A stretch of DNA of 64,000 nucleotides from Akanthomyces muscarius (taxonomy: Eukaryota > Ascomycota > Sordariomycetes > Hypocreales > Cordycipitaceae). Made by a program: the position numbers and the translations under genes. Below the pieces are notes generated by a model that saw only the letters and a list, made by a program, of their open reading frames with translations, searched no databases and was not told the origin of the DNA. The stretch lies in assembly GCF_028009165.1 (NCBI RefSeq), contig NC_079245.1, forward strand, positions 3,472,001 to 3,536,000, in the 5' to 3' direction. Shown one piece after another: positions 1 to 64,000 of the stretch; the first letter of the stretch is position 1; each line of letters begins with the position of its first letter.

Positions 1-3000
1 GCGGGAAGCGTAGAGCAGCCGTCTCGAATCCAGACGCACAAGCACAGATGTTAGGGCCCGCGAGTAATGGCGCCGCTTTGTTCTGTTTCTCGTCGTCTTC
101 TCCCCCGGGGTAGAGACGCTCAATCTGGATAGTGGTCGTATGGTCTGATGTGCCGATCTGGGGCCCTTTCGTCTTTTTTTTCTGCCACAATTGTCTACCA
201 GGGGGCCTATAAGCCGCGAGTCGTTTGTCAGGTCGAGATGCCGCCACCAATATTCCTAATAATAGAACCCTGCTATGGCAGCAGTTTCACCAGGAGAGAG
301 AGGCCTGTGGTAACGGAAAGGATTCAGATTAAAAGTCTCCAACTTTCTCGTGCGACACAGACAAGGCGGCGCGCCCCAGGTCGCTCGGTGTGTAAAGGAA
401 AGAATGAATTACAGACCAAGAAAAGCTTGGCAAGAAGAGAAGGAGGGACGGGGCGGAAATGGTATTTGGACAATATGCAGTAGCGGCCGCGGCCCATGTA
501 CATGGGATCATAACTAGCTTGTCAAAAAGACTTGCCTCCCATCGGGCCGCCGTTCTAGTCGAACTTGGCTACCGACCGGGGGCGCTCCATCGGCCCCGGT
601 GCGCCCGCCCCTCCTGCTAGGCGAGTCCGGTGTGGATGGGAGGGGGTCACAAAGGTGGGAGTTTTAAAGAGGGACGAGGGAAAAGAATTGATGATCAACT
701 AGACAGGGTCTTTTTGACGCCAAAGGTTGCTTGTTGGGTTGCATTTGGCAGTGCCGGACTGGGAGGGGGCTGAAACGAGCTTCTCTCGCAGACTCGGACA
801 TTCCGCCCCGAAGAGTCTTGGGACGTATTTCATGAATCTCGTCCTATAACGCAGACTCGAAAGCGATTATTGATTATTATTTTCGCTCGCGGATCTCAAA
901 GTAAACGACGGCGGTCGGATAGGAAGAGGCCCTCAACGGGGAGTTAGGTCAACTGATGGCGGGGCGGTACGTCAGACTATACAGATGGGGTGAGGACTTT
1001 TTCTGTTTGTTTGTGTGCGTGCGTGTGCGTATGCTCGCGGTTTCACCTTTCTTTACACTCTCGATTCCTATTCATTCCAGGCTAATGCAGCTACTACAGC
1101 CGGCCTGAAGACAGGCCCCGGCACCACACCACCACGCCAGTGTGCTGGATCCATTCTTTGAACAGGGTTTAGTCCCATCGAGTGAAATCTGTTTAAAGGA
1201 TTGGGTGGCGCGGATAGTGGGCGGAACGGGAAAAGAGAGAGAGAGAGTCTAGAGACAGGCAGCACAACTAGCGGAAAGCTGAGCAGAGACATTGCGAGTT
1301 CCTAGTTTCCGTCTTGCCTCTCGAACCGGGCTTGCGGACCAGTTCGTCTGCTCGCTTGGCGGAACTTGCTGCCCCCCCCTCGCCATGCCGATTTCCTCTG
1401 GCCATGACGATATTACGTATCGGACAATCATACTCTCGCCTTTCCAAGCCACCACCCCTGCAACTGTTAGTTAGTGGACTCTCTTTCAGGTAGCTCTTTG
1501 GTGCGCATGTGAAGAGGGGACACTGGGATCCAACCACACATTCATAAGAGGAAGGTCACCAGAGGGGCACAATCTAGAGGACCAAAAAAAGCAAAAGAAC
1601 CCGCTGCAATCTCTCTCGCGCGGTGGGCGTTGGACCGTCCCACCGGGTATTTGATAACTGTATTTTTTCCTGCTTCCTTGCCCTTTGCATCTGGCATCTT
1701 CCACGCCGCTCCTTGCCGTTCGTCCAGCAAGCCCCTCCCTCCCTCATCTCTTGTTTTTCCCCCTCCCCCTCCCCCTCCTCCCGGCACCTCACAGTCCTTT
1801 GAGCATCATGTCCAAATCGGGCAAGTGTACCGGCCGGCTCCATGACGCCGCCCGTGCCCGCGGCACGCCAAAGAAAAGGGCCGTAAAATAAATCCAACCT
1901 CGCCGGACACTGCTTCCAAAAATTTTTTAATCCCTCCGTGTGTAAATGCGTATTTTGGCGCCGAGGCAGTGGGGTTTCTTTGGCCTGCTACAAATCGCAA
2001 AGAAAGACACATGCATTGCGCACAGAAACGCACGCACACCAAGACATGCAGGCCCAAGCCTCGGAGGGTGGTGTCATGCACATCTCCTCATGATGCAGGT
2101 GCCCCCAAGATTGGCCTACCAGTAGAAACAATCCAAATCACAAACAGGACCCGGCGGGGTACCTAACTCGGGCCAGCACCATCGGCCCCTCCCTCGATGG
2201 CCAACTAGTCAACTGCCTGTATCTTTCCCGACGGGCGTGCATCGTCCCATGCGAGCTCCTGCAGTTTTCTGCAGTACATGGGATGGGGTCAGAGAGAAAA
2301 AAAAAAACGGGCGGCAGCTAACTAATTAGAGAAGTGCCAGTTGAACGAGATGGCTTGACGTGCCCTCCAATGGGGGGCGGAGGGTTGAGGCCGCCGCAAC
2401 GCCGCCTCTCGATGCCACAATTTGTTTTTCTGTGCTCTCACAATCTCTCCGTTTCCGCTCGGATCGCCCGTCCTCCATGTGTATCATCATGCATAAAGTG
2501 TACAGGGGCAACGTGGACCAGACCGTTGACAAAGGTGCCCGTTTTATGACCCTCCAAAAGGAGACGGCCCGATCCTGGCATTCGTTGTCGATGGGGGTTC
2601 GGCATTTGACCCCTGTACCCTGTTCGTGTCTCTGCCCTTCTCTAGGTGCCCTCCATGTCTCGAGAAGCGTTGACGTTTTGAGTAGACCACTGGTGACTGC
2701 CTTGCATGAGACGCAGCATTTTTCTTTGGTGACGCCGTAGCGAATCAACTTTTCCGGCCACTCATGGGTGCGTCTTACACCGATTTGCTGTACTCGACAC
2801 TTTGGGCCTCGGCATTGGCCGGTCAGTCGTTAAGAGAGCGACGTGAGCTTTTTTTTTTCCACACGACGAAATCAACCTTCGCAGCGCCACGACGAGCCGA
2901 AAGACCAGCAAGGAGAGAAAGACACAGCCCGTTGTACGGGGCCGCGGTAGCTTTTCCAACTGGTACGGGGCTCGCGGGATGGCGTTCCCTGCTTATCCTC

Positions 3001-4122
3001 AAGAAAATGCTCGTCCAAACGCCCGTCTGTCCTGCGCCGGGTGTGCCTGGGTAGGGCTGAGCGCAGCCGCACGCCAGAAACCAGGCTTGTCAGCCTTTCT
3101 TGCCTCTCGCATCTCGGCCACTGCCCGTTTCTGACGTGATTCCCATATCCCGTAGCCTTGTAGTGCTTGGTTAGTTGCATTGTCAGGGCGGGAACGGAAA
3201 TGGGCTCCGAGCCGCATTGAGACGGTTCGTCTAACCTGTAAGCTGGTCTTGCTGTCAAGGTTTCCGTGGGTCTGCGCCAGAAACGGAGCACGCAAGTTAT
3301 GCAAGCCGGTTAAAAAGCATGTATTTCCTGCTATTTATGCTATCGGCGGCGCTTGTTGTTTTAATTAGGATGATGAGCAGCTGCGAGTCGAATGTCCGCC
3401 AGCGACCAAGTAATCGAGGCCTCTGTGTCAAAGTCGCATAACCCACGCAAGCTAAATTACCGTCATTACCCATATATAATACCAAATAGATATGGCAATG
3501 ACACGGATTACTGCCAAGTCAGAGTTCCAATATTTGGCTTTTTAATAACGGCAAAGCTAGAGTGTTGCACGCCTGTGCCTGATTACAGCACTGACAAACC
3601 AGGGCGGGGACCCTGCATTTCAGCTACTTGTCTTGCAGGGGTAGCACGAGCGTTCTCTTGACTTTTCGACCGCAAGTGCACAGCTTAGATATACAGCAGT
3701 CGATTTGTTCTTCTCAAAGACTCTTGCGAGCAAATTAGTCCTCAGGAGGGCAACATACGGAACGTGGCGGACAACCTGCGAATTTGTCACACATCACTTG
3801 ATCAACCAACCATGGTCAGACAGCACAGGAGCAAGGGCAGCAACCGGTTAAAAAAGCAGAAAAGAAAAAAATAACCCTCCATCCCCCGTTTAAATGCCAT
3901 AAGCAACCATGACTATCTAATAGACAAACAACAGCTTATTTGACCAGCCTAGCGCTATTCGGCCTAGATTCCCGGCCTGTCGATCCCAGCCTTCAACTCA
4001 ATTGCCGATTGCGGGGCACCTTTTGGCGGCACAACAACACCAGAGACAGAAGCCCGGCATCTAATCCCTACAAGATCATCTACACAATTTTTTTGTTGTC
4101 TGGGTCAGCAAACTGAGACAAC
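1..4122. other. Long gene-poor region
   Basis: I see no convincing protein gene here on either strand; all open frames are short and none resembles a known family. A strong pyrimidine tract lies at about 1735-1790 on the plus strand, as is common in 5' leaders of filamentous fungi. It is followed at 1808 by a well-placed ATG opening a 27-codon frame that ends at 1891 with a basic tail (TPKKRAVK). The last 200 bases before 4123 are probably promoter and leader of the lactonase-like gene. The stretch may be the long control region of a gene left of the window. Confidence 0.5.
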
Positions 4123-5806
4123 ATGGTCTCCTCACAATTCACAAATGCGACCTTTCTGCCGTTTGCATCATTGGCCGCCCTCTTCTCGGCCACGGCGGTC
4201 GAGGCTTCCGGCGGCAACACAAGCCAGTCCCTGGGCACCTTGAGATTGCCGGCCCAAGCTCAGGCAATTGACAGCGCGCAAATCGCGTCAATTCCATCGG
4301 TTGCGCCCCCGAGCGAGTACAATGGCACGACTGTAAGCTCGTTCTTGAATGACAGAAAATACAACCACGTTGTGCTAATCTCGACGGACCGTCAGGTTTG
4401 GGTGCCGCCTGGGACCACGCGGCAGGGGCTCAAGGACCGCCCATTCCTTGTCTTTGACCCCGAGTTCCTCGAGATCATTGGCCACGAGCCGAAGCTGGCC
4501 GTCATTGCAGAGTCGGAAAAGGACCCCTTGTTCCACGAAGCCGTCGTCTGGTAAGAGGACTGTGGCGTCATCCCAAGCTCAGCTCTGTCGTTAACATTTC
4601 TGCGCTTCAGGATCCCCGCGACTGATGAAGTCTTCTTCGCGCAAAACGCCGGAGCCCCGGATGCGGGGACTGGGCTGAACAAGTCGGCCATTATCCAAAA
4701 GGTCTCGGTGGCGGAGGCGCTGCAGGTTGCTTCCGGCAACAAGACTGGCCACGTCAAGGTCGAAACCGTCACCTCGGATCCTCCCGTGGTCAATCCCAAT
4801 GGTACGCTCCCCCTACGTCTAATACTAAAAGAAAGGAAGAGGTGGGGGTGCTAAAGCAGGTGCTGCAGGTGGCACCAACTACAAAGGAAACATACTCTTT
4901 GCTGGTGAGGGCATGGGAAACATGACGGCATCCGCACTTTATTCCGTGAATCCTCGACCGCCGTACAATGCGACTATTCTAGTAAACAACTTTTACGGTC
5001 GGCAGTTTAACTCTTTAAACGACATTGGCATCAATCCCCGCAACTCGCACATTTACTTTACAGATCCTCTGTATGGATACTTCCAAGCCTTCCGGCCGCC
5101 ACCGGCTCTGCCAGTCCAGGTGTATCAGCTCAACCCAGAGACAATGGCCGTCACAGTGGCTGCTGATGGGTTTGACCAGGCTAATGGCAAGTCGATTCTT
5201 TACTTTTTTATTTACAACCTTAACCATGTGCTAACTTTGCTAGGAATAACGTTCTCGCCTGATGGCAAATCTGTATACGTAACCGACACGGGAGCGAATC
5301 ACGGCTTCTTTGGCTACGACGCAGCTCGTCCAGCGACCATGTAAGCACAGAAACGCTTGTATTGGCACATCTTGTGCTGTACCCGAAAAGGCTACAGAGT
5401 TGTACTAATATTCTCCTCGCACGTGTCGGAATAGCTACCGCTTCGATGTTGCACACGACGGCACATTTCAAAACCGCATGACCTTTGCCTTTGCCGACAA
5501 CGGAGTTCCCGATGGCAAGTCCACCATTGCCCACCAAAAGCGCCAGATGAGCTCAGTGTGCAGCCAACCAAACAAGAAGAATGCTAACATTGACAAGGTA
5601 TTCACTGTGACAGCAAGGGCAACGTGTATGCAGGATGCGGAGACGGAATCCACGTTTGGAACCCGTCGGGCAAGCTTCTCGGCAAAATCTTTACAGACGG
5701 TCCCGCGGCCAACTTTCAGTTTGTCGGAGACGGAAAGCTGGTCATTTGCGCCGAGACACGGCTCTACCTGGCACTGGTAGCAGCCAAAGCGGCGCCAATT
5801 CACTAA
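4123..5806 (+). CDS. Secreted SMP-30/gluconolactonase-like protein (lactonohydrolase family)
   Basis: Six exons: 4123-4550, 4611-4801, 4869-5186, 5244-5340, 5435-5514 and 5598-5806 (440 aa). The N-terminus is hydrophobic (LPFASLAALFSATAVEA) and looks like a signal peptide. The body has SMP-30/NHL-type beta-propeller signatures: FNSLNDIGINPR, IYFTDPLYG, ANGITFSPDGKSVYVTD, CGDGIHVWNPSGK. Such proteins usually hydrolyse lactones with a bound divalent metal; the substrate here is unknown. Introns 3 (5187-5243) and 5 (5515-5597) start with GCAAGT, not GT. Both have clear CTAAC branch sites, and splicing them restores the family sequence (NG|ITFSPDG and PDG|IHCDSKG). Intron 3 is 57 nt with no stop, so its retention would add 19 residues. 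The second intron could use an acceptor 9 nt earlier in frame. Confidence 0.85.
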
Positions 5807-5992
5807 TTGCGTATGCTTCGGGGATTTTACAGTTTTAGTGAGATATTGAATCTATCTGTAAATCGTTGCCCGAAAAGGAAGAATCGCATGTTTCTAGAGT
5901 GGCATCCCCGTTTTATCAACACCGCCCAATGCACCAACCACTACTCCTCTAAAAAAAAATAGATGGAAATTAGAAACCGTTGGTATGAACCA

Positions 5993-7789
5993 CTATACCT
6001 CCTCCGCCACAGAGACAGGATCAGCAGGCTCTTTACCAGCAGCAGTGCTGGGCTCAGGCTCCGGTGTGTCGTCGTACTCCTCGCCGTACTCGGACACAAC
6101 CCAGAGGCAAAACTGCTCCCACTGAATCTGCCACTCCTTGACGCGCTCCGCCTTGACGCCGTCGCCGAGGCTGGCGGCCTTGATGTTGCCGACCCACGCG
6201 GCATTGTCCTCATCCTCAAACGCGGACCAGCGGACGCTGTTCTCGGCGAGGCTGGCGAGGCCCGCGAGGCCGAGGTTGGCCCAGCCCTGGAGGGCCTGCC
6301 AAAAGTCGTGGGACATGCCGGCGGTGCCCTGGCCCATCATGGCGGGGTCGTCGTTGCAGAGACAGCAGGCGACGCCGCGGGCGAGCAGCGCGGGGAGCGG
6401 GTGCTGGGCGACCGAGGCGCAGAGACGGAGAACCTCGTTGGAAATGGGGCAGGCCTCGACGAGGATGCGCTTCTCTTTCACCATGTCGATGAGCAGCGGG
6501 TGCTTGTAGAGGGAGTAGCCGTGGCCGATGCGGCGCGTGCCGAGGAGGACAGCGTCAAAGAGGTTTTCGTCGGTGGCGTCGCCGTCGCCGAGCGTCTCGC
6601 CGGCGTGGAAGAAGAAGGGCACCGAGACGCCCTCCTGGGCGCACTGCTTGCGAAACCAGAACAGCTCGGGGAGCAGGTCGCGGAGCGTACGGCCGGGGTT
6701 CTCGTAGCCGACAACATCGTAGCCGAGGACGAGGTTGGGAAAGGCGAGCTTGGTCGTGATGCAGTGGTCCATGTCCTCGATGATGGGCCGCGTGCCAAGC
6801 GACCGCAGCGACGTCCAAATGATGCCGAGGCCCCAGAAGCCCTGTCCGTCAGGGGACGCCTTGAAGCGCGCAATCTCGTCCTCGATTACTTCAAAGAGGT
6901 GGATATAGTCCTGTTCGGGCTTCTCGTGGCGGTCGCGGCAGTAGTTGATGGGCCACGCGAAGCGCAGCTCGGCCCAGAGCACGCCGTCGGCTTTCAGCTG
7001 GCGCATAAGCGCGCGCAGGTAAAGCCGAACCATGGGCTCGTAGGTCAGGATCGTGGCGCAGGAGATGAAGCAGTTGGTAAACTTTGCCCAGATGGCGTCG
7101 ATGCCGTGGTGGTGGTAATGCGCGTCGTGCGGGTGCAGCATGCAGCGGCCGGCGAGCCACTTGATGAAGCCCTCGCGGCCGCCATCGGGAAACTCGTCGG
7201 CCATCTTGGTCAGGAGTAGGAACTTGTTCGTCTTGTAGCTGCTGCTCCAGACGGAGCCCTCGACGCGTTCCTTTGCCCGGTAACGAAAGGTGACGACGCC
7301 CTGCTCGCGCGCCTCGGGGCTTGCCAGCGGTTGGTCGCTGGCGATGTGGATGTTGGGAAGCTTGAGGAGCTCGCGGATCAGGTAGTCAAAGTCGACCATG
7401 GCTTCGAGATGGGCGTGCAGCAGGGATCCCTTGGGCATCTGGCGCACGATGCGCCACAGCTTGGTGCTTTCCATGCGGTCCTTGCCCATGGGGAACATCA
7501 TGCCGGGGAAGACGGTGGCCTGCGTCTCGCTGGCCATCTTGCCGTCGATGTCGTCGTCGTTGCAGGCGGCCCATGTCGTCTGCTGCTCCTCGGCTCGGAT
7601 GCGCTCGACGACGCGGCAGGCCCGCTTGGCAATGGGCGAGAGGGACTGGCGGAACGCAGCGTCGGCGCGCTTCGTCTTTTCCTGGGCGATGAGGTTGGCG
7701 CGGCCGGCCATGTACTGCTGCAGAAACGGGTCGCTCATGGAAGGAATCTCCTCGGAGATTTCCTCCCACACGTCGTTGGGCATGGCCAT
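5993..7789 (-). CDS. ADGF/ADA2-type adenosine deaminase
   Basis: Single exon, 598 aa, starting at the ATG at 7789 (a second in-frame ATG lies two codons in). It has the metal-dependent deaminase signatures in order: LLHAHLEAMVD (first zinc ligands), FFFHAGETLGDG (catalytic Glu next to His), TRRIGHGYSL, VEACPISNEVL and CLCNDDPAMMG (Asp ligand and base). Length and the long N-terminal extension with two helices before the barrel fit the adenosine deaminase-related growth factor (CECR1/ADA2) branch, not the roughly 350-aa classical enzyme. Expected reaction: adenosine or deoxyadenosine to inosine or deoxyinosine. Many ADGFs are secreted, but this N-terminus (MAMPNDVWEEISEEIP) is acidic with no signal peptide, so a cytosolic salvage role is more likely. 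It is convergent with the lactonase gene, 186 bp away. Confidence 0.9.
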   Translation of the reverse strand: MAMPNDVWEEISEEIPSMSDPFLQQYMAGRANLIAQEKTKRADAAFRQSLSPIAKRACRVVERIRAEEQQTTWAACNDDDIDGKMASETQATVFPGMMFPMGKDRMESTKLWRIVRQMPKGSLLHAHLEAMVDFDYLIRELLKLPNIHIASDQPLASPEAREQGVVTFRYRAKERVEGSVWSSSYKTNKFLLLTKMADEFPDGGREGFIKWLAGRCMLHPHDAHYHHHGIDAIWAKFTNCFISCATILTYEPMVRLYLRALMRQLKADGVLWAELRFAWPINYCRDRHEKPEQDYIHLFEVIEDEIARFKASPDGQGFWGLGIIWTSLRSLGTRPIIEDMDHCITTKLAFPNLVLGYDVVGYENPGRTLRDLLPELFWFRKQCAQEGVSVPFFFHAGETLGDGDATDENLFDAVLLGTRRIGHGYSLYKHPLLIDMVKEKRILVEACPISNEVLRLCASVAQHPLPALLARGVACCLCNDDPAMMGQGTAGMSHDFWQALQGWANLGLAGLASLAENSVRWSAFEDEDNAAWVGNIKAASLGDGVKAERVKEWQIQWEQFCLWVVSEYGEEYDDTPEPEPSTAAGKEPADPVSVAEEV

Positions 7790-9121
7790 GGTGGGCGGGC
7801 AGGTTGCGAGCAGTCACAGCGGTGTATGATTCGGTGACCGGAGAGGCGTCTGCGTGCGACCGTGATGCGGGACGGTGCAGACAGGGCGAGGCAGGCCTGG
7901 GGTCTCGGCCGGTTCCGAAAGGCCCGGATGCAATGAAAGAAGGATGCGACTATCTATCCCCTTTCGGCAGGGTGCAGTGTGTCTGCGTTGGCAAGGCGTG
8001 TGCGCTGCAGAGAAGGGTGGCTGCAGGTTCTCTGCGGCTCGCGGCGGCCCAGGGCTGCGGGGTGCACCAAAGCTACCTAACGAGTACACTCGGTGCGTCG
8101 TATGAGATTCTAGACGAAAGATTCGCGAAAAGCTCAATCGGAGCTCGGTCGTTCAACACAAGGCAAAGCTGAGCTTTCGGCAGTTGGATGGCTAACGTTA
8201 GTAGCTTGTGTGAATGTGTTGTTTGGCGTGCGATCGACGAGGAGCTCTACAGCCAGTAGCAGTTGGCAGCTGGCATGGCGGGGTGACCAAGGTGAGGATG
8301 GTGGGGTCGGCGACGTCACAGCAGGCTGCCGGTGTTGGCGAGCTACAGCTAGAATTCAGCGTACGTTTAATAGGACAGGGCGAATTACTGGAGACCATAA
8401 TTCCCGCATCATTCCTCTTCACGAGAAGAAACAAATTCTCTTCAATCAGACAAAAGTACTTGCTTATCTGTCGCCAACCGCCTTCGGTGAGCCGTTTGCA
8501 GCACAGCGCATGGCCACACGTGACGGATGGCCCTTTCGCTGAACTCGGCCAGGCACCGTCACAGCGCCTTCGAACTGTGGTCGCACAGCCCTTTGGCGTG
8601 TTTTACAGCGATCAGAGCCCCGAAATCCCCTGAAGTCACGTCCCCGTGTGCGATACAGTGGAGAAGCCTGCTAAAGCCCGCTATATTAGCGTCCGCGGTC
8701 ACCCGCTAGCTCCCCTGTCGCTGGCCTGTAACAGGCTGATTCCCCTCGACGCCACATCACATCGCGAGCGCCCAGGACACCCTTTCTCTCTTCCTATTTG
8801 ACCGATGCAATATATGCAACTGCTCACGGGTTCGCAATCCCTCAACGCCATTCCATGACGACGGAGCCATTCAGGCTGCCTCATTCTGCACGCATCCGGG
8901 CCACGGCTGCAGACTTGGCCGCCTTTTTGCGCTCCAATATCGAGAAGCCTCTCCTCCATGCAGGTCTTGACCGCTGCAGCAGAGGCAAACATGTTGATAG
9001 GATTCGTCCACCGTTGTCTTGCAGGGGTGAATGAGTGGCTTGTCGTGAAGATCTTGCCTGTTGTGCCCATCCGAGCCCTCGTCACCTACAGGCCCCCCCA
9101 TATCACAGACAGCTGGCCTTG
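7790..9121. other. Intergenic: promoter of the deaminase gene and unassigned sequence
   Basis: No gene recognised. The first few hundred bases lie upstream of the minus-strand deaminase gene and presumably hold its promoter. The rest has only short open frames without family resemblance. Confidence 0.4.
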
Positions 9122-9369
9122 CATCCCTTTGGCAGTGCGAAGCCTACACTTATGTACTCTACAAGGATGTCAACAAATGAGAAGACGTATCGAAGAAGGT
9201 ACCTAGGCTATGCAGCGATCTACACCGAAGTCAAAGTAGCAGGCAACTCCACAAATACAGCACAACACCGCGCTACAGGGATTATCTGCACTAGAAAGCC
9301 GTACTTTCTGGTACATCTAAAGAGTGGATAGAGTGACCTAGGTGTAGGCTTCGCACTGCCAAAGGGATG
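9122..9369. mobile_element. MITE-like element with 28-bp perfect terminal inverted repeats
   Basis: Bases 9122-9149 (beginning CATCCCTTTGGCAGTGCGAA) are the exact reverse complement of 9342-9369 (ending GCACTGCCAAAGGGATG), 28 of 28 positions. Pairing stops sharply at both outer ends. The 192-bp interior has no coding frame of note and only weak self-complementarity. Size, perfect terminal repeats and lack of coding capacity fit a miniature inverted-repeat transposable element. I see no convincing target-site duplication. The termini do not match the Fusarium mimp terminal repeat as I remember it. It ends about 406 bp upstream of the ATG of a small secreted protein gene. Confidence 0.55.
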
Positions 9370-9775
9370 TCACCACCAGCCAAACCAGGTTAGTATAATC
9401 GGCCACAATTTCAATCTGTTCCTACACGAGGAAAAGCCAAACCAGCTCGCAGTCTATTCTGCTCAGTGACTGGTCAGTTATGAGTGAGGGTCCCCTTTCT
9501 TCTTGTGCTAGGGTCGTGCAAGCGGTCGCAGGCAACATATTGTTGCACCACCTGCCCCGGACGTGCAAGGGCCTTGTGTTGTCGTAGACATGCAGTGTGA
9601 CGGCAACTTTAATTCTTCGGTGACTTTGTAATCCTGGTACTGCGGAACAGCCCGTGTATCAGCAGCCCTGTCCAGTGTAAGTCAAGTATAAGAAGTCACC
9701 TCCTGCCACCCTTTGCCAAGATTCACACGCGTCGAAATATACATGTTCATATACACAAAAGACAACACAAACACC

Positions 9776-10270
9776 ATGAAGCTATATTTTTCACTCAATC
9801 TCTTATGCTTTGCTGGCACCGCCCTCTGCGCCGCCATCTCTGTTCGAGAAGACAACCCCGTCCCACCGAACTTTTGCTGCTTCCACCTGCGAGACGTCAT
9901 CAGCGGCCAAAATGTTCGGCAAAATTCCCAGACCGGCGAACTCTTCCTGAACGACGCTATTCTCCCCCAGGGCTGGTACTGCATCAATCAGAACTACGAT
10001 TCAAAGGTCCTCTACGACCGCGACAACAACGCCTGCATCCAGACCTCACCAGGCAACGAGTTCCAGTGCCTCGACGGCACCCCGGGCGGCGACACATGGG
10101 AAGTGGCCTCGGATGGCCAAGGCCCCTACCTGAAAGACTATGGCAACGCGGTTTTTAGTATCTGCAACGTCAACGGCCGGCAGCAAGTCTTTGGCCCCAG
10201 CCCTCCGGGAGGTCTCAGCTGCCAAATGACAATTTTGCGGGTTCAAGACCGCGCCGGCCAGTGCAAGTAG
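9776..10270 (+). CDS. Small secreted cysteine-rich protein, function unknown
   Basis: Intronless, 164 aa. I chose the ATG at 9776 because it opens a clean signal peptide (MKLYFSLNLLCFAGTALCAA) and has the context AACACCATGA; a TATA-like stretch (AAGTATAAGAAG) lies about 90 bp upstream. The mature part has eight cysteines, in NFCCFH, WYCIN, NACIQ, FQCLDG, SICNV, LSCQ and GQCK, enough for four disulfides. It carries no recognised catalytic motif and no transmembrane segment. I do not recognise the family. Secreted, small, Cys-rich and single-exon are common traits of fungal effector-like or cell-wall proteins, but nothing in the sequence proves a role in interaction. A MITE-like element sits in its upstream region. 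Confidence 0.75.
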   Translation: MKLYFSLNLLCFAGTALCAAISVREDNPVPPNFCCFHLRDVISGQNVRQNSQTGELFLNDAILPQGWYCINQNYDSKVLYDRDNNACIQTSPGNEFQCLDGTPGGDTWEVASDGQGPYLKDYGNAVFSICNVNGRQQVFGPSPPGGLSCQMTILRVQDRAGQCK

Positions 10271-10384
10271 TGCACAGACTACTCTGCACTGTTACATACA
10301 TAATCAGATAACGTTGTATATACCCGAGTTTATAGTACCTTTTACTTTACAAATTTACCATGTAGCTTTCCAACCATGGCGAGG

Positions 10385-12422
10385 TTATAGTTTCGGGGGC
10401 GCCGCTCCCACGTCTTCAGTGCCATACACTATAAGCGCATCCTTGCGCAACTCAGTAGCCGTGTCTTGCCTCGGTTGCTTCTCGACACTATGATATTTTT
10501 GCTCGACGAAGCGCACGAAAATCTCTTGTGCAGCAACGTCATCATCGCTTGCGGCATCAACATACAGGAGAAGCGAGACGAGGATATCGCCCAGCGCCCA
10601 GACCAGGTCTCTGGCCTCGCCCATGAGGTCTGCCTGCGGCGTATTCACAATCTTGGCACGAAGCGCCTTCCATTCCTGCACGGCACTCCATCTCTTTGGC
10701 GATTTCCCAGAGAAGGCGGCTGCTTTCCCGATGACATCATCCAGCGCCGCGATGCAGTGCTGGCCTGCCTGGGGGTGCTTGAGAGCGCGAATCGTATCTG
10801 TGCTGAGCACATCTGTCGTGCCCTCCCAGATGGGCAGCACAGAAATGTCGCGGAAAATCCTCGAGACGTTGAGGTACTCTTGCTCTTCATTGTCCATGTA
10901 GCCGACTCCACCTAGCGCCTCCATGCACGAGAATACGAGCGAGACAGAGGGCTTGCACACGTACGCCTTGGTGATCTGACTAAGAACCCGGATGAGAGGC
11001 AAGGCCAGCTTGGCGCTTGGCGTCAGGGCCTTGAGTGCCGGAGAAACATCCTCGAAGTCGTTGGTCGGATACTCAGAGACGCCGAGGATGTACGCCGCGT
11101 AGAAGCTGAGCATCATGAGGCCGCGGTATTCGCCCGTCATCTTGGCGAGGGTGCGCATGTGCAGAGGACTGTGGATCAGACGCATGCGCGCGCGGCTTCC
11201 CGCCCCGACTTCGCGGACGCGGGCGAATGCTTTAGCAATGGCAATGGCGCGGCCGACGTACGACACGGCAGAGACGGCCGAGTAGACGCGGGTGATGGTC
11301 AAGACGTTGCTGATCTCATGGATGCCCTTGCCCTCCTCCCCAACAAGCCATCCGCGCATATCTTCGAGGACGAGCTCGGCGGTAGGGAGGGACTGCGTGC
11401 CGAACTTGTGTTTGAGGCGGGAGATGCGAACGCCATTCAGCTTCTCGCCGTGGGGGTTGGCATGGCCGGCCATGGTCGTGGCGTGCGGGTTGTGGCGACG
11501 CATCGGCGCAATAAACGCAGACAGTCCGCTGGCGGCAGACGTGCGCGCAAGCAGAACAGTCATTTTGGAATCCGTCGCCGACGAGAACCACTTGAAGCCG
11601 CTGATACTCCAGGGGCCGAGTGGGATCTCACCCTGCTGTGAAGCGAGGCCAAACTCTGGGTTGGCGGGGAGCCTGGCCACCGTCTCGGTCAAGGAAACGT
11701 CGCTCCCGCCGGTACGCTCCGTCATCCACTGGCCAGACGTCCAGGCAACACTTGGGTCGCGCGACGTCAGTCGACGATAGGCATCCTCATACACGCGGCG
11801 CTCATCGGCTGTCAGCTTCGCCGAGAGAGTCGGCTCGGTCAGGTGGCGGCGCAAAAGGCACGCCGCGCCGTCCTGCATGGCTGATGGGCAGGTGACAACA
11901 GCAGAGGACGGCTGCCAGAGATGCATGCGCAGGAACTGCAGAGGGCGTGAAAAGGGCCCATGTGGCGTGTCGTATCCTGTCGCGACAATGCTGTGGCGTG
12001 TTAGCGCTGTAGTGGTACGGCACCGAGCTTCCTACCCTTTGGAGATTCCCATGTTCTGTAGCTCGCGCCATCCTTCTCCGGTGACGAGCTCGCCGGTGTG
12101 ATGGCCAAAGGACGATCGGCCTGAGCCCTTGAGATACGGCAGGTTGCGGTACGCATCCGAGACCCAGGTGAAGACTTGGTCGGAGATGACGTCTTGCCCC
12201 AGCGCTGCGACTTCATCCTGCGTCTGGGAGATTACACTTTTCGGGAGAAATACTATGAAAGAAAAAAACACTTGTCAGATATCGCTGCGCGGGGGACGGC
12301 GAGACGGGTCAGCCGGAATACACACGCTTAAAGCATCGCTTGTGAGAATCATCGTCGTAGAACTGATTCGGCAGTGTCGGTGGCGTCTGGAAAAAGCCCT
12401 TGTCGGCTCCAGAGGGTTCCAT
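10385..12422 (-). CDS. AidB-type acyl-CoA dehydrogenase family flavoprotein
   Basis: Three exons read on the minus strand: 12422-12326, 12252-12036 and 11990-10385 (639 aa). The first exon gives GFFQTPPTLPNQFYDDD, and joining exons yields FKLFLPKSVISQTQDE and GISKGIVATGYDTPHG, as in the N-terminal region of AidB-like proteins. The core has VTCPSAMQDGAA, WTSGQWMTERTGGSDVS (flavin and substrate loop), GFKWFSSATDS, and near the C-terminus SCMEALGGVGYMDNEEQEYL and LPIWEGTTDVLSTD, classical acyl-CoA dehydrogenase signatures. E. coli AidB binds FAD and DNA in the alkylation response; fungal members are not well defined and could be true dehydrogenases. Introns are 73 and 45 nt with normal GT-AG ends. 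No clear mitochondrial presequence; the C-terminus (APPKL) is only loosely like a PTS1 signal. Confidence 0.88.
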
Positions 12423-13472
12423 GGCGGGCAGTGATCCAAATTAATCAAGAGGGGGATCGTTTTTCAGGCTGCGCTCGCAAAATGCTCGTCGTTTGTGAAT
12501 ATTCATGTGCTTTATACCTGTTGACGAGGGGCGGAGACCGCCGTTTATTTAGTGCTGGTAACCTCGGCAGGTGGAGCGATGGTACCCCAGACTGCGGAAT
12601 GGTGCCGCGTGGTCTTGCCAATGGGCAGCATTCCGGGATATCCGGATTTATTGTATGATGGATGCGTAAAATATCGGTAGAGCTCGCTCTTCTCTTGGAG
12701 GTGGGAGCTGTAATAGAGATGGCTGTGTCGGTATGCTCGATCGTGTGAGCCAACACGGGGCAGAGTGCCTCGCGCACACGCGCGTAGTGGGCAGTTGGCT
12801 AAAGTGTATCAAAACCTTTTAGAAAATAGGGGCATGATCTCAATAGGCATGATGAAAGAAAGATGAACAGGGTTATTTTCCGCCATCATCCATACCGTGC
12901 GCTGCTTCGCGGTGTTGTTCCGCTGAGGACCACAGTGGCTTGCTGGCAGCCTACCCTATTGGCCATGTACTTGTAGCAGTTAACCGGATTCTTACTCAGG
13001 TTTGCAGAGATATGGAGTGAGATTGGTCAATGTGTGACCACACAAGTGCTTAATATCGCGCTGGCTATGTACATACAAGCTGTACCATTTTACGAAGTGC
13101 CTGCGGTTTTGTGTGATGGTTGGTACGGTCGTGGCTAATTTCGGATGGATTGAACTCAACCGTCAATCACCACTGACGTTGAATTCGCGTATGCTAATGT
13201 ATGACTTATATGAGTAGTCTGCAAATCTCTAGTGAGTTTCTATAGACTTTACAGAACTATAATCGACAATCTCAAGAACATTTTGAGAAGTGAAATAAGG
13301 AGCCCGTGCAGAAGCCAGTGTGAGAGAATGTTCCACAGCGAAGGCGATCATTGGTTGAGGCTATGTCGACAGCCAATCATATTCTTCATACTGGCTTGTT
13401 TTAATGGGGAATTTTATTGTAGCCTACATAGTACGCTTTAAGCTTCGTCCATCTCAACAATCAGACCAGTAC
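12423..13472. other. Intergenic, no gene recognised
   Basis: The part next to 12422 is the promoter of the AidB-like gene. I see no coding frame with family resemblance. AT content rises toward 13400, just before the tRNA pair. Confidence 0.4.
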
Positions 13473-13563
13473 GCCACAGTCGTCTAGGGGTCAGGACACT
13501 AGTTTGTGGAGTTTACAACACCGCGAACCACTGGAAACCGAGGTTCGAGTCCTCGCTGCGGCA
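13473..13563 (+). tRNA. tRNA-His (GTG), intron-containing, copy 1
   Basis: A cloverleaf can be drawn: acceptor GCCACAG/CTGCGGC with discriminator A; D arm GTCT...GGAC; anticodon stem CTAGT/ACTGG; loop TTGTGG-C with anticodon GTG; T arm CGAGG-TTCGAGT-CCTCG. The exons total 72 nt. A 19-nt intron (13510-13528) sits one base 3' of the anticodon, the canonical site. The internal B box is GGTTCGAGTCC. Acceptor pair 4-69 is an A-C mismatch. A run of seven T (13569-13575) follows as Pol III terminator. Eukaryotic tRNA-His receives its G-1 after transcription, so its absence in DNA is expected. Confidence 0.88.
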
Positions 13564-13568
13564 CTGTC

Positions 13569-13575
13569 TTTTTTT
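13569..13575 (+). terminator. Pol III T-run after tRNA-His copy 1
   Basis: Seven consecutive T residues begin five bases after the discriminator base of the first tRNA gene. Confidence 0.75.
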
Positions 13576-13629
13576 CCATGCTGTAACAAATTTCACCTTC
13601 AGTGAGAGGTTGTACAGCACCTTTGTTTA

Positions 13630-13721
13630 GCCACAGTCGTCTAGGGGTCAGGACACTAGTTTGTGGAGGACATTTCTTGCGCAAACCACTGGAAACCGAG
13701 GTTCGAGTCCTCGCTGCGGCA
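13630..13721 (+). tRNA. tRNA-His (GTG), intron-containing, copy 2
   Basis: The mature sequence is identical to copy 1, including the A4-C69 mismatch, but the intron is 20 nt (13667-13686) with a mostly different sequence. Flanks also differ: about 66 bp separate the two genes and show no extended duplication. Anticodon GTG, B box GGTTCGAGTCC and intron position match copy 1. A T-run at 13725-13729 is the likely terminator. Confidence 0.88.
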
Positions 13722-13724
13722 TTC

Positions 13725-13729
13725 TTTTT
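13725..13729 (+). terminator. Pol III T-run after tRNA-His copy 2
   Basis: Five consecutive T residues start four bases after the discriminator base of the second tRNA gene. Confidence 0.65.
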
Positions 13730-14253
13730 GCATGTTTGTGCAGTCTTATTTTTGTTTTTTTGTTGCATTTTTGTATTCTGTTGCTCAGATTGTTCTGCGA
13801 TGCGAGCGTGCATTGTTGCAGCCTCATAGGGCGGACACGAAGAGGCACGCGGAGCAGGTTTTTTGACAGCATCCACTTCCTCACTGTGACGGGAACTGGC
13901 TGCCTTCAGCATTTCGAACGACTATCACCAGAAGCGAGCGGCCGTATCGCGGCATCCCCGGCCGTCTAATGTAGGGCTCCGTCATCCTATACGCTAACTG
14001 GGCATCCCTTGCCAGCTCCGTGCAGAAGCCACGCAAGTGTTGCGCCCGTCCGCGTAATCAAGTGGCACCGCTACGCAAAAGGTGTTCAGCCTACCGTAAG
14101 GCTGTCTCCAAGTACCACCAACGAACTCCACACATCTGCAAGCCATCTATATCAAGAAAGGTGTCTGCTAGTTTGTGCGAGCTCGAGGAAACCCGGCCCT
14201 TTCTCTTTCCATCTGCCCACCTGCTGAGTGCCGCTGCAGCCAATTGCTAGGAA

Positions 14254-16382
14254 ATGGACAGCTTCTCAGTCGCCTCACTTACATCCGTCACATCCTCCAT
14301 CTCACAGCGCGCCGTCTCGGGCGCTGGGGAGATTCGGAGCCTGCAGTGCGCCGCCGCCGGCCATGTCAGCGACAGCCAACCGCCGCTGAGCGATCTCGTG
14401 ACCCTCGCCGACCTCCTCGAAAAGGCCAGCCGTGATGTCGAGAAGCTTGGGCAGGCACTCAGCGCCTCGTCTGCGGTCGCCGAGCGCTTGCAGAAGAAGC
14501 TTAAAGAAGCGCTGACTGCGAGCGAGACAACAATCGCGGGGCTGGTTAAGCAGCTTATGCGCCTGAATCCGAGCAGCCTCGCCAGCGTATACGTGAGCTA
14601 CGTCCACAGACAACAGCGTGTGGTGCTGGCATACAGTGACCTTTTCCAATATTATACCCAGATCGTAGCGCTGTATGTGACTTCTCTTTTTCTTATTGCT
14701 GCTGCCTGGGATTGTGTGGTTGCTAATGATGACACGCATGAGCCAGACCAGATAGAGAGCATCAAGACAAGCGCCTAGATACCACAGACTGGCAACATCT
14801 TACAGAAGTAGCGACACAAGCTGCACAAAAAGCTACACAGTCGCCCAATACCATTATCACGATACGAGCGTCAGGGCCAGATGGCACGTCTCCCCTCGTT
14901 TACACAGCACCGGCCAGTTCGTCGCAGCGACCAGACGCCTATGCCGATGACGCAGAGCGCGGCGGCTTCGGCTCTTTTGTCTCTTCTCTTAAAGCCATGA
15001 TGTCGTCGGTCCTGCCGAAGCCGGATCCGCTTGTCTGCGCGCTGTGCGAGGCGTGCGCCCGCGGTGACACCCGGCTTGTGAAAGGCCTCCTCGAGCAGGG
15101 CGCCAACATTGACGGCAAGAACGAGAACCGCGACACGCCGATGCACGTCGCCATCCAAGCCAACCAGGTTGCCGTCGCGGCCGTGCTGGTCGAAGGCGGC
15201 GCAGATCTCGAAGGCGCCCTCAGCTCGGCCAAGCTGCCGCCGCTGTTCCAGGCCGCTGCCGCGGGCCAGATGGGCATGGCGCAGATGTTCCTCGACCATG
15301 GCTGCGACCCGCTGCAGACGTCCCCATACAGCACGCCGTACTTTTACGACGTGGTCGAGGCGGGCAGCGTCGACGGCGCGCGTCTGCTCCTCGAGCACGG
15401 CTGCGACGTGGAATCGACAAACTCGTCTGGCCGGACAGCCATTGTCGCCGCCGTCCGCCGCGACAGCGTACCCATGGTCGAACTGCTCATCGCGCACGGC
15501 GCCAAAGCGCGCGGCGTCTGCGACTCGAGCGGCGGCTCGCTCCTCGGCTCCACCAAGAACATTGAAATGGTGCGCGTGCTTCTCGATGCCGGCGCCGACG
15601 CCGATTCGCGCGGCAGCAGCGGCTGCCACGTGCTGGTCGACGCCGTCACCGACCGTAACCTGCCCATCGCGTATCTGCTGCTGAGCCGGGGTGCGCGCGG
15701 CGACCGCAGCACCATGTCGGGCCAGCCGCTCGTCATCACGGCCATCCGCGACAAGCAGCTGCACGTCCGCGACAAGACGGAGCTTGTGCGGCGGCTGCTG
15801 CAGCGCGGCGCCAAGGCCACGTGCAAGGACAGCGGCACGCCCGCGCTGCGGTATGCGCTCGAGCAGCCCGGCGGCCTGCCGGACATTGTCGCCATGCTGC
15901 TGCAGCACGGTGCCGAAGCCAACCGGTGCACCATGAACAGCAAGACGGGCGAGACGGCGCTGCTGTACGCCGTGCGCACCGGCAAGGGCGTCGAGGCAGG
16001 TCACCTCCTCAAGCACGGCGCCAATCCCAACGAGGGGTGCGACGGGAAGCAGAGCGGCGGCAGTAAAGGCATGGTGATGCTGTCGCCGCTGGTGCAGGCT
16101 GTGGTCAGACGGGACGCGGACATGATTCGGCTGCTGCGTAGTTACGGTGCCAGGTTGGATGAGACGATGCTCGAGTTTGCCAAGGTGGTCGTGGAGCAGC
16201 CGCAGATTTACGAGTCGATTACGGCGCCGCCGGTGAATAGTGGTGCTTCCTCATCGGGAGGGCAGCAGAGTAGAGGAAGGGGGTTGTCGGTGCAGGTTGA
16301 AATTAGCATGGGCAGAAATGCGCCGCGGGCAGCGAGCCCGCCGCCAGCGTACGAAGCGGTGTCGACGCTCGCGGGACAGTAA
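14254..16382 (+). CDS. Ankyrin-repeat protein with N-terminal coiled-coil domain
   Basis: Two exons, 14254-14672 and 14747-16382 (684 aa). The 74-nt intron has a GTATGT donor and a GCTAAT branch site. The acceptor at 14745-14746 is the choice that keeps the frame open through to the ankyrin part. Residues 1-140 start MDSFSVASLTSVTSSISQ and contain a heptad-like helix (about 45-105). A Ser/Thr-rich linker follows. From about residue 230 there are many ankyrin repeats, for example LVKGLLEQGANIDGKNENRD, TPMHVAIQANQVAVAAVLVE, VRRLLQRGAKATCKDS and AGHLLKHGANPNEG. The C-terminal 80 residues are low in structure, ending PPPAYEAVSTLAGQ. The N-terminal helix resembles death-fold or STAND-associated leaders of other fungal ankyrin proteins, but no NTPase domain is present. 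Likely a protein-interaction scaffold; partner unknown. Confidence 0.85.
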
Positions 16383-17311
16383 GCTACTTGGATTCTCATA
16401 GGGAGCGGTGTACTATGTATAGTATCTTGTAATGAAGTGATAGACGACTTTATGACAAGTTTTCGAGCAGAATGTTTCCTACTTCTGCCGTAATCTTACC
16501 CTAGCTTATAACAATTGAATAAATCTAAAAAAAACGAGGACATGATTTCCCCATCCAGAAAACGCAATAAGGCTGGCCACGCGCCATTCAAGACAATCCC
16601 TCTAGTGTGGGATGCACCATCGCTGCAAGGCACGATCTTGACGGAACCTTGATTTTCAAGCTTACACCTGGCCGAGGCAGCTTAGAAGATGCTTCCGCTT
16701 AGAGATAGTCTGCACTTACCTTGAAGCAACTCTTTATTCCATTTAGAGACACTAGAAGAACTCTACAACGCCGCGATCTACAAGGAGTGAATAGCTATCT
16801 AGTGCATCCTTTAGAGACAAGAAGCCCACCAGCGAAACCGCTCAGGGGCAATATTTGCCTCATCTATGCCAACTATACCATCCTCTTTAATAAAGCCTTA
16901 GTCTTTATCCTATAATACTAGATTGACAGTATCACATATATTAAAATTATCAGTCCTAACTAAGTCCATTAAAGCTAAGCCGCCATTACTCAAGTTAAGT
17001 GTATCGCCTCTATCCGCCCGGCTATCTATGCTAGGGTCGCCTAGGATGCCATCTAAGCCTGCCTGCGTCTCCTTTCTGTCGCCTCGCCTATATATGCTCG
17101 ACGTCCTCCGCTGCGAGGCAGTGCGCCGCATCATACGAACATAGCCCTTAGCGGCCCTCTCTTCCTGTACTATAGATGTTCGTGGGCTTCCCAAGTAATC
17201 TCACCCGAGGAAAAGCGCATGCTCGTAGTCGGCAGAAGTGGCATTCAGCGACACTCAAGAAGACTTGGCGTCGAATTGGAGATTTTCGGCCATGATGTAG
17301 GAGTGGAATAG
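16383..17311. other. AT-rich intergenic stretch with coding-like relics
   Basis: No intact gene. The interval 16900-17200 has unusually many CTA/TAG triplets and short open frames on both strands, which looks like a decayed, possibly transposon-derived sequence. I could not name a family. Confidence 0.3.
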
Positions 17312-17760
17312 CTAAAATGAAGCCTTATCCGTATAACGTGTGTCCCAATAGTAAGCAACTGCGTCTTGTAACATGCTGAGCTTTGACGGGATTTTTGCAT
17401 ATTTAGCCCTAAGCGAAATAAAAGTGTAGTTGAAGAAGGGAAAGTCTTCATCAGAAATATGATAGCCCTCTTTGCCAAATATGGCCTCTGCAATCAATGT
17501 GCCTTGCTGTTCAACGATTTTCTCCGCCTCTGCTTGGTTGGCTGGATCCCAAATTTCGTATCGAGCAATCTTTAATGCTAGTTCTAGGGCTTCCCGTCTG
17601 CCCGATCGGAGATTGCTGTGGCGTTCCGTAGTATGCGGCATAAGGATAGAGATGAAAACGTCGAAGAGATATTGATGAAGCGGTTGTAGAGACTGTTGCA
17701 CATGAGATGTCTTTGTCAGACGTCGTCGCACCTTTTTAGTTTCAATCAGCCAAAAGAAGT
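17312..17760 (-). CDS. Possible exon of an unrecognised protein
   Basis: An open frame of about 150 codons on the minus strand ends at 17312. It has protein-like composition, including ALELALKIARYEIWDP, AEKIVEQQGTLIAEAIFG and YHISDEDFPFFNYTFISL. There is no ATG at its 5' end; an in-frame stop lies just upstream near 17775. It is therefore either a 3' exon spliced to a short exon in 17775-17985 (which shows GGAPVWSINVTCSGE) or a fragment of a dead gene. A donor GTAATG exists at the end of the upstream frame, but I could not find a phase-consistent acceptor. Family unknown. Confidence 0.25.
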
Positions 17761-17999
17761 TCAACAGTAGACATTACTGATGGCCAACTTAGTAGCCTTC
17801 AATTCAGCAAAGTCGGACCATCTCGCTCTAGTAGTCTCTCCGCTGCACGTAACGTTGATAGACCAAACTGGAGCCCCACCAACTACTACCTGCAGTTGGA
17901 AAGTAATCTGGATGGCACGGCCGAGGGATCTTGTCGACATCGATAAGATATACAACCGAGCACATTCTTGTGAAGTACACACGGCCCATTAGTTGTAGA

Positions 18000-19105
18000 G
18001 AAGAATGACCTACCAATAATAGTTGCTGGTCGTAGTATAACAAAAACTAGCTACGTTGATACTCATCTGCCGCTCTTAGTATGCGAAAATTCCTTCAAAG
18101 TTTATAATGTGGCATTACATATCTGCACTATATCACCGCAAGGGCTTACAAGCCATAGTCATGCTGCGTAATCATTTCACGACCAGTTTTTCCATAATTT
18201 CCAGCCTACAGATGCGTCACCTCAATAGAATATAGAGTAAATAATTTCCGTTTCAGTGTTGGACAATGCAAAATAACCAGCACCATTAGAGAAACGGCAA
18301 GCGAATGGTAGACTCCGGCTACAAGTCTAGATCATCTGCCCTCGTAAGGACATTCGACAGAAATCTTCGGATTAATCTATAGTATACCCCACACTGTCAC
18401 GATCTGCATCTCGCAACGCCGGCGCCAGACCAGTATGACGATTCCGCTGGAGGAACCTGTCGCAAGCGGGCCGGAGCTGCAATGTATGGTCTGAGAACTG
18501 TCCGAGGTGGCAGACTCTGAGAGGCAAGCATGTGCAGATAATCTGGTTACGACGAAGCCGGCGGCCGTCTGGCGCCGAAGCAACAGCCCAGTCGCGGCTT
18601 CAAGGTGGATCCTCCGAGACAAACCTAGTTGAATTGTTGCGAACTGACGAACCCCGCTCACTAGAACGGCTTCAATTCACCGACAGAATGAAGCGTCCGT
18701 GGAATTGCATGCCATTGAAGAAAAGACGAACGAGTATCGTCAATTGATCATCGAGGCGACAATTGGGCTACGGATCCCTGTGTCGGAGAAATTGCGCAGA
18801 TGATACGACAGCCAGTGCCTTGGCGCAAGTCAGACCGCGGTGCTTGTAGCAAACGTGCCCTCTGTCCCCCGCCAAGCACTAAGCACGGGGGCACTCGGGA
18901 ACAGTAGCACTAATGATACCTTGTGCCCACCATAATTCCGGCGGATTGTCGCTGCTTAAATAGGGCATGCCAGGATCCTAATATGCGACAAGTCGTACAA
19001 CGTCTTCCACGCAGACATTCAAGCAGCATGTTCATAATGCCAGCTGCGCTGCACTATCTCTTCACAGTTATTTCCTGGTTACCGAGGTCAATTCGCGAGA
19101 CCATC
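18000..19105. other. Gene-poor stretch and promoter of the dioxygenase-like gene
   Basis: No intact gene. A GC-richer patch at 18400-18760 has broken coding-like frames on the plus strand with internal stops and may be a relic. The end of the interval is the promoter of the dioxygenase-like gene. It holds CTCCGA at 18612-18617, TCGGAG at 18783-18788 and a TTAAATAG box near 18956. Confidence 0.35.
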
Positions 19106-20183
19106 ATGCCCGACATGCTCATCCCTCCCATAGCAAACCATCCGCAAAAGGTACAACTTCGTCGAATAAGTCATGTATACTTTGAGCACCCGGACTTGAC
19201 TGTGTTCAAAGCCTTTGCAAAAGACTTCGGCTTCATTGAGTCACAGAGTGACGCCGACAAGGTCTACTTTAGAGGATACGGCATAGATCCTTACGTCTAC
19301 GTCGCGTCCAAAAGCGCAGACGGGCACCCCAGATTCCTAGGTGCCGCCTTCGTTGCCTCGTCCCGCGACGAATTTGACAAAGCAGCGGCGCTTCCCGGCG
19401 CGGAACTGAAGTCCCTTGAGGATGCTCCCGGCGGCGGCAGTATGGTTACGTTCAAACGCCCAGACTCCACATTTTTTCATGTTGTTCATGGGCAGACAGA
19501 ACGGGAAACAGGCAAGGAAGAGCCAACAGCCACTCATGTATACCAGGGTGACTTTAACAAGCCCTTCAATAAACCACGGCAAGGTTTGTTTCGCGGTTGA
19601 AATGCTATTCTACCCGCTAGGCAGTACATGCTAATAAAGGACTTCAGGTCGGTTCCAAAGGTTCACCCCAGGACCAGCGCTTGTGCATAAATTAGGACAC
19701 TTTGGCTACGTCGTGCCGGATTTTGACAACGAGCTTGCCTGGTACACGGAGAATTTTAATTTCGTGCCGTCGGATGTTTTATATCACTGGGACTTTTCAA
19801 ACATGGACGTGTTGACTTTTATGCATCTAGATCTTGGTGAGGAGTTCTCTGATCACCACTGTTTCTTTATGCAGAGAGCGGAGCCGCATGTGAGAAAGAC
19901 CTTTGTGCATCATACATCTTACGAAATTGCCGATTTCGACACGCAGCTTCTTGGGCACGACTGGCTTGCGAAAAAAGGCTGGAAGAGTGTTTGGGGTGTG
20001 GGCCGCCATGTCTTGGGTAGTCAGATTTTTGACTACTGGGCTGATCCAAGTGGGTTTAAAATCGAGCACTACGCGGACGGCGATCTGGTCAACGCGCATG
20101 TACCAACGAAACGAGATGTTGTTGGCCCTTTCTCTGTTTGGGGACCGGAAGTCCCAAAGGACTTTGCGGGCAAGGGTGTTTAG
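19106..20183 (+). CDS. Two-domain extradiol dioxygenase-like (glyoxalase-fold) protein
   Basis: Two exons, 19106-19583 and 19648-20183 (337 aa); the 64-nt intron has donor GTTTGT, a GCTAAT branch and CAG acceptor, joining PRQ|GRFQRFTPG. Residues about 18-140 form a first vicinal-oxygen-chelate domain (RRISHVYFEHPDL...FAKDFGFIE). The second starts at LVHKLGHFGYVVPDFDNELA. The usual metal triad is present: His in KLGHFGY, His in EFSDHHCFFM, Glu in GFKIEHYADGD. This fits type I extradiol dioxygenases (catechol 2,3-dioxygenase or biphenyl-diol dioxygenase type), which cleave a catechol next to the diol with Fe(II). An ATG 78 nt upstream (19028) is in frame and would add a hydrophobic leader; I prefer 19106 because family members start close to the first domain. 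First gene of the cluster. Confidence 0.82.
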
Positions 20184-20960
20184 TTAATATGTACTCTATG
20201 GTGCGAGAGTAATTTTGTGGTCGTTGCAAGCATGGTGGCTTAAATATACACATAGGAATCTATTTGGCAACCACTTCGGCAATCTAATGTTGCGCGGCCT
20301 TTGAGTCAAAGTCCCAACCTTGGCCAAACAAACTTGGGTACATTGCATAGCCTTTTCGTTTCAACTGTAGCAACCAAGTGACCTTCCGAAGATTTAAGCC
20401 ATGCCTCGCCGACAGAACCCGCCTGGCTGAACTACTCTCGGCTGAGGGCACGATGTAGGGCAGCTTCTACCGTTGTCTATGTGCTTCTGTATAGCTGGGT
20501 TATCCCTGTATGGCAAAGTATATTCGCTACTAGAGGACCGCTCACTAACCACCACCGACTGTGACAGTTAAGCTAGCCTATCGGAGCATCACTACTGGCG
20601 GCAGTCAGATTCAGGCCTAGTCGATTCAGTGACGTCGTTGGATCAATGATTTGACCACTTGGACTTCCTTCGCCGACAGACAATGGCTAAATTGAGCAGA
20701 GGATTGCTCTGCCTTGTCAAATTCCTGCAGCATCAATCGCCGGGGCAATTCCAGGTAAATGCGCGGCGTTTCGGCGCAGTGACTCTAGCGTCGGTAAAAC
20801 CATCGGAACTATTTGGTGTGATGCACAACCCAACTCCTCTCCAAACAAAGCCGTAAGTAATGAACCGGCTTTCTTAGGTCACTTGCCCAGGCTATTAATA
20901 AAGGACCAATTGACACAACGGAGGCACTCGAACTTCCCTCCCAGTATCAAACACTCGCAG
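20184..20960 (+). promoter_or_regulatory. Promoter region of the FAD monooxygenase gene
   Basis: A 777-bp non-coding interval between the dioxygenase-like and FAD monooxygenase genes. It contains ATCGGAGCATC at 20579-20589. These 11 bases also occur in the divergent OYE/P450 promoter at 25364-25374. No coding frame of note. Confidence 0.5.
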
Positions 20961-23000
20961 ATGGAATCAACCCAAGTCATCATTGTTGGCGCTGGCCCTT
21001 CTGGGCTGGTATTGGCCCTCACACTGGCACAATACCACGTTCGTGTATGTAGACACGGTGACCCCTGCTCTAAAGCTGATCTCACTTTTGATTTATCTAA
21101 TAAAACATCTAGTCAGTGATTCTAGAAAAACAGCTGTGCATTACTACAGATCCCCGAGGGGTCTACCTCACTGGCGATGCAGTTAGAATTCTGTATGCTT
21201 TGGGATTAGGCAACAAGTTGGAAGAAATTGGACATGGTATGCCAAGAACACCATTTCTACCATTCTTTTGCATGATCGACTGATGGAACTCATTGCACAC
21301 CGCAGAGTCAAAGAAGGTATGCTTTCATGAGTCCTCCTTCGCCCGACCACCATATTTTCAGATAAACGTCGGCACCGACAACATACTCGGGCAAGCTGTT
21401 CCAGAGGGCCTTTTGCAAATCCAACCAGTTCTCGGTAAAACTCAATGTGCAGCTCTGCGCAGCGTTATGCTGCTTCGTAATCGTGCCTGAAGCTAATCGA
21501 GTCGCAGAACGAGTGCTACGGGATGCAGTGGTCCAGTCCCCTTGGTGTTCGCTCAGGACAGGATGTACTGTGGTTGGGAGGCCAACGGAAGAGCCCCCAT
21601 CCGTAGAGTACCGAGACGATAACTGTCGGACTGGCGTTATTCGCGGACAGTGGCTTGTCGGCGCCGATGGCAAGACCGGCATTGTGAGAAAGTCTTTCCT
21701 GGAGCCCTGTGCCGGAATCAGACAGGAAGAAGGATGTTACCGTTATAATGGAACATGGGTTGCGGCGAACCTCAAAATTTCACTGCCTACCCCAGAGACT
21801 CATCCCGAGTTGTCGCTTTGGGAGCTTGGATATACACCACAGCAAGTATATGACCTGTTCTGGCCTGAGGGATGGCATTTTTGCAGCCCACCCGGTAAAC
21901 CCACTGCATCTGGAAGATTCGGTCCGCATAGCGAGAGGCTTTGGCGTCACGAATTTCGGCAGGCATCTGCGCACGAAACCAGAGATGTTCAACAACTTCT
22001 GTGGGAACACCTCTCGCCCATGATCACTCGGGAATGCGACGAGGATGGACGCAAGTTTCAGTCATCTGTACAATTTCCACGAGATTGTATAACAGTTCTT
22101 CGCTGTGAGCCATTCCGCTTCACGCACAAAGTCGTGAACAGATGGTACGATAAGCGGACAATTCTCATTGGTGATGCCGCGCATGTGTTTCCTCCCTTCG
22201 CAGGTCAAGGCATAGCCAGCGGCCTGCGAGATGCTCATCAACTGGGGTGGCGACTGTTTCTCCTCACAGACCGCGAGACTGGTGGCCCCAAGCTGATAGC
22301 CGGTGTCAATGCGTTGCTAGACTCTTGGGCGTCGGAGAGGCAATACAGCGTTCAGGATGCTGCATTCTTTTCTATGCTCATGGGGCGACTGTGCAACGAC
22401 AGGCTCTCGGTATGGGTTTATCTTCTTCTAAATCTTTTCATGCTGCTTGAGCGCAGGAGACTACTGCCTCGAGCAGTCAATCCCCAAGCTCATCAGGAGC
22501 GCAAAGGTTTCACTAGAGCGTCTGGTGGTTTCTTCATGAAGGGCAAGAATGGAGGGAGCCGTCTTGCCCAAATCCCCCTACGAGGAGACACTAAGAGCTC
22601 AGTTCTGCTTTCAGACACGATTCTACGCGAGTCGCGCAGCACGTTTACGCTTCTTGTCATTCAAAACGTCTCTGATGGGGAAGGGCCATACAAAGAGGCG
22701 ATAAACGCCATCCAAGGTGCAGAGGTCTGGGAAGATATTTTGTCTCTACAGTCTATTCGCGTTTATTATGTGGATGCGGCAAGCTCAGGCCCTTTGCCTC
22801 AAAATGAGGCCACGCGCCACACATACTCGCCATGGACGGAAGAGAGCGTAGGGGGGGAGAATCATCGCATATACCTGGATCGCATTGGCTCTTCTACAAA
22901 GTTTGTCATAATACGCCCTGACTTTTTTCTCTTTGCCGGCGCTCAAGATAGATTGGAACTGGACTTATGTTTGGCAGCCTTGAAGCGACAGCTGAGTTAA
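20961..23000 (+). CDS. Phenol-hydroxylase-type FAD-dependent monooxygenase
   Basis: Four exons: 20961-21044, 21113-21236, 21306-21434 and 21508-23000 (609 aa). Introns of 68, 69 and 73 nt have GTATGT, GTATGC and GTAAAA donors. The N-terminus is the FAD Rossmann motif VIIVGAGPSGLVLAL (residues 7-21). Later come the DG motif (VGADGKTGIVRKSF) and the GD motif at about 335 (LIGDAAHVFPPFAGQG). The last 160 residues (from about PLRGDTKSSVLLSDTIL) look like the thioredoxin-like C-terminal domain of phenol 2-monooxygenase and related class A flavoproteins. Expected role: NAD(P)H-dependent ortho-hydroxylation of a phenol to a catechol. The dioxygenase-like neighbour upstream would then cleave it. Alternative: a tailoring hydroxylase of a secondary metabolite. 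Confidence 0.9.
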
Positions 23001-23492
23001 AGAACCCCTTTGAAGTTGCTAGACTTCTTGATAATTCTATATGCAAGACTTTTGTATGAAAGAAATTAACAGAATCTAATTCCTGATTGGTGCTTTCCTA
23101 CTGTTTTGTGGACAGCTTGTAATGGACACCGTAGATAGCCTTTCCTCCAGCACTTTGAGTTAGATGCCTGCGTTATCATTATACAAAGCGTTATCTAGCT
23201 ATATAGGATTTATTAAAGTAGAAGGATCGAGCCTATCTATTTGCATAACTAAAACCTACTACATAACGTCTTCAAATGCCTCTCCCTAGCCACAACCAAC
23301 TACAACATAACGCGTTCTGAGAAGCTGTTGTCACATTGAAAATATTATAGAAAAGCAGCATTTGGATTCTTTAATTATCTCTCTTTGCAATGAATGGTCT
23401 AGATAGACTGACTTCACCTCTCCAAACCGCCATACAATAAATCGTTCCAGACCCTCCCAGTATGCAACCACACAAGAGCATTTCGAACACCG

Positions 23493-25176
23493 CTAAATGT
23501 TTCTCATTTTGGTTGCCCAGTATTTCTGCCCAACTCAGGTTAGCGAAAGTGTGCCAATCACTCACTAGTGCTCGGCTGGCGAGATTTGAGTACTCACAGT
23601 TTCTACTCCTGCGCCAACGGGTGGAATATACGATGCTAGCCATGTCCGGTTTACCAGGTCAATGTCAAACCGGGCTTCGTCATCTGGCAGATGACTATTA
23701 AAGACGATATCTTTGGGTAGGTGAGGATATTTGATAGCCGGTCTGCCAATGCCTACAAGATCACAAGCTCCACTTTCCAATGCAGCCTGGATGCCAGGTC
23801 GGCTGCGAAATCCGCCCGTCAGAATAATTACCAAGTCGGGAAATTCTGCGCGAATTCGCTTGCTTGCTTCTATAAAGAAGCCCTCACGAGCCTGAGTGCG
23901 TGCTGTCTTCATGGGTCGCCCTGCCAGGGACTGGTCGTTGCTCATCATCTGTACCGGTTGCGGTCAGTGTCGGGGCTAGAAATAAGTCACCGGGCTTGAA
24001 TTGACACGCTCTAGAAAACAAGCCTGAGAGCACAGCGCAATTGACGAGCAATGCGAACTAATGTGCACTTACTTGTGGGTTTTCAAAGGATCCGCCACTA
24101 AGGTTCAGGTAGTCAACTTGCTCCTTCTGGAGAACTCGCACCTGTTCCAACATATCGACGGCAGCATCGCTCTCCATATAATCCGCCGCGTTCATCTTCA
24201 CGCCAACACAGAATGATCTGGGAACAAGATCTCTGACGGCGCGGATGATTCGCAAAGTCAGCTCCACACGTTGGGTTGCTGAGCCACCGAACACATCCTG
24301 GCGGGTATTACTTGCCTGTGAGGCAAATTGGGAGAGCAGAAAGCCATCTGCGCCGGCTCATTAGCAATCTTCAATCGAATCCATTATCGTGTCAGATCGA
24401 TCACAGAGAATTTGCTTACGTCCCATGTGGATCTCGACACCCTGCAGCCCAGCCAATGATGCCAGCCTTGCCGCATTGGCAAATTGGGAAATGACCGCTT
24501 CAATGTCTTGTTGGGTCATTTCTTTCGGTGTACCAAATACCACAGCACCAGCTAGGCCAGCAAGGCAACTATTTCCGAGATTCATTGCAATAGCGCTAGG
24601 GGCAAGTGTTTTGGAGAAGAGTCGCCTATTCCCAGCTCCAATCGGCGACTGTCGACCAGGATGGTTTCTAGAGCGAAAGAATAAAAGTTAGCAATCACGA
24701 CTTAGTTGCGGCCCCGGGGGGAAAAAGGCTGCAACTTGGACTCGCTTCTGTCGTTGCAAGGCTTTACCCACAGTTGAGCAATGACACAGCAGTCGTAAGT
24801 CTGAGCTGCTTCCCCCCAGACTCCCCAGTTTCGGATTATGCTCGTTTCGGCTCCAGAGACAGCAACATCCCTCATGGATCCGAGATGATTAACATCGACC
24901 ATAATGTTCCCTATCCGTAGCCCGGACGAAACTTAGCCTTCACAGACAATACTGGAGCCGTATATTGGCAGCGTTGTGATGAGCCTCGATCTTACCGGTG
25001 ATTAGCATTGCCCAGCCTCCTGAAGCCCACTTGCTGTACATTTTCGAGTGCTGCTGAGTTGGTTGAAAGTTAATCGCCATACTTTCAGACATAGCGGTCT
25101 TGACGAGGCGATTTTTCAGCATTAAACCGCACGGAAGCTTTAGCGGCGTACTAGCGTGACAGTTCTTCAAAGTCAT
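23493..25176 (-). CDS. Old-yellow-enzyme family NAD(P)H:FMN oxidoreductase
   Basis: Six exons on the minus strand: 25176-24996, 24910-24772, 24667-24420, 24347-24073, 23948-23598 and 23525-23493 (408 aa). Joined exons give the family order LPCGLMLKNRLVKTAMSE, AMLITGNIMVDVNHLGS, CVIAQLNHPGRQSPIGAG, VEIHMGHGFLLSQFASQA, SNTRQDVFGG, KMNAADYMES, YLNLSGGSFENPQ, ILTGGFRSR and DLVGIGRPAIKYP (FMN-binding). Members bind FMN and reduce activated C=C bonds or act on 2,4-dienoyl or morphinone-type substrates. The last exon is short and its acceptor is my best choice, so the final 11 residues are less certain. Convergent with the FAD monooxygenase and divergent from the P450, with which it shares a 534-bp promoter. 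Confidence 0.87.
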
Positions 25177-25710
25177 GGTGAGCTGCTGAGGCTGCGTTAG
25201 CCTTGGCCGTTTTACCAGTAGCAAAGAGAAGCAGAGAATATTGCGTTGGAGAAAGCAAAATGTCAGCGACATGGAAATCATCTCTCCAGATGGTCCCGCT
25301 TTCGGTTGCCTGTAGCTCGACTGAGTAGCCCAAAGGAGAAACGCAGAGTAGGCTAGCAGTTCCATCGGAGCATCTCCATCGGAGTATCTCCGACAAAATG
25401 ATATGCCGAAGAGTTAAACTACGGGATGTCTCACTGAAGCTGTCCCGTGCGCTGAGCTATTCCAGTTCCGCGGAATTCAACATTGTATGGACATGAACGG
25501 AGCAATGCTGTTGAGGAATCCATGTGTTTTAGTCATCTGCTTCCGGGGCACACAAATCCAAGTCATTGCTACAGATAGCCATGCTTAGGCCACTTTTCGG
25601 ACAAAGCTCTGTAGAATAAATAGCCCCTAGTACTTGAACGCTAAGGAGACCACTATCTGCGAGACTACGATTCATTATCTTCAGTTCCTCATTATTTTGT
25701 GAAACATTCC
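25177..25710. promoter_or_regulatory. Divergent promoter of the OYE and P450 genes
   Basis: Non-coding interval between two divergently transcribed cluster genes. It holds a tandem pair of near-palindromic 14-15-bp units (annotated separately), suited to coordinated control of both genes. Confidence 0.6.
25363..25393. promoter_or_regulatory. Tandem palindromic CGG-type sites (candidate Zn2Cys6 binding site)
   Basis: Two direct copies, CATCGGAGCATCTCC and CATCGGAGTATCTCC, repeat with a 14-bp period. The second extends to the perfect palindrome TCGGAGTATCTCCGA (25379-25393), that is CGG-N7-CCG. CGG/CCG inverted repeats with fixed spacing are the usual targets of dimeric Zn2Cys6 regulators, and one is encoded 3 kb away. 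Confidence 0.5.
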
Positions 25711-27526
25711 ATGATGCTGCAAATCTGCCCGGAAGGATGGCTAATCTGGCTTGCGACCGGTCTTCTATGCGCGAGTATTGTACACGTTGCTCACCAAGCA
25801 TACTTCTCTGACCTACGGAAAATTCCTGGCCCTCGGCTAGCGAAGTTTTCGACCCTGTACCGCATCCTCATGGTGCGTCAAGGACATGCACCGATGGAAT
25901 ACAGGAGACTGCACAGTCAGTACGGCCACATCGTGCGTACCGGACCAAAGCATGTGTCGGTCTCGGATCCTGACATGATTCCTGTCATTTATGGAATAGG
26001 ATCTAAATTCAAGAAGGTAGCAAAGACACTTTTTTTTAGCACTCTCAGTGATGCTGATCACACGCCCAGACCCCATTTTATATGACTATGGCCCCAATCT
26101 ATGAAGGCTCTCGAATGGACAGCCTCTTCACGGAACGAGACCCGCAAACGCACAAAGCTTTGAAGACACAGGTCGCGCAGGTGTTCTCCATGACGAACAT
26201 GCGCAATTTTGAGACTTACGCAGACGAGTGTACCAAAATCTTCATGGATTCTATGCTGGATCCGGACGGCCAAGTCATCGACTTCGCTCAATGGCTACAG
26301 TGGTATGCGTTCGACGTCATAGGTAGTATTACTTTCCAACGTCGATTTGGATTTCTAGAAGAGAGACGAGATGTTGATTCGATGATTCAGAAGATCAATA
26401 ATGGGTTGGAATACGTGAAGGTGATCGGTCAGTCGGAGTGGCTCGTTGCACTTTTCGACGTCTTGTCAACCCTCCAATGGATCAAATCCATGCACTTATG
26501 GCCAGATACTATGGAGAGGTTTCTTGAGGTGCGCATAAAATGTCGACCAGAATGCCTAACCAAGAGCTAATAAGGATGCCAATAGATCACAGAGAGCGAA
26601 CTGGTACAATATGACTGTGAAAGCAAGGACCCCACGAGGACAGATTTTCTGTCGCAATTACGAGCAAAACAACTAAACTCCGGGAAAATATCGAGCCGAG
26701 ATATGATGAATCATCTATCCAATAACCTGTATGTTATTCAAGTCAATGTTTCAATTCAAGTTCCATCATACTGATTCATCTAGTCTTGCAGGAAGCGACA
26801 CCACTGGCATATCTCTGCGCGCTGTGTTCTACTACGTTATCAGGGATAGTCGCGTGTCGACAAAGCTGGTCAGTGAAATCGACACCGCTGACGCCAAAGG
26901 CAAGCTCTCCGAGTTTGTGACCTACAACGAGTCCTTGGAGCTGCCATACCTGTAAGGGTAACCACCATAACTAAACTGTTGAGCATTGTCTAATAGAGCC
27001 CACAGGCAAGCGGTCTTGAAAGAAGCCATGCGGATGCACCCTGCCGTTGGATTTCCATTGGAGCGTTACACCCCTGCCGAAGGCGCGGAGATATGTGGAT
27101 ACTCACTACCTCCTGGGATCAACGTGAGCATCTCAGCTCCCGTAATCCACTTGAATAAAGAGGTTTTCGGTGAGGACGCGGAGCATTTTCGGCCTGAGAG
27201 ATGGATCGAAGCAAATCAAGAGCAGTTGAAGACCATGAACCGCAGTTTCCTTGCTGTAAGTACAGAACCACTCGAATAGTTCCTCCTGGAAGCTAATATT
27301 ACCGGATTAGTTTGGTCATGGAACTAGAACTTGCATCGGCAAAAATATTTCCCTGATGGAGATGGGTAAGTTCGTACCGCAGATCTTCCGTCACTTCCAA
27401 ATTGAATGGAAGGCTCCAAGCCCCGAGTGGAACCTTCACGCAGCTTGGTTTTGGAAACAATCTGATATGCTTGTCAGCTTGACAAGCCGGGTGCGGAAGC
27501 AGGATGAAATTGAAATCCTATCATGA
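25711..27526 (+). CDS. Cytochrome P450 monooxygenase
   Basis: Six exons: 25711-26016, 26070-26528, 26586-26728, 26784-26951, 27006-27255 and 27311-27526 (513 aa). All five introns are 53-57 nt. An N-terminal membrane anchor (WLIWLATGLLCASIVHVAH) is followed by the proline hinge KIPGPRLAKF. The I-helix motif is AGSDTT (305-310), the ExxR motif is EAMR (365-368), the PERF-like region is HFRPERWIE, and the heme loop FGHGTRTCIG starts at 443 with Cys450 as thiolate ligand. All key P450 residues are present, so it should be active on the ER face. Sequence style (PFYMTMAPIYEGSRMDSLF) resembles the pisatin-demethylase-like fungal group. Substrate unknown; cluster context suggests O-demethylation or hydroxylation of an aromatic compound. 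A GTG 12 nt upstream is not the start. Confidence 0.92.
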
Positions 27527-28135
27527 CGGAGTTCAGATCATACAGAAAAGACTATACAGATGCTAGCACGTGGTGGATAACTTATGAAAGACAATCGAGT
27601 CCTGGATTTCGACTACTCAGTCAAGATGAGGGCAGTCAGGTCGCGCGGGGGGCAGTCCTCGCTCAATAGTCGTGGCGGTGCGGTCAGCGTGCAGGTCAAG
27701 TTTCGTGACAGGTCCATTTAGGACCTCCCTTTCTATCTCGTTGACTAGTTCTCCTTGTATGCAGATTGTTTAATAATAACAAATAAATCTCTTCGAAACT
27801 TGAAAGAGAGGTCTGGAGGACCTCTTCTAAAATGCCATCCACGTACCAACCACGCCAACACTTCGGCAATTACACCTGTGTTATTGTTATCTTCCTACAA
27901 GTTGCCAATTGTTCATACGGCGCAGCACAAGCTCAACAACATGTAACCAGGCGCTTTTTGGCATCACAATACTAGTAGCAGGTTGATAATGCTTCTGGAT
28001 TCATCTAGCTACAGACAGCGTACGCGTAAGTTGATGTTGCGGTTTCCTCGCGTGACATCTGTTTTGACCACTGATTAAAGCGATTCGCGAGCTCTAGCGC
28101 GGTCGCCTAAGATACAGTGGAAGCAACAACTAGTA

Positions 28136-30367
28136 TCAATCATAATCAGCGCTAATTGGTGACTGGCGGATCGTTGGGATGTCCCAGTTGAGCCTGCATC
28201 GAAGAAAGAAACCCCAACCATCGAGGATGCGATGGAGCGGCAAATTGAGCAGCAAGTAACTGTATATGCTGATGTCCCAGTGCTCCATGCACAGATTCTT
28301 TGATACTGTGAAATGAGACTGCATCCAGTTAGGGGGAACTTGCGGGGCTTCGAAGGTACGGATTTAGCACTCACGGATCAGTAACCTAGGTAACATCCAG
28401 ATATTGGCGAATTGTTCAAGCTGCAGAAGCAAAACAGTCTCAAGATGGTCAAGTTCATTTTGAGATACATTTCTTGGCAGTGACGACTTTTTGTGGAAGT
28501 GTACAAATACCACGGCTGTAAAGAAGATGTAGGAAATTGCGGGATCAACACAAAGGCAAAATGTGTTGTCCCATTGCTCTGCTATCAGAGCAACATCTTG
28601 GGCAGATTCCAAGACTTGCTGCCACTTGAGAGGCCATTCGTCTCCAATGTCACGGCTTCCGCAATGAAAAATAGCTATTATAAGCCTTGCCATGTGAAGA
28701 TGAAGTATGGTGACAAGCCTAGAGTGGTGATCAAGCTTGCTCTCACCCGCAAGCGCATTTCGCATGGGATTCAGATAATTGGCTGGAAGTGTAAGCCGAA
28801 GTGCATTGAGCTGCCGTTCGATACTTGCCGACTTCTCAATGTTGACATTATCAGTCTGACGTCGAGATCCAAACCGTTGTTGAAACCCGCGTTTCACACT
28901 CCGCATGGTAGCAATAGTGACAAGATGCAAATTGAAAAGCTTGGTAGAGTCTGAAACTTCAGCAACAGGAGAGACTAATTGCCGCAGCTTGTCCAACTCC
29001 GAGTGCAGGTAGAGACACCTTGCATGCTGTGGATTTCGCAGAAGCTCAGTTGCTGCGAGATCCTCATGGATCATGTACGGCGTACCTGCGGCGAAGTTTG
29101 CGTACGAGTCGAGGCGGTATATGCACCACCACAGCATGCGCCAGTCATTTTGGTCTTCATCTCGCAACGCGAACCCATCCCAATTGTGACCAGTTTTCTG
29201 TTGGCTGACTGCTGGGCGATCAGGGTCATCAAGTCGATCAAGGCCCATCCAATAGGCTGCTCTAACAAGCTTTCCTACTTTTTCCCATGCTTGATGACCA
29301 GGAAACTGATGAAACTCATAAAACGATATGAGACAAACTTTGCGCATCTGATCCAAAGAAAGGAGCCCGAGACATTCCTCATAAATGCTAGTTGAGCTTA
29401 GAAGGAGTTGAATATGAGCGTCAAGCTCCGTATCACCAACTGAGGCAAGACGAAACTTCGTCAGCTTCGCCATCAGAATGCATATAGTTAGCAAAAGATC
29501 TTGACTGCACAAAGGCAGCGCGAGCGTCATTGGCTGAGAGAAGATCGGGAGTGCATGGTGAAGCGTTTCCATGTACTTGTCTAGCCTATCTCCGGTTGTA
29601 GATCATTAGCAAGTAGCTCTTCTCAAGTAAAGAATGGCGTTAATGTTGCGTACAAGAATGTCTGCTCTTGAGGGGCTATATATGGAGGCCCAGCATTCGA
29701 CGTCTGTTTTTGTATGTTTTGCGGCGCTTCAGCAAGCAAACTAGGTCTCAGATGGGATGGGGAAATCGCCGTGCGTATTGCAATGCCAGTTGGCGAGATT
29801 GCAGGATAGTTCGCGACTGAGCTGGTAGCAAGACACTCGTCAACTTGTTCGCCGTCCCGTTCAGCAACTGGTTTATTCACGCGTTAGTTGACTGTCGCAC
29901 TCTTTAATATTAGAAGCAATGGATGGGTAAGCATCACCAGAGGTCACGGGCTTATCCGCAACGAGCGCATTCCTTGGAGTTGCGACTTGTTTCTTAGTGC
30001 CACGACGAGGTCCTGGTTTCCGGCGTTTCAATGAATAGACGCAGACAATTCCACGATCGGAGCAACGGGAGCAACTCGGAATCTCCAATGTGCCTACCGC
30101 TCGGAGGAGAATAAATTAGCATCGAAAGTCAGCCCAGATGATAGCCGTGGTCAGAATGATAATGAAATCGCGCCGATTCTGAGTTTTGTATTTGCCGGGC
30201 TGGTTACGCACACTTCACTTTCTGCCTGGAGCTAGTCAGTTCATACGTGCGATGTGCGATGACTAGATCGAAACAAAGACGCACCGAATGCAATTGTCGC
30301 AAACCCGGGAGCTCTTCTCAGCATACCGTATACCGCGATCACTTATGAGCTGTGCGGAGAGATCCAT
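28136..30367 (-). CDS. Zn2Cys6 fungal-specific transcription factor (cluster regulator)
   Basis: Six exons on the minus strand: 30367-30285, 30225-30212, 30093-29938, 29867-29654, 29585-28375 and 28305-28136 (615 aa). The zinc cluster is split over three exons, including a 14-nt microexon. Joined, it reads C23-DN-C26-IRQKVK-C33-TLEIPS-C40-SR-C43-SDRGIV-C50, an exact C-x2-C-x6-C-x6-C-x2-C-x6-C. A basic linker (KRRKPGPRRGTKKQ) follows. The middle has the fungal transcription factor domain (MGLDRLDDPDRPA, RMLWWCIYRLDSYANFAAG). The last exon is inferred from a GTGAGT donor and a TTTCACAG acceptor and gives DGWGFFLRCRLNWDIPT. Without it the protein would stop 11 bases past that donor. Divergent from the FAH-family gene with a 395-bp shared promoter; likely controls the cluster. 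Confidence 0.85.
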
Positions 30368-30762
30368 ATTACGGGCGAAGAGCGGAACGTTGAATAAACA
30401 ATCCGTGGAGCATAGACAAGCGTGGGTACACGTATATAGGTTGGAAGCAGATTTGAGTAGAACCCTGAAAAGTTTGTCCGGAGAACCCACGGCAACATGC
30501 CCCCCCAGTCCATCCGACGGTTCCACCACCACTGTAGCATGCTGCGTGGAGGTTCTTCCGACACTAGTCGATCCTCCGATTTACCACAATTACCCCCGGG
30601 CAATACTTCGCATCGACTCTGGCCGAGACTCTTACGACCGTGCGAATGGCAGGCTGACTAATTATCTTTACCAGCACTTAAAACGCCAGGTGATTCTCAG
30701 AGATATGTAAAGCCCTCCGACGAAGATCTATGCAAACATACATTTTACTAAAAAAGACCAGA
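30368..30762. promoter_or_regulatory. Divergent promoter of the Zn2Cys6 and FAH-family genes
   Basis: Non-coding interval between the start codons of the regulator and the hydrolase gene. It carries CTCCGA at 30574-30579 and 30715-30720, the latter under 50 bp from the hydrolase ATG, plus further TCCGA half-sites (for example near 30507 and 30556). Confidence 0.5.
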
Positions 30763-31885
30763 ATGACCGCGTTCCACCATTTGATTCGATTCGAAGCTGC
30801 CGAAGAGGAAGGCATTTTTTTCGCCGATTTGGGCCCTGGCGCGGATGGGCCGCCTCGTATAGGAGAATCTATTGCTGCGTATAGTACAATTGGCGACTTG
30901 TTAGACAAACGAGACTCAAAGACAGCGGTCATTCAACGGGTGGGTGGCAGCAGCTCCGAGCGTGTCCACTAAGCTCAAATCTAATCCCACTTTGCAGCTT
31001 CTCGCACCACTTCCTCGCGACGATATCCCTATATATTGTGTAGGACTCAACTACTACAGCCATGCAAAGGAAGCTAGAGTACGAGATTTTCTCAGAACTG
31101 ATTGGAAACTGTGCTAACAATGGCGCTGGGAAAGCTCACAATCCCGTCGTATCCTCCGCTTTGGACAAAACCGACAGCAGCGCTTGCTCAACCTAACGAA
31201 GACATACAAGTCAATGATTTTTGTGCTCAAAGCTTGTTGGATTACGAGGTGTGTTGATAGCGAGGAAAGGGCAACAATTTTTACCCGTACATGCTAATGG
31301 TATCCATGGACCACAGGGAGAACTGGTGGTTGTCACTTCGAAAGAGTGCAAGGATATTACAGAGAATGAGGCCAAGGATTACATCCTAGGTTACACCGTC
31401 GGAAATGACATATCTTGCCGAAAATTCCAGCGTCAGAGTAACTCGGGTGGCCAGTTCTTCTACGCCAAGGCATTCGACAAGTTTGCGCCTATTGGTCCAA
31501 CACTGATCAGCCCGGAAGCTTTTGCAGCCTTGCCTTCGGCCCAGGTCGTTACCAAGGTAAATGGACAGATTCGTCAAACAGCAGACTTGAAGAACGACAT
31601 GATTTTCTCGCCAGCAAAAATTCTCAGCCACATGAGCCAAGGTACGCTTTGAGATCTCACAGTTTTGGCCATTTGGATAAAAAGCCGTAACTGATTTCCC
31701 TTTTAGGTACAACTATCCCCGCAGGAACGGCCATTATGACAGGTACTGCAGCAGGAGTCGGTGTCTTTCTTCAGCCTGCGGCATTTCTCAACCATGGTGA
31801 CATCGTGGAAATCTCCATGGACAAGGTTGGCACTCTTCGGAATAAGTTTCACTTTCAGTATGCCAAACCGAAAGCAGAACCTTAA
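30763..31885 (+). CDS. Fumarylacetoacetate-hydrolase superfamily enzyme (acylpyruvase/dienedioate hydrolase type)
   Basis: Five exons: 30763-30939, 30998-31078, 31135-31248, 31317-31641 and 31707-31885 (291 aa). Introns of 56-68 nt all have good signals. Joined exons give IYCVGLNYYSHAKEAR, LLDYEGELVVVTSKECKDIT (acidic metal ligands DYEGEL), LGYTVGNDISCRKFQ (third ligand Asp), GTTIPAGTAIMTGTAAGVGVF and DIVEISMDKVGTL. Length of about 290 aa fits the short FAH group (acylpyruvate hydrolases, 2-hydroxyhepta-2,4-diene-1,7-dioate isomerase) and not the 420-aa tyrosine-pathway enzyme. These Mg(II)-dependent enzymes split the C-C bond of 2,4-diketo or related acids, the step after extradiol ring cleavage. 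An in-frame ATG 33 nt upstream (30730) is possible but less conserved. Confidence 0.88.
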
Positions 31886-32086
31886 CTTGTCATCTAACAG
31901 CTATAAGGATCTCGCGAACTACGCAAATAATCGTGTTCTTGCAGCATACTATAATAGGATTTATAACAATGTGGCTATCACTAGGATAACTTTATGTTTA
32001 CGCTCTTTGTATTAGATAGCTTGAACATTAATTAAATGTATACATAAAAGCCGTTTCTGTTATTGTGTTATTGAATATAAAGTTAC
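31886..32086. other. AT-rich spacer
   Basis: A short, strongly AT-rich spacer after the FAH-family gene with only TA-rich simple sequence. No gene seen. Confidence 0.4.
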
Positions 32087-33090
32087 TTAGTTATTATAAA
32101 ATACAGATTCCAATGTTGGGTATACTTCAGCCTCAGTACCCCTCGCCGCTGACAGCAACACCGTCCGGTCGCATTCCGTTGAACGGGCCGTCTTGAGAGC
32201 GTTCCAGGTCTTCAAATAGGTCGAAGAAACATCGACGCCGGCTTCCTCGGCCTGTTCCAGCACCCGCTTCAAATACGCGGAGCTGCTGCTCGCGCGCGCT
32301 GCCAGGTATATGGTCTCCGTCGGCGGATGCTTCAGCGCTCTGAACTCGCTCTTGTAGTTGCGCATGAGGGACGCCACGACGGCAGTCACGCGCATCGACG
32401 GTGCCGCCGTGTACAGGTCCGCCAGAGTGCTGCTGCTCGGCCTTTGCGGCCACCAGAGCAGCAGCGGCCGCGGCCTGCCCGGGCCCCAGCCTTTTCGAAC
32501 TCAGAGCCGTCGTTCGGCACGATTCTGTGCGCTGAAACGGCTTTCTGTACCTCTCTACGCTGGTCCTCCGTGGCTCTCCTAGTAAGCTGCGTGTCTTGCT
32601 CCAGCTGCAGGGCCCAGAACCGCGCAAACATGGGATGGTGGAGGATGCCGCGCAGGACGCACAAGTATCCAGCGTGCGGCATGTACAGGAGCAGTCGTAC
32701 CAGCCTAGCGTCGTCATACCAGCCTAGAGTACCGATCGATTTCGCCGTTGTATGCGGCCATGTAGATAAGAAGCGTTTTGTTGACGGTCGGCAAGTTTAG
32801 TGGCAACGGCGTGTACAAGAGCTCGAGTTCGTCGTGAGTGAGTCGCACATCTGGGCTTAGGTCGCTAATGTCCAGCTTGATGTAATCTGTTTCTATAATG
32901 CAAGGCAGGGGATTACTGCTATTCCGATAAATACACAGCGGGGCATTTGGGATATTGGTGCCGCCTACCGCCAGCAGCGTCTCTTGGTAACAATTTCAGC
33001 GACTCTTTGAGGTCTTGTTTGCCATACGATATGGGAGCAATCCTTATCATGTTATTCCGGAATATGGGCCCTAATCTCAATCACGGCCTA
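32087..33090 (-). pseudogene. Frameshifted fungal hypothetical gene
   Basis: Coding-like sequence runs through at least three frames on the minus strand. The first part includes NIPNAPLCIYRNSSNP, DISDLSPDVRLTHDELELL and LLIYMAAYNGEIDRYSRLV, then hits a stop near 32730. A 16-19-bp imperfect tandem duplication (32694-32727, units sharing CCAGCCTAG) sits exactly at the break; skipping one unit joins RYSRLV to RLLLYMPHAGYLCVLRG in frame. The frame continues with GILHHPMFARFWALQLEQ, then breaks again near 32440. Another frame carries on with MRVTAVVASLMRNYKSEF to a stop at 32087. It recalls a multicopy fungal family of unknown function with an AAYNGxIDRY motif. I see no intron signals that would repair the breaks. 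Confidence 0.5.
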
Positions 33091-33429
33091 GAGCGTGATA
33101 CTGCTTCGGGTGCCGCCGGCTTATTCATGGCTCGCTCATGGTCCCGGTATACGTACAGCTGCAATGAGCAACAGTGGGCTGAAGTGCAAAGAGACAAATA
33201 CAAAATGCATGGTTGCTTTTGCGGTGCTTGTCAGTATTAAATAAATACAGCCCGACTGTTGGCGCAAACTGCGACGGCATGCTGCTGGGACGACCATGCT
33301 GCGTGAAACTCGCCTCCGAGCCTACGATTACGACCACAGCTACACCTACAAAGCCAACAAATGGTAAGCAACAAGTGTGGTCCTGTGTTTTTGATGCTCC
33401 TCCAGCTCATCTCCTGACATAGCCCAGGG

Positions 33430-34020
33430 CATTTTCAGTCATAGGGATGCCCATGCCACCAGATTGCGACAAGTATTACCTTGTCAACAAGGACGACACG
33501 TGCGCCGCTATCGCAGTGCCAGCACGCCATTAGCCAGAGCGACTGTGCTTGTTCAAACCTCAAGCTGGTCGGGAGCTGCTTCGGGCTCTGGGGCAGGACT
33601 TACGCGTGCGTATCCGTCATCCGTCACACGCCGACGCCAGCGTCGGCATCCGCTGCGAGGCGCTTTGGACCAGCGCGCACGCTGGCATTCCGCCTGCAGA
33701 GCCGCTACGACCGGAGTTACTAGGCCAAGAAGCACAACGACGTGGCGGTGGGCCGCGCCGCCTTCGACGGCGTCTGTGTGAATACCGACTGCCACGTGGC
33801 GTCGTGGATGCCGCGGCCGAGGGCGTCTGCCCAGGAGGTCGTGTGCAGATTAGCTACTGGGCGAAGCCGGGCTGCACAGGACAGTGTACACAAGCAGAGG
33901 GACATGTCGCAACCTGTGAGCAGAGCGTTGGAAGTTCCAGGCGCTGCAACGTCGGTGGATGGACGGCGCAGAGGACTGCGTGAACCAACCAAAATTCCTG
34001 CAGCTATGATCTTGAGCCGA
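33430..34020 (+). pseudogene. LysM-domain protein remnant
   Basis: At about 33455 a frame reads PPDCDKYYLVNKDDTCAAIA, the start of a fungal LysM domain. It stops soon after, at a TAG near 33530. A second frame takes over with QHAISQSDCACSNLKLVGSC and FGLWGRTYACVSVI, the rest of a LysM domain. The break is a single-base-type frameshift around 33512. Downstream, cysteine-containing bits such as GVCVNTDCHVASW and ISYWAKPGCTGQC lie in different frames. No signal peptide remains. LysM proteins bind chitin-type glycans; this copy looks dead. Confidence 0.45.
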
Positions 34021-37000
34021 AGCAAGGCGCGCCTGCTAGTCCCGTCGTACAGAAGGTTTGCCACGGGGAAACTCGACAAAACAATGAATCCTGAAAAACT
34101 TGCACAGCGATGTCAAGGTAGCTGTGTTCGCCAAACACGAATGGAAGGGTTGTCAACGATCTCTTGGTTATTGTCATCACCAAGTCCTGCTTCACAGAGC
34201 GGCGGCAGCACAGTATTAGAGAGGTCTTCTGATACTAAAATGGTACTGCATACAGAAACTGGTTATCAATAGGACACTTTGCACTCGGTTTTTCTAGACC
34301 CTTTTTTGCGTTTGCCGGACGATCTGTGCACTCATGGCTGACAAAAAGGGTCCTTCAAAGTCGATAGCAGTCTGGAAGTACACGGCTCCGAGGGGTGGTG
34401 GCTTCCATAGATCTCATTGCGGGGTTAATCAAGCAAGACGGAGAATGCAATTACGAGGAACAATACCCTATCTGCGGGCAAGAGACTTGGGAACTTTCAA
34501 TCTCGATTGCTCAACATACATGCATGACCTTTCGTTTGTATCGGGCCGCATTGTGGTATTGTGCTTTGATGCAGCTCATGGCGTTGTGCCGATGTCACCT
34601 GTTAGCGCCGTGGCGTGGCGACACGGCGCCGCTAGAGCTGACTCGGCCTGTGACGGAACAAAGCAAGACAGTCTCCATTGGGAAAACCATACGGGGGAAC
34701 AAATGACCGCCGAGACAATCCGGGCGCTCTTGACCGTTTCTTTGTGTAATATGGAGCTGCAGCGAGCCGGGTGGCATCAGCCTACACAGTAAGCGAGCAC
34801 AAATGTGCTCTGGATGGGGAAAGTCGGATATAAGTGCGAGCCGTACAGTGGGCGAGTGGAAACCCTCTTGCGTGGTCGATATCCGTCCGGTCGTGCTTTT
34901 TTTTGGCAGCGGGAGCACGTCATGGTGCCTAGTTGGGGGAGGACAAAGATGTAGCGACATTACGGCTCAAGTGGTCATGGTGGTGGTGGTGGTGGCATCA
35001 TACTGGGAGGCGGACCCATGATGCGGCAAGAGTAGAGAGTTGCCGATCGCCACCAGAATTTGCTAGCCCAAGCAGTGCAGATGCACGGGGAGATTGGACG
35101 AACAGTCACATTTGACAGTTACAAAGGAGGCGTCGCCAGCACAGAGTGCAGAAGCACGCATCACATTTGTGCGTGCGTGGGAGGCGGGTAGCAAGTGCGG
35201 GAACGAACCGGGATATCGCGAAATCGCGCCTTGACATGGGCTCAGGCTCAGGTGATGCGGCGTCGAAAGTCCATGTTGGATGTCGTGGCCGCTGGCGCCT
35301 AGAGTAACGTTGGTAGAGAGGTGTGGTGGGTGTGGTGGGGAGGTTGCTTTTTGGCCCGGGGATCGACAAGACAGAGGGCCGCCGTCGACATGTGCCGGTT
35401 TGCGACAAGAAAATTTGCGGCACGTTAAAAAAACTAGGCCGGCGACGAGATTTAATATCGTAATTGGGACATGCGACTTTGCCTTCTACTTTCCCTCGGG
35501 TGCATAAGATGCGCCGTGCCTCCAGCCTGTTTGCCTGTCAAACCGGCAGATATGCAGGCCGGGAGGTTATCTTTCGATGGTGGGACTTGGGGGAGACTAC
35601 CGGATATCGATATCGAGTTCGAAGCCAAGACTTGCGTGTGTGTCCAAGAAAAGGTCTTTTTTCTTTGCGGGTGTGGTGTCAGCCAGCAGACCTATCAGGG
35701 CGTCATGATGGCTCATCGCTCGTTTGTTGGCCCAACGCTTCACGCACCGTTGGACGACAACAGGAGAAGGAAAAAGGGCGTCGCCGGAAAAGACGGGATT
35801 GCTGCCGTGCACACACCCATTTCCATTGTTCCCTCGGCGTGCCGCTCTGCCTGCAAGCTAGCGGAATCGAAAAGCTATCGTGCATGGGGCGGGCGTCTTG
35901 CAGCATGATGCTGCAGGCAGGCTGGATGAAGGTGTGCACCAGGTTGGTGGTTGGGTTGCGGCCGGGCCCAGCGTCGTAGTCTGCGGGCGAGTCGAATTGG
36001 GAGATGTGGAATTAGTTGATGCAAATGCTGCTGGCTTGCTCACTGGCCACTGGCAAGTCCGATAGTTGATCAGGCGCACAAAGCAGATGAGGCAGAGCTC
36101 CACCATGGTTTGGCCTGCTCGAACTGCCCGTCCGTCCATCCTTGCATCCGTCACCGTCCGGCGTCCACCCATCTAAAAGTAGTGGGTATGTACCGTAGAG
36201 GCCACAGGCCAAGTACCTACGGCAAACGAGGGTCCGGATTCCAGGCGCTTCGAGCGAGCATGTCACTGTCGACTTTCCGAGGTCGCTGGGCACGCACACG
36301 GTGCTTTCGACGATCCGCGAAAGTGTAATTCTCAGTGCAAGCCACCCACACCGTTGCGCTGTGCTCGTATACCGCCCCAAGCCATGTCATGCACGCATAC
36401 CTGGCCCAGTGGCCCAACGGACAACGACTTTCTGCCAGTTGCCAGTGACGAGTGCTGCTGCTGCTGCGGCCGAGTGGCACACAGTGCGGGCTGTCGCCAA
36501 AAAGAAAAAGCAGGGTCCAAGCAATGTGGCTAGGTACTGGTCAGAAAGGAGCTGCTCAACGCATTTACCTGCACAGTGCGTTGGCTGAGAGCCTGGGGGC
36601 GTGTGGCGGCGGGTTTCGACTCAGTCCAACGGGCCCCCGTTGCAGCGAGGAGCCGTGCCCAACAAGTCCAGCTGTGCCAGCAGTGCTTGGTGCCAGCCTC
36701 GTGCCTGTCGGTCAACAATAGTGTCTCCATGAGTGCGTCTTTGCTTTGTAAACCACAGGGGCCCGTAATTGTTAATACAAAGCCGGCCTGGCCTGCCTGG
36801 GGCGTGCAATGAATGACTAGGACGGGTGGACTCGCGCAAGGGCGTCGCCATCGGCGCTACCGCCAAGCAGATTTGCAGGTAGCAGTCTGGCTGGGCACAC
36901 TGGCACCTGGCAAATGCCCGGGGCTTCTGTCACCTTCTGCAGCACTCGGGACACCCTGCGCCCGAACCAGGCAAGGCACTCCCTGTAGGTACCTCTGTCT

Positions 37001-37401
37001 CTGTGTGCCCAGTCATCCGCCACCGTCTCGTCCTCGCCTCTCGCTCTACTTGTTCCCTTCCCCATTTCCCAAACGGCGACACCACTTCTTCTCCTTTACA
37101 TTACTGCTTTTTCTTCCTCCTCCTACAACTTGCCCATCTTGTTCCGCAACCCATTACACCGGATACTCTGTGTTTGTATTTAGCAACAACATACTGCCGC
37201 AGACCAAACGCCGTCCTTTCGTTTGACGCACACGACCAGCCTCGCTACCTTGTCTTGCTGACCGATCACGGAACCACTCCCGGCCATCGTCAACCACCAC
37301 ACCGATCGAACAAGCAACCTCACCGACCACAAAAGGGTCTTTTTGCACAACAGTCACTGTCTTCTCGACTGCATCTACTCAATACACATAAACCCGCAAT
37401 C
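34021..37401. other. Long non-coding stretch, including leader of the AN1 gene
   Basis: I find no gene with family support over 3.4 kb. There is a (GTG)n run at about 34977-34998. The final 400 bases are pyrimidine-rich (TTTTTCTTCCTCCTCCTAC around 37108) and are probably promoter and 5' leader of the AN1 zinc-finger gene. Confidence 0.45.
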
Positions 37402-37871
37402 ATGGCTCCCAAGAAGATTCACTGCAACGCCAAGGAGTGCCGAGAAGCCGCCCAGCGCATCGTCGGAGACTGCGGCTTCTGCAACGGCCATTTCTGCGGC
37501 AAGCACCGCCTATTAGAAGACCACAAGTGCAGCGGCCTCGAAGACGTAAGTTGAACTCATCTCCTCTCTATCCTCGCCTCCTCTGGTCTCCTAGAAACCT
37601 GCTGTCTCGTCTCTGTTGCACGCTGGAGACACTGGACCCCCAGGGCGCTAGCCTGACCGACCGCCCACTTGGCCTACCCCGGCGGTGCCGCAATCAGCCA
37701 CCTGGGCTACGTCACCGTCTGTCATTCGCAGTGACGAGAACCCGAGGCAATGACGATAGAATTGGTGGAATAAAAATTCTAACTAGTCAATTACAGTGCA
37801 AGAAGCAGTCTCACGAGCGCAACGCTGCCCAGCTCGAGTCGGAACGAACCCAGGTCATTCGTGGCGTCTAA
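37402..37871 (+). CDS. Small AN1-type zinc-finger protein
   Basis: Two exons, 37402-37545 and 37797-37871 (72 aa). The intron is 251 nt, long for this window, with GTAAGT donor, CTAACT branch and TTACAG acceptor. Residues 8-43 match the AN1 zinc finger exactly: C8-x4-C13-x10-C24-x2-C27-x4-C32-x2-H35-x5-H41-x-C43, with the typical core FCGKHRLLEDHKC. The tail (CKKQSHERNAAQLESERTQV) is a short charged helix. AN1 fingers bind two zinc ions and occur in proteins linked to ubiquitin, Cdc48 and proteotoxic stress; a stand-alone AN1 module like this is conserved in filamentous fungi. Exact partner unknown. Confidence 0.9.
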
Positions 37872-40420
37872 CGGCGTCTACCGCATCATCCAACCGATAC
37901 GTTTTATTCTCGACGGCGAATACCGGGCGCAAGCCTCTTGCGGGCTTGGCCTGCTGCTGCCCTCCTCTCATCTGACGACGATTACACGATATTGCTAGCG
38001 ATGGAGGGAGTTGCATATTTGGTCTCATTTACTTGAGCATTTTTTCTTTCTTGGGCTACATGATTTTGATGCGGGACACGCGTGCGACTTGCATTTGGTG
38101 AGGCACTGCAGCCCTTTGTATTCTATGGGAGCTAGACACCAACTGGTGCCACATGGCGTAAGGGCTATTATTCGATATTCTACACTTTTTAAACTATTGA
38201 CACTGTGATGTTTCCAAATGCAATATAGTGTACACTGGACAGTTGTATGTCGCAGCGAGGCCCGGTGGCTGCTGTGTCAGTGACTGCGATGAACACTGTG
38301 ACTTGTGCAATGGCGTATCGGTGAGTGTGAATCGTGCACATGCAAACAAAATAAGCGAATACATGTAACCTGCCAGTAAAATGGCTGTTGCCGCCGTCCT
38401 GGACGCAGAGCGGTGGGCAGCGACACGGTGCTTGCTGGCTGCGAACAGCTGACTCGTGTTGCGCAGAGTCACTTGCGGCGGTGAGCTGTCACTGAGTTGT
38501 GAGACGATGGCGGCATGCTGTGCAGCTGAGACGCCATTCACACGAAGCGCTCAATTGAGCAGCGGGCGCAACAAACATGATTCAAACATCTGTTTAATTG
38601 ATTCGGGATATTTTTTCCGCGTATTGCCACAACGTAGCGCACACCAAAAGAAGATGCCGCGGCAGACACGACGTTGGTTAATAAGCCCTATGCTGCGGCG
38701 TGGCGACAGCAGGCGTTTTCTTTGCCAAAAACGGCGTCGCCGTAGATCGGAACCCCCCCCCCCGGTAGCCGGCGGCGCTGTATTGGGCAATAGGTGAGTC
38801 GGCCAGTACGTGGAAGGAACCACGTGCTAGTGCCAGCCGGAAACAGCCCCAAGATAAGCGGCATGCACGTAACGTAGATGTCGATTCTGATGATAAAGAG
38901 AGAACTTTCATGTCTGCCCGTCTTTCCGTCTCAAGTTTTGCCCGCTCCAAGGGTCCGAGACCCCTAGATAGCAAAACAAAGCGAAGCGTGGGCGCAATCA
39001 CAAGCAAAATAGCTGGCGCTGTCGTGTACGTAAAGTGGCCCCACTGATTGAATTTGGCCATGGCCAGGCACGTCCGACTGCGTTCCGATGAGCCCGCGTC
39101 AAGGATTCCGTCATTTGCCCCTGTGGCCAAATATTCTTCTTTTTGTTGTGCCCTTTTTCTCGTTTTGACAAGGCGAACGCCGCGTTATTAGCCTGGCCTG
39201 GCTGTTGCCGACGCATGCAGCCCTTACTGTGCTACGACGAGAACGCTTGCGGCCCCACCAGACAGACTATGCTGTTGCCCGTAACTTGCCTTTTCTTCGT
39301 TTGCATCGAGAGAATACGTTGGTTGGTTGCCAGTTGCCGGGCTGTGAGGATTTTTGCGGCGTATCCAACTAGGGCACTGTCGATTTGGCCAGCTTGGCCA
39401 TCACATTCTTGGTGTTTGCCTCTGCTTTTTTATACAGCGATTCTCCTGCTCGAACATTCGTTCGCCCGAGATTGCAGCCATCCTGGCCGGCCATTGGCTT
39501 GCTGTCCCATTACCTCCCAGTAGCCCGGTTCCGTGACCCGCTTGCGAAAACCGCATTCTACGAGTATATGTCAAATGGTAGAGACAAAGTGGGAGAAGAC
39601 AATCACAGGCAGCAAGCAGTCCAAAGTACCCCTCTGCCCCTCCTACGCCTGGGTCGGCTTCCGGCCAGCGCCATGGCACGCCGCAATCGATGATTACTTT
39701 CCGGCCGGCCTCTTCCTCTTGCTGCGCCCCGCCCTCTCTTGTGCTGGTAATTGCCGTCGTCGTTGCATCTCGGTCACTTTCTCCTCATCATTCACACATC
39801 ACATCTTGACAACCACAGTCTTTTCAGTCTGTATTTTTAGCACACCCCCGCGCATGGCCTCAAAACAGGAGGCCAAGGGCCAGCATCTAGATGCCTGTAA
39901 GCTGTCTTTTTTTCCTTGTCCACCAATTTAGCATAATTATAGAAGCGAACCCCTGTTCGACGCATCCGTCCCCCGTTCCCCGACTCAGGCACGGGCAAGC
40001 CGGCACAGGCAACAAGCCGCCTTTCTGGTAGAGCAAGAAAAAAAATGGCAGCAGGCGGAAAGAGAAAAAATTGAAAGATTTAACTTGTTGAATGAGTGCC
40101 CCGCCAAGCACATTTGCTGGTTCAGGCTACGGCTACTGGTGGTAAACGGTACCGCCAACTGCCTGCCCACGAGCTGCGGCCATTGCCTCCGCTAGCCTCG
40201 CCTCTCTCAGCCCTCCAGTTTAGCTTGCCCGTACTTCAAACTTTTTTTGCTGCAACCGTTCCCTCCCTCTACATCCTCTCACACGAAGTCTCGTGCCCGA
40301 TTTCACATCGTTTCCATCTCTGGGAGCGCCATTGCTCTCAGGCTCCCCGCCCAATTATTGTTAATTCGTCCTTTTCCTGCCGTCGATGGAAACTCTATAA
40401 TGCTATTTACGCCCTTCATC
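37872..40420. other. Intergenic and long 5' region of the Hal4-type kinase gene
   Basis: No clear protein gene over 2.5 kb. A C-homopolymer lies near 38753. At 39854 an ATG in good context opens MASKQEAKGQHLDA and runs into a GTAAGC donor at 39897. This could be an upstream ORF or an alternative first exon of the kinase, but I could not find a unique acceptor. Pyrimidine-rich leader sequence precedes 40421. Confidence 0.4.
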
Positions 40421-42975
40421 ATGACTGACGCCAAATCGGAAGCTGCACAAGCCGCTGCAGCAGACAGCAGCAGCAGTGCACAGAACCCCTCCACCGGCGC
40501 CGCCGACGACGCACAGCCGCAGCAGCCTCCCGCCGCCGCCCAAGATGCCGCCGATAAATCTGCCCATGCGACCGGAACCTCGACGCCCGCCGTGCGATTC
40601 TCATCGGCCGTCCAGGAGTTCTCGCCGACCGCAGAAGCGCCAGGCGCGAACGAGTCTCCGGCTGCTGCTCCCGACGCCCCCGCCTCCGAGTCGCAAGAGG
40701 TCACCCCCGAGCAGCTCAGGGCCTTTACCAAGTCGCTTCACGGCCCGCTGCTGCAGGAGCGTCGCATGAACACGTATCAATTCGAAGCATTTTCGCTTCC
40801 GCCTTCTCGTGTAAGTAGATGCCATTTTTTTTTCCGCCTGTGCGGAGCTCCCCGCGAGTTCGAGCAGCTGCGACGCAAACACCCCGCCAAACCCCGCGAT
40901 AGCGCTAATGCCACCTTTTCCAGGTGCCCTCTCGAGATGAAGATTCTCCCGACTCAACGCGCCTTCATACCCCCAGCTCCTCTGGCTACCATTCTCCCCA
41001 TGGCAGCCCCCGCATCTCAGCCCTGGCTTCGCCGCCTCTCACGCCCTCGGGCTCGGCGGGCGAGCGACGAGCCAGAGATAAGCGTCCCGTCGGTGCAACC
41101 GGCAGTGACTCAAATATAATCACGCCGCTGCCGTCCTCGTCTCAAGAGGTTCTCTCGCAAGAGCGCAAGCCATTGGTCCACCGCCCTGTCTCCGATCATG
41201 TATCTCTGCGCCGCTCCTCCTCTGTCGAGGAGCGCCTTGGCGATCCCCGCAGCCACCGCAAGGGCATGTTCAGCACTGGTGGCGGCTCCGTTCCCGTGTC
41301 TCGCGAGTCCAGTCCTTCTCGCACCTCTGCCTCGCACTTTTACTCCAAGCCCGCGACCCCAATTGGTGATCTCAACGACCCCTACGCCAAGAACCGCCGT
41401 CCCCCTCTGCAGTCTCACCCCAGCCGCACCTCCATTGACCCGCGATTTGTCTTTTCTAAGAAGAAGAAGCACGGCTCTCCCGGTGGCTCTCGATCTAGCT
41501 TGGCTGGCTCCGGCGCTTTTGCTGCCACCAAGGATGACTCTAGCGATGGAGGCTCGACTCATGGACATGGCCATCACCACTCCCACAGCTCCATGTCCGA
41601 TTTGAAACGCTTCTTCCGTAAATCGGGACATCACAAGAAGCGCGAATCGTCGCCTGCGCCAGCCAAGCCCAAGGCTCAGACACCTCCCAGCAGCTCCCGC
41701 AGCTCCCAGCTTGTTCCCTTCGCCGATGATCATGGGCTATCCTCGAAATACGGAAAACTGGGCAAGGTGCTTGGAGCTGGCGCTGGCGGCTCTGTCCGTC
41801 TCATGCGCCGCAAGGAGGATGGTACCGTCTTTGCTGTCAAGGAGTTCCGCGCCCGTCACACCTACGAGTCCGAAAAGGAATACGCGAAAAAGGTGACGGC
41901 CGAGTTTTGCGTTGGTTCTACCCTCCACCACGGCAACATTATCGAGACGCTTGATATTCTCCAAGAAAAGGGTCGCTGGTTCGAAGTCATGGAGTACGGA
42001 CCGTACGACCTGTTTGCTATTGTCATGACTGGCAGAATGTCACGCGAGGAAGTCAGTTGCTGCTTCTTGCAGATTCTCAACGGCGTGACATACTTGCACA
42101 GCTTGGGTTTGGCCCATCGCGATCTGAAGCTCGACAATGTTGTCGTCAGTGAAAAGGGTATCATGAAGATTATCGATTTTGGCAGTGCCCACGTATTCAA
42201 ATATCCATTTGAGACGGAAACTGTTTTAGCCAAGGGTAAGTTGACTAAATTCATGTCCCGTGATAATCACTAACGAAGTGCAGGCATTGTTGGATCCGAC
42301 CCATATCTCGCCCCCGAAGTATACGACCAGAAGGAGTACGACGCGGCTGCGGTGGACATTTGGTCGCTGGCGATCATTTATTGCTGCATGAGCCTGCGTC
42401 GATTCCCATGGAAACTGCCGCGCATGACGGACAATTCTTTCAAGCTTTTCGCCTCTGAGCCGACCCCTGGCCACGATCCCAAGAAGCTTATTGTTGCCTC
42501 GCCGTCTACCTCATCCGCCAACCTCTCTGCTCTGTCTACTCGTGAGGCCGAGCAGCGCCACAAAAGCCAGCATGAGAAGAAGCAGGATGGCTCTACCAAC
42601 TCGAGTGCGACGACCGGAGACTCGAAATCGGCCGAACTCAAGCACGAGGACAAGCACAATGAGAGGCCAGAAAACCACGAAGAAAAGCAGGAGCACAAGC
42701 AGGAGACGAAACACGAGACAAAGCCCCATGATGGCGAGAAGAAGGAGATTATCAGAGGACCTTGGCGCATTCTGCGTCTTTTGCCCCGATACAGCCGCCA
42801 CATCATCTACCGCATGCTTGAACTCGACCCCAAGAAGCGCGCCAAGATGGAGGAAATCTTGGAGGACTTTTGGGTCGGCGACACTGTTATTTGCCAGCAG
42901 CTAGAAAATGGTGAGGTGCTCGCGGCCGACGACCACACGCACGTGCTTGAGCCGCCCAACAACCCCGGCTCCTAG
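40421..42975 (+). CDS. Hal4/Sat4-type serine/threonine protein kinase
   Basis: Three exons: 40421-40810, 40924-42235 and 42284-42975 (797 aa). Residues 1-430 are low-complexity, rich in Ala, Ser and Pro, with His-rich [10 protein letters not shown]. The kinase domain starts near [19 protein letters not shown]. It has VAIK-type Lys (FAVKEFRA), catalytic [13 protein letters not shown] (IIDFGSAH), APE ([11 protein letters not shown]) and [20 protein letters not shown] charged insert of about 60 residues ([19 protein letters not shown]) interrupts the C-lobe before the last helices ([19 protein letters not shown]). This layout is that of the fungal NPR/HAL5 group; yeast Sat4/Hal4 stabilises Trk potassium transporters at the plasma membrane. 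The start is the ATG giving [10 protein letters not shown]; the frame is open 174 nt further upstream. Confidence 0.88.
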
Positions 42976-43576
42976 ACGGCGCTCGGGTGGGCGCGCGGCC
43001 ACTCTCCCCAGGGTCGCCAGTCTCCGGCAGACATCGAGACGACCTAGAGTGCAGAGATTGAGAAGCGAGAAAAAATGCATGGAAAAGACTTCTCTGCTTG
43101 ATTTATAATTGACGTTGTTATTAGAGGAGGAACAGGTATATACAAGACAGGCGGATTCGCTGGAGAGGCAACTACATATTTATTCGTTACAGGAAGAGAC
43201 CTCAGGGCACGGTTGCTGGTTTCCTTGGTATTGGTTATTATAAATATTGGATATATTCTATGGATTAGAATGATACAATTAATGAGCATCATTTTCAGTC
43301 TTGTGTCTGGTGTACGTGAATTGTTGCAGTACAGTGGCTGACTAGCCGAGCCGGTTGGTGTCGGAACGGGAAAAATGGCGTTGCCGGGCGGCGCAAAATT
43401 TCTGGAAGCTGTTAGAACAGAGCTCCACCCAGCTGCGAGTGACTGACTAGGCCCGAAGTTCCCAAGAAAGAAACTTGACCCTTTTTTTACCTGTCTATCA
43501 AGCTCAGTCTACATTTCCACCTCGACGACTCGACATCAATTGATTGCACCCGTGCACTTCTACACAATCAACCACA
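42976..43576. other. Intergenic, promoter of hsp10
   Basis: Short 3' flank of the kinase gene and promoter/leader of hsp10. I see no gene and no clear heat-shock element array by eye. Confidence 0.4.
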
Positions 43577-44164
43577 ATGGTACGCTCACATTCTTGCTCC
43601 GCTGCGGAAAAGGGCATTGTTCGCTGGGATCTGCGCATGCCGAATCCTGGCCCCTAATGCGCCGCCCATCTGGCAAATATCGAGCAAACTCCATTTTGGC
43701 GCCGACATGAGCAACGGAAATGGACTGAGAAAGAAGAAGAAGAAGAAGAAGAAGAAGAAGCTAACAGATGACAACCGAAAAGGCCACCTCCATCCGCTCC
43801 ATCCGCGCCCTCGCGCCCCTCCTCGACCGCGTGCTGGTGCAGCGCGTCAAGGCCGAGGCCAAGACGGCCAGCGGCATCTTCCTGCCCGAGTCGTCGGTCG
43901 AGAAGCTCAACGAGGCCAAGGTCATTGCCGTCGGCCCCGGCGCCCTGAACAAGTCGGGCACGCGTCTGCCTATGGGCGTGACGGTGGGCGACCGCGTCCT
44001 GATTCCGCAGTTTGGCGGCTCCCCGGTCAAGGCCGGTGAGGAGGAGTACCAGCTCTTCCGCGACAGCGAGTGCGTTTTTCCCTCTACTGAAGTAAGATTT
44101 ATTGGAGAAGGAGAGATGCTAACAAGATGAATGTAGGATCCTCGCCAAGATTAACGAGCAGTAA
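43577..44164 (+). CDS. hsp10: Mitochondrial co-chaperonin Hsp10 (GroES family)
   Basis: Three exons: 43577-43579, 43783-44069 and 44137-44164 (105 aa). The first exon is only the ATG; intron 1 (203 nt) follows it directly. I place its acceptor at AAAAG (43778-43782), not the CAG at 43766, because the CTAAC branch site overlaps the latter. The protein then starts M-ATSIRSIRALAPLLDRV, the usual fungal start. Family signatures follow: LLDRVLVQRVKAEAKTASG, mobile loop GIFLPESSVEKLNEA, VIAVGPGALNKSG, VGDRVLIPQFGGSPVK and EEEYQLFRDSEILAKI. Alternatively the start could be the ATG at 43768 with a 5'-UTR intron, adding MTTEK. Hsp10 caps Hsp60 in the mitochondrial matrix; its own N-terminus serves as import signal. 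Confidence 0.93.
43729..43760 (+). repeat. (AAG)n microsatellite inside hsp10 intron 1
   Basis: About ten AAG units lie directly before the CTAAC branch site of the first hsp10 intron, where a pyrimidine tract would normally be expected. Confidence 0.85.
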
Positions 44165-45095
44165 AAAGCGCAAAGAACAATGTTGCAAAAATGACGACGA
44201 CTGGATGGAAATAGGGACTCGACGTCGGCGACGACGCCCCCCTTTTTTTTTCGAAATTGCGTCTTTGACGCTGAGGAACCTCACGGCTACACAGTCACAA
44301 AATAAAAAACGGATATAAAATGGGTGTACCATATTGTTGTATAATATCAAAGAAAAAAACCTTGGTGGTAGTGGTGGAGTAAAAGAGAGTGAGCAGATCC
44401 TTGCGGGAAGAAGGTGCTTGTACGAGTTAAGAAAAAAGAGAATTGTATTCAATCACAACGCTGAGAAAGGAGATGGCCCAGACGACGTTGCAGAACCTGT
44501 GCAATGTGCATGAGGCGAACAGGCTGAAGCAAAAAGAGGCGGGAAGCAAAGCCTAGGATAGAAACTGCAGCGTATTGGCCGCTGCAGTATAATACAAGAA
44601 AAAAATCTCCGCTCTTATTAAAGGATCTTGATCGTCTGCATGAGGAAGATGTAGCGAGTTGAGAGAGGCTGCATGGCTACCCGACAACGCCCACTTCCGA
44701 GGAGGATTCATTAGCCTCGAGGAGTAATATGCGTTTCAGCCCTCCGCCACGAACCGAAACGGATGAGTGGTACATGAATATATTGTTCATCCGTCCGAAC
44801 AATGTAGAGATGAAGAAACGCCCGCAAAGGAGGAGGGGCGAGGTGGCTTGCCGCCGTGCTACCTCGACCAGGCACGGAATAGCGTTTCATATCATCCGAG
44901 GAGCGTGAATGGGCTCGTCTGGTTCGCTGTTGGGCTTGATGTGAGAAATCGGCGTTTCTCATGTTAATGCTGTGCGACGCGAGAAAATGGCGGCGTTTGG
45001 CTGTCTGGTGAGGATATGAGCCGGCTGTCTGCCGCTGTTTGCAAGCTGGACGTTTCTCTGCTCTGCAGACTCGCCGGTTCGTTTGTCTTTTCTGA

Positions 45096-45122
45096 TTCTC
45101 TCTCTCTCTCTCTCTCTCTCTT
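45096..45122 (+). repeat. (CT)n microsatellite
   Basis: About 12 uninterrupted CT units upstream of the AA9 gene, probably in its promoter or leader. Confidence 0.85.
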
Positions 45123-45235
45123 TTGTTGTTGCTTGCTGAGGTGCTGCAAAAGCCATTCCTTTTACACTACAGATAACTTTGTCTGCACAAGTCTCGATAC
45201 TTTCTTTCACATCCCATTCGTTTCACACCTCTTCA

Positions 45236-45250
45236 CGCACACACACACAC

Positions 45251-45282
<32 letters not shown>

Positions 45283-45283
45283 G
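45236..45283 (+). repeat. (CA)n microsatellite
   Basis: About 23 CA units with interrupting G residues, 118 bp before the AA9 start codon; likely in the 5' leader. Confidence 0.85.
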
Positions 45284-45400
45284 CCCCTTTTCCTTTTGAG
45301 AGATTTCAAGACGTCTAGCTTTTCGTTACTATTGCTTCACTCTTTTTCTCTTCATTTCGCTTCTTTTTCTCACTTCGAAAAAAAAGGTCCACCATTCAAC

Positions 45401-46953
45401 ATGAAGCTTCTCAGCATACTCGCGCTGGCATCCGCCGCCACCGCCCACACCATGTTCACCACGTTCTTCATCGACGGCAAGAACCAGGGCGACGGGACCT
45501 GTGTCCGGATGCCCAAGGACGGCGCGACTGGCACGAGGCCCATATACCCCATCACCGGCGACGACATGGCCTGCGGTAAGCACACACACATACCACCGCC
45601 CCCCTCTCATCCCAGCAAATCACTAACATCCTGCCCCGCCTAGGCTACGACGGCCGCGATCCCGTCCCATTTGTCTGCCCGGCGTCCTCTGGCGCCAAGC
45701 TCACGTTCGAGTTCCGCCTCTGGCCCGACTACCAGCAGCCCGGCGCGCTGGACCCGGGCCACAAGGGCCCCTGCGCCGTGTACGTGAAGCGCGTCGACGA
45801 CATGTTTGCCGACGCGGCCGCCGGCGACGGCTGGCTCAAGATCTGGGATGACGGCTACGACAGCAAGACGCAGGAGTGGTGCACCGACCGCCTCATCGCG
45901 CACGACGGCCTGCTGTCCGTCGACCTGCCCACGGGCCTGGCGCCGGGGTACTACCTCGTGCGGCCCGAGATCCTCGCGCTGCACTTTGCACATAAAGGCG
46001 ATCCGCAGTTCTATCTCGGCTGCGCGCAGATCTTCATCCAGGACGGCCCGGTGGGCGCCACCGTCCCCAAGGACAACATGGTCTCGATCCCGGGCTACGT
46101 GGATGCGGACACGCCGGGGCTGGGCTTTGACATCTACAAGGACGTGCTGCCCGCGTACCCGATGCCCGGGCCGGACGTCTACGCGCCCACTGCCAATGCT
46201 GCCGCCGCGTCAAAGGCGTCGCTGAAGCAGGTGAGCCTGGCCAAGGGCACGGTGCCGCAGAGCTGCCTCCTCAAAAACGCAAACTGGTGCGCGCAGGAGG
46301 TTCCCCGGTACACGGACCAGGACGGCTGCTGGGCGGCCGTCAAGGACTGCTACGCGCAGAGCAAGCGCTGCTGGGACTCGGCGCCGGCCAGCGGCTCGGC
46401 CAACTGCTACACGTGGAGCGACTACTGCACGGCCATGAACGACGCGTGCGAGCGCGAGGAATTTGACGGGCCGGCCGCGTTCGAGGGCAAGGAGAAGTTT
46501 GTGGCGACGCCGGGCGAGATTCCGGCGCCATGGAATGAGAAATCCCCAGAGGAGACCAGCACCAGCACCGGCACCAGCACCAGCACCAGCAGCAAGGTTA
46601 GCGGTGGGCACGAGCCGACGACGGTGAGGACAGAGGTGCGCAGCAGCAGCAGCAGCAGCAGCAGCAAGACAGCAGACAGCCCTGGAAAGATAAAGACGGT
46701 GATGGAGACTCCGAGCAAGACGGCGGCAGAGAGCTCCAAGAGTACACAGGCAACCAAGACGACGGAGACGGGAGACATGAGCAGCGGCCTGCCGCGGCAG
46801 ACGTCGACACACGGCAAGTGTGGTCCCGAATTTGGGCAGACGTGCTCTGGAAGCGCGTTTGGGGACTGCTGCTCCAAGAATGGCGAGTGTGGCCGCAAGG
46901 CCCGTCACTGTGCTTGTGGATGCGTTGCCGGGTATGGGTCATGCTGGGAGTGA
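45401..46953 (+). CDS. AA9 lytic polysaccharide monooxygenase with C-terminal CBM18-like domain
   Basis: Two exons, 45401-45575 and 45644-46953 (494 aa). The signal peptide MKLLSILALASAATA is followed by His16, which becomes the N-terminal copper-brace histidine after cleavage. The second copper His is in DPGHKGPC (about residue 98) and the axial Tyr is in QFYLGCAQIF. These are AA9 hallmarks: copper-dependent oxidative cleavage of cellulose or related glucans outside the cell. A second cysteine-rich segment (about 270-340: NWCAQEVP, CWAAVKDCYAQSKRCWDS, CYTWSDYC) is of unknown type. After a Ser/Thr-rich linker encoded partly by CAG repeats, the last 45 residues (CGPEFGQTC, GDCCSKNGECG, CACGCVAGYGSC) form a hevein-like chitin-binding CBM18. 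Such tails could hold the enzyme on the fungal wall or mask chitin. Confidence 0.9.
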
Positions 46954-48058
46954 TTGTACCTACTCGTGAGAATTATGTAGCTAAATGATGGATAAATATG
47001 GATGAAAGTAGTCTCGTTCATATCTCTCACATGCATGTCGTCGACCATCCACCAAACCCCACCAATAACCGTACAGCCTTCTGCTCCTACGTCGCAATGC
47101 TTGCTCTTCAGGCGTCTGGTCATTTCCAGCTTCTGGATAGCATCATGTGGCCGTCGAGGCTAAGCGGCAGCCTGGATGTGCCGTCATGAACCAAGTCTGA
47201 ACGGTGAGCAGCGGTGGCGGTAGCGAATAAGTGCTGGAATTGCCAAGCGGTGTACCTGATACCCAAGGTGGACGTGTGGAGCGAATGGCTTGGCCGGGTA
47301 GAGGGTACTCCGCCAGAGCTAAAACGGCGCGTGGTGGATGGCCTCACCTTTGGAGGCGAGGTACTTGTGTGTCTGCGGGTGCTGAGACCAAACAACATGT
47401 ACCCCCGTCCAGGGCGCAAACCGCTGGAGCATCGTCAGACAGCACCTGCAGTGGCTGGGTTGACACATGTAGCACAGGCACCAACCAGCTCACTGGCAGG
47501 CATTCCTGAATTTCATCCGAGTCAAAAAATGCTGTCTCCGTTTCTTCAATTGCCATCTTCTCACCTTCTTTCTATCTATTCCCTAATGCAAAGCGGCTGC
47601 CTGCTCCTCGTTTCCTGTCCCGCCACCGTCTGGTCGCCTCCACCGTAATCAACGACCGCCTCCCAGGACAGCCTTCCCCACGCGGCCACGCCCACGGATC
47701 CGCTTCTTCCTCCCCTTGACCCTTTCCTGTCGAAACTCTGCCGCCGCCAGACCAGACCAGCCCAGAAACCCCCTCCGTCATCGCCACGATACCCGTTCGC
47801 CGCTCTGTCTGAAAGGTACACATCATCAACACCAAGCGCTGCCACTGTTCCCGCCCCTGCTCCCCCGACAGCAGACCACCACTTCCCCTGTGATATCCGA
47901 AGAGAACACGCGGCCCGCCGACTTTTAGCCACCGTCGCCTGCTGCTGAGACAAGCAATATCCGGAACCCGCCCCTCGCACAATAAACGCCGCGCTGTCTG
48001 TCCGCCGCAGCCGCAAACCACCACCCCACCGATCTCGCAGCCTGTCGGACCAGAACAA
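46954..48058. other. Intergenic, promoter and leader of sec4
   Basis: No gene recognised in 1.1 kb. The part from about 47560 to 48050 is rich in C and T on the plus strand with few G runs, in keeping with a long 5' leader of the Rab gene. Confidence 0.45.
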
Positions 48059-48970
48059 ATGACGATGCCAAACAATCGCAACTATGACTTCCTTGTACGA
48101 TATGTCTGAATACTTTGATTGCCCCGTGGGTTTTGCTGTCGCGGCTTGAGCTTGCATCACCACTACATTAGTCGTCCCCTCGGCCCTAATGTTTGGTTGC
48201 GCGCGTCTCTTTTTTGCTCACTACCATCACGCCTACATCATACTCGCAAACCAAGAAGGAATGACGGGGCTAACAAAATGCGCGCTCGTCGCTGCACTCT
48301 CTACAGATCAAGCTCCTGCTGATAGGCGACTCGGGCGTCGGCAAGTCCTGCTGCTTGCTGCGCTTTAGCGAAGACTCCTTCACACCCTCCTTCATCACCA
48401 CGATCGGCATCGACTTCAAGATCAGAACAATCGAGCTCGATGGCAAGCGCGTCAAGCTACAGATTTGGGACACGGCCGGCCAAGAACGCTTCCGCACCAT
48501 CACCACTGCCTACTACCGCGGTGCTATGGGCATCTTGCTCGTCTACGACGTCACCGATGAGCGCTCCTTTAACAGTACGTCTGTCCAGATTTGACAAGAG
48601 CTACAATTGAACGGCAGCGACACCTTTGCTTTGCATTTCGCTAACCATACTAGACATCCGCACCTGGTTCCAAAACGTAGAGCAACACGCCACCGAGGGT
48701 GTCAACAAGATTCTCATTGGCAACAAGTGCGATTGGGAGGACAAGCGTGTCATTTCCCAGGAGCAAGGCCAGGCCCTCGCCGACGAGCTCGGCATCCCCT
48801 TCCTCGAGGTCTCGGCAAAGAGCAACATCAACATTGACAAGGCCTTTTACAGCCTGGCCGCCGACATCAAGAAGCGACTCATTGACAACTCAAAGAACGA
48901 TACTGGCTCTTCTGGAGGCGTCAATGTCGGCGACAAGACGGAGGGCGGCATGGGTAGCAAGTGCTGCTGA
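48059..48970 (+). CDS. sec4: Sec4/Rab8-type secretory GTPase
   Basis: Three exons: 48059-48094, 48307-48574 and 48654-48970 (206 aa). The 12-codon first exon ([12 protein letters not shown]) is separated by a 212-nt intron from the G domain. Motifs: P-loop [13 protein letters not shown], switch [14 protein letters not shown] (effector region of the Sec4/Rab8 group), [27 protein letters not shown] (guanine base) and [13 protein letters not shown]. The C-terminus ends GGMGSKCC, a double-cysteine geranylgeranylation signal. Sec4 sits on post-Golgi vesicles and acts with the exocyst in polarised exocytosis at the hyphal tip. A second ATG two codons in would give [10 protein letters not shown], closer to yeast and other fungal starts. 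Confidence 0.95.
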
Positions 48971-49604
48971 GCGTGTGAAGGGAGAAGCAAGATGGAAGAC
49001 GAGAAGTCGGAGAGATGACAGGATATGCGAGGGAGGGGAGAAGATTGGGAACGAGCGAAAGATGGATTAATTTTTTTTGGCAAGGATAGAAGGACGAGAA
49101 AGAAATGAGGAATGAAGCACACTCGCACGTGGACACTACAACCACCACTGCGACACTCGACAACAAACCACTACTTACTACCCGCGTCGTTGCGCCCCGG
49201 TTCGTGTGCCTGGGGAAACATGGCACGCAAACACACCCGAGAGAGCCTTTTCTGTTAGTTTACTATTTATTACATTTTTCTTGACTGAGTGGTACCATGA
49301 TTATTTTGACGTCGGCTCGTTTACTATTAACTGAACTAGAGTGAGCAAAGAAGCCTTGCTCTGTTGGTACTGATTCTGCCATCCGCTCCGTAGTCGAAAC
49401 GTGAGGAAATATAAGCCGTGATGCGCCGGGCTGGCGATTCATTTTGCGAATCAATGGAAGGAATTTGCATGAAATGACTCAAGACGGGATTTGAGTCTTT
49501 ACCAAGTAACGAAAAGAGTTTTCAACATGGTATCTCTGCTTCTTGCTTTTATCTAATGTTACATATAATACAGCAATATATACACACCATTACCATACTG
49601 TTCA
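48971..49604. other. Intergenic between convergent genes
   Basis: 3' flanks of sec4 and of the minus-strand gene that ends at 49605. I see no gene. Confidence 0.45.
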
Positions 49605-51355
49605 TTAATACTCAACCACCTGCGTGCGTACAAAGTGCCGCGGCGCCCCCGGCGGCGGCGGCGTGTCGTATCCGCCCAGCCACCGGCCGTTCCAGAGGCG
49701 ATGAAAGCGCTGCGCCTCGGCGACGTCGCGAAACGCGACCACGAAGCGCCGCAGCGCGGCGCCCTCCATGTGCTGCGCGACGCGGCGCAGGCCTTCCCTC
49801 TTGCGCAGCGTGGCCCTGCGCTGCTTCTCGGCCGCTTGGCGCTGCGCCTCGTCGACCTCGACCTGGACCCCGTCGTCGTCGTTGTCATGCTCTGCGTCTT
49901 GTTGGGCGGTCTGGGCAGCAGCAAGGCTGGCGGCGAGCCGCTGCAGCTGCTGGTGCAGGTTGCCGGCGACGGGGTGCGCGCGCGCGAGACCCCAGGAGCC
50001 GCGCGCGCGCTGGCCGTGCTGCCGGACGGCGTCGCGGACGCGCTCGGGCGAGGCGGGCGGCGGGGCGACGTCGAGGAGCACGACGGCGGGACGCTCGCCG
50101 AGGCCGTCGCGCGCGACGAGGCTGCGGATCTTGTGGCCCTCGGGCCCGGCGGCCACGCGGCGGTGCTCGAGCACAACGTCCTGCACGCCGGGCGCGATGC
50201 TGAGCTGCGCGAGCTCCGCCTCGAGGCTCTCCTGCGCGGTGGCTGCGCCGCCTTCGCGGTCGGGCGGCAGTAATGTAGGGGGCACTTCGCTCCGCCAGAG
50301 GCCGGTCCGGGAGCGCGCCTTGATCTGGGCGAGCGCGTGCAGCCGCTGGAAGCGCGCGGCGTAGGCGGTCGCGGCCATGGCGGTGGAAAAGGTAATGTGG
50401 TAGGTGCCGGTGGCCTCCAGCGTCATGCCGTCACGTACTTGCTGCACTGTGGAAAGGGGGGGGACATGTTAGTCGTTTGCTGTGTGCGCAGAGGAAGGGC
50501 GGCTTGAGAGGCGGCTTTACCTTTCTTGATGGACTGGTTCCATTTGGACAGGTCGGTCTCGGCGATGCGGTAAAAGTCGGACGCGTGGACGTTGGTGCTC
50601 AGGCCGTCGATGCGGATCATGGTATGTGACTTTGAGACTGTGACGTTTTCTTTCTTGGCAAGCGCTTCGCGGGTCGCTGCCACCAAATCCATAGAGTCTT
50701 CCGGGGGTGCTGTAACTAATTCCCTTGAGTCGTCCAACGGTATAGCTTCCGATTGTCTCGAATCGTCCAGAGGTGTGTCCACAGGCTCCATGTATCCGTA
50801 GCTTGGTTCCCGTCTATTCAGCAACGGCCATTTTTCGGTGCTCGTCGTTATCGTATCACTCCTGTTCAGGTCTCGGGCATTCTCCGTAGCAGACTCTGTC
50901 TCGGCACCTCGTTGACGTCTTTTCAGCAGTGACCATTGGCTCCCGTCAGCCTCGCGGTCTGAACTTGCGACAGTTTCTGTTTCCTGGTTTGCCGTGCTCC
51001 CGGGCTCTGTTTCGTTGGTGCCCGCAGTTTCTGCATCTGTAGTTCTCAGCAGGTCTAGATCCGCCATCAGCGCCACCATCCTTTGCTCTTTCGGCGACAG
51101 CCTTCCCTCCACCAGCCTCTTGCGCCAGTTGCGCTCCGCTTGGTGCTGTTGCTGCACAGCGGCGTTGGATCGCGGTGTAGCCCTCTTCAACTTGTCACGA
51201 CGGTCGTTTGTCCATGTTTTGGCTCGCGGTGTGGTGCCGTAGTTGGGTCTGTCCGGAAGGGTGCGGTCGGAGCTGTGCCGCGAGTACAGCCGTGCACCCC
51301 TGGGACAGCAGCATATGGCCGCGCTCGGGAGACGCGGCCATGTCGAATGAAGCAT
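49605..51355 (-). CDS. Probable mitochondrial protein with RRM-like segment, function unknown
   Basis: Two exons on the minus strand, 51355-50521 and 50446-49605 (558 aa); the 74-nt intron joins SIKKVQQVRDG. I chose the ATG at 51355 because it opens an Arg/Ser-rich, non-acidic leader (MLHSTWPRLPSAAICCCPRG) that looks like a mitochondrial presequence; an ATG at 51499 would add 48 less typical residues. A charged segment (ERNWRKRLVEGRLSPKEQR) and a variable acidic middle with three related units (PLDDSR twice, PPEDSM) follow. The part around the intron (TMIRIDGLSTNVHASDFYRI to TGTYHITFSTAMAATAYAAR) resembles an RNA-recognition fold. The second exon is very GC-rich and Ala/Arg-rich. Similar layouts occur in fungal mitochondrial translation or RNA factors; I cannot name it. 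Confidence 0.75.
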
Positions 51356-51843
51356 TCGGGCTGGCTGTGTATACGTTATTGATGGCGCATTGGGGTCGTG
51401 GCTGTCGGCGTTTGCCAGGCTTGACCTGAGTGGCAGATTGAAGATGGTGAAGCCAAGTCCAAGTCTGTCGTCGCAAAATATTGGTAGCTCACTGCACACG
51501 CCCCACCGCGGTGTTAATGCTTAGAAACCCGCTGCTCTCGCCAATGTTCTGTCTTGCAATGCTGCGATTTCTAAGTTATTTCCAGTTTCAACTTATTCGC
51601 AACTGGAATATTTCTTATTCAGTACATCCAAGGTCTCCTGCTGTTGAAACATCCACTTCGCATGGATTTCAGAGTAATGTAGCTGATCCTTCCGATTGTC
51701 TTAGCGCCTACACCTCGCTGCCCGTCATTACGAACTTGTCCCCTACACTCACTCAAAATGCCATAACATTGCAACACTCCCGGCGTGACGCAGCTCGCAA
51801 ATAACCTACTCTTCCTAACAGTAATCCCATTCAATGCTACAAC
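51356..51843. other. Divergent promoter interval
   Basis: Non-coding interval between the minus-strand mitochondrial-type gene and the ABC transporter gene. No gene seen. Confidence 0.45.
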
Positions 51844-54800
51844 ATGCAGACCGCCATTGGCTGCGCGAGCCTGGCAGCCGTTGCGCTCCTCGCACGCCAG
51901 TGTTTGCGCGCTAGAAGTAGATCTGGCCAGTCGCAACATCTGTATCAAGATGAAGACGGAACAGCGACGCAAGACTCTGCAGACAATGTGCTCAGACTTG
52001 CTTCAGCCAAGTACTTCATGAATGTCGCCGCTGCAGCTGGAATCGCTACATCACTCTTAGATGTCAGCTCTTCTGTCCTCATGAAACAAAGGAGGTTGCC
52101 AGCCGCGGCCGCTTTACGCATCGGCCTATGGGTATGTTGGTTGAAGATGATCCAATCGGCCATGTTGCTGATCTGTCAAGCTTCTCGTTTCCGTTCAGGC
52201 GCTCACGATTGCAAATGAGAGTGGTGTACGCGAGCGCTACAAACAAGGTATCTACGCAGCAGCGTCAGCCGCAATGCTCGCGCTTTACATTACCCAACAA
52301 GATGTCATGACGGAACGCCTGATCGCCATCACTTCGACAGAGAGAGCTTGCGCATTATCAATTGCCATCGCTTGCTTGACCTTGCCTCGACGCCCCGCAG
52401 TGTACGAGGACGGCCGCCTAGTCGACCAACAGAATGGTGCCTCCGTCATCTCTCTGCTTTCATTCTCTTGGTATCCATTTTACCAGCCCAGCTTTTATAG
52501 TTTCGACAGTTTGAGACTACTCAACGTGCCAATTACGCCTCTTGCACAGAGAATCCGAACTGTGCGACGAGATTTTATACAATGCGCCTCTGGTGACATG
52601 CTTTTGTCGCAACTGGCCTGGGCATGGAGATCTTCTTTCTCTATGCAGTGGACTCTCACACTGCTACACAGTATGTCTCAGTTCTCTGGCCAATATCTGC
52701 TTCAGCGACTACTTGGCTGCCTGGAGCAGCCTCATTCTCAGCAGCAGCATGCCATGGGATATGCTTTGTGCCTGGGCTTGGCTCTATTGTCTGAAAACAT
52801 GTCTGCAGGCTGGATCACCTGGGTCACCCAAGCAAAGCTTTCCATTCCGATGACTGCTTTGCTTAAGGGTCTCTTGTTTGAAGAGATGACTAAAAAGCAA
52901 AGCTCACAGCGGACTAAACCAAAGACTGGAAAAGGCGAGAATGTGCTCTCTTTGGAAAGTCTTATGTCATACGATTGGTAGGTTTGTATCTCCAGCGTCC
53001 GGCCAATGCTGATGAATTCTAGCGCGTCGGTATCCCAGGCGTGCGTCTCGACCCAGCACTGTCTCAAGGCTGCCTTTAAACTACTTTTTGACGTGACCTA
53101 TCTCATACATCTCATCGGTCCCAAGCACATCGCCATTGGCAGCTTATTTCCTCTCATATTATTTCCCATCTCAAAGATGCTTGCCCATCGGCATAGACTT
53201 GCCAAGGCAGACCTTTCAAGTTTGCACACTGCATTTTCTACTGAAGTGTCAGAGCTGCTTCGAAATCTCCGCCAAATTCGTCTGTCATCCATGGAAGAGC
53301 TTTGGCAGCAGCGCGTCATCAGATCCAGAGCCCGTGAACTGGGACAAATCTGGCACTGCGGGATAATTCTGGCAATGCTGACCCTGATGACCAACCTTGG
53401 TCCAATTTTACTGATATCCGTCTCGCTTTCCTCCTATGCCCTTGAAGTCGGTCGCCTGCGACCATCGCTTGCTTTTGCTTCTATTGGCTTGTTTCGCAAT
53501 CTTCATGCCGTTATCCAAGATCTGCCTGCCATGCTAGCCAGTCTACAAGAGTCTCTCGCAGCGAGCAGGCGTATCGAGCTCTATCTGCACCAGCCTAGGA
53601 AAACTCGAGCTCCCAATGCCGATTTATCCTCTTTCGAAGATGCCAACATAGCATGGCCACACGCAAGCTTAGTTCCAGGCTCCGCAGGTTCATGTTTCAG
53701 TCTGAAAGGTGTAAATTTGCGCTTCCCGAAAGGAAGACTGAGTATTATTACCGGAAAAACTAGCGCTGGCAAAGGCCTCTTGCTCTCTGCACTCCTTGGT
53801 GAAGCTGACATTGAATCGGGAAGCTCCAAAGCAGCCTCCGAGCTCACGGCTGAGAAGCCGACGAATGCATCCACGTCCGACTTCGCCTATGTATCGCAAC
53901 CGCCATGGATAGAGAATCGGACTATCAAACAAAATATCGTTTTTGGTGACGCATTTGACGAGGAGCGGTACACGACTGTCATACGTGCTTGTGCTCTTGA
54001 GCGAGACCTTGAAGCTCTTTCCGCTGGAGACATGACAATGGCGGGAGTCAACGGCGGAGCTCTCAGTGGCGGTCAAAAGTGGCGAGTCAGCCTGGCACGA
54101 GCCTTATATTCTCATGCTGGGGTCATTATACTTGACGACGTTCTCAGTGCTGTGGACCCGCATGTTGCAAAGTGGCTTTGCCAGAATGCCTTGTCAGGCA
54201 AGTTGGTTCGCGGCCGTACAGTGATTATCGCGACTCATCACCTAGCTACCTGCGAACACTTGGCAAGTTATGTCGTTACTGTTGATTCTGGCACTGCTTC
54301 GGGCAGTGTTGCTGTTCCGCGGCATATCAATGAACTCCTGAACATCGAAAATATGCCTAGATCCGCCACCAGCAGCCCGAAACCGGATCTTATGGGGCAA
54401 TCCACAGATGAAAACAAAAGGACTCCCGCTACTTCTAAGCGCTCTGTCCGGCAAACCTTTGCCGTGTACCTTTTGGGTAGCGGGACACGGCCAGTTCTGC
54501 TCGCAGTCTTGGCAACATTTGCATGCCGGCTCATCGCAGCGGGAAACTCATGGTGGTTGACGAACTGGACTTCAAGAACAAATCTCGATAGCATAAGCCT
54601 CCGTTTCAACCTGTCCGTGTATTTGGCCTTATCGGTTTGCGCGGCCATTGCCTTGGCAATACATGCCACGGCTGTCCAGGGAGTCAGCCAGCGAGCATCA
54701 GAGGCCCTGTTTCAAAAGACGGTAAGGGCTGTGTTGCAAAGTCCTCTGCGATGGATAGACAGTGCATCGATGGGAAAGCTGTTGCAAAGTCTCGCCTCCG

Positions 54801-56237
54801 ACATGTACTTGATTGATCACCGAGTCGCAGCAGGCCTGAGTGACTTGTTGCGAATCGTCATGCAGCTAATTTTTGTTGTTTTTACCAGGTAAGTGACAAC
54901 GTATTCGTGACCCATATCATACTAATAGAAGTAGCGGAACAACCGCGCCTCAAACCATTGCCATGATGGTTGTGATGCTGACGTTTTACTTCAAAATCAC
55001 TGCAAGGCACCTGCGCATGTCCAAACACCTTAATAAGCTTATCCCACTCGCGACACAGCCTATTTTAGAGCATGCCAACTCCACAGAGTCCGGAGTTCTG
55101 ACGATACGGGCTTTCAAAAAAGAGTCAACGTATGTTGAGCGCATGTATGACCTCTTGGATGTCGACCTGGGTCTGAGCTGGCACATTACTCTGGGCCAAA
55201 GGTGGATTCATGGCCGATATGGTATTCTTGGCTCGTTATTCGTCTGCGCCACAGCAGCGTCCCTGGTGCTTTCGGGTTCCGATGCTGCTACGGCAGGCTT
55301 TGCCATCAACGTGGCCCTTCAAATCAAGTCAACAATGAGTGGAATGATGGGCAAGATAAATCTTCTCACAAGCGGAGCTCGTGCTGTGGACCGTGTACTC
55401 GAAATTGTTGATGCTCCTATTGAGAACCAAGAGGGCGACAATTTGGCCAAGTCTTGGCCTGCTTCCGGCAGCATCAAAGTTCAAGACATGGCAGTTCGGT
55501 ACGATGCAAACCTGCCACTTGTTCTTCGCGGCATTACATTTTCACTTGCCCCGCGCGAACGCCTCGGCGTTGTTGGCCGTACAGGTGCCGGGAAAACAAG
55601 CCTCGTCAATGCCTTGCTCCGCTTCATTGACATGGAAGGGGGGAGTATACATGTCGATGGCGCGAATATTGCCTCCGTCAAACTGACTCGTCTTCGAGGC
55701 TCCATATCGTTCATACCTCAAGATCCGCTCTTGTTTTCAGACACGCTGCGCGCCAACTTGAATATTCATGGAAACAAATCGGACGACGAGTTGCAGGCAG
55801 CTCTGAAAAAGGTGGCTATACAAGCTACGGATGCAAATAATGCGATTGACACTCTGAACGACCTGGACATGGCTATCCACCCGGGGGGCGAGAATCTCTC
55901 CCACGGACAGAGGCAGATGGTCTGCCTCGCCAGAGCAATCCTCGACCCTCGGCGCATTGTTATACTAGACGAAGCAACCAGCGCTGTGGATAAAGCGACC
56001 GATGCCATGGTTCAACAAGTCATTCGTAGGGAGTTTGCAAAATCTACCATCATTGTTGTAGCACATAGGCTGGCCACAGTTGCCGATTTTGACAAGATCC
56101 TGGTCTTGGACGAAGGTACGGCTGTGGAATTCGGGTCACCGGCCGACTTGGTGCAAAAGAAGGGTATCTTTTGGGACATGGTGAATCAGAGCGGAGATGC
56201 AGAAAATGTGCGAACGGCTATCGAGGCGCGTGGCTGA
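51844..56237 (+). CDS. Full ABCC-type (MRP-like) ABC transporter
   Basis: Four exons: 51844-52131, 52199-52977, 53023-54888 and 54935-56237 (1411 aa). Introns are 67, 45 and 46 nt. Layout is TMD0-like N-terminus, TMD1, NBD1, TMD2, NBD2. NBD1 has the P-loop TGKTSAGKGLLL (about 596-607), where the Ser/Thr after the Lys is Gly; signature LSGGQKWRVSLARAL (about 703); Walker B VIILDDVLSAVD, with Asp instead of catalytic Glu as usual in ABCC. NBD2 is canonical: GRTGAGKTS (about 1190), LSHGQRQMVCLARA, IVILDEATSAVD and switch His in VVAHRLATV. ABCC pumps export conjugates, drugs or toxic metals at the vacuole or plasma membrane. The last intron has tandem acceptors 3 nt apart (GAAG/TAG), so one extra Ser is possible. 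The very short first exon leader makes the N-terminal topology uncertain. Confidence 0.88.
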
Positions 56238-57232
56238 CAAAGCCTGCCGTGCTGGGCGCGCAACATTTAATGTGTACCTAATTGCTTCAGATCTAATGCG
56301 ATGTATCAAATCAAATGTGTAGTCTCTCTAGATTCGGTTGACTTTTCTCAATAAAGCAAAGATGAAACTTCCGCAGTGAATCACAACCGCGCTCGCGGCA
56401 TCATGCAGAGCGCCAACAGCGCACGGTGGCTTTGCTAAGGCATTGTGCCCAATTCTGGAAGTCAGGAGTTGCGGTTTCGCGAGTCACTCACTTCTACACT
56501 CTGTAGCTAGAAGAAGGCTGAAAAGGCTAGAGCTAGGCACGCGGGTGTCGAGAAAAAAATCGCTGATAGTTATTAGTTGCTGTGAATGGAAAGAATAAGC
56601 ATAGAGGAAAATAAACAGAAATAGTAAAGAACCAAGAGAAGTAGAAAATAGTAAAGAAGAAAGAACATAACGAGAAATAGGCCAAGTAAGAAAATAGAGT
56701 AGGAATAAGTAAAGAAATAAAAGATAAAAGGTATACCAAGTCACTACTTTCATTAAGCGGCGTCTTCTCTTGTCGCCCACATGCTGGCTGGGTAATTATT
56801 GTCGATGGGTTTTGAGCCACAGTATGAACACTCACTTTTCGGTGCAACGGTCGATGCCTTCCTCTGAGTCCACGGCACAAGCTAGTATTACTATATTTTT
56901 CGAGTCACTTACTTGTTGCTCGAGATGCCAAAAAATCCAAAATCAAGGCGTCGTGCAAAGAGCACTGCAAGGCCTGGACACTGACCATGACAAAATTGGT
57001 GCATCTGACAATTAATCTCACATTCATTATATAATGGCATAAGTCCTTATCATCTTCTACATATCAATGAGCAAGACTGTCTCGAACACAATCGAGTTGT
57101 TCGAATCGTCAGATACATCGTTGGCTGTCGAGCCCCACCGCGGCCCAGTCTTATTTTTACACCACCAAAACGGCCGTTTGTCAGTCCTCGTCAAATGCCG
57201 TATTCTCACCAACGGCATCTCATTCGTCGAAA
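56238..57232. other. Intergenic, AT- and purine-rich
   Basis: No gene recognised. A long A/G-rich tract on the plus strand (about 56540-56750) lies between the transporter and the AAA ATPase gene. An open frame at 57067-57276 overlaps the chosen ATPase start in another frame and has no family resemblance. Confidence 0.4.
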
Positions 57233-59652
57233 ATGGTAAAAAAAAGTATCGACGCCAAGGTGCGGCCGCTGGCTAACCCCAGCCTCGAAAAGACGAGCCT
57301 TGTCGGCGCCGCCCGGCTCTACGTGAGCAAGGATTCACTCATTGCCCTCACTCATGGACTGGAGAGCAACAAGCCATGCGTGGTGGAAAAGCTGCAGCTG
57401 GAAGGCGATGAATCCACGGCAGAACCGATACGTCGCGAGGCTTTGCTATGTGTACTGCCGGAAAAGAACCTCAGCCCCAACGTGGTCATGATGACGCGGG
57501 TCTTCCAGGAAGCGACAGGGTTCAAGGTCGGTGATCAGGTGCGCATTTCGATGCGAGAGACGACGCCGGACGTTGATGAAGTGATTGTCCGGGACATGGA
57601 TGAGGAGGATGCCACTGCGGCGCAGGACAAATATATTCTCGACTGGAGGGCATGGATAACCAGATTGATGGGTGCGTCCAACCCTATCGCTGTGGATTGT
57701 CGTTGTGGGTTTACAGCTAACATCTTGCGACATAGACCGAGCGGAGCATGTATTCCCTGGCATGATCTTTGAGGGCGTGGTCCTCGGTAAGCAGCGCTAC
57801 AAGTACAAAGTTGTCCGCGTCAATGGGCAAAGCCACAGTCTCGGCCGCTTTCGCCGCACCACCAGCACCATCCGCATCCTTAAATCCGACGAAGATGATG
57901 CTGCTGCCGCTTCCGAAGATGCTGACGGTACGCCCGGCGGAGACCTCGTTGTGACAGGCGTCCCCGGCTTGGCCAAACCAGTTGCCGCGCTCAACCACTT
58001 CCTCGAGGCTTTTGGCCGCCGGTTCCGCGTCGCCGGCGAGCGAGAGTCGTGCGCATTCATGGTGCACGGCGGGCACGGCACGGGCAAGACGCTGATTCTG
58101 GAGCGGCTGGCCGCGACGGGCTGGGGCGCGGTGCACTGGATCCAGCCCGGGGACAAGCTATCGACCATCCGCGACATCTTTAAGCAGGCCACCGCCAGCA
58201 GGCACCCGAGCATCATTCTCATCGACGAGTTTCAGGACCTGATCTCCAAAGACCGCTCCAACCGCGACGACGTCATCAGGACGCTCACCAACGAACTCGA
58301 CGCGCTGTCGGCCAGGGCCAAAGCTGAGCAGCGCCTGCCATACGTCGTCGTCGTGGCCACGTGTCTCGACTACATGCTCGACGTGCCGGTCAAGCTACGG
58401 AGGCGGTCGCGGTTCTATAGAAATGCCGCCCTGCCGATCCCCCGCGCGCCCGAGCGACGGGAAATCCTCGACTTCTTGAACCCGCCCCTGCGAGAGGCGG
58501 AGCGCGAAGCGTGCCTAGCAAACATAGCCTCGCGGACACACGCGTTCAACGGCGATGACTTGGCGTGCCTGGTGCTGAACGCCCTGGAGATCCAGGCGAC
58601 ACGTCTGGGCAGCGAAGCGAAAGCTGCTGCAGAGGAGAGCGGGGAGATGGCTGAGCCCCAGGAGAAAGATTCCATGCCAGCGTCCGACATGGAGCAGGCG
58701 CTAAAGGTGACGGAGGCGACGGCCATGCACGACATCAACCTCAACCCGCCTACAATCCACTGGCGCGACGTCGGCGGCCAGGACAAGCTGAAAAAGGTTC
58801 TATCGCGGATGATCAAGAACACAAAAGTACGTACACTCCGCTTCTCGCCGGCTCTGCATTCACATGTACTAATCGAGCCTGTTTTCTTCGCAGGACACAA
58901 ACCCTGCCATCAAGCGCGTTCTGCCTAACCCCCCCAAGGGCTTGCTGCTGTACGGCCCCCCGGGCTGCTCCAAGACACTCTCCGCGCAGGCCATGGCGAC
59001 CGAGTCCGCCTTCAACTTCTTCGCCGTCAAGGGCGCCGAGCTGCTCAACATGTACGTTGGCGAGTCTGAGCGCGCGGTGCGGACGCTGTTTGCGCGCGCG
59101 CGCGCCGCCGCCCCCTCCATCATATTCTTCGACGAGATCGACTCCATCGGCGGGCAGCGCGCCCCCGGCGGAGGCAGCGCCAGCCGCAGCAACGGGTCCG
59201 TCAACATGCTCACCACGCTCCTGACGGAAATGGACGGCTTCGAAAGCCTCAACGGCGTGCTGGTGCTCGCGGCCACAAACAGGCCAGAGTCCATGGACCC
59301 CGCGCTGCTCCGACCTGGCCGTTTCGACCAGATCGTGTACGTCGGGCCACCGGACGAGGCCGCCCGCGAGGCTGTATTCACGGTGCATCTGCGTGGGCTG
59401 ACACTGGCGGCGGACGTCGACGCCAAGGAGCTGGCGAGGCTCTCCGAAGGGTACTCGGGCGCGGAGATCAAGGCGATTTGCAGCGAGGCAGGCATGGCGG
59501 TCATGGACCGCCACGATGACATGGACGGGCAGGCGCCGCTGGAGATTGCCATGGAAGACCTAAAGGCGGCCATGGACAGAACGCCACGCAATATCACCAA
59601 ATTCATGACGGATTCGTACGAGTCGTGGTCAAGGCAGTTTAGACGGACATAG
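57233..59652 (+). CDS. AFG2/Drg1-like double AAA ATPase with divergent D1
   Basis: Three exons: 57233-57671, 57736-58826 and 58894-59652 (762 aa). The N-domain (MVKKSIDAKVRPLANPS to HVFPGMIFEGVVLG) resembles the Cdc48-type N region of AFG2. D1 (about 225-480) has P-loop GGHGTGKT (about 258) and Walker B IILIDEFQDL, but sensor-1 is ATC not ATN, and the usual LRRPGRFD arginine-finger region reads LRRRSRFYRNA. D2 starts with WRDVGGQDKLKK. It keeps GPPGCSKTLSAQAMATES (about 532; GCSKT is characteristic of AFG2/SPATA5 D2), the pore-loop region KGAELLNMYVGESERAVR, IIFFDEIDSI, AATNRPESMDPALLRPGRFD and GYSGAEIKAICSEAG. AFG2/Drg1 strips Rlp24 from cytoplasmic pre-60S ribosomes. Given the weak D1, this could be a diverged paralogue instead. 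Confidence 0.82.
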
Positions 59653-60626
59653 ATGGTAACATTATGAAAAATGACTAGAATAAGAGAAAATAGCGACGTG
59701 AAGCAAAACAACAAGATTAATCTCTTCGATTAAAGTGAGGAATATCAATAGCAATAGCGAGAGTAAGGAAAACAAAGCATGGTGGGAAGAATAGGACTGC
59801 TTGCTGGAGAACGCAGAGCAACAGCCCAAAGTTCTTGACGGATTCGTACCAGTTCAAGGGGCCCCGGCTCATCGAGAAAAGTCAAGAATCTCGATAGTAA
59901 CAGGGAAAGTAAGGAAACAAACGACGAGAAGCAGAGGATTGCTACCCGACGAAACATGTCTCACAAATCCCTACAATCTCGTCGCCATGTCTATCCTGGC
60001 CCTTCACACACTGATGAGAAAAACTCCCCAATCAATTCATCACGAAAGAACGTCCGGGCTCCGCCCTTCTTCCTCAACCACAGCAAGTACATAACTTTTG
60101 ATCGTTCATCAAGTATAGAAAAAAAAAGTTTTACTGAACTTCCGGGAGAAAAAAAGACTCATACACACTTTGACAAAAAAAGTTCGTCCGTCTGGCTAAT
60201 GAAACCCTCGCATCCCATCGGCGCGCAACACAAAGGATGTCGCCAAAACCAAACCTCCAGAAGCCCAGCACACCAGCCAACTTTCTTTCTTTCAGTCATC
60301 AAGTTTGCACAGAAACTAGAGAAGAAGCGTTGTACCATCCTGCGCAAAAATAAAATAGAGTAAAAACAGTATTAGCCGCCCAGGGCCTGTCAAAAAATAA
60401 GGAAACTCAAACCCCAGGCCCCAGTAAGAAAAAAACAAGTTTGTTAATCCGTTATTTCGTAAAAAAAGCCTGCCCGATAACGCCGATGCTTTGATAAAAG
60501 GAAAAAGCATATCAAGAGAAAGAAACAACATGATATAATGGGGTTTGTTTGTATAATGGCGCAATCCCCTTCCTCGCCCTTTTTACCGTTTTACCGAGTC
60601 GAAAAGCAAAAAAATCTCAAATGCAT
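59653..60626. other. Intergenic between convergent genes
   Basis: A-rich 3' flanks of the AAA ATPase and PSY2 genes with several poly-A stretches. No gene recognised. Confidence 0.45.
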
Positions 60627-63463
60627 TCATATTTCGTCGTCTGATCTCAAGTCTCCGCCGCTCTTGAGGGTAGGGGATAGACTAATGGCAATCTTGCTGG
60701 ATTTGGCATTGCCGGCGCCGGCCGAGAAGCTTCTTCGGCGCTGACTGGCCTTACTGGATGTGGCCGAGTTGGTGTCCGCGGAACCGCTGTTGCGGCGCTT
60801 GTTGGCCACGAGCTTTCCGAGCTCGTCTTCATCCTCATCCTCTTCGCGTCTCCGCTTCTCGCTTATACGCTCTGGAGGTGGCGCCACAGGCTCCTCTTCT
60901 ACTGGGGAGAATGCCCCGTTGTCCCCGATTTCGTCCTTCATGGCGTCTTGGTCAGCAGCGGCATCGTCGCCCTCTTCGTCAGACGGATAGTCGACCAGGG
61001 GTTTCGACGACGTCGAGCCGTTGCTGTTGCTATTGGCACTTTGACTTTCCTCACCATCGTCTTCCGGGTCCGACGCCTCCCAGTAATCTTCCTCTTGCGG
61101 GTCAACCGTAATATGCTCCATTAATCTCGCATTGGGAGGTTGACGTCTTGTCATGTCCTCTTCCGATTCCAAAAAGTATTCAACATCTGTCGTGAAGCCT
61201 TGCGTTTGATCGTAGCGTAAGACTATTTCGCGAAAGGTCGCCATGTAGCTCAGCTCGGCCAGGCGGTCTCTGTAGCTTTCGACGAGATGCTTGACCAGAT
61301 CCTTCATGTTCTCCTTTTTGATGTGTTCAAAAAGCTCAAGGCAAGCAGAGCTGAGCAAGTTATCGCGAGGTAGTGTGTCAATGAGAACATCCAGAATTGG
61401 TCCAAGCACGCGCTTTTCTGTAATCTGCTTCATGTAGAATTCTTCCTGCAGCCCAATGAGACAGCGAAAGAAGCGAATAGCGACAAGTCGGAGGTATTTC
61501 TCGGGCGACTTGATGAGGTGGACAACACGCTCCACGATGTTGTTATTCATGACAAAGTAGCGGCTGAAACGGTGGTGTTGGCGGATGAAGAAGCTGAGAA
61601 TCTCGATGAGGTAGCTGAACATGGAAGCTCGCTGAACGGAAAAGTTCATGTCTGTGTCGTGTTCCAAGTCGAGGAGCGGTTTGAAGAGCTTGGTAGCTGA
61701 ACGATCATAGAAGCGAGTCAGGAACAGTTCCTGCTGGGGATCGGCAGATTGATGTGGTCTCGGGCGGCCCATGAACTCGCCATTAACCTTAGTCATGACC
61801 TCGGGGCCCTGGCCTTGCACGCCCTGGTCAAGTATGACCTTGACAGCTTCCGAGATTTGAGACTTTACGCCGAGATCAACTTCCACAAGCAGGAGCTCTA
61901 TCAGCGAATCGGTTAATGAGGGCTGGTTGTCGTGCATCTGGCGGTATATCGTCTGCCGAATCATTTGCGGGTCGTGGTCGATAATGGAAACAAGAATATC
62001 AGTGGCGCCGACGCGCACAGCGACATCGTCGTGGCGAAGCCCAAAATGAATAACCTGGAGCAGGCCGTGCGCGATGAAGTTGTTGTACAGAGTTTGGCGC
62101 GCGGGAGGCTGGATCGTCTTGGCAATACCACAGCACTGCTGTATAAACAAAACAGCCTCCTTTTTACGCTTGTGGTCAGGCTGTGACGCGGTAAAGATGC
62201 CAAAGAGGTCGTTGAGAAATTCACCGTTGGTTTGCAAGTGTTGGAGGATGTCGACCTGATTGAAGAAGATGAGGGAGTTGAGAACGGAAAAGGTGGGATC
62301 ATCAAGAATTCTGGCGAGGACAACATCTTTGAGATATTGAAGTCGGTAGGTCTGGTGAATCTTGCGTCGCGTCATTCCGTCCTCAATAGGCACGACTTCC
62401 TTGTAGCGGCCTTCGTTGTCCAGCCAGTGGCGATGGTTGGCTTTGTGGCTGGGAAAGTCTGGGTCGTATTCGAGGGCTCCAACGACGCCCAAAACGTTTT
62501 CATCGGAAACGGCATGTTCTATGATGGTGGTGTCGTTGAGAAGAATAACGGACTTCATAATGTTGCAGAGTCGGTGCAGATCTGGTAGGCTTTCGAGGTC
62601 CTCTGCCATCTCGACGAGGGGAATAAGCTTGCCGATGTAATCTTCGGCCATGATGAACTTAGCAAGGGCGTCGCGGCCGTTGGCAGTGTTGCTCATGATA
62701 CGCATGCCCTGGTCGATGTCGGACAGGTTCCCCAGTTCGGCCGCGGGGAGGTTAACTTGGTGCTGGTTCATCTCCACGGTGAGGTCATCGGAAAGGGCGT
62801 CATCTAGTCGAGTCAGTAGACGGTAGGGACAGAAGACAGTCAAGAGACATACCGGCTCCGGCGAGGCTGTTTTGGAAAGTCTGTTGAACGTTGTTGACGA
62901 ATCTCCTGTCGAAAAAGTCAGCGATGGCGTTGGCGGTAACGCAGCAGCGCGTGCACGAACCAAATGTTGGCGCAGCCTTCTGCTTCCTGAAAACTTAGCG
63001 CCATATCGACACCGCTCCCTGGCTCCTGCCAGACAATGAGCGTCTCTGTTGAAGCGCAGGCGCATTAGTGTGACGGTTCGGTGTGGGGAAGAAATGCGCG
63101 TGTCATACCCTGCTGCTTCTGAAAGCCATCCTCCTTTTGGATCTTGGTCTCGAGAAGTAGTCGCTCGGGTTGGTCCTCGGACTCGACAATGACGCGAGGA
63201 TACTTGCGTCCATTGTCGGTCTGCAAGTTGAGCGCATCGCGCCGTCAGCACATATATATGGGTGTAGAGCGCAGATCCGAGATGCGCCGCGCCATGTCCG
63301 CGTGCCACCGAGGGCGACGTCGGAGAGGGCACGAATCAAAACATACCGAAAAGGATGCGGTACAGAAGCCGGTGCCTCTGTCGAACCAGTCGTTATTGCG
63401 TAGCTCGTAGACTTTGACGCGCTTCCTGTCCGTCGCCTGATGAGGCACCTGCTGTGCCATCAT
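60627..63463 (-). CDS. PSY2: PP4 regulatory subunit 3 (Psy2/SMEK family)
   Basis: Five exons on the minus strand: 63463-63347, 63220-63109, 63045-62961, 62905-62853 and 62803-60627 (847 aa). The N-terminal EVH1/PH-like domain reads RVKVYELRNNDWFDRGTGFC, VIVESEDQPERLLLETKI, QQETLIVWQEPGSGVDMALS and FQEAEGCANIWRFVNNVQQT. The long SMK-1/armadillo domain includes ELGNLSDIDQGMRIMSN, HRLCNIMKSVILLNDTTI, DDPTFSVLNSLIFFNQVD and FMGRPRPHQSADPQQELFL. The C-terminus is acidic (DPEDDGEESQ, KRRREEDEDEDEL) with nuclear-signal-like KRRR. Psy2 directs the PP4 phosphatase (Pph3-Psy2) to substrates such as phospho-H2A in DNA damage recovery. The frame is open upstream, but codon 63592 is GTG; the first ATG is at 63463, followed directly by a second (MMAQQVPHQ). 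Confidence 0.94.
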
Positions 63464-64000
63464 CAGCGGCTCGGAGTCCGCCTCCGTGGCGATTTGCGGC
63501 GGGTACGCGATCAGGTCTGGCGAGATTTCGAGATGCTGCTGCAGCGAGAGCTCGGCCGTCTCGTTGTGACTGAGGAGAGTAAGCGACGCCACGGTTACCG
63601 TGAGTGAAGGATGCGCACGCTTCCGAGATGGATGCGCGCGACAAGACGAGGAAAGGGCGGAGGGCGGCGCAGCGGTGGGCGGATGTCAACGCGCGATCGG
63701 CTCAGCGAATCTGGCGACAAGTCGGGCGGATGCAGTACGTCAAATCAAGACGCCATGCAAAGGATCCAAGAGAATCGGCGCGATGGATGGCCGTATCGAC
63801 GTATTCTGGCTCCCTGTTCGCGAGATGCGGAAGATGTGGCGAGGCGGGGAATTCGTGGTTCGTTGGGCAGCGGGCGCCTTTCTGTCCCTGCGACCGGTCG
63901 ACGAGGGAGGAGGAAGGCGACGAAAAAATATTCAAGCGGTGGGGGAGATGCTGCGCGACGCGATGCGAAGCGGGCGATGTAACGAGCGAGGCGCAGATGG
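63464..64000. other. Promoter region of PSY2
   Basis: GC-rich sequence upstream of the minus-strand PSY2 start, running to the window edge. No gene seen. Confidence 0.45.

What the first reader, a model, noticed from the sequence alone, without database searches (positions are those of the whole stretch)
19106..31885. Six-gene candidate aromatic meta-cleavage or detoxification cluster
Seen: an extradiol dioxygenase-like protein, a phenol-hydroxylase-type FAD monooxygenase, an OYE-type reductase, a P450, a Zn2Cys6 regulator and a short FAH-superfamily hydrolase lie next to each other with no unrelated gene between. Known: phenol hydroxylase, extradiol dioxygenase and FAH-fold hydrolases catalyse successive steps of bacterial meta-cleavage pathways, while fungi mostly use intradiol (ortho) cleavage. 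Inference: the cluster encodes a fungal route that hydroxylates, possibly demethylates, then extradiol-cleaves an aromatic compound, with the OYE reducing an unsaturated intermediate. No transporter or backbone synthase is present, which favours catabolism over biosynthesis.
Basis: partly seen in the sequence, partly recalled or inferred. Interest (0 to 1): 0.78.

Follow-up and report, generated by a model that had tools for sequence, protein, structure and literature searches.

The report
Fungal aromatic ring-opening gene cluster
Six neighbouring fungal genes look like a jointly controlled pathway that opens aromatic rings next to, rather than between, their hydroxyl groups, a route well known in bacteria that some recent papers describe as uncharacterised in fungi.

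The parts
19028..20183 (+). EDO: two-domain type I extradiol dioxygenase, 363 aa, exons 19028-19583 and 19648-20183; metal ligands H203, H274, E325
   Evidence: gene model; Pfam; conservation; AlphaFold model and structure matches
20961..23000 (+). FMO: group A FAD aromatic hydroxylase, MhpA-like, 607 aa, exons 20961-21042, 21117-21236, 21306-21434, 21508-23000
   Evidence: fold of homologue P0124
23493..25176 (-). OYE-type FMN oxidoreductase, 408 aa, six exons; His pair present, usual catalytic Tyr replaced by Phe
25711..27526 (+). Cytochrome P450, 513 aa, six exons; heme-Cys motif FGHGTRTCIG, AGSDTT and ExxR seen in the translation (motifs recalled)
28364..30367 (-). Zn2Cys6 regulator with Fungal_trans domain, 562 aa, five exons (start codon uncertain)
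30763..31885 (+). FAH-superfamily hydrolase, 291 aa, five exons; nearest named model is a 2,4-diketo-acid hydrolase, below cut-off
18608..18617 (-). TCGGAGNATC site upstream of EDO
20581..20590 (+). TCGGAGNATC site between EDO and FMO
25365..25388 (+). two tandem TCGGAGNATC sites in the divergent OYE/P450 promoter region
30570..30579 (-). TCGGAGNATC site in the divergent regulator/FAH promoter region

Best explanation
A six-gene, probably co-regulated catabolic cluster for a substituted phenol. Inferred sequence: the P450 (and perhaps the OYE-type flavoenzyme) prepares the phenol; the FMO adds a ring hydroxyl to give a catechol or, more likely, a trihydroxybenzene; the Fe(II)-type EDO opens the ring beside the diol (meta cleavage); the FAH hydrolase splits the resulting 2,4-diketo acid into a 2-oxo acid and a carboxylic acid; the Zn2Cys6 protein switches the set on through TCGGAGNATC-type sites. 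Shown here by sequence and fold: gene content, intact EDO, FMO, P450 and FAH motifs, an extradiol-dioxygenase fold with the metal and second-sphere residues, and linkage of EDO-FMO-FAH in other fungi and in bacteria. Inferred: order of steps, substrate, direction (catabolism), regulator-site pairing and the roles of P450 and OYE.
Against: No expression or activity data. EDO is only 14-23% identical to the solved enzymes listed, and every listed NCBIfam model is hit below cut-off. The OYE carries Phe at the Tyr position. Linkage of P450, OYE and regulator in other fungi was not tested. The motif was picked after looking; without the leading T, 8 of 100 shuffles of the window reach its count of five, and some shared one-wildcard pattern of any kind arose in 46 of 300 random region sets. 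Bacterial OYE co-location is 17 of 18 Pseudomonas. PMC10512348 (passages) found that deleting putative ring-cleavage genes of A. niger, extradiol ones included, did not stop growth on gallic acid; whether those are this VOC type I did not establish.
Confidence: 0.66

Rival explanations
1. Only EDO, FMO and FAH form the pathway; OYE and P450 are lineage-specific neighbours or peripheral adaptors that do not act in it.
For: The trio recurs in other fungi; P450 is near 0 of 80 and OYE near 18 of 80 bacterial EDO relatives. OYE lacks the Tyr.
Against: Two TCGGAGNATC sites lie in the OYE/P450 promoter region, and OYE and P450 sit between FMO and the regulator.
Confidence: 0.3
2. Detoxification: the cluster opens the ring of a plant or microbial phenol without supporting growth.
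For: None of the six genes is a transporter. PMC8896014 (passages) proposes this as an alternative for another fungal extradiol enzyme.
Against: Presence of a hydrolase for the cleavage product argues for complete breakdown to central metabolites (inference).
Confidence: 0.2
3. Tailoring or turnover of an endogenous secondary metabolite made elsewhere in the genome.
For: P450, FAD monooxygenase, OYE and Zn2Cys6 regulator are also common in fungal biosynthetic clusters (general knowledge); biosynthetic PieE and catabolic HbpA are both among the closest folds of the FMO homologue.
Against: None of the six genes is a backbone synthase; bacterial relatives lie in FMO-EDO-FAH loci that look catabolic.
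Confidence: 0.12

Closest known systems
hcdABC operon of Pseudomonas mandelii 7HK4 (PMC6222606; passages plus sections 8 and 13 read)
   Same: class A FAD hydroxylase + type I extradiol dioxygenase + FAH-family hydrolase, adjacent; the published pathway ends in hydrolysis of a 2,4-dihydroxy-6-oxo dienoic acid
   Different: bacterial; the operon has no P450, OYE or Zn2Cys6 gene; its sequences were not fetched, so orthology was not tested; the first step of that pathway is by an alcohol-dehydrogenase-type enzyme (PMC7913881, search listing only)
Bacterial FMO/OYE/EDO/FAH loci, e.g. Pseudomonas sp. GM79 (L036)
   Same: same four enzyme classes within about 7 kb
   Different: EDO relatives of this scan are 33-40% identical to the window's; acyl-CoA synthetase, FadL-type and (by eye) TetR-type genes instead of P450 and Zn2Cys6
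Fungal gentisate cluster of Scedosporium (PMC8283699, passages)
   Same: P450, monooxygenase, FAH, Zn2Cys6 regulator around a ring-cleaving dioxygenase
   Different: the dioxygenase is gentisate 1,2-dioxygenase, and an MFS transporter is present
Fungal extradiol CDO3 of Ceratocystidaceae/Endoconidiophora (PMC8896014, passages)
   Same: fungal extradiol dioxygenase acting on phenolics, with ring-cleaving activity in vitro according to that paper
   Different: class III (LigB-type); the authors could not identify a complete meta-cleavage pathway

Membership tests
Type I (VOC) extradiol dioxygenase | two-domain VOC fold like catechol 2,3-dioxygenase/BphC | tested here: met
Type I (VOC) extradiol dioxygenase | 2-His-1-Glu metal triad | tested here: met
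   aligned to BphC 1han
Type I (VOC) extradiol dioxygenase | second-sphere His and Tyr residues (role recalled) | tested here: met
   H256, H306, Y315
Type I (VOC) extradiol dioxygenase | ring-cleavage activity | not testable with these tools
   needs purified enzyme
Catechol 2,3-dioxygenase, HpaD or BphC equivalog | NCBIfam score over cut-off | tested here: not met
   best 44.5 bits (TIGR03213, cut-off 366.45)
Phenol hydroxylase with Phe_hydrox_dim | PF07976 domain | tested here: not met
   PF01494 but no PF07976 at E 0.01
MhpA-type 3-(3-hydroxyphenyl)propionate hydroxylase | NCBIfam score over cut-off | tested here: not met
   best NF004829 185.9 bits, cut-off 390
Group A FAD aromatic hydroxylase | FAD_binding_3 domain and PHBH-like fold | tested here: met
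   domain in the window protein; fold only in homologue P0124
Old Yellow Enzyme | FMN barrel PF00724 and active-site His pair | tested here: met
Old Yellow Enzyme | proton-donor Tyr (role recalled) | tested here: not met
   Phe where all three PDB chains aligned have Tyr; the codon lies just after a modelled splice site
FAH-superfamily acylpyruvate/2,4-diketo-acid hydrolase | PF01557 domain | tested here: met
   206.2 bits
FAH-superfamily acylpyruvate/2,4-diketo-acid hydrolase | score over a specific equivalog cut-off | tested here: not met
   NF053535 137.9 bits, cut-off 500
hcdABC-type operon | FMO, type I EDO and FAH adjacent | tested here: inconclusive
   all three classes are in the six-gene cluster and EDO-FMO are neighbours, but FAH is separated from them by OYE, P450 and the regulator
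hcdABC-type operon | sequence orthology to HcdA, HcdB, HcdC | not tested
   sequences not fetched
hcdABC-type operon | substrate 3-(2,4-dihydroxyphenyl)propionate | not testable with these tools
   needs assay

The most novel reading that the evidence does not exclude
A complete eukaryotic meta-cleavage pathway that is widespread across Sordario-, Dothideo-, Eurotio- and Leotiomycetes, carried as a mobile EDO-FMO-FAH core shared with bacteria, to which fungi added a P450, a Zn2Cys6 switch and an N-terminal helix on the dioxygenase.
Probability: 0.45. Interest if true: 0.75.

Novelty: new variant of a known kind. Interest (0 to 1): 0.57.

Why it matters
[quoted passage not shown] Ten searches of the held open-access library (at most 20 rows listed each) showed no paper on this cluster in the rows listed. 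The cluster gives a concrete trio, a candidate regulator and a candidate binding site, so the question becomes directly testable by expressing three proteins and deleting two genes.

Tried and rejected
Phenol-hydroxylase label: rejected, no PF07976. Coumarin reading (OYE reduces the pyrone ring as the first step of an hcd-like route): kept only as a guess, because in P. mandelii the first step uses an ADH-type enzyme (PMC7913881, listing) and this OYE lacks the Tyr. Benzoxazolinone link: PMC10512309 (passages) has an FAH in a BOA-induced cluster with a cupin and an FAD-domain gene, but the terms extradiol and glyoxalase do not occur in its text. Acetaminophen link: PMC10146002 (passages) reports an induced extradiol dioxygenase gene in Penicillium chrysogenum; whether it is of this family was not established. 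RIP or pseudogene: no stops in any model and no marked dinucleotide shift across the cluster (TA/AT 0.55-0.89 in the 1-kb steps from 19 to 32 kb; threshold recalled). Vertical-only inheritance of EDO: class labels, which I assigned from memory, need 15 changes (minimum 3, shuffled mean 27.3), so the distribution is mixed (61 of 69 named rows used, eight dropped by me, plus the window). Plasmid EDO relatives are all under 60% identity; the 40 of 93 records listed gave no named characterised homologue. Exact 8- to 10-mers shared by all four promoter regions: none; the one-wildcard motif came from a second look. A first comparison of N-terminal extensions with bacteria (6 of 79) is withdrawn, because those translations began at the match start; it was redone from the most upstream start codon.

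Full report
What is there. The window lies in a 36.2 Mb genome of 12 contigs, at C5:3,472,001-3,536,000; C5 is 3,970,546 bases long. I rebuilt the six genes by hand from the sequence using splice sites and homologues. All introns are GT-AG and no model has an internal stop. The order is EDO(+), FMO(+), OYE(-), P450(+), regulator(-), FAH(+). Pfam supports each above its cut-off.

The hydrolase. FAH has PF01557 at 206.2 bits. Its nearest named model is a 2,4-diketo-acid hydrolase (137.9 bits, cut-off 500), then HpaG-C (110.3). The five alignments shown keep a His-x-x-Glu pair, which I recall as the catalytic dyad of acylpyruvases. An EDO plus a single FAH and no aldolase or semialdehyde dehydrogenase fits a trihydroxylated ring whose cleavage product is already a 2,4-diketo acid, as in hcdABC (PMC6222606, sections 8 and 13 read). 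This step is inference.

OYE and P450. The OYE has PF00724 and the His pair, but Phe where the three aligned PDB chains have Tyr. A typical alkene reduction is therefore doubtful; quinone reduction or another role is possible. The P450 is complete, and its PDB matches are spread over unrelated substrates, so no substrate can be read from it.

Bacteria. In flanks of up to 6 kb, tblastn (E 1e-6) with the fungal proteins found FAH in 71, FMO in 49 (all with FAH), OYE in 18, all three in 13, and P450 in 0. Identities are low (FMO 23-39%, FAH 27-36%, OYE 27-44%); 43 of the 49 FMO and 16 of the 18 OYE matches span at least 250 positions, and 10 of the 13 triple loci pass that for both. Three other window proteins, run as controls, hit 0, 0 and 1 of the 80 loci; no random bacterial loci were available as a second control. 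L036 shows FMO, OYE, EDO, FAH, an acyl-CoA synthetase and a FadL-like gene, with two frames that I read as TetR-type by eye. Of the 18 OYE-bearing loci 17 are Pseudomonas, so they are not independent.

Regulation. CGGAGNATC was noticed while scanning the promoter regions. It occurs five times in the window (2.09 expected, 8 of 100 shuffles reach five); with a preceding T, TCGGAGNATC, five times (0.50 expected, 0 of 100 shuffles reach five). All five lie in the four promoter regions that serve the six genes. Genome-wide the word is not enriched (193 against 189 for the reversed control). A one-wildcard 9-mer common to all four regions arose in 5 of 300 Markov shuffles and in 46 of 300 random sets of window regions; one of CGG type in 0 and 3 of 300. 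The motif was chosen after looking, so I treat it as good but not conclusive evidence.

Genome background. The genome also has intradiol dioxygenases (five PF00775 matches at four loci) and one LigB match, so it need not depend on this route. The one EDO paralogue found is on C6. Cluster genes have GC3 of 0.47-0.56 against 0.52-0.88 for eight other long window frames. The EDO tree mixes fungal classes (assigned from memory): 15 label changes, minimum 3, shuffled mean 27.3, compatible with horizontal transfer, duplication and loss.

What is known. [quoted passage not shown] flavus intermediates that suggest an extradiol gallate dioxygenase, and reports that putative A. niger ring-cleavage genes were not needed on gallic acid; PMC12388069 (passages) calls extradiol enzymes less common in fungi; PMC8283699 (passages) shows a gentisate cluster with a similar supporting cast and counts gentisate cleavage as extradiol. 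I therefore do not claim that fungal extradiol chemistry is unknown, only that I found no paper describing this VOC-type cluster in the rows that my searches listed. Verdict: a new variant of a known kind.

Noticed in passing
G000:C1:1,056,000-1,064,100 (L021): A second, different cluster: FAH (62% identical to this one), a single-domain VOC protein, an FAD hydroxylase with Rng_hyd_C and a P450; one TCGGAGNATC site lies about 3.4 kb away.
   Followed up: partly
G000:C6:466,000-486,000 (L017, L018): EDO paralogue (53% and 42% identical pieces) in a neighbourhood with a cupin-like protein, an X-Pro peptidase (S15)-type hydrolase, a Zn2Cys6-like frame (by eye) and a frame with FAD-binding and ADC domains.
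   Followed up: partly
window 16,750-17,320: A 571-base stretch left of the cluster has one other match in the genome (C11, 73% identical), possibly an old repeat.
   Followed up: partly
window 52,172-56,237: ABC-transporter frames with low GC3 like the cluster (0.52-0.54 in two of them), about 20 kb to the right.
   Followed up: no
P0142, P0160, P0184, P0222 (Colletotrichum): Predicted fusions of a short-chain dehydrogenase with the FMO, perhaps merged neighbouring genes, suggesting an SDR beside the FMO there (P0142 read).
   Followed up: no
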